Assembly: GCA_017406005.1 (NCBI GenBank)
Contig: JAFQZI010000087.1
Location: 1 to 35,238 of the forward strand
DNA length: 35,238 nucleotides
Source of the DNA: Oscillospiraceae bacterium
Lineage (GTDB): Bacteria; Bacillota; Clostridia; Oscillospirales; Oscillospiraceae
Direction: 5' to 3'
Positions 1-35,238 of the stretch are shown here, piece by piece. The notes beneath the pieces were generated by a model. It searched no databases. It saw nothing but the letters and a program-made list of their open reading frames with translations, and was not told where the DNA came from. A program made the translations under genes and the position numbers. Numbering within the stretch: the first letter of the stretch is position 1; each line of letters opens with the position of its first letter.

Positions 1-299
1 CTGCCGGTTTACCCCGCGCAGTATGACATGATAAATCCCGGATTTGCTTTTTCGTCTGGCAGTTCTTGGCATAAGCATCACCCGGTACAATATATCAAAT
101 TATCATTTGCGTATCAACACAAAGAACCGTCCCCTGTGATCTTTGTAACCTTAAAGAACTGTACAATAGGTATACTGCAATGCGGGTGGACAAATAGAGA
201 AGTTGGAGACTTAGGGATTAAATTTAATTTTGACTTCATTGTTACTGGCAATAATACTGGTTTCCCTTCCGTGCTTTGATATTCCAAAGTATCTTTGCA
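1..299. other. Left-edge stretch with no confident gene
   Basis: Reading frame 1 stays open from the first base to a stop near 279, so this could be the C-terminal end of a gene entering from the left. The translation (an in-frame Met at 28, then about 83 residues) matches no family I recognise and runs through a repeat-like motif at 118-146. It may equally be chance or decayed DNA. The AAA ATPase gene on the other strand ends at 300. Confidence 0.2.
118..146. repeat. Possible REP/MITE-like remnant
   Basis: The segment 118-138 reads CACAAAGAACCGTCCCCTGTG, and ACAAAGA (119-125) pairs with TCTTTGT (140-146). I recall very similar words as dispersed repeats in Clostridia, often near REP-associated transposases, but only one copy lies in this window. 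Its status as a repeat therefore rests on recall, not on anything repeated here. Confidence 0.3.
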
Positions 300-1622
300 T
301 CATAAGGCAGGATCCAAAAATAAAGAAGGTACCCGAATAGCTGCGTAGAGAGGGATATTGGTCAGCCAATCCTGCTTCCGATAATCGGACATGGACAGCC
401 GGATGGCTTTTGCGTTTGGATAATCCATTGTAAACTGGCGAAGGGATTTCGAGCGAAGATTCTCCTCTGCCTTGACTTCAATGGGAACAAGAAAGTTCCC
501 TGCCTGCATGAGAAAATCGAGCTCCAGTTTGGTTGCGTCACTGTCATAATAAAAGATTTCGGATTCAGAGCTGCAAATCAATTGACAGAATACATATTGC
601 TCAGTGAATGTACCTTTGTATTCTTCAAACACATTCCTGTTCAGAAGAATCTCCGATGCCGGTGCATCAACCTGTGCGCCCATAAGACCGTGATCGACAA
701 GAAACAATTTAAAAGCTGTGAAATCCTCATAGAATTTCAACGGGATTCCCGCTTTTCGTACTCTTGACACTTTGTAGACGATACCTGCATCAATCAGCCA
801 CTCGATGGCAAGTTCGAAATCTTTTGCCCGAGCACCTTTTTGAATGTCACCATAGACAAATTTGCGATTACTTTTGGCAAGCTGCTGAGGAATGGAATTC
901 CATACCTGATGGATTCTACCGAGAATCTGCGGGTTGGCGTGTTTTGAAATATCCAAAGAATAATCGGACAGAATCTGCTTCTGTATGTTACGGAGAGCTG
1001 TGTGATCTTTTCCGTCGATCAGCCCCTGTACGACCTCTGGCATCCCACCGGTAAAGTAATATTCCCGCAGGGAATCCGTCAGAGTGGTCTGCAGACTGCT
1101 GAGGCTTTCCAGCGAATCTCCGATCAGTCTCCGAAAGGCTGTTTCGCCTAACCGGGCACGGACAAATTCAGCAAAGGATAGCGGATAAAGTATCATCTCA
1201 TCAACTTTTCCTACCGGAAAAGAAACACCTTTATGAATGGCAAGACCTAAAAGCGAACCTGCAACGATGATATGATATTGAGGTGCATCTTCACAGAAAT
1301 ATTTCAGCGAAGCCAGCGCTTTTGGCGCATCTCCTACTTCGTCAATAAAAATAAGGGTTTTTCCAGGAATGATCTTTTGACCGGTCAATATTTCAATATC
1401 CGAAAGAATGCGCTCTGTCTGAAAACCATGATCAAATAGCTCCCGCACGCGGAGATCTTTGTCACAGTTCAGGGTAATAAACGATTCAAACTCATTTTTT
1501 CCAAATTCATTGATCAACCATGTCTTCCCAACCTGCCGTGCCCCTTTGACGATCAGAGGCTTCCGATCAGGAGAGTCTCTCCAGGACAGCAGTTTTTGAT
1601 ATAAATCTCTTTTCAGCGCCAT
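300..1622 (-). CDS. AAA_14/DUF4143 family ATPase
   Basis: This 440-aa protein belongs to the widespread prokaryotic ATPases with an N-terminal AAA_14 domain and a C-terminal DUF4143 domain. The Walker A motif GARQVGKT is at residues 27-34 and the Walker B LIFIDE at 90-95. The DUF4143 region, about 210-395, includes the family-typical stretch on a ligand- or DNA-associated restriction-nuclease-like fold. The length is normal and nothing looks broken. Family members are common in gut Bacillota and Bacteroidota and often stand alone; the physiological role is not established. It lies downstream of the LysM gene on the same strand but is separated from it by a terminator, so it is probably its own transcription unit. 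Confidence 0.9.
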   Translation of the reverse strand: MALKRDLYQKLLSWRDSPDRKPLIVKGARQVGKTWLINEFGKNEFESFITLNCDKDLRVRELFDHGFQTERILSDIEILTGQKIIPGKTLIFIDEVGDAPKALASLKYFCEDAPQYHIIVAGSLLGLAIHKGVSFPVGKVDEMILYPLSFAEFVRARLGETAFRRLIGDSLESLSSLQTTLTDSLREYYFTGGMPEVVQGLIDGKDHTALRNIQKQILSDYSLDISKHANPQILGRIHQVWNSIPQQLAKSNRKFVYGDIQKGARAKDFELAIEWLIDAGIVYKVSRVRKAGIPLKFYEDFTAFKLFLVDHGLMGAQVDAPASEILLNRNVFEEYKGTFTEQYVFCQLICSSESEIFYYDSDATKLELDFLMQAGNFLVPIEVKAEENLRSKSLRQFTMDYPNAKAIRLSMSDYRKQDWLTNIPLYAAIRVPSLFLDPAL

Positions 1623-1806
1623 ACAGATAATGGAAGCTTTTCAGCTCCCTGCCCTCCTCCCGTTAGTCAGCAGTGTCCAGATAGTGAGTTCTGTGCTGTT
1701 TTTTGAACAGTATAACATAACAAAAGACGGGTGTCTACACAAAACGGAACGAATATTTTTAAAATAGAACAGAAAACGGAACGAATAGGAAGAAGATAGA
1801 AAATAT

Positions 1807-1833
1807 GGGTGACAGCCGGATTGACTGTCACCC
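1807..1833 (-). terminator. Rho-independent terminator of the LysM gene
   Basis: A perfect 9-bp stem, GGGTGACAG (1807-1815) with CTGTCACCC (1825-1833), encloses a 9-nt loop. On the minus strand it lies 21 bases past the LysM stop codon and is followed by a T-rich run (ATATTTTCTATCTTC). Confidence 0.85.
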
Positions 1834-1854
1834 GAAGAAGAAATATCAGAAATA

Positions 1855-3153
1855 TCAGCTTTTGGCAAAAGAGCAATCGTTGGCGATTTCCTCCTGGTTG
1901 TCATGCCAGATTGCAATCTTATTTGCAATATAAAGATAACCAGTACCGTTTTCGTAATAAGTGGTGCGAGTTTCAGTTCCGTCGGAGTTGTAGTGGATAG
2001 AGGTCTTGGTGCAGTCTTCATACGTCAGGATTCCAGCCTGAGTGAAAGTGCCGCTGAAGTTCCATTCATCCATTTCTTCCGTGCCGTTCGGCCAATGAAC
2101 TGTTACCTTGCTTAACTCTTCATTTCCTTTTACTTCGATGACAGTCTTATTATTAGATCTTTCAACATAGATACCGTTATAAGAATCAGGTTCTTCTGAA
2201 ACTTGCTGCTGTGGGGCAGGCGTAGCAACAGGCGCTGCAACTTTTACAGGTGCGGAGACTTTGCTGACAAGATTAATTCTTCCGCCTTTCGGAATCGAAT
2301 CAAGTTTCAAATCAGGATTGATGCTTTCCAGAAGAGTTTCAATGGTTGCATAATTGATGCCATAAGCCTTGCAAAGCTTCCCCGTAGTGTCTCCGGTAAC
2401 AATATCATGGGAATAGACTGCGTACACAGCATTATCTGCTTTGGAAGAGGGGAAGAGATAAGCCTCGCCAGTTGCAAGTTTATCAAGATTCATTACGCCA
2501 TTGAGGGATTTTACAAGTGCATCAATCTCGTAGGAATATGGCGCACCGAGCGCCTCACATACGGATTCGGCGGTTTCACCTGGTTCCATCTTGTGCTCAA
2601 CGAGGTAGTATTCAAGCCTGTCGCCTTCAATTGGGGGTTCAACAGTTGTGCTTACTGGCAGGAGAGGGGCATCAAGCGGAAGATAAATAATCTGTCTGGC
2701 TTCAATGCTGTTCAGATCATCATCTGTTTCCCAACCGTTCAGGATTTTGATGGTTTCTTTGTAGTAATTGTAGTTCAGATGCTGGGCCTTGCAAATTTTA
2801 AACATCGTATCGCCCTTTTTGACTTTATACTCGATAGCATTTGCAGGGCAGTTTTTGTTATGAAGGGAAACAATGGCTAATGCGTCTTCATCGGACTTGG
2901 GCAGATAAATTGTCTGACCGATTGCCACGGTTTCAAGGGACTCTTCCCTTGAAACTCCGTTAATGATGAGAATTGCTGTTCTGTCAGCAGCATAATCCAG
3001 CCCTAATTTTTTGCAGAGAGAAACAACGGAATCGCCTTTTTTAGCAGTAATCGTCTGCACATATGCAGAATAGTCCGTCTCCGCGAAAGCCTGAACGGAA
3101 ACGCAAGTCAGAGCGATGCAGATCAGTAAGACAATGCTTATTATTCTTTTCAT
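1855..3153 (-). CDS. Secreted protein with four LysM domains
   Basis: This 432-aa protein starts with a signal peptide (about residues 1-24, ending in AFA). Four LysM-type repeats follow at roughly 31-85, 107-160, 180-236 and 246-298. Each carries the usual pattern of a GD/GET turn, a central Asn-containing helix (LNG, IN) and a closing LP-type strand. LysM domains bind N-acetylglucosamine polymers such as peptidoglycan, so the protein should sit at the cell wall. A proline/alanine linker (about 300-322) leads to a beta-rich C-terminal domain of about 105 residues that I do not recognise; no hydrolase motif is visible. It has its own consensus promoter and terminator, so it is a monocistronic unit. 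Confidence 0.85.
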   Translation of the reverse strand: MKRIISIVLLICIALTCVSVQAFAETDYSAYVQTITAKKGDSVVSLCKKLGLDYAADRTAILIINGVSREESLETVAIGQTIYLPKSDEDALAIVSLHNKNCPANAIEYKVKKGDTMFKICKAQHLNYNYYKETIKILNGWETDDDLNSIEARQIIYLPLDAPLLPVSTTVEPPIEGDRLEYYLVEHKMEPGETAESVCEALGAPYSYEIDALVKSLNGVMNLDKLATGEAYLFPSSKADNAVYAVYSHDIVTGDTTGKLCKAYGINYATIETLLESINPDLKLDSIPKGGRINLVSKVSAPVKVAAPVATPAPQQQVSEEPDSYNGIYVERSNNKTVIEVKGNEELSKVTVHWPNGTEEMDEWNFSGTFTQAGILTYEDCTKTSIHYNSDGTETRTTYYENGTGYLYIANKIAIWHDNQEEIANDCSFAKS

Positions 3154-3168
3154 GAGGGGTTTCTCCTT

Positions 3169-3197
3169 TTGTTACAAAAGTTTACATAAAATATTAT
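3169..3197 (+). promoter_or_regulatory. Candidate promoter for the GIY-YIG gene
   Basis: TTGTTA (3169-3174), a 17-bp spacer and TATTAT (3192-3197) face the gene starting at 3258. It overlaps the -10 of the divergent LysM promoter, so the two could compete. The -35 is a weak match. Confidence 0.4.
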
Positions 3198-3221
3198 ACA
3201 GTAATCCTCTTTATTTGTCAA
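3193..3221 (-). promoter_or_regulatory. Consensus sigma-A promoter of the LysM gene
   Basis: On the minus strand TTGACA (3216-3221) and TATAAT (3193-3198) are both perfect consensus hexamers, 17 bp apart. The LysM start codon is about 40 bases downstream, preceded by an AAAGGAG ribosome binding site. Confidence 0.9.
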
Positions 3222-3257
3222 CTAATTCTGACGGAAGGGATAAAAAAAGACCGAAAA

Positions 3258-4232
3258 ATGAAGCAGAAACCTGAGGAAGGCATGTTCTACACCACAAGGG
3301 AAGCCTATGAGTGGTTCAAAAAAGAATACGCGAGAGTATATTGCCATTTTGTCTATGTGCATACATCACCGGAAGGGAAAAAATATGTGGGCCACGGGAA
3401 AGGCAAACCGAATAAACGATGGAGCAGCGGGCATGGATACCGAAACAATAAACGATTTCAAGCAGATATAGACAGATTCGGCTGGGATCGGTTTACACAT
3501 GATATTGTACTGGATGAGCTCTGTATTGAAGAAGCAAGAAAACTGGAACGCGACACCATTATTGCATTGGAAAGCTGGAAACCGGAGAAAGGCTATAATG
3601 CATATATCCCCAAAGAGCATACCGAAGAAGAACACTACTCCGTCTACCAATTGATCTTCCCAAATCAGAAAATGTATGTCGGCAGAACAGGTGTACCGCT
3701 GGAAGTGCGATGGGACAGCGGATACGGTTACAAAGATATGCCTGAACTGATGGAAGACATCAAAAAATACGGATGGGAAAATGTGATCAAAATCCGCTGT
3801 ATGGAGAACATTCTGGAAGAGTCTGCTATCCGGCTGGAGCAGTTTCTGATCAGGATCAACCGGACAATAGACCCGGAACGGGGCTATAACAAATCCGTCG
3901 GAGGAGAGACAGAAAGCGGGTGGCATTCGTCTGAAGAGAGTAAAGCGAAAGCGGCTGAAAAACTGAAAAGCAGAAGAAACAGGCCAGAGCAGATTGAGCA
4001 TATGAAAGATGCGGCAGCACCACGATATAAACCGGTTTTGAATGAAACAACCGGAGAGGTGTATCCGTCACAGGCTGCAGCGGCAGAAGCGCTCGGTGTC
4101 GACAAGACGACGATCAGCGCTGCACTGAGAGGGAAGCTGAAGACGGTGAAGGGGTGTGTCCTGAAAAGAATAGAACAGGAAAAACAGGGCAAGGATGAAC
4201 TTGGTGTTGAAAAGGCAGATACCGTAAGGTAA
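3258..4232 (+). CDS. Double GIY-YIG-like nuclease-type protein with NUMOD1-like tail
   Basis: This 324-aa protein holds two related modules. The first (about residues 30-118) starts VYVHTSPEGKKYVG and the second (about 126-217) starts VYQLIFPNQKMYVGRT; both resemble the GIY-YIG core, and each ends in a GYN segment. A lysine/arginine-rich linker leads to a C-terminal NUMOD1-like helix-turn-helix (about 255-306), a DNA-binding module common in homing endonucleases. No intron or intein is visible around it, so it stands alone. The classic GIY and YIG words are altered (VYV/KYVG, VYQ/MYVG), so catalysis is unproven. No good Shine-Dalgarno lies at the right distance for the chosen ATG; an in-frame ATG at 3282 is an alternative. 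Confidence 0.7.
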   Translation: MKQKPEEGMFYTTREAYEWFKKEYARVYCHFVYVHTSPEGKKYVGHGKGKPNKRWSSGHGYRNNKRFQADIDRFGWDRFTHDIVLDELCIEEARKLERDTIIALESWKPEKGYNAYIPKEHTEEEHYSVYQLIFPNQKMYVGRTGVPLEVRWDSGYGYKDMPELMEDIKKYGWENVIKIRCMENILEESAIRLEQFLIRINRTIDPERGYNKSVGGETESGWHSSEESKAKAAEKLKSRRNRPEQIEHMKDAAAPRYKPVLNETTGEVYPSQAAAAEALGVDKTTISAALRGKLKTVKGCVLKRIEQEKQGKDELGVEKADTVR

Positions 4233-4235
4233 TAT
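4207..4235 (+). promoter_or_regulatory. Candidate promoter of the central cassette
   Basis: TTGAAA (4207-4212), a 17-bp spacer and TAATAT (4230-4235) precede the HD-RyR gene by about 50 bases. The site overlaps the 3' end of the GIY-YIG gene. It would start the run of co-directional genes that follows. Confidence 0.5.
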
Positions 4236-4287
4236 GAAAATATATATTGCCATGACAATATGACATAAAACAACAGGAGGGACTACT

Positions 4288-6330
4288 ATGGCTTACACGG
4301 CATTGGAACAGATGAGGAAGGTAAACAAAGAAAGATTTGGAAGAGACCTCGGCCCGAAGCAACCGCCGCTCTACATCAACCGACATAACCGGAATGACCT
4401 GAAGTCGGCTGTTTTGCGGTTTATCCACAACAGTTGTGAAGGGCTTTGCTTTGACGACAAAAAAACGGAGGAAGAGAGAGATACGGGAAAATATCTCGGA
4501 AAAAGCCTTAAACCGAACCAGATTCCTTATAACATGGAGATGGATCTCAACAGGCTGTGCCTTGAAAAGGCATTAGAGAGATTCATCGATTCCGGCGTGG
4601 CAGAGGATGCCTATGCAGTGTATTACTGCTATCTGGAAATCTTCTTCGGAGAGTATGGAAGGTCTAAAAAAATGGTGGAGCTCCTGTCAGAATATGAAGC
4701 CAACGGAAGCTCCCTGCTGATGAAGCACCGGGATCACTATTCCCATTCCGTTTATGTGTTCGCCCTCGGCCTTGCCATCTATGAGACGAACGAAAAATAC
4801 CGGAAGGCTTTTAAGGAGTTCTATCATCTGAATGCGAATGAAAACAATAAGGAAGAAAGCTGTAAGGCAGCAAGCCTATTCCTCGAATACTGGGGGCTAA
4901 CGTCCCTTTTCCATGATATCGGATATCCTTTTGAACTGCCGTTCGAGCAGGTGCTGTCGTACTATGAAGTTAATAACGAGAACCGGGGAGAAAAGAAGCC
5001 GTTTCTTGCTTTCCACGGTATTGAGACAGTGACAAAGCTTCAGGAGAAGGACAAAAAAGAACTGGAAGACCTTTACCACAGACCCTTCAGGACTTCAAAT
5101 GAGCTCCTTGCTTACGATGTCACGCAGAAACTGGGAAGGGCATTTGGCTTTACCGAAGAATATATGCTGGATGTGATCAACCGTAAGCCAACAAAACCAG
5201 AAGAATTCGGATACTTTATGGATCACGCTTTCTTCAGCGCAACAAGGCTGTATCGTGAAATTGCCGGACTTGAAACGAAGAAACTCAATAAAATGCACGT
5301 GGATGCACTTTCCGCTATTCTTCTGCATAACAGCCTGTACAAATTCAAAATCTCTTTCTATAAAGACGATGAGAAGAAAAAAGAACCGCTCTGGGTTGAA
5401 CTGCATCCGCTGGCTTATTTGCTGATGCTCTGTGACGAGCTGCAGTGCTGGGACAGAACAGCCTACGGCAGAAATTCCCGCAAGGAGCTGCACCCGATGG
5501 CTGCTGACTTTGATTTTTCCTATAATTCGATTTCCGCTGTATATTATTATGACGAGGAAGAGCGTGAGAAAATAGAGGAATTTGAGGAAGAATATGAAGA
5601 GTGGGAGAAGAATCCCAAAACAAAAAAAGAGCCTCGGCTAAAGGCTTACAGTGATATGGCGGGGAAGAAACAAAGGTTTACTACAGACATTGAAAAGATT
5701 GTCAACACTTCAATCATTCCACTGACCATACACCCGAGTATGTGCAAGGTAAACCGGAAGAAAAAGCACACCTATCTGTCAGGGAGCAACTTCCTCCATT
5801 TATATGATTTCGCCGTTGCTCTTCACGGCAGAAGTATGCCCAAAGAAACAAAGACGGAGGAACTCGAGAAAAAGTTCCGGAGCGTTTCCCTCGAATACCA
5901 GCTTTCTACCCTTAACCGTGCACGGGACTTTGGCAGGTATCTGGATGCAATACGCTGTTTCTATACGGATAAACCGGTGGACTATGAGATGGTGACGGAA
6001 TTTACCCCAAGAGATGCCGCTGAGTTTGCACCCATGGAGCATGAGCGCTGGATTCGGGAACACCACGCCATGGGCTGGAGATACGGCAATGACTATGAAA
6101 CGCTGACTCTCGACCTTCCGGAGGAATTGCAGGCTGCGGAACGGAAAGCATTGCGGGAGCAGATGCGTATACACAAACTGGCAATGGATGGGAATCCGTC
6201 AAGTCAGCAAATCCGCAGGCATTATCTCGGGTTATCCCCCGAAGATCAGGACAAGGACTGGAAGCCATTCAACAAAATGCTGGAGCTCCTCAAAAAGTTC
6301 GATGGACTGAGAATCTATAGAATGGATTGA
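4288..6330 (+). CDS. HD-domain protein with C-terminal RyR domain
   Basis: This 680-aa protein joins an HD-type metal-dependent phosphohydrolase region to a C-terminal RyR domain. In the HD part, histidines lie in the KHRDHYSH stretch (about 146-153) and the HD doublet is at 209-210 (LFHDIGYP). More His/Asp motifs occur further on (MDHAFFSA, LLHNSLY). The last 95 residues contain MEHERWIREHHAMGWRYG, the signature of the RyR domain. In prokaryotes that domain occurs in nucleotide-centred conflict systems and is thought to bind a ligand. HD domains often hydrolyse cyclic or linear nucleotides, so a nucleotide-sensing hydrolase is plausible; the substrate is unknown. A ribosome binding site (AGGAGGG) supports the ATG. 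It opens the central cassette. Confidence 0.8.
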   Translation: MAYTALEQMRKVNKERFGRDLGPKQPPLYINRHNRNDLKSAVLRFIHNSCEGLCFDDKKTEEERDTGKYLGKSLKPNQIPYNMEMDLNRLCLEKALERFIDSGVAEDAYAVYYCYLEIFFGEYGRSKKMVELLSEYEANGSSLLMKHRDHYSHSVYVFALGLAIYETNEKYRKAFKEFYHLNANENNKEESCKAASLFLEYWGLTSLFHDIGYPFELPFEQVLSYYEVNNENRGEKKPFLAFHGIETVTKLQEKDKKELEDLYHRPFRTSNELLAYDVTQKLGRAFGFTEEYMLDVINRKPTKPEEFGYFMDHAFFSATRLYREIAGLETKKLNKMHVDALSAILLHNSLYKFKISFYKDDEKKKEPLWVELHPLAYLLMLCDELQCWDRTAYGRNSRKELHPMAADFDFSYNSISAVYYYDEEEREKIEEFEEEYEEWEKNPKTKKEPRLKAYSDMAGKKQRFTTDIEKIVNTSIIPLTIHPSMCKVNRKKKHTYLSGSNFLHLYDFAVALHGRSMPKETKTEELEKKFRSVSLEYQLSTLNRARDFGRYLDAIRCFYTDKPVDYEMVTEFTPRDAAEFAPMEHERWIREHHAMGWRYGNDYETLTLDLPEELQAAERKALREQMRIHKLAMDGNPSSQQIRRHYLGLSPEDQDKDWKPFNKMLELLKKFDGLRIYRMD

Positions 6331-6357
6331 AATGTTTTGCAAAAAGGAGATTCGGGA

Positions 6358-6828
6358 ATGGAAAGAGACTGGCTTTCTTTTCAACCTTCCAAGGCAACAG
6401 AGATCTATCCGGGGTTAATCATCGGAGGACTACGTAATCTTGAAGATATTCAAAGAATGAAGCCGGACGTGCTGGTACCTCTGGATCATCTACCCGGAGA
6501 TATCTGGGAGACAGGTTACCGAGGAGAAATCCTCTATTGCCCGATTTCTGATCGAGGTGTACTACCGCGGGATGTACTGAATCGCATAGTTGACATAATT
6601 ATAAAATGTCTTGAACAGGGGAAACGAACGGCTGTTTTCTGTATTGGCGGACACGGCCGGACCGGATACCTCACGGCATGTGTTCTGTACCGGTTGGGGA
6701 TCACGGATCCAATCACTTACCTGCGGAAGAATTACAGCATCCTCGCTGTGGAAACAGAGGAGCAGGAGGACGAGGTGCAGAAATACTGTAAAAAGCATAC
6801 AGCGAAGACCGAAGGCGGATTGAGATAA
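6358..6828 (+). CDS. Dual-specificity-type protein phosphatase
   Basis: A 156-aa cysteine-based phosphatase. The P-loop CIGGHGRTG (Cys95, Arg101) fits the CX5R catalytic motif of protein tyrosine and dual-specificity phosphatases, and Asp65 in CPISDRG is a candidate general acid. An upstream in-frame TTG at 6337 exists, but AAGGAG at 6344-6349 sits 8 bases before the ATG at 6358, so that start is preferred. It begins 27 bases after the HD-RyR gene and ends 4 bases before the nucleotidyltransferase gene. Two other phospho-signalling enzymes, a kinase and a metallophosphatase, are in the same cassette, so a regulatory role is more likely than a metabolic one. The substrate could be a phosphoprotein or phosphorylated RNA ends. 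Confidence 0.85.
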   Translation: MERDWLSFQPSKATEIYPGLIIGGLRNLEDIQRMKPDVLVPLDHLPGDIWETGYRGEILYCPISDRGVLPRDVLNRIVDIIIKCLEQGKRTAVFCIGGHGRTGYLTACVLYRLGITDPITYLRKNYSILAVETEEQEDEVQKYCKKHTAKTEGGLR

Positions 6829-6832
6829 AAAC

Positions 6833-7582
6833 ATGGACGGGAAGAAAAAAGAACAGATTGTGCTGCGCACGATGCAAAAGATTCAGGAGCGCTGTTATCC
6901 ACTACTGGTCGGCTATAGCGGCAGTATTGCTTACGGAACGAATCTACCGGGGTCCGACATAGATATCCGTGGGATCTTTCTGAACCCGCCGGAAGAATGG
7001 ATTGGATTGCAGGAGGACTCCGAACAGATCAGACTGGACGATTCCGACACGGTGGTTTACAGCCTCAAAAAGGCGATGAACCTGCTCTTGGCCTGCAATC
7101 CAAACATGATTGAGATCCTCGGGCTTCGACCGGAGCATATTCTTTTCTGTTCATCGGAAGGGAAGAGCATCCTCGACAATTCAAATGTTTTTCTTTCCCG
7201 GAAGGCAATTTTCACCTTCAATGGCTATGCCGTCAAACAGCGGCGACGTGTGGCGGCGCTTGTGGAGGAGAGGAATACTTCCCAAAAGGAAATCTCCAAA
7301 GACATGATGCACTTAATCCGACTCTATGCGATGGGCATAGAACTGCTGGAAACGAGCAGGGTTGTGACCTACCGAGAAAAGGAACATGACCTGCTGATGA
7401 AGATCCGAGGAGGAGAATACTGGGATAAAAAGAGAAAAGCACCAAGTTGGGAATATGAAAGACTGCTAGAAGACTATATGGGAGCTTTCAATAATGCGGC
7501 GCTTCGGACAAGGCTTCCTGCCGAACCGAACCGGGAGGCAGCCAATGAACTGACGATGGAGATCGTACGCCATTATTTGTAG
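6833..7582 (+). CDS. RlaP-type Pol-beta superfamily nucleotidyltransferase
   Basis: A 249-aa protein with the Pol-beta nucleotidyltransferase core: GYSGSIAYGTNLPGSDIDIR has the Gly-Ser pair at 30-31 and the metal-binding aspartates at 42 and 44. The whole pattern fits the family named RlaP (RNA ligase-associated Pol-beta; COG3541-like), predicted to act in RNA repair. No RNA ligase gene (RtcB, Rnl or T4-like) lies in this window. It is not a CD-NTase of the CBASS type: the YGTxxPxSDID arrangement and the size match COG3541. It sits tightly between the phosphatase gene and the 206-aa gene, so these are co-translated. The nearby tRNA-like Y RNA is an attractive substrate or cofactor, by inference only. 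Confidence 0.75.
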   Translation: MDGKKKEQIVLRTMQKIQERCYPLLVGYSGSIAYGTNLPGSDIDIRGIFLNPPEEWIGLQEDSEQIRLDDSDTVVYSLKKAMNLLLACNPNMIEILGLRPEHILFCSSEGKSILDNSNVFLSRKAIFTFNGYAVKQRRRVAALVEERNTSQKEISKDMMHLIRLYAMGIELLETSRVVTYREKEHDLLMKIRGGEYWDKKRKAPSWEYERLLEDYMGAFNNAALRTRLPAEPNREAANELTMEIVRHYL

Positions 7583-7591
7583 GGAGGGTTT

Positions 7592-8212
7592 ATGAGCGTA
7601 GGATGGCTGGGGTGTACCGTTGAGATCTATCTGCACTTTACAAAAGAAAAGCACGCCCGCTGGGCATACCATGTAGCAGAAGATATGATCAAACTGTTGT
7701 ATGCACCGACAGAACTGCCGTGGGTCCAGGAAGCTTCGAACCGTGCATCCCTCAGTGAGCGATACCTGAATTACCAGCAATACATCAAAGAGCTGGATCT
7801 TCATCCGGAACGTGACAGAAGACGATGGAAACACGATCTCTGCGCACTGGACTGGCTGGAACGCAGGCGAACCCATCTTATTATCGAACGCTGTGCGGAT
7901 ATTGCACGCACTTCAAATTTCGAAGGAAAAGAAGAATTCTTTCCGCAACTCTGCTTTGCTATTGCTCTGCGATTTCCGCAGGTGCCTTTTTCTGCAATCA
8001 GCCGCTATGAAATGATGGTGACAGGGAGTATCCAATGCGTGAAGGCAGTTTATGACGGATCTGTCATGCATGTGCAGGAAATATCCGGAGAACGACCTTT
8101 CAATGAAGATAACTGGAGCCGAGCAAAAGAATGGGATTATATTGCAGAAGATGGAGTCTTTACACAACAGAAACATAAAGGAGAACAGGCATGGAACTAT
8201 CCACGAGCATAA
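7592..8212 (+). CDS. Unrecognised 206-aa protein paired with the RlaP gene
   Basis: I do not recognise this protein. It has no signal peptide or membrane segment and is rich in charged residues and tryptophan. The N-terminal strand-like VEIYLHF and C-terminal ISRYEMMVTGSIQCVKAVYDG suggest an alpha/beta fold. A ferredoxin-like RNA-binding fold is one possibility, but I cannot show it. AGGGAGGG lies 5 bases before the ATG. The gene starts 9 bases after the nucleotidyltransferase gene and overlaps the kinase gene by 22 bases. Translation is therefore probably coupled, and the product may be a partner of RlaP. Confidence 0.7.
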   Translation: MSVGWLGCTVEIYLHFTKEKHARWAYHVAEDMIKLLYAPTELPWVQEASNRASLSERYLNYQQYIKELDLHPERDRRRWKHDLCALDWLERRRTHLIIERCADIARTSNFEGKEEFFPQLCFAIALRFPQVPFSAISRYEMMVTGSIQCVKAVYDGSVMHVQEISGERPFNEDNWSRAKEWDYIAEDGVFTQQKHKGEQAWNYPRA

Positions 8213-11200
8213 GCAATTCCATCAGTAAAGGCGAGGTTCAGGAAGAGTTTTCTCTCTCCCTTGCGGCGCTAGAGGATGCGAAGAACAGAAGACCGGAATC
8301 CATCTCCAATGAACAGATACAAAAAGGAGATAAGATCCTTGAAACCTATACCGTTCTGGATGAGGCGATCCATGGTGGCATGGGCAGTGTGTGGTGTGTT
8401 CATCATGAGAGCTGGAATGTTGATCTGGCGATGAAGCGCCCACAGCCAAGATTCTTTGCCGAAGGCAGCGATAGGCGGAAAGAGGAATTCATCAAAGAGT
8501 GCGAGAACTGGATCAACCTCGGCCTGCATCCAAATATCGTCTCCTGCTACTATGTGCGTGATATCGGCGGTGTGCCGACGATCTTTTCCGAATGGATGGA
8601 CAACGGCAGCCTGAAGGACCGCATTCAGGATGGGTCTCTTTATAAAGGTACCGAGAAAGAGGTACAAAAGAGAATTCTTGACATCGTTATCCAGGCAGCA
8701 CGAGGCCTTTCCTATTCCCATAAAAATAGCCTAATCCATCAGGACATGAAACCCGGCAACTTGCTTTTAACCAAAAAATGGGAGGCTAAGGTAGCGGACT
8801 TCGGCTTGGCGAAAGCACAGAGCCAGCTGTCAGATGCCAACACATCGGGCTCTTTGGGCTACACGCTTGCCTATTGCCCGAAGGAACAGGCGGAAGGAAC
8901 AGCTGCAGAGAAGTGGATGGACGTATACGCCTGGGGTCTTACCGTGCTGGAGATGTACGCAGGCAGGCGGCTCTGGAATACTGGTGCTGAGGCAAAGGAA
9001 CACTGCGGGGAATACTTTGATCAGTGCCGCATCCCACCTTCCACTGCTATACAAGAAGTGCTGAAGAAGGCACTGAATCGGGAAGACCTGACCTTTGATG
9101 TGCTCTTTCCTTCCCTAATGGAGATCTGGCAGGTACAGACCGGCTCGGCCTATCCGCGCCAGGAGACCCTTGCCGCCGGTGACACATCTGATAGCCTAAA
9201 CAACCGCGCTTTGAGTTTTCTTGATCTCGGGATGAAGGAAAAAGCAGCGGAATGCTGGGACTCGGCCCTGACACAGGATTCTGCCCATGTTCCAAGTGTT
9301 TACAATCAAGGGCTCTATCAGTGGAGAGGGGGAAGCATTTCCTCTCAGGAGATTCTGCGCCGAGTGCGGATGGCAGTGCAGACGCAGCCTCTGCCGTTTG
9401 AGTACCTGCAGAAGCAAATCCGCGCAGAGCAGGCGGATACGAAGCCGGTCCTGATCGAGAAAAGATTGGGATGGCAGTCCTGCGCTTTCCGCTCTGACGG
9501 TAGGCGCGTCTGGTCAGTTTCCAGTTTCGTTACCTGTTATGATGCCGAAACGTTGCAGATCCTTTATCAGCGGGAATGTGAGGGGAGCGGTAGTGATGCT
9601 TTCCTTTCTCCGGATGGGAAGTTTCTACTTTATCGTGTCACCAGCAAGGGGCCGGAGAAAGACAGACGCCTTCGCGTACTCGAAGCAGAGACGGGAAAGT
9701 TGCTTTCCATCCTGGAACAATCAGAACAGATCACAGCAAAGAAGGTCCGTTTTCACCCAGACAAAAGGCATTGCATTATTCTGGGCACCGGACGAACAGA
9801 GTACGCAACAGCCTGGAAGTACTTCCTGCAGAAATGGGATCTTCTCTCCGGGAAACAGGTGCTGGACATCGATCTGCGCTTCAAAGACATCAAACAGGCG
9901 CTGGGGATCGAACCGTTGGAATTGACAGTCCCGGCTGATATCTGCCTTACGCCGGACGGAAGTACTGTATATGCTGCAGTGAACTCAGGCAATACGTTTA
10001 TTGCCGCTTATGGCATACAGACCGGCGCTTTGCTAGGCCCGATTTATACAATCACCTTTTCAGTGGATGTGCTCTGTTTTTCACCGGACGGGCAGAAGCT
10101 CTATGCCGCAGGGAAAAAGGGCATCGCTGTCTGGGATGTTTCCACTCACCGTGGCAAAGAGTTTGAGGCGACTCTGAATGAGAATGCCGACATGCTGTTT
10201 TCTTCGGAGGGGGATAAGCTGTATGCCAGCGGACAGTACGGTGTAACCGTATGGAATACGGCGGATATGACCATGGATTTGTTGAGTGTGCCGGGAGGTG
10301 TAAGCAGGCTCTGGCTGGACGGAGACGGTTCGCATCTTATCAGCGCAGACCATAATGAAGACGGCGCTATTCGGCTCTGGGACCTGAAAACCGGCGCCTG
10401 TCTGCAAAGTTTTCAAGGACATAAAGGAAAGATTTGGGCAATCTCCGCAACGGAGGATCTCTCTTTCCTTCTCTCCCTCGGAGGAGACCGCAACCTTTTC
10501 AAATGGAATGCCCGTTCCCGGGTGCGTTATGCCCCCTGGGAGTTATGCCGCATGAAGACCTTTGAGGAGCAGCAGGCTCTGACGAAAGCGGTCAGTGATA
10601 CGAAGTGGAGCCTCTTCAATCTCGTCCATACCCCCGACAAGGTCGGACAGGCTATCACGGAGTTGGTTGCGGCGGAAAAGAAATACGGTCAGCATCTTTT
10701 TCTGGAAGTGCGCAGAGAGCTCATCAAAAGCTGCATTTCTAGCAAAGTGACGGACATATATGAGATGAGTAGCTTTCCTGTGGCGGATGAGTATTCGGGA
10801 GATTCCGGAGCGTATTCGCAGACTCCCTATCCGGTTCCCGGGTGCAATTACTGCGTAATCACGGAACCTGAGAGCAAGTATTTTTACATTTATTCAGAAG
10901 AAGGAAGAAGACGGGCAAAGCTGGATCTGCCACCGCATTTTTACGGTATTTCAAACCATTTATGTTTTTCAGGCTTTCATCTTTATGCCGCCGGAAGCGG
11001 TATAATCGAGATCTGGGATACAGCTCGCCCGGTTAAGATGGATAGTCTTTCAATCAGAGTACATGAGGCATTACCTTTTCCAGAAAATGGAAATGTAAAA
11101 ATTACGCTTAGTCCAGATGCCAGATTCCTTCTTTCTGCCTGGGATTCAGGTAATTTTTGTCTTTGGGAATCCAGCTCTTCATTCGGACTTGGACGCTATC

Positions 11201-12024
11201 ATAAACGCCGGGAGTGGAAGGCAGAGTCCGATGAGAATATCCGTCAGATTTCCTTTTCACCGGATGGGAAAACGGTTGGAATACTTGACGAAGCCGGCAA
11301 TTTGTCGGTCATGAATCCGTTTACCGGAGAAATTTTAAAGACGATTACGGAAAATCCGGAAGAAACGTATGACCTGGAAGAGGAAGACTTTGAGGATGAG
11401 AATCCGGAAGACTGGGAAGACTCGGAAGAGCCTTCCGTCATCCGGTTCTGCTTTACTCCGTCAGGAGATTATCTCTATGTCAGTGAGAAAGAGGAAGTCT
11501 CTATCTGGAATACAGGAACATGGGAAAAAGCAGGGTGCTTTCATAGCTATAAAGATGACTGCCGTGGTGATCTTTGCTTCAGTTCTGACGGTTCTCTCAT
11601 GGCAACATACGGGAACACAGGTGTGCGCATCTGGTCCGTTCCGGAGCACACGCTGATCCACGAACTAAAAGGTCTGACATCGCAGATTGATCCGGAAGAA
11701 GCCATCTTTCAAAAAATACTTGCCTTTTCGTCGGATGGCTGCATTCTGTACGTCGGAACCGGGAATTTCATGCATACCTTTGTCATCCGCCGGGAACTTA
11801 CGCCAAAGCCAAAGAAGATTGATTACGACTACCTGAAAAAAGTATATGGTGATCTGTTTGATGGGAAAAGAATCCCAACGTTTCAGTCGTCACGATGCCC
11901 GCAATGCGGAACCCACAGAGTCAGTGTCAGGCAATGGGATCGTGAGCATCAATTAGCCTACGTTTTGTGCGAAGAATGCGGCTGGGATGGCTGGAAAAAA
12001 TATGAACTGAAAGAACTGGAATAA
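8191..12024 (+). CDS. Ser/Thr protein kinase with WD40 propeller and zinc ribbon
   Basis: A 1277-aa soluble protein with three parts. The Hanks-type kinase (about 50-315) has the glycine loop GGMGSV (62-67), Lys82 in AMK, the catalytic loop HQDMKPGN (183-190, with HRD changed to HQD) and DFG (203-205), so it looks active. A helical TPR-like stretch (about 331-400) leads to a long WD40-like region (about 420-1215). Its repeated FSPDGKxLY and IWDxxTG blades suggest two propellers or one large one. An acidic insert (about 1060-1085) is rich in Glu and Asp. The C-terminus is a zinc ribbon with two Cys-x2-Cys pairs (CPQC, CEEC). Unlike many PknB kinases it has no transmembrane segment or PASTA domain. 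GGAGAA precedes the ATG. Confidence 0.9.
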   Translation: MELSTSISNSISKGEVQEEFSLSLAALEDAKNRRPESISNEQIQKGDKILETYTVLDEAIHGGMGSVWCVHHESWNVDLAMKRPQPRFFAEGSDRRKEEFIKECENWINLGLHPNIVSCYYVRDIGGVPTIFSEWMDNGSLKDRIQDGSLYKGTEKEVQKRILDIVIQAARGLSYSHKNSLIHQDMKPGNLLLTKKWEAKVADFGLAKAQSQLSDANTSGSLGYTLAYCPKEQAEGTAAEKWMDVYAWGLTVLEMYAGRRLWNTGAEAKEHCGEYFDQCRIPPSTAIQEVLKKALNREDLTFDVLFPSLMEIWQVQTGSAYPRQETLAAGDTSDSLNNRALSFLDLGMKEKAAECWDSALTQDSAHVPSVYNQGLYQWRGGSISSQEILRRVRMAVQTQPLPFEYLQKQIRAEQADTKPVLIEKRLGWQSCAFRSDGRRVWSVSSFVTCYDAETLQILYQRECEGSGSDAFLSPDGKFLLYRVTSKGPEKDRRLRVLEAETGKLLSILEQSEQITAKKVRFHPDKRHCIILGTGRTEYATAWKYFLQKWDLLSGKQVLDIDLRFKDIKQALGIEPLELTVPADICLTPDGSTVYAAVNSGNTFIAAYGIQTGALLGPIYTITFSVDVLCFSPDGQKLYAAGKKGIAVWDVSTHRGKEFEATLNENADMLFSSEGDKLYASGQYGVTVWNTADMTMDLLSVPGGVSRLWLDGDGSHLISADHNEDGAIRLWDLKTGACLQSFQGHKGKIWAISATEDLSFLLSLGGDRNLFKWNARSRVRYAPWELCRMKTFEEQQALTKAVSDTKWSLFNLVHTPDKVGQAITELVAAEKKYGQHLFLEVRRELIKSCISSKVTDIYEMSSFPVADEYSGDSGAYSQTPYPVPGCNYCVITEPESKYFYIYSEEGRRRAKLDLPPHFYGISNHLCFSGFHLYAAGSGIIEIWDTARPVKMDSLSIRVHEALPFPENGNVKITLSPDARFLLSAWDSGNFCLWESSSSFGLGRYHKRREWKAESDENIRQISFSPDGKTVGILDEAGNLSVMNPFTGEILKTITENPEETYDLEEEDFEDENPEDWEDSEEPSVIRFCFTPSGDYLYVSEKEEVSIWNTGTWEKAGCFHSYKDDCRGDLCFSSDGSLMATYGNTGVRIWSVPEHTLIHELKGLTSQIDPEEAIFQKILAFSSDGCILYVGTGNFMHTFVIRRELTPKPKKIDYDYLKKVYGDLFDGKRIPTFQSSRCPQCGTHRVSVRQWDREHQLAYVLCEECGWDGWKKYELKELE

Positions 12025-12163
12025 TCTGAATTCTACAAAATAAGACCAACTATATGTGACCCTGCATAGGAAAAAACAGGAAGAAAATACTCCTACATCT
12101 GACAAAAGAAAGGAAATAGCCTCTTATGCCAGATGCTCGATGGATGGATATAAGGAGGAAACC

Positions 12164-14392
12164 TTGGAACTGCAATATAAGACCCGCGGGATGACAAATC
12201 CGCAGGGCAAGCCACGGGTGTATTTTGCCTGCCGGCAGGAAGACTTTAAAACGGCTTTCCCACTTGTTTCCGAAGATCTCCTGCGATATGCCAACTGTGC
12301 CATCTGGTATGCTCCTGATCAGGAAGAGGCAGTGGATCTCGAAGAGCTTTATGCCTGTCTGGACGAGATGCAACTTGTGGTGCTTGCCGTTACATCTGAA
12401 ATGATCCATACAGACAACCGAGCGAAAGATGTTGTGCTGCGGTATGCCTATGAGCATCATATTCCAATTCTGCCTATTTTGATGGAAACAGGACTAGCCC
12501 GGGAATTTAACAAGGCGACCAATATTCCAATCCAGGTCGTGAACCGCATGGTCAATGACCCCACTGCTACTCCGTATGAGGAAGTGCTGGAAACCTATTT
12601 GAAATCCGTTCTTATCGGTGACGAGCTGGCTGTAAAAGTACGTGACGCTTTTGACGCGTATGTTTTTCTGAGTTACCGGAAGAAGGATCGCAGATATGCA
12701 CAGAGACTGATGCACCTCATCCATGAAAATAAACAGTTTCAGAATATCGCTATCTGGTACGATGAGTTTTTGATACCGGGGGAAAAATATAATAATGATA
12801 TTCAGGCTGCATTTACCAAAAGCAAACTATTTGCTATGGCAGTTACACCGCATCTGGAAGAGGAAAAAAATTATGTTATGAGGGTGGAATATCCTTTGGC
12901 ACGGGATCGAGAGATCACGGATCGTGATTTTCAGATCGTGCCGGTGGAAATGTATGATGTGAATGCCCCTGAATGGCGGATCGATCAAAACAACCTGCAA
13001 GAGTTCAAATACAAGGCGATCCCAAAACTGCAGGATGAACATCGGGAATCCGAAATGAATCAGGCGTTTCTGGATGCACTTGACCGGATTGCAAAAAAGG
13101 AAAATGACGGTTCGGCGCAGCACCGGTTTTTTATCGGCCTCGCATATCTCTGCGGGATTGATGTGGAGAAGAACGCTGACAGAGCCCTGAAGCTGATCAT
13201 CTCTGCTGCAGAGGACAGCAGCCCCTGTTTTGATGCGACCGAAAAGCTGGCAGACATGTACCTGACCGGCGATGGGGTGGAAAGAAACACAGAGAAAGCC
13301 ATCGAATGGCAGAGAAAACTCTGTGATCAATATTTGACGGAATATAAAAAGCATTCTTCTGCAGACGAGCACAAAGGCTTCGGGACGAAGTGTTTCAGGG
13401 CACTGATCCGACTTTCCGATATCCTGAAAGACGCGGGAAGGATCTCCGAAGCTACCGACACTGCGGAAGAAGCACTCAGCATGACGCAAAATCTGACAAA
13501 TGAAGTAGGCAGGCGGGAAGCAGAACGAGATACGGCTGTGATCAGCACACGACTTGGCAGTATTTATCAATCACTGGGAGATCTTAAAGGGGCAGAGAAG
13601 TGTTTTCTTCAGGCAGCGGAAGCCTATGAAAGGCTCTCCCGTGAAATCGGCACGGCACGGGCACGGAGAGATTTATCTATTGCGAAAGAGCGACTGGGAG
13701 ATATTACCAGAAAACAGGACAATATCCATTCAGCCCTGGAGTATTACAAGACGGTATACGATATCCGCAGTGAACTCGCGGAAGGGAGTGAATCGCTTCG
13801 AGCGAAAAGAGACCTTTCCGCAGTTCTTACAAAGCTCGGCAATGTGTATAAGAGCAGTAATCTCACACTTGCAAGAGAATATACGGACAGGGCATATAAG
13901 ATCGATAAAGCAATCGCTGAGGAGGAAAGAACGGATCAGGCATGGGATGACCTCGGAGTCAGCCTCGTAAAGCAGGGAGATCTGTTCAAAGAGGAAAAAC
14001 AGTATGAAGCGGCTGCGGAAAAATATCGAAAAGCCAGGGGAATCTTCAAATCCCTGGCCGGCAAACGGGATTCTGTGCAATATCGGAAACACTATGCGTC
14101 AAGCTGCGAGAAGCTCGCCGGTGTAGAGAAACGCGTTATGAGTTCCGATGAAGTCATCAAACTGTTTGATGAGTCGGTTTTTCTCCGGCAAAAACTGTAT
14201 TACGGCTCGCCTTCCGATGAGACTGCCCATGAACTGGCGGTAGCAACGTTTAATTACGGCGCATTCATAGAGAGTAAGGAATTGATAGAAGAAGCCGTGA
14301 GACAGTGGGAAGATCTTTGCAGGACAAATCCAAAATATGAAAAATATCGCGCCAAAGCGGAAAAAGCATTGAAACAATTACAGGGAGACTAA
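12164..14392 (+). CDS. Tandem TIR-domain protein with Sel1/TPR repeats
   Basis: The frame is open from a GTG at 12056, but no ribosome binding site precedes that codon or the ATG at 12140. A strong AAGGAGG stands 7 bases before an in-frame TTG at 12164, giving 742 aa. The N-terminal domain (about 18-130) is TIR-like (VYFACRQEDF). The second (about 163-290) is a clearer TIR: AYVFLSYRKKD, then IWYDEFLIPGEKY and a glutamate in MRVEYPLA (about 242) where TIR NADases keep their catalytic Glu. Sel1 and TPR-type helical repeats fill the remaining 400 residues (for example LGSIYQSLGDLKGAEKCF). TIR-TPR proteins usually act as NAD-consuming effectors or adaptors. The Y RNA lies just downstream. Confidence 0.85.
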   Translation: MELQYKTRGMTNPQGKPRVYFACRQEDFKTAFPLVSEDLLRYANCAIWYAPDQEEAVDLEELYACLDEMQLVVLAVTSEMIHTDNRAKDVVLRYAYEHHIPILPILMETGLAREFNKATNIPIQVVNRMVNDPTATPYEEVLETYLKSVLIGDELAVKVRDAFDAYVFLSYRKKDRRYAQRLMHLIHENKQFQNIAIWYDEFLIPGEKYNNDIQAAFTKSKLFAMAVTPHLEEEKNYVMRVEYPLARDREITDRDFQIVPVEMYDVNAPEWRIDQNNLQEFKYKAIPKLQDEHRESEMNQAFLDALDRIAKKENDGSAQHRFFIGLAYLCGIDVEKNADRALKLIISAAEDSSPCFDATEKLADMYLTGDGVERNTEKAIEWQRKLCDQYLTEYKKHSSADEHKGFGTKCFRALIRLSDILKDAGRISEATDTAEEALSMTQNLTNEVGRREAERDTAVISTRLGSIYQSLGDLKGAEKCFLQAAEAYERLSREIGTARARRDLSIAKERLGDITRKQDNIHSALEYYKTVYDIRSELAEGSESLRAKRDLSAVLTKLGNVYKSSNLTLAREYTDRAYKIDKAIAEEERTDQAWDDLGVSLVKQGDLFKEEKQYEAAAEKYRKARGIFKSLAGKRDSVQYRKHYASSCEKLAGVEKRVMSSDEVIKLFDESVFLRQKLYYGSPSDETAHELAVATFNYGAFIESKELIEEAVRQWEDLCRTNPKYEKYRAKAEKALKQLQGD

Positions 14393-14437
14393 AAACCGAA
14401 TTTATATGACATCGGGAAGACAGCCTGCATTTTTTCG

Positions 14438-14466
14438 TTGACGCAAGTTTAGCATTGTGATACCAT
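14438..14466 (+). promoter_or_regulatory. Candidate promoter of the Y RNA
   Basis: TTGACG (14438-14443), a 17-bp spacer and TACCAT (14461-14466) lie in the gap after the TIR-TPR gene. Transcription would begin near 14473, about 65 bases before the Y RNA stem. The leader contains a small hairpin (TTGCC/GGCAA around 14503-14516). The same promoter may serve the TerD-like gene by read-through. Confidence 0.5.
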
Positions 14467-14538
14467 AAACCTGTAGCTAGTGACGCTTATTTCCTGTTAT
14501 GTTGCCTTGCGGCAATTTGAGTAGTGTCACGATTCACA

Positions 14539-14682
14539 GGGCGGATAGCTAATCAGGCTTACTTCAGAATTACCAATCCGGAGACGGGGGTTCGACTCCT
14601 CCCGGCGCAATGCGCTGTAGTTCAACGGCAGAACGTCGGGACCTTCAAGCCTGATCATTTCATCCGCCTTTTTGTTGTTTTC
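14539..14682 (+). ncRNA. YrlA-type Y RNA (tRNA-like, permuted)
   Basis: This 313-base gap between genes holds a strongly folded RNA. An outer stem pairs GGCGGAT (14540-14546) with ATCCGCC (14662-14668). An internal loop follows, then a perfect 9-bp stem, ATCAGGCTT (14552-14560) with AAGCCTGAT (14647-14655). Inside is a tRNA-like module in permuted order: T arm GGGGG-TTCGACT-CCTCC (14586-14602), acceptor 3' strand CGGCGCA (14603-14609), one base, acceptor 5' strand TGCGCTG (14611-14617), TA, then D arm GTTC-AACGGCA-GAAC (14620-14634). The acceptor strands pair over their length, so the tRNA ends are fused into a hairpin and the anticodon arm becomes the long stem. A T-run (14669-14682) should end transcription. 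This is the architecture of bacterial YrlA Y RNAs, which bind Ro60/Rsr and mimic tRNA. Confidence 0.8.
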
Positions 14683-14705
14683 AATGGAAACCGGGAGGGC
14701 TCAAA

Positions 14706-16787
14706 ATGGATTCTAAAGAATATCCCATTCTTTGTCCGATCTATCAGGAATACCTGTTTGATAAGCATATTCTGGTCGGAGATGAGATCAACCTAAAGGA
14801 GGCTTCGGAGGCTTTCTCTACGGTGTTCGCCCTTGCAAGGCTTTTCGGCATCCGCATCACATCCGGACAGAGGCTTGCCCATAAGGAACTGATTGAACTT
14901 GCTTCGAGGAAACTCGGGGAAAACGTTCCCCTGCCCTTTTACCGAGGCTTCCCGAAGAGCGTGCGGGAGCTGACACGCTTCCAACTCCTTTTTGACCAGC
15001 TTCTGGAATACTATGTTTCTTACGGCATGAATGATTTCAGCGGAGAAGGGCATTCCGTCTTCGAAAGGGACTTTGAGCGTGCGGCCTTTCGGGAAGACGC
15101 CAGAATTCTGGATTTCAGAATCGTTTCTTTGGAGAAAGCAAAAAAGTTCCTGGCAGATTCAGCAGACGCGTTGCTGCGTTCTACACGCCCGTTGCGGAAG
15201 GATCAGTTTGAAATGGTGAAAGCCTTTGTGCAGGAGGAAGATACTCCTGAGATTTCCCGCTGCGCCTGTAAGGACACTGCCATTAAACTTCTTCTCGCGA
15301 CAAAAGATCTCTCCTGGCTTCGATTTCTCCATCTTTCGGACACTATTGCTGTTGTGGATGAACTCAATTATGAATGGAATAAGAGCACAAATCTGAGAAA
15401 GCTGAATCTGAAGAATCAGCAGCGAAAGTTTATCACTCAGATTCTGGACCGTTTTTTTGAGAACAGCAATCCTTGCACAAAAGCCTGCTATGAAAAAAAG
15501 GCACTCTGGTGCGGGCTGCTGCATCATATCCATTACCAGCCGAAAAACGAAGCTGCTGCACAGTTTGTACAGAGAATGCGTGGCAAAGAGAACCACTCCG
15601 CTTACTCCGCTTTTGAAGGCGCTATGTCGGAAGGGGAAATCGAAGAAGCAGTTTCCGTTCTGTTGAAGGAGAAGGGGAGCGGGATCCTGCTTCGGAATCT
15701 AAACTATCTTCTCAGCCGCTGCCGAACAAAAGCGGAAGTAGAGGGTGTTCTTTCCCGGATTGATTCAGAAAACACGATTGTACTACTGCAGCTTTATTTT
15801 GAATATGCGCTCTCCAGCCCGGCTGAGCGAAGGATTTTCCGCTTCGCAAAGCATTCGATGCTGTATAAGCATACGGAGACAGATGAAGAATTGGCACGCA
15901 GAAAAACCGTCCTCCCGCGCACGATTCGGATAACCGCACAGGAAATGATTGAGAAAAAGCTCAGAAATCTGCTGAAAAACCGACTCAGGAGGGTTTGTTA
16001 TGACCCGCAACTTAACGGGCTTGCCATTCCGCTACAGGAAGGCACATCCCTCAGCGGGTTCGGTGCTTTACCGAGAGGATCGCGATTGCCACTGCCGGAC
16101 GGGAAGATTATCCGTGCCTTTACCTATTGGGAAAAGGTAAACGATATCGACCTCAGCGTAATCGGCATTTGCCGGGATGGATCCAGAAGAGAGTTCTCCT
16201 GGCGAACCATGGCATCTTCCCAGAGCACTGCCATTGCTTTTTCCGGCGATGTTACACGCGGATATAACGGCGGTTCAGAATTCTTTGATATCGATATTGT
16301 TCAGTTTTGCGAAAAATACCCGGATGTTCGTTATCTTGTTTTCTGTGACAATGTTTTTTCTGGCAGCCCGTTTAAAGACTGCATCTGCACCGCAGGCTAT
16401 ATGATGAGGGATCGTTTTGATTCCGGAGAAATCTTTGAGCCGAAAACGGTTCATACCTCTTATCGGATCGATTGCGACAGCACCATTGCTATGCTCTTTG
16501 CCTTTGATCTGGATACAAATGAATTTGTCTGGCTCAACCTGGCAGTAAAAGGACGGACGAGGATCGCCGGTACACAGGAGATCCAATCCATGCTGCGTTA
16601 CCTTGAATGTGTTAAGGTATTGCCTTTCCGCTCGCTGATTGAAATGATGGCGCAGGAAATGACGGAGGATCTTGAAGAAGCTGATCTGGTTATATCTGAC
16701 AGGCAGATAGATGTTCTGCCTGAGATCCCGGTTATTCACAGCTATGACCTGGATAAAATGGTCGCTTTGATCAACAGCCGGGGATAA
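14706..16787 (+). CDS. TerD-like protein of the MXAN_6230/SCO0854 type
   Basis: A 693-aa soluble protein. The C-terminal part (about 458-616) reads as a TerD-like beta-sandwich: GSRLPLPDGK, NDIDLSVIG, FSGDVTRG, SEFFDIDI, VRYLVFCDNVFSG and FEPKTV match, from memory, the family databases call MXAN_6230/SCO0854. The first 455 residues are mostly helical and partly conserved in that family. The RING finger implied by the family name is missing: the C-terminus has no cysteine cluster. TerD domains bind calcium and belong to stress and phage-defence networks. A ribosome binding site (GGGAGGG) precedes the ATG. The start lies 24 bases after the Y RNA terminator, so the RNA and the protein are genetically linked. 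Confidence 0.7.
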   Translation: MDSKEYPILCPIYQEYLFDKHILVGDEINLKEASEAFSTVFALARLFGIRITSGQRLAHKELIELASRKLGENVPLPFYRGFPKSVRELTRFQLLFDQLLEYYVSYGMNDFSGEGHSVFERDFERAAFREDARILDFRIVSLEKAKKFLADSADALLRSTRPLRKDQFEMVKAFVQEEDTPEISRCACKDTAIKLLLATKDLSWLRFLHLSDTIAVVDELNYEWNKSTNLRKLNLKNQQRKFITQILDRFFENSNPCTKACYEKKALWCGLLHHIHYQPKNEAAAQFVQRMRGKENHSAYSAFEGAMSEGEIEEAVSVLLKEKGSGILLRNLNYLLSRCRTKAEVEGVLSRIDSENTIVLLQLYFEYALSSPAERRIFRFAKHSMLYKHTETDEELARRKTVLPRTIRITAQEMIEKKLRNLLKNRLRRVCYDPQLNGLAIPLQEGTSLSGFGALPRGSRLPLPDGKIIRAFTYWEKVNDIDLSVIGICRDGSRREFSWRTMASSQSTAIAFSGDVTRGYNGGSEFFDIDIVQFCEKYPDVRYLVFCDNVFSGSPFKDCICTAGYMMRDRFDSGEIFEPKTVHTSYRIDCDSTIAMLFAFDLDTNEFVWLNLAVKGRTRIAGTQEIQSMLRYLECVKVLPFRSLIEMMAQEMTEDLEEADLVISDRQIDVLPEIPVIHSYDLDKMVALINSRG

Positions 16788-16794
16788 TACGGCG

Positions 16795-17511
16795 ATGACT
16801 TATGTAATCAGTGATCTTCACGGAAGGATTGACTTTTACCATGAAATACTGGAAAAGATTTCCTTTTGTGCAAAAGATAATCTATACATTCTCGGAGACA
16901 TCGGAGACAGGAACGAGGGTGGCATTCAGATCTTCAAGGAGATTATGGATGAACCTAACATCCATATGCTGTTGGGAAACCATGAGCAAATGATGCTTAA
17001 TGCGATTCTGTATCCGAGGGCAATCAGCTTAAACGGGAATGAGACCAACGAGCAGCTATGGTTTCGAAATGGTGGCAGCATAACAAAAATGGAGTTCTTT
17101 GCTGAACCAAAGGTACTGCAGGAAAAAATCCTGCTGTATGTCGAAAAACTGCCTCTAAACATCGATTTAGAAATCAACGGGACTAAGTTTCTCCTGGTAC
17201 ACGGGCTGCCAACCTGTATGTTTGATAAATACGGCAGGGATTATGACGATGTCGCGGAGTTCGCGGTTTGGGAGCGGATTGAAGGCTGGATGAGGGTGGA
17301 GTTTCCGGCAGATATTATGATTTGCGGGCATACACCAACCTGGTATTACCGGGACGAAAACCCGATGAAGATCTGTAGTGTTCGGGAAAACGTCTATGAC
17401 ATTGACTGTGGATGCGCAAGCGGAGAAGAATACGGAGGACGGCTTGCTTGCCTGAGACTGGAAGATATGAAGATTTTCTATACAGGAGAAAAATCCGTAA
17501 GCTCGGAATAA
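16795..17511 (+). CDS. PP1-like metallophosphatase
   Basis: A 238-aa calcineurin-type phosphoesterase with all metal-binding motifs: DLHG (7-10), GDIGDRN (34-40), GNHE (61-64), VHG with His136 and GHTPT (178-182). This set matches bacterial PP1/PPP-type serine/threonine phosphatases of the PrpA/PrpE or Lambda type, although the usual DRG is DRN here. A relation to diadenosine tetraphosphatases of the same superfamily cannot be excluded. It begins 7 bases after the TerD-like gene. With the kinase upstream it could form a reversible phosphorylation pair; this is inferred from the neighbourhood. Confidence 0.85.
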   Translation: MTYVISDLHGRIDFYHEILEKISFCAKDNLYILGDIGDRNEGGIQIFKEIMDEPNIHMLLGNHEQMMLNAILYPRAISLNGNETNEQLWFRNGGSITKMEFFAEPKVLQEKILLYVEKLPLNIDLEINGTKFLLVHGLPTCMFDKYGRDYDDVAEFAVWERIEGWMRVEFPADIMICGHTPTWYYRDENPMKICSVRENVYDIDCGCASGEEYGGRLACLRLEDMKIFYTGEKSVSSE

Positions 17512-17553
17512 AAGAATGGTCTTTATCATAAATTTTTTGGGAGGCAGCTATGC

Positions 17554-19191
17554 ATGAGACGTAAAAGAGAATATTATGACATTTTTATAAGCTATCGCCG
17601 TTCAAACGGATGGGATACGGCAAAACATTTAAGGGATATTCTTGTCGAAAAAGGATACAGTGTTTTTTTCGATGTTGACAGCCTAAGAAACGGCGACTTC
17701 AATATGGCACTGCTTGAGCAAATTGAAAACTGTAAGGATTTTATTATCATTCTTTCAGAAAATTCGCTGGATCGGTGTCAAAATGAAGGAGACTGGGTCA
17801 GGACAGAGCTAGCTTATGCTCTGAAAGCAGGAAAAAACGTAATACCCATCAAAAGTTCCAAGTTTCATTTCCCTGATAATCTACCGGAAGATATTGAGGC
17901 TGTTCGAAAGAAAAATGCTGTAATTACATCATATGATTATTTCGAAAGTATGGTGCAAAAACTTATTTCTTTTCTGATCAGCAAACCGAAAAAGAAGCCA
18001 TGGGTCAAGCTTGGCATAGGTATATTAGCTGTAGCAGTAATAGCATTGCTGGGTGTTGTATTTCTGAGCAGAAATACAGGAAAAGATGGTGTAATACTGC
18101 CACCAATATCAGATTCAGCTGTGACGGCCATTGCCACTTCCTCTCCAGTTGCTGAATCCACGGCAGAGATATCTGTTCCCACTGTAACACCTGCAGTGAC
18201 ACCTACACCGTTGCCAACCGTAAAGCCGGAGGACATAGATGCTTCCGGACAGAAAGCAGTGAATTACCTGTCAAAACGGGTGGAAGAGAGTTGCCCGATT
18301 ACAGTTTATGATCCAGAAGGATCGGCGGCAGAGGAGCTTGGGACTATCTATAACAATGCAGCTGCGGCGCTTGCTCTGCTTGCGGACAATGAAAAGAACA
18401 AAAATCACAGTGACAGTGATCTTAAGAAAATTATTGATATCCTTGCAGAACAGGTGAATGACGGATCGATCTTAACTCCGGAGATGGATACGGGGAGCCT
18501 GGCGGCTGCGTCTGTGGCACTGATGAAATATGACAGTGCAAAGACATCCTTTGCCTGTGTGCGGGCAGCACAGAAGATCCTGGACTGGATAATCGAAAAT
18601 CGAAAAAGTGAGAGCGGGTTTTACACGAATAATTCTCTGGGCAATAGGGCTACAGCGGAAAACCTGTGGTTAATTGCTGCATTCAACATGGTTTCAGAAA
18701 AAACAGGAAACGCCGGTTATGCGGAAGCAGCCCAAAGCGCAGAAGTGTTTGTACAGTCAATGCGGTCATCAGACGGAACGTTTTATCTTGCCGGAGATGC
18801 AAAAAACGACAACGGAAATTCCGGGCTTATTTCCACTGAAGTGCAGGCGCTGGCAGCAATGGTGATGAAGGATCGGACAGGGCTTGCAAAGGCAGCAGCC
18901 ATGTGCGGAAAAAACGGAGGGTTTATGCCGGATTCTCTTTCCGATGGGGATATCAGCACAGAGAGTACGTTGCTGATGGTAGTTGCATTTCAGAGCATGG
19001 GAATGAAGCAGGAGGCGGCACAGGCTATAGCTGCAGCATATCAATACCAGAGAGAAAACGGCAGCCTCCCGGAAGCAGGCATTGCTCCCTATACTGACGG
19101 ACAGGAGAAAAACCATCTTAATCAGGCAAAGACATCTGCGACGGCATGGTATGCAATTGCAGCAGAGGAATATAATCCGTTTATGAAATAA
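17554..19191 (+). CDS. Membrane-anchored TIR protein with extracytoplasmic alpha-toroid
   Basis: A 545-aa protein with an N-terminal TIR domain (about 6-140: YDIFISYRRSNGWDTAKHL, FFDVDSLRNGDF, and Glu85 in DWVRTELAYAL at the catalytic position). One transmembrane helix (151-171) follows, preceded by the basic KPKKKPW, so the TIR should be cytoplasmic. A Pro/Thr-rich stalk (about 185-227) leads to a 310-residue helical domain outside the cell. That domain shows alpha-toroid features (repeated helix pairs, NLWLIAAFNM, TEVQALAAMV, TAWYAIA), as in the prenyltransferase/squalene cyclase and glycosidase-type toroids. Its ligand is unknown. The design resembles a receptor: an external sensor linked to an internal NAD-hydrolysing effector. 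GGGAGG precedes the ATG. The next gene encodes a secreted version of the outer domain. Confidence 0.85.
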   Translation: MRRKREYYDIFISYRRSNGWDTAKHLRDILVEKGYSVFFDVDSLRNGDFNMALLEQIENCKDFIIILSENSLDRCQNEGDWVRTELAYALKAGKNVIPIKSSKFHFPDNLPEDIEAVRKKNAVITSYDYFESMVQKLISFLISKPKKKPWVKLGIGILAVAVIALLGVVFLSRNTGKDGVILPPISDSAVTAIATSSPVAESTAEISVPTVTPAVTPTPLPTVKPEDIDASGQKAVNYLSKRVEESCPITVYDPEGSAAEELGTIYNNAAAALALLADNEKNKNHSDSDLKKIIDILAEQVNDGSILTPEMDTGSLAAASVALMKYDSAKTSFACVRAAQKILDWIIENRKSESGFYTNNSLGNRATAENLWLIAAFNMVSEKTGNAGYAEAAQSAEVFVQSMRSSDGTFYLAGDAKNDNGNSGLISTEVQALAAMVMKDRTGLAKAAAMCGKNGGFMPDSLSDGDISTESTLLMVVAFQSMGMKQEAAQAIAAAYQYQRENGSLPEAGIAPYTDGQEKNHLNQAKTSATAWYAIAAEEYNPFMK

Positions 19192-19210
19192 CAGTGAGGA
19201 GGAATATTAA

Positions 19211-20383
19211 ATGAAAACCGGAGATCTGAAACGATTCCTGGCGGCTCTTCTTGCAGCAGTTCTTGCTGTTTGCCTGCCGGTTTCTGCCATGGCAGACGAA
19301 GGACATGAGAAGGCAAAAGATGCAGCTGTCAGCTATCTGAAAGCATCGATTGCAGATAAATGCCCGATTGTAACCTATGAGACGGAAGAGCCTCTACTTT
19401 CGGTGTCATCCTACACCTATGAGAGTGCACTGGCTGCACTCGCCCTGATGTCAGAGGGAGAGTTCGCAGACGCGGCAAGAATTCTCGATGGTTTTGCTGA
19501 TGGAATGAAAGCAGATGCAGAGTTTAATGACAGGCTCCGCAATGCTTATATGGCTGGAAATGCCTCAACGCTCCCGGGCTACTGGAACAATGAGCAGGAA
19601 CAGTGGGTTCAGGATGCCTACCAGGTAGGAACCGGCACAAAAAGTTCCTGTGTGGCAGCTGTAGCATTGCTGACATATCACAAAACGATCCCAAATGAGA
19701 GTTATCTGAACACGGCTATGACCGGGATCAACTGGATCCTTGCTAACTGCCAGGACGGAACTTCAGGTTTTACCTCAGGATATACAGGCTGGAAAAACGC
19801 TGACGCATTTACCGATCTTACGTATAAATCAACATCAGATAATCTATGGATGGCAGCAGCCTGCAAAATGCTTGCAGATGCTACCGGATGGAGTAAGTAT
19901 GAAGAAGCGGCATCTTCAGCCCGGCGGTTTGCCACAGAGACAATGTATTCTGCTGGAGACAGCAGATTTTTCCAGGGAACGGCAGAGGACGGGGCAACAC
20001 CTGTCACCAATCTTGTGCTGACAGATGTGCAGGCACTGGCAGAACTCTGCCTGAAAAATGATTCGGGAATGGACAACATTGCAATGTGCCATACCAATGA
20101 AGGCGGATATTCCTTTGATAATTCCAACACGGACGGCTCCTGGCTCGAGGGCACCGCAATAGCAGCACTTGCCCTGAAAGAAATCGGAGAAACAGAAAAA
20201 GCTGGAACCGCTCTTTCAGTGTTAGAAAAGAACCAACTCCCATCGGGGTCTTTCCCAGAAGCAAGCGTTCCAGAACTGAAAACGGGAGAAGAGGACAGAA
20301 TCATCAGAAACTTACCATCGGTTGCGCCATGTGCGTGGTTTATCCTTGCGGTAAATGACTTCAATCCATTTGATGGAGCATAA
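19211..20383 (+). CDS. Secreted alpha-toroid paralogue of the TIR receptor's outer domain
   Basis: A 390-aa protein with a signal peptide (about 1-28, ending AMA before DE) and no membrane anchor. The mature part matches the outer domain of the preceding TIR protein along its length: KCPIVTYE versus SCPITVYD near the start, DNLWMAAACKM versus ENLWLIAAFNM, TDVQALAEL versus TEVQALAAM, and the closing CAWFILAVNDFNPF versus TAWYAIAAEEYNPF. It is about 50 residues longer inside the toroid, with inserts around residues 110-145. A gene duplication followed by loss or gain of the TIR-membrane part explains this. It may act as a ligand carrier, decoy or co-receptor. The gene starts 19 bases after its partner with a GAGGAGG ribosome binding site. 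Confidence 0.85.
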   Translation: MKTGDLKRFLAALLAAVLAVCLPVSAMADEGHEKAKDAAVSYLKASIADKCPIVTYETEEPLLSVSSYTYESALAALALMSEGEFADAARILDGFADGMKADAEFNDRLRNAYMAGNASTLPGYWNNEQEQWVQDAYQVGTGTKSSCVAAVALLTYHKTIPNESYLNTAMTGINWILANCQDGTSGFTSGYTGWKNADAFTDLTYKSTSDNLWMAAACKMLADATGWSKYEEAASSARRFATETMYSAGDSRFFQGTAEDGATPVTNLVLTDVQALAELCLKNDSGMDNIAMCHTNEGGYSFDNSNTDGSWLEGTAIAALALKEIGETEKAGTALSVLEKNQLPSGSFPEASVPELKTGEEDRIIRNLPSVAPCAWFILAVNDFNPFDGA

Positions 20384-21988
20384 ATGGGACATGATAAAAT
20401 GATCCCGATAGTTGTCGGGGTGACAGGGCATCGGGCAATTCGAGAGCAGGACTATGCAGCTATTACTTCAGCAGTAAAAGCCGAGCTCAGAAAACTGCAG
20501 AAACGTTGTCCCAATTCTCAGATTATGATGCTGACGAGCTTGGCTGAAGGCGGAGATCTGCTTTGCGCTGAGACGGCAAATGAGCTTGGTATTCCTCTGG
20601 TTGCCGTACTTCCTGTGGAAAAGGAAGTCTATGAGCTGGATTTCAGTGAAAAGGCAAAAAAGCAATTGGGTTATCATTGTGAAAGGGCGGAAAGCGTTTT
20701 CGTTGCACCGGATTCCGAGACCGTTCCGGAGAGTGGGGCTAGCAGAGATTTCCGCTTCAGGCAGGCGGGTATTTATGTAGCTACCCATTGCCATGTGCTA
20801 TTGGCGCTTTGGGATGGCAGCCCGGGAACAAAGGCAGCCTGTGGAACGGCAGAAGCTGTGAGTTTTGCTTTGAACGGAAGCTTTTCACCGGGTTCCGGGA
20901 TAGCAATGCGGTCTGAGGACAATGTGGCAGTTATCCATGTCTTTACACCGAGAGGAGAGCGGACCGAAAAGGAAGCAGGAGCAGTTGCTGTTTTAGGAAA
21001 CCAGGAGGCGGTAGAAACTATTCTGGCCAGAACAGATGATTTTAATCGAAAAGCTACTGAAGCAGAAACCGGAACAAAATCCAGGCTTCCGGAAGCTGCC
21101 CAGAATGATCAATGCCTGGCAAGGCTGGAAAGAATCAGTGCTATTGCAGGAAGACTGAGTTTTCAATATGCAAAACAGTACAGAAAGGTGCTTGGCTTGC
21201 TTGCTGTTTCGAGCACACTTTTGACTTTTGCGTTCCTTTTATATGATGTGGAACAGATCTTGTGGATGATTCTTGTGTGCGGATGCATGCTTGCGGCGGC
21301 AGTTTTCTGCAGCAGATATGCAGTCCGTTCAAAGAGCCATGAGAAATATATTGAATATCGTGCTCTGGCAGAATGCCTGAGGGTACAAACATACCTGCGT
21401 TATGCGGGAAGCCGGGTGCAGGCATCCGGATTACTGTCCTGGACCCAGCAGGAGGAAACCGCATGGGTGATGGCTGCACTTTTTGCCCTTGAAATTGGAG
21501 ATGTTCCAAAAGAGAAACATGATATTCTTGCCTGTTGGGTGGAAGGCCAAAGGGAGTATCATAAACAAGCAGGGAAGCGATCTCACCGTGATGTTGCTAT
21601 CAGCGAGAGAATTGTACGCATTGCTTTGATTCTCAGTATTACTCTTTACTGTGCAGCTGTTGTTTTCGAACTGGTTTGGGGTGGACTTGTTAAGCCTACG
21701 GCAGCTTCCATTACAGATGCAGAAACATATCGTAATATCCTGAAGCTTTCGCTAGGAACGATCTCTGCGATTACGCTTTTTGTGGCGAATTATTATGGAA
21801 AACAATCTCTGCCAAGAGTGCTTTCCGATCACAAAAAGATGGAGAAGTTTTACACGAAAATGACGGCTCAGCTTTTACAAAAGGGTCAGTCAGAAGAACT
21901 GCTGGCTGTACTTGCCAGGGAAGAACTGATTGAAAACGGAAACTGGAGTTCCTATCAGAGAGACAATAAACCGGATGTCAACTTTTGA
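20384..21988 (+). CDS. SLOG-SLATT membrane protein
   Basis: A 534-aa protein. Residues 5-165 form a SLOG-type Rossmann domain (VVGVTGHRAI, TSLAEGGDLL, IPLVAVLP, FRFRQAGIYVATHCHVLLALWDG), a fold that binds nucleotide-derived ligands. Two pairs of membrane helices follow (about 268-287 with 291-309, and 410-432 with 453-470). Between them are EYRALAECLRVQ and a GQREYHKQ segment, typical of SLATT/DUF4231 domains. Such SLOG plus SLATT proteins are predicted to sense a nucleotide signal and open a membrane pore, as in nucleotide-centred conflict systems. The ATG follows the previous stop codon directly, with GGAG upstream, so translation is coupled to the toroid gene. Confidence 0.8.
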   Translation: MGHDKMIPIVVGVTGHRAIREQDYAAITSAVKAELRKLQKRCPNSQIMMLTSLAEGGDLLCAETANELGIPLVAVLPVEKEVYELDFSEKAKKQLGYHCERAESVFVAPDSETVPESGASRDFRFRQAGIYVATHCHVLLALWDGSPGTKAACGTAEAVSFALNGSFSPGSGIAMRSEDNVAVIHVFTPRGERTEKEAGAVAVLGNQEAVETILARTDDFNRKATEAETGTKSRLPEAAQNDQCLARLERISAIAGRLSFQYAKQYRKVLGLLAVSSTLLTFAFLLYDVEQILWMILVCGCMLAAAVFCSRYAVRSKSHEKYIEYRALAECLRVQTYLRYAGSRVQASGLLSWTQQEETAWVMAALFALEIGDVPKEKHDILACWVEGQREYHKQAGKRSHRDVAISERIVRIALILSITLYCAAVVFELVWGGLVKPTAASITDAETYRNILKLSLGTISAITLFVANYYGKQSLPRVLSDHKKMEKFYTKMTAQLLQKGQSEELLAVLAREELIENGNWSSYQRDNKPDVNF

Positions 21989-22017
21989 CAGGAACAGATG
22001 ATCAGAAGGGCTATACC

Positions 22018-22971
22018 ATGGGACGCAGGAAACGGGATAAAGTTGAATTTCGTTTTTATGAGATTCCTCACGGAGAAAGTGCTCTTGCGCTTTTAGGAGA
22101 GGCGTGGGTTGGAGCATACGGCCGTGGAGAAGTATGCCTGCATTTTCATAACCTGTTTGAGATCGGATACTGCCATTACGGGCATGGTATTCTGATTTTA
22201 GGAGAAGATGAAAAGCCGTATGAAGATGCCATGATATCTGCTATACCTGCAAATTATCTTCATACAACGATCAGTGAGGGTATAGACTCTTGGGAATTCC
22301 TGTTTATCGATCCGGATGAGATTCTCCTGGAAATGTATCCGAACAACCCGAAAATCAGAGAGGAGAAACGGCAGATTCTGAACAAACGGGCAGACTTGTT
22401 CCGAATTGATGAATACCCGGAGATCTCTTCTGTTGTTTGGCGGATTCTGGAAGAAATGCGGATGAAACGTCCTTACTATCAGGAGGCTGTGCGGAATCTT
22501 GTAAAAGTCTATCTTTTGGAGTTGATCCGCATCCAGGAGAAGCAGATGCCCGACCAAAAATGGACCGTAGGCTCCGGGCCGGCAATAGCCCAGATCATAC
22601 CGGCACTTCATCTGATGGAAGAGCATTATGCGGAGCCTTTAAAAGCAGCAGAACTTGCAGACTGCTGCAGATTAAGTGAGCCACATTTTCGCCGTGTTTT
22701 TGAGGAACAGATACAAATGGCGCCGATGGAATTCCTAAATCTGGTGCGAATTCAAAGAGCCTGCAAGCTGATGAGCAAAAAGGATTATTCGATGGACCAG
22801 GTGGCTGCGGAATGCGGTTTTCTGTCCGTTTCCACTTTCGCTCGGAATTTTAAAAAGTTTCTGAATACAACACCGTATCAATGGAAAAAAGAAGAGTCAA
22901 ATACCCATAGCCACATGCTTAACTACAATATTTCAGCGATGAAAGGATGGAAAAACCTTCCGGGTAGCTGA
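22018..22971 (+). CDS. AraC-family regulator with N-terminal cupin domain
   Basis: A 317-aa transcription regulator. An open frame extends upstream to a TTG inside the previous stop codon, but AGAAGGG at 22004-22010 supports the ATG at 22018. The N-terminal half is a cupin-like sugar-sensing fold (HFHNLFEIGYCHYGHG). The C-terminal 100 residues hold two helix-turn-helix motifs (ELADCCRLSEPHFRRVF and DQVAAECGFLSVSTFARNF), as in AraC/XylS regulators. It lies directly before the sugar-transport and beta-galactosidase genes and probably activates them in response to a galactoside or related glycan. A terminator follows the gene, so the transport genes have their own promoter. Confidence 0.9.
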   Translation: MGRRKRDKVEFRFYEIPHGESALALLGEAWVGAYGRGEVCLHFHNLFEIGYCHYGHGILILGEDEKPYEDAMISAIPANYLHTTISEGIDSWEFLFIDPDEILLEMYPNNPKIREEKRQILNKRADLFRIDEYPEISSVVWRILEEMRMKRPYYQEAVRNLVKVYLLELIRIQEKQMPDQKWTVGSGPAIAQIIPALHLMEEHYAEPLKAAELADCCRLSEPHFRRVFEEQIQMAPMEFLNLVRIQRACKLMSKKDYSMDQVAAECGFLSVSTFARNFKKFLNTTPYQWKKEESNTHSHMLNYNISAMKGWKNLPGS

Positions 22972-22987
22972 TTTGTTAAGGATGCAT

Positions 22988-23016
22988 AAAACAGAAGGGC
23001 TGTTTTTGTGTATTTT
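22988..23016 (+). terminator. Terminator after the AraC gene
   Basis: AAAACAG (22988-22994) pairs with CTGTTTT (23000-23006) over a 5-nt loop, then TGTGTATTTTG. The stem is AT-rich but well formed. Confidence 0.6.
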
Positions 23017-23066
23017 GTATAAGGCAATAAAATAAATGATCGAATTTGCCGATTTTTACCTTAATT

Positions 23067-23095
23067 TTGAGCACATGCGACAGAAAGAATATGTT
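23067..23095 (+). promoter_or_regulatory. Candidate promoter of the sugar-transport operon
   Basis: TTGAGC (23067-23072), a 17-bp spacer and TATGTT (23090-23095) precede the binding-protein gene by about 45 bases. The imperfect hexamers suit a gene under an activator such as the adjacent AraC protein. Confidence 0.5.
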
Positions 23096-23140
23096 ATCAT
23101 GCAATTATCCGTTAAGGAAAAAATAAATGGAGGATTTATC

Positions 23141-24417
23141 ATGAAAAAGATTCTTTCCCTCGTGATCGTTCTTGCAATGTGCGCAGCACTGTTCGCAACT
23201 GCCGCTTATGCAGACGATGCAAACTGACGGCCTATGCATGGGACGCAAACTTCAATCTCCCTGCCCTGAAGGCTGCTGAAGCTGCTTTCCAGAAAGTCAA
23301 CCCCGATTTCGAACTGGAAGTTGTTCTTCAGTCCGGTTCCTCTGATGTAGAGCAGGCTGTTACGCTCGCCGGTTCTTCCGGTGACCTCAGCACGCTGCCC
23401 GACATCGTGCTCTTCCAGGATCACTACATCCAGAGCTTCGTCCGCAACTATCCCGACTGCTGGCAGGATCTTGAAGGCGCAGGCATCAACTGGGACGATT
23501 TCGGCGCTGAGAAGCTGAGCTACAGCACCATCGAAGGCGTACATTACGGTGCACCGGTTGACAACGGCACGGCTATCTTCGCATACCGCACTGATATCCT
23601 TGAGCAGTGCGGCTACACCATCGCAGATGTAACCGGCATCTCTTGGGATCGTTGGCTTGAGATTGCCAAGGAAGTTAAGGACAAGACCGGCATGGCATTG
23701 CTCTCCATGGATCACTCCGGTGATGACCTCCCCTACATGATGATGCAGGCTGAAGGCCTTTCTCAGTGGCAGGACGGCAAGCCCAACTTTGTTGACAATG
23801 AAGCTCTCACGAAGATCATTGAAGTGATCGTACAGGGCGCAAACGACGGTTCCATCATTCTTGCAAACAGCTGGTCCGAGTATACCGACCAGACCATCAT
23901 GGGCGACCAGGTTGCAGGCGTCATGAACGGCAACTGGATTATCCCGACCATCTCCCAGGTTGCTGACAACAGCGGCAAGTGGGCACTTACCTCCCTCCCG
24001 ACCATTGAGGGCGGAAAAGAAGGCTATGCTGCTAACGGCGGTTCTTCTCTGTACATCACCGGCAACTGCCAGAAGGTTGAGCTTGCAAAGCAGTTCCTCG
24101 CATATACCTTCGGCGGCGGTGAAGGCTCCATGGAGACTTACGACAACGCACTCCGCACCGGCGGTGTTATCACCTGCTGCCTCTCTGCAGGTACCTCTGA
24201 TGTCTATCAGGAAGGGGTTCCGTTCTTCGGCGGCCAGGCCATCTACTCCGACATCGTTGCAATGGGTGCTTTCGTTCCTGTCATTGAGCAGAGCGATTAC
24301 CACTACAATGCACGTACCTACATCGGCAATGCAATCACCAACATCCAGAACGGTGCTGACCTTGCAACTGAAATTCAGTTCGCTCAGGATCAGGTCAGCT
24401 TCGAGATGGGCTTCTGA
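23141..24417 (+). pseudogene. Sugar ABC transporter binding protein, frameshifted after the signal peptide
   Basis: A CUT1-type extracellular sugar-binding protein split between two frames. ATG 23141, after GGAGG, encodes a signal peptide (MKKILSLVIVLAMCAALF, ending AYA) and then DDAN and a stop at 23225. The mature protein, about 400 residues starting LTAYAWDANFNLPALK, continues in a frame offset by one base from about 23218. One extra A in the AAA run at 23221-23223 would restore the reading as DDAKLTAYAWD and give a 425-aa protein. The rest of the gene shows no other damage and uses the codons expected of a highly expressed gene. This could be a recent real mutation, phase variation at a short run, or a sequencing error. 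The downstream permeases are intact. Confidence 0.85.
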
Positions 24418-24434
24418 TTCTACAAATACGGTTT

Positions 24435-24462
24435 CAGCCCCGTCATGTTTATGACGGGGCTG
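24435..24462 (+). terminator. Intra-operon hairpin after the binding-protein gene
   Basis: A perfect 12-bp stem, CAGCCCCGTCAT with ATGACGGGGCTG, closes a GTTT loop. The tail (TACTTTAT) is weak in T, so it may end only some transcripts or protect the upstream message, raising binding-protein levels over the permeases. Confidence 0.75.
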
Positions 24463-24489
24463 TACTTTATAGAGAAAAGGAGGAAAACC

Positions 24490-25365
24490 GTGGAAAGAAA
24501 ACGGAAAGCAATCGGCTGGTCATTTTTACTGGCTGCTTCCCTAATGATTTTTGTCTTCAGCTTCTATCCCATGATTGCTGCCCTGATCACTTCCTTTAAA
24601 ACCGGCTCCAGTGCCAACATGAAGTGGGCAGATCCGTGGAATTATAATTATCTGCGCATGTTCAAAGACAGGATGTTTATGACTTCGCTCAAAAACACCT
24701 TCTTTTATCTGATTATTCAGGTTCCGATCATGCTTATCCTGGCCATCCTGCTGGCGCAATTGCTCAACAACCCGCATTTGAAGTTCCGCGGGCTGTTCCG
24801 CACATGCATCTTCCTTCCCTGTGCAATTGCACTGGTCTCATACGCTTTGATTTTCCGATCTCTGTTTGCTACCAGCGGCTTGATCAACTCAATCCTGATG
24901 AAGCTGCATCTGATCAGCGAAAACATCAACTGGCTGGGGAAAACGGGTACAGCACGAGGAGTTATCATCTTTGCTCTGATCTGGCGCTGGACAGGATACA
25001 ATATGGTGTTCTATCTCGCCGGTTTGCAGAATCTCGACTATTCTGTGTATGAAGCGGCAAAGATCGACGGTGCGAACGGATGGAATACTTTCTGGCATAT
25101 CACGGTGCCGCAGCTAAGGCCGGTTATTATCATGACATTCATCATGTCAATCAACGGTACCCTGCAGCTGTATGACGAATCTGTCAACCTGACGAACGGC
25201 GGACCGGCGGGCACGACGATGACCATGTCCCACTATATCTATAACAGCTCGTTCGGGACAGGTGTTGCAAACTTTGGATATGCATCTGCCATGTCTTTCC
25301 TCGTGTTTATCCTGGTTGCCGTACTTGCCATCATTAACCTGAAGGTAGGTGATACCCGTGACTGA
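24490..25365 (+). CDS. Sugar ABC transporter permease, MalF/LacF type
   Basis: A 291-aa inner-membrane permease with six predicted helices and the EAA loop EAAKIDGANGWNTFWHITVP, which contacts the transport ATPase. An upstream in-frame ATG at 24445 lies inside a hairpin; the GTG at 24490 has AGGAGG six bases before it and is preferred. It should pair with the next permease and the frameshifted binding protein to import an oligosaccharide, plausibly a beta-galactoside since lacZ follows. No ATPase gene is present here. Confidence 0.9.
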   Translation: MERKRKAIGWSFLLAASLMIFVFSFYPMIAALITSFKTGSSANMKWADPWNYNYLRMFKDRMFMTSLKNTFFYLIIQVPIMLILAILLAQLLNNPHLKFRGLFRTCIFLPCAIALVSYALIFRSLFATSGLINSILMKLHLISENINWLGKTGTARGVIIFALIWRWTGYNMVFYLAGLQNLDYSVYEAAKIDGANGWNTFWHITVPQLRPVIIMTFIMSINGTLQLYDESVNLTNGGPAGTTMTMSHYIYNSSFGTGVANFGYASAMSFLVFILVAVLAIINLKVGDTRD

Positions 25366-26188
25366 GAAAAGAAGAGGAAGTGCCATTCAGCGGAGGCTGA
25401 TCCCAAGCTATATCTTTCTGACGATTTTTGCACTGTTTTCGGTGTTCCCGCTGTTCTGGATGCTGACGGCAGCTACCAACACCACGCTGGAAGTGGCACA
25501 GGGCAAACTGTGGTTCGGTTCCTATGCGCTTGAAAACTTTAAGAATCTGGTTTCTACAACCAATCTCTGGGGATCCATGCGGAACTCCTTTGTATACGCG
25601 GTAGTCCAGACAGTGCTTGCATTGTTTATCTGCTCACTTGCCGGATACGGATTTGAGCTCTACCATGACAAAGGGAAGGATATCCTGTTTGCTATTCTGC
25701 TGATGGCAATGATGATCCCGGGCGTTGCAACGATGATTCCTCTCTTCACCATGATGAGCAAGATGAAACTGCTGAGCACGGTCTGGGGCTTTGCACTGCC
25801 GGCAATTTCCACGCCGTTCCTGATCATGATGTTCCGGCAGAATTCCCGCAACTTCCCGACGGAAATCATGAATGCGGCACGTATTGACGGGCTGGGAGAA
25901 TTTGCAATCTTCTTTCGGATTTACATGCCGGTGATGAAATCAACCTACGCGGCAGCAGCTGTTATCACTTTTATGAATTCCTGGAATGCTTATTTGTGGC
26001 CGCGTGTTGTGCTCAATAAGAGCAATTCCCAGACGATGCCGATTCTGATTGCGAACCTTTCCAACGGGTATTCCGTTGATTACGGTATGCTGATGATGGG
26101 CGTTCTGTTCTGCTCATTGCCCACAATTATTATCTTCTTCATTCTGCAGAAGCAGTTTGCAGAAGGAATTACCGGCGCTGTCAAATAA
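25358..26188 (+). CDS. Sugar ABC transporter permease, MalG/LacG type
   Basis: A 276-aa membrane permease with six predicted helices and the EAA-type loop NAARIDGLGEFAIFFRIYMP. GTG at 25358 is preferred over GTG at 25349 because the AGGTAGG site is better spaced from it; the gene then overlaps the first permease by 8 bases, a sign of coupled translation. Together the two form the membrane pore of a CUT1 importer. Confidence 0.9.
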   Translation: MTEKRRGSAIQRRLIPSYIFLTIFALFSVFPLFWMLTAATNTTLEVAQGKLWFGSYALENFKNLVSTTNLWGSMRNSFVYAVVQTVLALFICSLAGYGFELYHDKGKDILFAILLMAMMIPGVATMIPLFTMMSKMKLLSTVWGFALPAISTPFLIMMFRQNSRNFPTEIMNAARIDGLGEFAIFFRIYMPVMKSTYAAAAVITFMNSWNAYLWPRVVLNKSNSQTMPILIANLSNGYSVDYGMLMMGVLFCSLPTIIIFFILQKQFAEGITGAVK

Positions 26189-26222
26189 CAGAACTGCTGA
26201 GGTTCAGATAATTGATTATAAG

Positions 26223-26251
26223 GCGCTCTCCCATCCCTGATCGGAGGGCGC
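26223..26251 (+). terminator. Hairpin between permease and lacZ genes
   Basis: GCGCTCTCC (26223-26231) pairs with GGAGGGCGC (26243-26251), one pair being G-T, over an 11-nt loop, followed by TATTCTTTA. It may be a partial terminator lowering lacZ transcription relative to transport. Confidence 0.65.
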
Positions 26252-26278
26252 TATTCTTTATGCATGGGTTGGAGAACT

Positions 26279-29200
26279 ATGAAAGAATTCAGCTACGAGA
26301 AAATAGTAAAGGATCCGTCCGTTTTTGAGGATAACCGGCTTCCAGCACACTCAGATCATATTGCTTACCGGACAAAAGAAGAGCTCGCTGCAGGGGAGAC
26401 GAGCCTGCGCATGAGCCTTAATGGGCTGTGGAGATTCCACTATGCCAGAAATATCCACGCTGCTCCTGAAGGATTCTGGGAAGAGAGCTTCGACGTATCC
26501 GGATGGGAACTGATCCGTGTTCCGGCCCATATCCAGATGGAGGGATATGATGTTCCCGCCTATGTGAACACACAGTATCCGTGGGACGGGATAGATGATT
26601 TGAAGCCGGGAGAGGTACCGGAGGTCTTTAACCCGGTGGCAGACTATCTTCTTGATTTCACGCTGCCGGAACGGTTTGAAGGCGAAGACGTCAACATTTC
26701 CTTTGAAGGCGTGGAAAGCGGCTTTGCGCTTTGGGTGAACGGAAGCTATATCGGCTACAGCGAAGACAGCTTTGACCCGGCAGACTTCTGCCTTACTCAG
26801 GCACTCCGCAAAGGAACGAACCGTATTGCGGTAAGGGTTTTTAAATGGACTCCCGGAAGCTGGTTTGAGGATCAGGATTTTTACCGGTTTTCCGGAATTT
26901 TCCGTGATATCTTCCTGTACATGCTGCCGCATACGGCAATCACAGACATGTCTGTCGTGCCGGAGCTGGCGGATGATTATTCTACCGGAACGGTTAACAT
27001 AATTGTTTCCGGCAAGGGAAGCGGTTCTATGCATTTCAGCCTGATGAAAGAAGATAAGATTCTGGCTGAGGGGAATGCACCGATAGAGGAGGATGGACCT
27101 ACAGCAGCATTTTTCACAATGGATGCTCCTGCCCTCTGGAGTGCGGAGATCCCGGAGCTTTATCGCCTTCTGATTGAAGTGATGAATTGTGAGGGAGAGA
27201 CCACAGAGGTTATAGAGCAGCAAATCGGCTTCCGGCGGTTTGAACTGCGGGACGGTCTGATGCTGCTCAACGGCAAACGTATTGTTTTCAAAGGCGTCAA
27301 CAGGCATGATTTCAGCTCGGTAACCGGAAGAGTGCCGAACAGAGAAGAGCTGATCAAAGATATTGTGACGATGAAGCGGAACAACATCAATGCCATCCGC
27401 ACTTCACACTATCCGAACCAGTCTGCACTGTATGAGCTGTGCGATCGTTACGGACTGTACGTCATTGATGAAAACAATATGGAAACCCACGGTATGTGGG
27501 ATGCGATGCTGAGAGGCCAGGGAGAACCGATACCCAAAGACCGGGAAGAATTTCTGCCGTTGCTGCAGGATCGCGTCAATTCCGTTTATCAGCGGGATAA
27601 GAACCACCCGTGTATCCTGATCTGGTCTTGCGGGAATGAATCCTACGGCGGAAAGGTTATCTATGAGATGAGCCAACTTTTCCGGCAACTGGACGGCAAA
27701 CGCCTTGTGCACTATGAAGGTGTTTTCCATGACAGAAGCTACCCGGATACCAGTGACATGGAAAGCCAGATGTATACCCCCGCTGAGGAGGTAGAAGCCT
27801 TTCTAAGGGAGCATCCGGAGAAGCCGTTTATTCTGTGTGAATATGTGCATGCCATGGGAAACTCGTGCGGAGCGATGCACAAATATACGGATCTCTCCGA
27901 CAGGGAGATGCGATATCAGGGCGGATTCATCTGGGACTATGTGGACCAGTCGATCTGGAAGAAAGACAGGTACGGCAAGTGGTTCCAAGCATACGGCGGC
28001 GACCATGGAGAACGGCCGACGGATTACAACTTCAGCGGAAACGGAATTGTTTACGGAGGCGACCGGGCACCTTCTCCCAAGATGCAGGAAGTAAGATACA
28101 ATTATCAGGGTATAGGCATTCAGTTTGCCGAAACACAGTTTACGGTGAAAAACAAGAATCTGTTTCTGAATACCGATGTTTACCGCGCTGTGGCGCTTCT
28201 GCAAAAGGACGGGGTGCTTTGGAAGCAGAAGGAACTGGAGCTTTGTGTTCCGCCGCTGTCAGAAGAAAGCTACCCGATTCCAGACTGTTTCCTAACGGAG
28301 ATGGAGACACAGGAAAGAGCAGCAGCGTCTCTCGGAAAACCGCTGCCGGAATTTTCCGTGACCATTTCTTTCCGGCTGCAGGAAGACACGCTTTGGGCAA
28401 AAGCCGGACACGAAGTCGCTTTCGGGCAGAAGGTCTATAAGCGTGAAGCTGTTCCTTTCACCTGCACGGAAGATATTACCGTCATCCACGGGAACTGGAA
28501 TCTCGGTGTGCGTGGGAAGAATTTCTCTGCTCTGTTTTCTGCCATTCGGCCGGGGCTGACGTCGTATGTTTACGGCGGGAAAGAGATGATTGAAGCCGTA
28601 CCAATGCCGAATTTCTGGCGTGCTCCGATTGATAATGACCGCGGCAACCAGATGCAGCAGCGTTATGCGCAGTGGAAAATTGCCAGTATGTATCAGACGG
28701 TGAACGGAGGAGAAGAGCCCTTTATTTATCCGGAAGTTGAGGAGAAAGAACACAGCGTAACGGTTTCTTACCGGTATTATATGCCGACGGTTCCCAAAAG
28801 CAGCTGTGTGCTTGCCTATGAAGTTTTCGGGGACGGAACGGTTAAGACAACGCTTTCCTATGAAGCAGTGCCCGGATTGATAGATATGCCGGAATTCGGT
28901 GTTCTCTTCAAACTGAATGCCGATTATGACAGAGTAACCTGGTACGGCCTCGGTCCGGAAGAGACGTATGCCGACCGGCAAAGAGGGGCAAAACTCGGAA
29001 TCTATGAGAAAGCGGTAAAGGACAATCTGGCCGGATATCTCGTGCCGCAGGAGTGCGGAAACAAGTGCGGTGTGCGATGGGCGAAGGTTACAGACCTGAA
29101 AGGACGCGGCATGGAGTTTTTCGGGGATGAGCTTTTCGTGAATGTGCTCCCCTATACACCGCATGAGCTGGAAAATGCAGAGCATCCCTATGAACTGCCG

Positions 29201-29344
29201 GAAATTCACTATACGGTTGTGCGAGTCGCTATGATGCAGATGGGCGTCGGCGGGGACGACAGCTGGGGTGCCAGAACACATCCGGAATATCTGCTGCCGG
29301 CCGAAAAGGATCTGAGCTTTTCTTTCTATTTCCGGGGAATATGA
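26279..29344 (+). CDS. lacZ: Beta-galactosidase, glycoside hydrolase family 2
   Basis: A 1021-aa GH2 enzyme of full LacZ length. The order of domains is normal: sugar-binding jelly roll (NGLWRFHYARN), immunoglobulin-like part, TIM barrel, second Ig-like part and C-terminal beta-galactosidase small-chain domain (TWYGLGPEETYADR). The acid/base is Glu454 in WSCGNES and the nucleophile Glu521 in LCEYVHAMGNS; DENNMETHG is also present. It cleaves terminal beta-galactosides. There is no signal peptide, so it acts in the cytoplasm on imported sugar. GGAGA before ATG 26279 is a better start than ATG 26264. It closes the AraC/ABC sugar locus. Confidence 0.95.
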   Translation: MKEFSYEKIVKDPSVFEDNRLPAHSDHIAYRTKEELAAGETSLRMSLNGLWRFHYARNIHAAPEGFWEESFDVSGWELIRVPAHIQMEGYDVPAYVNTQYPWDGIDDLKPGEVPEVFNPVADYLLDFTLPERFEGEDVNISFEGVESGFALWVNGSYIGYSEDSFDPADFCLTQALRKGTNRIAVRVFKWTPGSWFEDQDFYRFSGIFRDIFLYMLPHTAITDMSVVPELADDYSTGTVNIIVSGKGSGSMHFSLMKEDKILAEGNAPIEEDGPTAAFFTMDAPALWSAEIPELYRLLIEVMNCEGETTEVIEQQIGFRRFELRDGLMLLNGKRIVFKGVNRHDFSSVTGRVPNREELIKDIVTMKRNNINAIRTSHYPNQSALYELCDRYGLYVIDENNMETHGMWDAMLRGQGEPIPKDREEFLPLLQDRVNSVYQRDKNHPCILIWSCGNESYGGKVIYEMSQLFRQLDGKRLVHYEGVFHDRSYPDTSDMESQMYTPAEEVEAFLREHPEKPFILCEYVHAMGNSCGAMHKYTDLSDREMRYQGGFIWDYVDQSIWKKDRYGKWFQAYGGDHGERPTDYNFSGNGIVYGGDRAPSPKMQEVRYNYQGIGIQFAETQFTVKNKNLFLNTDVYRAVALLQKDGVLWKQKELELCVPPLSEESYPIPDCFLTEMETQERAAASLGKPLPEFSVTISFRLQEDTLWAKAGHEVAFGQKVYKREAVPFTCTEDITVIHGNWNLGVRGKNFSALFSAIRPGLTSYVYGGKEMIEAVPMPNFWRAPIDNDRGNQMQQRYAQWKIASMYQTVNGGEEPFIYPEVEEKEHSVTVSYRYYMPTVPKSSCVLAYEVFGDGTVKTTLSYEAVPGLIDMPEFGVLFKLNADYDRVTWYGLGPEETYADRQRGAKLGIYEKAVKDNLAGYLVPQECGNKCGVRWAKVTDLKGRGMEFFGDELFVNVLPYTPHELENAEHPYELPEIHYTVVRVAMMQMGVGGDDSWGARTHPEYLLPAEKDLSFSFYFRGI

Positions 29345-29378
29345 CATAATCCTATTTACATAATATATAACGATGCAC

Positions 29379-29429
29379 AAAAAAGAGAAAGGTTAACCCT
29401 TGGATTGGGAACTTACCTTTCTCTTTTTT
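29379..29429. terminator. Bidirectional terminator between lacZ and the yigZ gene
   Basis: AAAAAAGAGAAAGGT (29379-29393) pairs perfectly with ACCTTTCTCTTTTTT (29415-29429). The A- and T-rich ends supply a U-run in both directions, so it can end both lacZ (+) and the convergent YigZ-family gene (-), whose stop codon at 29413-29415 runs into the stem. Confidence 0.9.
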
Positions 29430-30015
29430 CAGGTGATACGGTGCCGGATGTCATGTCGAAAATCCGGGCACTGTAGGCTTCGGCTTTTTCGGAGAGGATG
29501 CTGACAAGCATCGTGACATCGGCCTCATAGGAAGTATCTTCAACGGTACCGCCAAAGGAAAGCGTTTCCAGACGGATCCGTTCTGCAAGGGAATAGGGAC
29601 AGCGGAGAAGAAAATATGTTTTCGGGAGAATTTCTACCGTCCCGGCATTTTCTAATGCTTCCTTGGCGGCTTTCGTATAGGCACGCAGCAGCCCACCGGC
29701 TCCGAGCAGCACACCACCGAAATATCTTGTGACCACGCAGACGGCGTTGGTGACGCCCTCCTTCCGGAAGACTTCAAGCATCGGGATACCTGCTGTGCCC
29801 TGCGGTTCACCGTCGTCGGAATACCGTTCCGGGCCGTCCTTAATCAGATAGCACCAGCAGTTGTGGCGGGCATCACGGTGGAGTTTTTTTATGCCCGCAA
29901 TAAAAGCACGGGCTTCCTCTTCGCCGGAAACAGGCTCAACAAAACCGAGAAAGCTGGAGCGTTTCTCCACATATTCGCTCTCCCCGCGACCGGCCGGAAT
30001 CAGATAACCGCTCAT
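29413..30015 (-). CDS. YigZ/IMPACT family protein
   Basis: A 200-aa protein of the UPF0029/IMPACT family, with the N-terminal YigZ domain (VEKRSSFLGFVEPV, HNCWCYLI, SDDGEPQGTAG, VTRYFGGVLLGAGGLLRAY) and a C-terminal ferredoxin-like DUF1949 part. The family is linked to translation control, but the bacterial role is unsettled. The frame opens upstream at 30045, but the ATG at 30015 overlaps the HflX stop as ATGA and has GGAGGAG before it, so it is the likely start. Confidence 0.9.
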   Translation of the reverse strand: MSGYLIPAGRGESEYVEKRSSFLGFVEPVSGEEEARAFIAGIKKLHRDARHNCWCYLIKDGPERYSDDGEPQGTAGIPMLEVFRKEGVTNAVCVVTRYFGGVLLGAGGLLRAYTKAAKEALENAGTVEILPKTYFLLRCPYSLAERIRLETLSFGGTVEDTSYEADVTMLVSILSEKAEAYSARIFDMTSGTVSPEKRER

Positions 30016-31310
30016 GATTCCCACTCCTCCCGAGGCTCTGTCCAACCGGGAATAAACTGTTTGACACGGCCGAAAACATCAGGTGTGACAACAGCGTCGA
30101 TTTCTATGGAGGTGTCAGTATATTCCATGTTTTCCAGGATCGCTTCTCGATTGAGAAGATCCGTGATCCCGGCATTGGAATAGGGAACGGAGAGATGCAC
30201 ACGGCGTTTGCCGCGGTCGAGCAGAGAGGCAAGTTTTTCAACGAGGTCAGCAGTACCCTCACCGGTTTTTGCTGAGATGCAGACAACATCTTCCCCGTGA
30301 GGAAGAATGCCCATGTAAAGATCACATTTGTTGAAAACCCTGATACAGGGCGTCTGTTCTGCACCAAGCTGACGAATCAGGCTTTCCACAACGCGAACCT
30401 GCTCTTCCCATTCCGGGTTGGACAGATCAATAACATGGAGGAGCACATCGGCGAAGGAGAGCTCTTCCAGTGTTGCCTTAAAGGCTTCAATCAGATGGGT
30501 AGGCAGTTTGCGGATAAAACCGACGGTATCACTGATGAGGATCTCCTGCGTCTCATCGATACGGAAACGTCTGGTCGTAGTATCCAGCGTGTCGAAAAGA
30601 CGATCGTTGGCAGGGATATCGGAGTCTGTAAGGCAGTTGAGCAGGGAGCTTTTGCCCGCATTTGTGTAGCCGACCAGTGCAACAACCGGCATGGCATTTT
30701 TCTCCCTGCGGCGGCGCTGCGTTTCACGGTTTTTCCGTACTTCCGAAAGCTCTTCTTCCAGTTTCTGGATTTTACGGCGGATGTGACGGCGGTCCGTTTC
30801 CAGCTGTGTTTCACCGGGGCCGCGCGTCCCGATAGGAGATGATCCGCCGGAAGCTGTCTGGCGGACGAGATGTGTCCACATACCGGTGAGGCGGGGGAGG
30901 AGATATTTATACTGCGCCAGCTCGACCTGAAGCTGACCTTCCCGCGTCTGGGCGCGTTGGGCAAAAATATCAAGAATCAGACCTGAACGATCGAGCACTT
31001 TAACGCCGAGTTCTTCACCGAGAACACGCATCTGGGATGGAGTGAGCTCATTATCGAAGACGGCAAGATCACAGTCATTGGCTTCTATGAGATCTTTCAT
31101 CTCGCGCACTTTTCCCTCACCGATGAAGCTGTGGGTGTTCGGAGATGGAAGATTCTGCATAATGACGGCGACCGATTCACCCCCTGCAGTTTCCACAAGG
31201 GAGGCAAGCTCGTCCATACTAACATCGGAAGAGCGCTCGCGTACCTCCATGCTGAGAGCACTCAGCCCGGCGAGAACGGCACGCTCTTTTCTGACGGCAG
31301 TTTCATTCAT
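30012..31310 (-). CDS. hflX: Ribosome-associated GTPase HflX
   Basis: A 432-aa protein of normal HflX length. The N-terminal GTP-binding-associated domain is followed by a coiled-coil-like segment (about 175-205) and a G domain: G1 GYTNAGKSS (214-222), G3 DTVGF (261-265) and NKCD near 330. HflX splits stalled or stressed 70S ribosomes. Its start overlaps the TrxB stop as ATGA. Confidence 0.95.
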   Translation of the reverse strand: MNETAVRKERAVLAGLSALSMEVRERSSDVSMDELASLVETAGGESVAVIMQNLPSPNTHSFIGEGKVREMKDLIEANDCDLAVFDNELTPSQMRVLGEELGVKVLDRSGLILDIFAQRAQTREGQLQVELAQYKYLLPRLTGMWTHLVRQTASGGSSPIGTRGPGETQLETDRRHIRRKIQKLEEELSEVRKNRETQRRRREKNAMPVVALVGYTNAGKSSLLNCLTDSDIPANDRLFDTLDTTTRRFRIDETQEILISDTVGFIRKLPTHLIEAFKATLEELSFADVLLHVIDLSNPEWEEQVRVVESLIRQLGAEQTPCIRVFNKCDLYMGILPHGEDVVCISAKTGEGTADLVEKLASLLDRGKRRVHLSVPYSNAGITDLLNREAILENMEYTDTSIEIDAVVTPDVFGRVKQFIPGWTEPREEWES

Positions 31311-32221
31311 ACGGCGTCGAGATAGCTGCAGGCGGCAAGAGCAGCTACAGAACCGTCAGCTGCGGCGGTGGTTACCTGGCGGACGGATTTGGCGCGGCAG
31401 TCACCCGCAACAAAAAGGCCGGGCGTCGGAGTAAGACAATCTTCCCCTGAGCGGGCATAACCGGCTTGGTCCAGAGAGAGAAGCGGTGCAAAAGCCGCAA
31501 GATCCGGCTCATGGCCGATCGCGACGAAAAGGCCGTCAATCGGGAGAACTTCTTCCGGGCCGGCGCAGTTTATTAAGACAGAAGAGAGCTCTTCTTCACC
31601 CTGAAGGGACTGGATGGTTGTCTCCATCAACATGGTAACGTTGGGACGGGCTTTCAGGGCATCAACCAGCGCGGCTTCTCCGCGGAAGGTGCCGCGGCGA
31701 TGAATCAGATAGACCTTGCTGCAGGTTTCAGAGAGAAGCAGAGCATCCTGCAGGGCGCTGTTTCCTCCTCCGTAAACAGCAACGGCTTTTCCGTTGTAAA
31801 AAGCACCGTCGCACACAGCACAGAAGCTGATTCCGTTGCCGATGAACTCTTCCTCCCGGGGGAGGCCGAGCATACGGGGTTTGGCTCCGGTTGCCAGAAT
31901 GACAGTGCGGGACAAGTAGGATGTGCCGGAATCAGCAATGACATGAAAGCCCTCGGCTGTTTTTTCGACAGAAGTGACTTCTTCCAGTTCTACTTCGGCT
32001 CCCTGGCTCATGGCCTGTTCCAGAAAACGGTCACCGAGTTCGTTGCCGGAAACAGAAACATCTCCTGGGAAGTTCTCAACTTTAGGGCTCCAAGTAATTT
32101 GCCCTCCAAAAGCTGCTTTCTCAAGCACCAGCACGGATTTTCCCGCCCGGCGCGCATAGGTCGCGGCAGTCAGCCCTGCAGGGCCACCGCCGACAACGAT
32201 AAGATCGTATTGTATCGACAT
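31307..32221 (-). CDS. trxB: Thioredoxin reductase
   Basis: A 304-aa flavoprotein with the FAD motif GGGPAG (11-16), redox-active Cys134 and Cys137 in CAVC, and the NADPH motif GGGNSA (151-156). It passes electrons from NADPH to thioredoxin. Length and motifs are complete. The start codon follows the DnaD gene by 52 bases. Confidence 0.95.
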   Translation of the reverse strand: MSIQYDLIVVGGGPAGLTAATYARRAGKSVLVLEKAAFGGQITWSPKVENFPGDVSVSGNELGDRFLEQAMSQGAEVELEEVTSVEKTAEGFHVIADSGTSYLSRTVILATGAKPRMLGLPREEEFIGNGISFCAVCDGAFYNGKAVAVYGGGNSALQDALLLSETCSKVYLIHRRGTFRGEAALVDALKARPNVTMLMETTIQSLQGEEELSSVLINCAGPEEVLPIDGLFVAIGHEPDLAAFAPLLSLDQAGYARSGEDCLTPTPGLFVAGDCRAKSVRQVTTAAADGSVAALAACSYLDAV

Positions 32222-32273
32222 TTTTCAGTACTCCCGAATTGATCAAGATGTGTTTTAACAGACGAAAAGATTC

Positions 32274-33221
32274 TTATTTGAGATCGCCAAAATCCGTCGG
32301 CGTAAAGGGCCGGGGAGGCCGCCCGGCTTTCCCCTGATGGGAAGTATTTTTCCGGCTGGAAGAGGAATCCTGTTTTTCTATCTCCTGAATGGTGTGCAGT
32401 CCGGCTTCGTGCCACTTCGTGAGGATTGTATTCATGTAAGCCAGCGCACGTTTGCCGGTTCTTGTTACGGTGCGCTCATAGGCAAGGCGAATCGCATCCA
32501 CTTCAAATCCCATTTCCAACCAGGAGGAGAAGTAGGCTTCTTCGGTAGGCACCAGCTTGCGGTCATAGATCTCAAGAGCGGATTTGATGCTGCTGAATCT
32601 GGAATGAAGAAGCTTCTGCTCTTCCACATACGCTTCTGCTTCCTCGGGGGAATGAATCTCTTTGTTTGCCCATAGAAAGGCTTCCCTCTCGATGGAGCGG
32701 ATAGTGGGTTTTCTGGCTGCCCCTTCCGGGCCGCGATACAACTCTGCACAGTAATGCAGGAGTACATAAATCACCTCAGCGGAAAGACCGAGATGGTTAT
32801 AAATACCAAGCATGCGGCTCATGTCATTGCGGGTGAGCTGCTTGCCGAGGATCTGCTTTGTTGCGTCAAGCACGGCTTTGAAACCGCTGTCGCTTTTTGT
32901 GCAGGCATTGATCTCTTCTGAAGTGTATTCAGGAAGCTCATCTGCAGGAAGAGGGATTTTTACCGAGGGGGAAGATTCCTGCACGGAAGGAGTATGTGCA
33001 GAGCTTTCAGCAGGTGTGTGAGACATCGAGAGTTTCATCCTGCCGAGCTTTTCAGCGGCGTCGCGCACCTGAGAAAGCGTCATAAACAAATCGCCCGCAG
33101 CCTGTTCGAGGTCGTTGCTTCCAGTGAAAACAGACCAGAGATACAGGAGCGCGCAGTCTCCATCGTGAGCATGAAGAATGTGCTCTGCGTCTTCAGTTTT
33201 GATCAGAAATTCATTATTCAT
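32274..33221 (-). CDS. DnaD domain protein
   Basis: A 315-aa protein with two DnaB_2/DnaD-like regions. The first lies about 95-170 (LGKQLTRNDMSRMLGIYNH). The second, about 205-275, includes EMGFEVDAIRLAYERTV and the family-typical YMNTILTKWHEAG. DnaD-type proteins help load the replicative helicase in Bacillota. The frame opens upstream to 33290, but ATG 33221 overlaps the MFS stop as ATGA and is preferred. Confidence 0.85.
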   Translation of the reverse strand: MNNEFLIKTEDAEHILHAHDGDCALLYLWSVFTGSNDLEQAAGDLFMTLSQVRDAAEKLGRMKLSMSHTPAESSAHTPSVQESSPSVKIPLPADELPEYTSEEINACTKSDSGFKAVLDATKQILGKQLTRNDMSRMLGIYNHLGLSAEVIYVLLHYCAELYRGPEGAARKPTIRSIEREAFLWANKEIHSPEEAEAYVEEQKLLHSRFSSIKSALEIYDRKLVPTEEAYFSSWLEMGFEVDAIRLAYERTVTRTGKRALAYMNTILTKWHEAGLHTIQEIEKQDSSSSRKNTSHQGKAGRPPRPFTPTDFGDLK

Positions 33222-34411
33222 GGCTGATCCTTTTCTGTGCCGAGGAAGGCAATAACGGCACCCACAAAACAAATGCCGAAAGCAATCCAAAGTGTGTTGG
33301 TGACGGTTGTGCGGTCATACAGAAGACCACCGATGAGGCTTGCCACTACGCTGCCGACGGTCGTCATGGTATAGGCAAGGCTCTGGGCTTTTGCGGAGTC
33401 TTCATAGGGAATGGCATCATCCACATACGGAACAATTGCTGCCGTATACAACGCAAAAGAAGGAGCCTGCAGCAGGAAGGCACCGATCAGAGCCGGAATA
33501 CTTCCGGCCAGGGCGATGGCAGCTGCTTTCAAAACAAAAAATACGAAAGCAACACGCATCAGGCTTCCGGGTTTATACTTTCCGAACAGTGTGACATAGA
33601 GCATCATGACAGGGATTTCAACCGCTGCCATAAACGCGTTGACAAGGCCCATTGTTCCCGTATCACCGCCGACATTGTTGGTAATGTTGATCAGGAACGT
33701 TACAATGATATTGTGCGAAGAAAACAGCAGTGCAATTCCCAGCAGAAGAACGGAAAATCTGCGGTTATTCCGGATAAAGCCGAACAACGAGGAAGCCTTC
33801 TGTGAAATCTCTGCGGAAGAGGACGCGGCCGGCAGTTCCCGCCTGATCCGGAAAAAAGCCGCAAACTGAAGAGCGCACAAAAGCAGGCCGGAGACAGGAA
33901 CCAGACGAATAGAGATGCGCTCGATGAGGATGCCGAGGAAGGTGGAAAGCAGCACATAAGCTGCAGACCCGATGCCGCGGGCGAATCCGTAATTGATGGA
34001 GAGACCGTGATAGACCGCATCGGAATAGAGCTTCAGATTCAGGGAATTCGCTGTCAGCGTAAAAGCAATGTACAATGTATAGGCGACGGAAGTAACGGCG
34101 CCTTTCACGGGATAGAGATTCAACAGGATAAGAAATCCTGCCTGAAGACAGAGCACAGGAGGAATCAGCGTTGAAGCCGTTATTTTTTCGGAGCGGTCGA
34201 CTACGGCAGAGAGCTCCGGGCCGATCAGTGCACCGAGCAGATTTCCCAGCGCCAGAATGAGCCCCAGCTCGGAATTGGTATAGGAAAGACCAAGCAGATA
34301 TACAGATGCAAAACTGACAGCTGCGCAGAAGCTCATCCAGAAAGAAGCCTGGAGAAAGGCATAGGGAGCTGTCAGATTCCCGGGTCTGGTTGAAAGAACA
34401 GTTTTACTCAT
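33218..34411 (-). CDS. MFS transporter (12 helices)
   Basis: A 397-aa major facilitator protein with about 12 hydrophobic helices and short loops, resembling the MFS_1-like group. The substrate cannot be named. No Shine-Dalgarno precedes the ATG, and the nearest promoter lies only about 10 bases upstream, suggesting a leaderless message. It leads the cluster with the DnaD, TrxB, HflX and YigZ genes. Confidence 0.8.
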   Translation of the reverse strand: MSKTVLSTRPGNLTAPYAFLQASFWMSFCAAVSFASVYLLGLSYTNSELGLILALGNLLGALIGPELSAVVDRSEKITASTLIPPVLCLQAGFLILLNLYPVKGAVTSVAYTLYIAFTLTANSLNLKLYSDAVYHGLSINYGFARGIGSAAYVLLSTFLGILIERISIRLVPVSGLLLCALQFAAFFRIRRELPAASSSAEISQKASSLFGFIRNNRRFSVLLLGIALLFSSHNIIVTFLINITNNVGGDTGTMGLVNAFMAAVEIPVMMLYVTLFGKYKPGSLMRVAFVFFVLKAAAIALAGSIPALIGAFLLQAPSFALYTAAIVPYVDDAIPYEDSAKAQSLAYTMTTVGSVVASLIGGLLYDRTTVTNTLWIAFGICFVGAVIAFLGTEKDQP

Positions 34412-34420
34412 AACTATATA

Positions 34421-34449
34421 AATATAGCCTAAAGAGGAAAAACTTTCAA
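34421..34449 (-). promoter_or_regulatory. Candidate promoter of the MFS-dnaD-trxB-hflX cluster
   Basis: On the minus strand TTGAAA (34444-34449) and TATATT (34421-34426) are separated by 17 bp. The start codon at 34411 would be only about 3 bases from the predicted start of transcription. Confidence 0.55.
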
Positions 34450-34459
34450 CATAAAATTT

Positions 34460-34492
34460 CCCCGCTGCCCTGAAGTGATCAGCGCGGCGGGG
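34460..34492 (-). terminator. Terminator of the GPH transporter gene
   Basis: CCCCGCTGC (34460-34468) pairs with GCGGCGGGG (34484-34492), with one G-T pair, 19 bases past the stop codon. On the minus strand it is followed by AAATTTTATG, a modest U-run. Confidence 0.75.
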
Positions 34493-34511
34493 AGATTGTG
34501 GTTACAGGATC

Positions 34512-35238
34512 TTATGCCTTGATTGCCGGGCGGTTGGCAGCTTTACGGAGAGCGTTGAACTCTTCCAGAAGCTTTGCTTCGGCTTCTTTTTCAGCCTTCT
34601 TCTGTTCCGCAGTCAGCTTCGCAACACGGGCTTCTTCCGCCTTGGCGGCATCAGCCTGCTTTTTAAGTTCCGCCTGGTAGGCTTCTTCGCCTTCTTCCAT
34701 GCGGATTTTTTCTTCTGAAGAGATGAACTTGCGGCCTTCGGCTTTGGCAGCAGCCTTCTGGTCCTCCACGATAGCCTTGTGGTCCAGCTTGCCGAACTTC
34801 TCCACCTTCATGAAAAGGAAGATCAGGAAAATGCCGAGATAGCAGAGCGTTTCGCCGCCGATGAAGACCCACGGCATGGCAGAGCGAAGCGATGTGTTCG
34901 TCTGCAGCGTGGAAATATCATAGTTTACGCCGCTGAGCACCGCGTTGAGCACACCGGTGGTCAGGCCTGTCATGCCTGCAATGATGGCACCGTAAATCGT
35001 CATCGAAAGCCCGTCGGTGCGGGACCCGTTGATGGCTTCCTGGTGGTCAAGGATATCAGCCAGAAGTGCAAGGGACAGATACATGGCAGGGGTGGAGCCG
35101 AGTGCCTTGACGACGAAGGAGATGATGACGACAACCCAGTTGGAGGGAGCCAGCATGCCGATCACACCGCCGATGGTTGCAAGGACTGCCCCGCAGAGGA
35201 TTGCCTTGGCTTTGCTTCCGAGCTTGTTGGCAAGCGGA
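34512..35238 (-). CDS. GPH-family sugar symporter, C-terminal part
   Basis: The frame is open to the window edge, so only the last 241 residues are present. Four to five helices remain (GAVLATIGGVIGMLAP, MYLSLALLADILDHQEAINGSRTDG), matching glycoside-pentoside-hexuronide symporters such as MelB; ADILDHQE is in the conserved family loop. The last 85 residues form a charged Ala/Glu/Lys-rich, probably coiled-coil cytoplasmic tail, unlike ordinary MelB. It may be a regulatory or interaction tail. Confidence 0.8.
   Translation of the reverse strand, partial: PLANKLGSKAKAILCGAVLATIGGVIGMLAPSNWVVVIISFVVKALGSTPAMYLSLALLADILDHQEAINGSRTDGLSMTIYGAIIAGMTGLTTGVLNAVLSGVNYDISTLQTNTSLRSAMPWVFIGGETLCYLGIFLIFLFMKVEKFGKLDHKAIVEDQKAAAKAEGRKFISSEEKIRMEEGEEAYQAELKKQADAAKAEEARVAKLTAEQKKAEKEAEAKLLEEFNALRKAANRPAIKA

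Follow-up and report, generated by a model that had tools for sequence, protein, structure and literature searches.

The window analysed here (the whole 35,238-nucleotide stretch of DNA from an Oscillospiraceae bacterium) contains, between coding genes, an RNA that looks like a tRNA turned inside out, raising the question of what kind of RNA this is and with which protein it acts. YrlA RNAs and their likeness to tRNA are already known and, to our knowledge, Y RNAs have so far been tied to Ro60/TROVE proteins. The original prediction was a YrlA-type RNA with the order T arm, acceptor 3′ strand, one base, acceptor 5′ strand and D arm, carried on a two-part stem of 7 and 9 bp. This order was found in the sequence, as were both outer helices and a 7-bp acceptor stem with one G-T pair (14603-14617), all read from the features below; scores are those of a scanner for Y elements built from features of the window's two stems.

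14540..14668, + strand: Y element 2, a YrlA-type RNA with a permuted tRNA head (scanner score 60; match to RF02553; covariation)
14540..14546 and 14662..14668, + strand: stem 1, 7 bp, GGCGGAT/ATCCGCC (helix 1 of the alignment)
14547..14551, + strand: 5′ side of the internal loop, AGCTA, conserved among the aligned relatives (alignments A2 and A3)
14552..14560 and 14647..14655, + strand: stem 2, 9 bp, ATCAGGCTT/AAGCCTGAT (helix 2)
14559..14565, + strand: TTACTTC motif at the top of stem 2, rewarded but not required by the scanner
14586..14602, + strand: T arm, stem 14586-14590/14598-14602, T loop TTCGACT (helix 3)
14603..14609, 14610 and 14611..14617, + strand: acceptor 3′ strand, linker A and acceptor 5′ strand (helix 4; seven pairs)
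14620..14634, + strand: D arm, stem 14620-14623/14631-14634 (helix 5)
14656..14661, + strand: 3′ side of the internal loop, CATTTC, commonly AATATC or GATATC in relatives
14669..14682, + strand: T-rich run directly after stem 1, a possible transcript end

The invariance of AGCTA is partly a product of selection, since AGCT was demanded by the scanner. At the T-rich run, a terminator scan that accepts loops of 3-8 only reported no terminator. The predicted fold of element 2 is unusually stable (z = -3.64; none of 200 shuffles equally good), and its minimum-energy structure contains both outer helices and lacks the tRNA-like arms, so that these arms rest on comparison, namely covariation and RNAalifold. 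The tRNA halves of the element are closest to the native tRNA-Gly(tcc) (score 29, next 21) in a comparison that took in tRNAs from 30 of the 49 tRNA loci of the source genome. No intact anticodon arm is present in its sequence, and RNAalifold predicted no such helix across 39 relatives. It had been anticipated that tRNA scanners would miss this RNA or call a broken tRNA; ARAGORN called no tRNA in the window. The YrlA covariance model, proposed as a check in the original prediction, gave a match below its cut-off: cmscan matched the full RF02553 model at 14554-14656 (35.5 bits, E 2.4e-6, in 321 nt searched), but this score falls short of the gathering score of 69 bits, which is why a whole-window Rfam scan lists nothing.

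Element 2 is not alone. Two scanner matches above 40 were obtained in the window (scores 54 and 60), the other being a shorter element that ends on the base (14540) with which element 2 begins:

14470..14540, + strand: Y element 1, a two-part stem without a tRNA part (scanner score 54; 50.3 bits with covariance model R1, a value that is not independent because element 1 is itself a row of the R1 alignment)
14438..14466, + strand: promoter-like site a short way ahead of element 1, TTGACG-17-TACCAT, the second hexamer preceded by TG, 9 of 12 consensus positions (two sites in 381 nt against 0.5 by shuffling, which is no evidence of function)

The stems of element 1 are CCTGT/ACAGG and GTGACGC/GTGTCAC, flanking an internal loop of AGCTA and GATTC; TTATTTC resembles the TTACTTC of element 2, and a short hairpin loop takes the place of the tRNA head.

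Immediately downstream of both elements lies the gene of a 693-residue protein, designated P0001:

14706..16787, + strand: P0001 gene, a candidate Y RNA-binding protein with a helical part and a TerD domain
16086..16592, + strand: TerD domain of P0001 (residues 461-629)

A search with P0001 returned 80 loci on genome contigs (37-86% identity), titled mostly as Lachnospiraceae and other Clostridia of rumen and gut origin; a few bear the titles Chloroflexi, Bacilli, Planctomycetia or Atopobiaceae. The homologues at L045, L070 and L080 have 1, 1 and 7 stop codons in the translated stretch, and the L080 match length is not divisible by three; these are possibly decayed genes or sequencing errors. 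All three were left out of the protein alignment (A1), which holds P0001 and 77 of the 80 loci, L002-L004 being unused; a further alignment (A5) contains 57 of the 77 homologues after trimming.

At a score of at least 45, the scanner gave 128 matches on both strands of 84 loci versus 1 in reversed sequences, and 152 versus 9 at a score of at least 40. A threshold of 42 yielded 139 elements in 75 of the 84 loci, 137 of them on the strand of the gene; a few of these matches are weak and inside genes, and a few may be due to chance. In the count of upstream elements given below, made at the same threshold, six plus-strand matches fell beyond the upstream stretch, and at least four of these look like chance. 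Where at least 300 nt of upstream sequence was available, an element scoring at least 42 was located within 1500 nt upstream of the gene and on its strand at 67 of 76 loci, the median distance between element and gene being 59 nt. Elements missed by the scanner were seen by eye or in a relaxed scan at L053, L058 and L067, and at L021 and L051 elements lie just downstream of the gene instead. None was seen at L029, L038, L055 or L050 (the last with masked bases), and L016, L031 and L075 have only 221, 60 and 4 nt upstream.

Across all 80 loci, 125 upstream elements were found in 68 loci, and their heads are diverse: 67 are short loops with no tRNA part, 43 are tRNA-like with the T arm first (permuted), six are in canonical order with the T arm last and an anticodon-like arm by eye, seven have a T arm only, and two are of other kinds. 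The largest array, at L035 (4484-5900), comprises seven elements in which permuted and canonical heads are mixed; ARAGORN calls two of its canonical-order heads tRNAs of undetermined type. By eye, the permuted head at L018 (5822-5968) resembles a class II tRNA with a long variable arm, while a permuted element at L032 (427-621) has a 147-nt loop and appears to carry a large insertion between the acceptor strands.

Compensatory changes among homologues, which the original prediction had named as a test of the structure, are abundant. In alignment A3, which contains 39 of the 43 permuted elements (the second element of L018, L032, L076 and L083 were left out), pairing over the 30 base pairs reaches 97.3%, with changes on both sides at 24 of them; both helices of the two-part stem are maintained. 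The outer helices had been selected for pairing by the scanner, so the acceptor helix, which the scanner does not score, provides the fair test: it is 97.4% paired, with double changes at six of its seven pairs. RNAalifold, given no structure, returned the identical 30 pairs from these elements. Among 48 of the 66 short elements (alignment A2, from which longer loops and near-duplicates were removed by hand), 13 of 14 pairs have changed on both sides, and double-changed cells number 238 versus 78 expected by shuffling, a value reached in none of 500 shuffles. Judged by its anatomy and covariation, the window RNA is very likely a Y RNA-type molecule.

Whether it belongs to YrlA proper is a separate matter. 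According to a review (PMC8394870), a Ro-type protein binds YrlA, tRNA enzymes modify it, and it is in contact with PNPase. Like the Rsr-bound YrlA RNAs (RF02553), element 2 has two helices around an asymmetric internal loop and a tRNA head of swapped order; unlike them, its internal loop is of the AGCUA/AAUAUC type, and its family occurs in tandem arrays with heads that are permuted, canonical or missing. Relatives of the window RNA scored 31.1-49.3 bits against RF02553 in seven of eight loci searched, and at the gathering score no YrlA was found in any of seven other loci. No match to TROVE was obtained in the source genome (assembly 92.88% complete), and of 299 genomes from the phylum six had TROVE. 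The six TROVE loci yielded four YrlA-like RNAs in four loci (L086, L087, L089 and L090; 27.9-39.9 bits); since all four are also below the gathering cut-off, this cut-off does not separate the window RNA from TROVE-linked Y RNAs. The Rfam YrlA model thus seems to overlook this section of the tree. The TROVE-linked RNAs have the same plan and similarly low YrlA scores, and TTACTTC occurs near the top of stem 2 in three of the four, with TACTTC in L090; their internal loop, by contrast, lacks AGCTA/AATATC by eye, and none of the six TROVE loci gave a match to R1. The two groups therefore have in common their plan, their score range and one motif, and differ in the internal loop. The YrlA-type assignment of the original prediction thus holds for plan and covariation, with the qualifications that two tandem elements occur, that no TROVE partner was found in the genome and that the linked gene encodes a different, possibly Ro-like, TerD protein; because the linked gene is P0001 and TROVE was not found, YrlA-like or Y RNA-type is a more suitable name than membership in the Rsr-bound YrlA family.

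The linkage of these RNAs to the P0001 gene was evaluated with R1, a covariance model made from short elements (element 2 is too long for it). In the source genome R1 matched one place, element 1, its own row in the model. P0001 was found in 4 of 99 relatives, the same four that have R1 matches, on the same contigs, and in 2 of 341 genomes of the class, again the same two with R1; the source genome is counted in both sets. Because R1 scored a limited number of first-look candidates per genome (at most 50 in the 99 relatives and at most 14 in the class set), its absences are weak evidence.

Other window genes close enough for comparison rarely or never share this linkage. Around the RNAs, 4288-19191 appears as a signalling and RNA-repair-like cluster, with a weak RyR match, a dual-specificity phosphatase, an RlaP nucleotidyltransferase, a WD40 kinase, a TIR-TPR protein, a metallophosphatase and a TIR protein. 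The proteins at 17554-19191 (TIR with a membrane-like stretch) and 19211-20383 have a similar, repeat-like C-terminal part by eye. In tblastn searches of 100 loci (83 bacterial, 9 viral and 8 from phages or plasmids), the kinase-WD40 gene recurred at one locus and the metallophosphatase at four, and the adjacent TIR-TPR and downstream TIR genes at none. The HD/RyR-like, phosphatase, RlaP and 7592 genes were likewise found at none of the 100, which is hardly a test, as the loci reach at most 6-8 kb and many sit on contigs shorter than that. Since near window genes rarely or never recur beside homologues, the conserved unit is the P0001 gene plus its RNAs.

An RNA-repair setting is familiar from Salmonella, where PMC7790460 describes an rsr-yrlBA-rtcBA operon combining a Y RNA and a Ro-type protein with RNA-repair genes. 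Unlike that operon, no RtcB was found among the 17 window ORFs searched with Pfam, nor in the whole source genome; RlaP is encoded about 7 kb upstream of the RNAs. Among the five genomes with the RNA-gene pair, RlaP is present in three: it is close to the pair in this window, whereas G050 has it at a distance of about 28 kb and G013 on a different contig. RtcB is present in three as well, never on the contig of the pair. With each gene in just three of five genomes, RNA repair is not a fixed feature of the setting. In the literature searched, no title or abstract dealt with arrays of Y RNAs that accompany a TerD protein. A 2016 survey by Burroughs and Aravind reportedly covers RNA-repair systems with Y RNAs and tRNA-like RNA, and may touch on this family.

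The C-terminal part of P0001 has a TerD fold in the predicted model, at the position where Ro60 and Rsr (TROVE plus vWA) carry a vWA domain; Pfam detected no vWA domain in P0001. VIA-align gave a significant match: among the 50 entries listed, eight Ro60/TROVE entries are the only ones to exceed 165 aligned residues (271-316). Foldseek with the whole model gave no significant match and did not find Ro60. No sequence relation to TROVE was detected, including by hhalign, and neither phmmer nor a profile search of PDB sequences reached an E value under 1. TROVE-like motifs had been picked out by eye in P0001, and hhalign did not uphold them. A Ro-like fold, seen by one of two programs in a predicted model, may thus be present. 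Residues 293-620 match the MXAN_6230/SCO0854 family RING domain protein (NCBIfam NF041916; E 2.5e-34), P0001 scoring 118.6 versus a cut-off of 600; a RING is found in relatives from Streptomyces and Variovorax, but none was detected in P0001.

The pair of gene and RNAs also occurs in viral contigs. Homologues of P0001 are encoded on nine IMG/VR contigs (17.6-164 kb), all nine with R1 matches upstream, 27 in all; as L097/L098 and L091/L094 give identical matches, the nine amount to about seven independent contigs. ARAGORN found 16, 4, 27 and 5 tRNA genes in four of the nine. More remote relatives are encoded by phages RpAliso, with two YrlA-like matches just upstream (42.3 and 34.7 bits), and RcXuper, with one (40.7 bits), in both cases near a tRNA nucleotidyltransferase or nucleotidyl transferase gene. 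A permuted tmRNA adjoins the YrlA-like RNAs and the P0001 relative in both phages (L132 2802-3023; L135 3259-3561). Remote relatives also lie near tRNAs and RtcB in phage Weasels2 and near rtcR on a Variovorax plasmid. With E values up to 0.1, no YrlA match was obtained in six other loci, from Weasels2, Variovorax, Streptomyces, LpeD, Niallia and Deinococcus. A Ro60-related phage protein is described in PMC7765460, where phages with YrlA are said to have been reported.

From these data we consider it likely that both elements are produced as small Y RNAs next to the P0001 gene and that, with a Ro-like TerD protein, they form a Y RNP concerned with tRNA damage control. In such a particle, P0001 would combine Ro60-like helical repeats with a TerD domain at the vWA position and would bind the two-part stem through the internal loop AGCUA/AAUAUC plus UUACUUC. 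The head would protrude as a tRNA mimic and might tether an enzyme that handles tRNA or act as its gate, or might be a decoy for enzymes that cleave tRNA; in this way the RNP would contribute to tRNA damage control. A locus with several differently headed RNAs would give its single protein different partners. A broader proposal is that the family constitutes a second class of Y RNP, independent of TROVE. It would combine a Ro-like ring protein, in which TerD replaces vWA, with up to seven Y RNAs that have a common stem and tRNA-like heads in permuted or natural order, and would have spread through large phages and the Clostridia of gut and rumen as a module for tRNA damage or tRNA conflict. 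This proposal is on balance just about favoured.

In a variant of this reading, the head is no tether: during phage-host conflict it would act as a decoy against toxins or anticodon nucleases, and P0001 would be its chaperone. The viral carriers (with 16 and 27 tRNA genes in two of the four scanned), the strongly variable acceptor stem of the heads, and the TIR, kinase and RlaP genes of the window are all consistent with such a role. Anticodon nucleases usually cut the anticodon arm, however, which permuted heads lack; moreover, 67 of the 125 elements have short loops with no tRNA part, and the window's TIR genes were found near none of the homologues in the 100 loci searched. The decoy variant is thus possible, if rather unlikely.

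The position of the elements, on the strand of the gene and directly upstream of it (median 59 nt), together with the T run after stem 1, could instead point to a cis-acting leader, in which P0001 binds its own mRNA leader, or attenuators operate, and tRNA likeness lets the state of tRNA regulate the gene. Against such a leader stand the up to seven different elements per locus (L035), the elements downstream of the gene (L021, L051), the heads that may be permuted, canonical or absent, and two viral contigs on which the elements occur among many tRNA genes. We regard a cis-acting function as improbable.

More doubtful still is a classical YrlA acting in trans with a TROVE/Rsr protein unseen in the assembly. 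The plan, the Rfam match, the TTACTTC motif common to TROVE-linked Y RNAs and the 92.88% completeness of the assembly, from which a TROVE gene may be missing, speak for it. Against it stand the absence of TROVE among the genome matches, its rarity in the phylum (6 of 299 genomes), and the R1 counts (0 in six TROVE loci versus 9 of 9 viral P0001 contigs), making this reading very unlikely.

A circularly permuted tRNA gene, whose halves would be cut and joined into a working tRNA-Gly, was rejected as scarcely credible: the permuted order and the proximity to tRNA-Gly(tcc) (29 versus 21) fit it, but an intact anticodon arm is absent, the outer helices are kept by covariation, and the same stems occur in relatives with canonical order, a T arm only or no tRNA part.

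For the preferred reading, a Y RNP of P0001 and its tandem RNAs, the family is informative in itself: one protein accompanied by several Y RNAs whose heads vary provides natural variants that separate the role of the stem from that of the head. The viral carriers, some of them rich in tRNA genes, point to tRNA conflict as one setting in which such particles may operate. Should the fold match prove correct, Ro-like rings can occur together with TerD, and the TerD proteins, which are poorly understood, would gain a connection to RNA.
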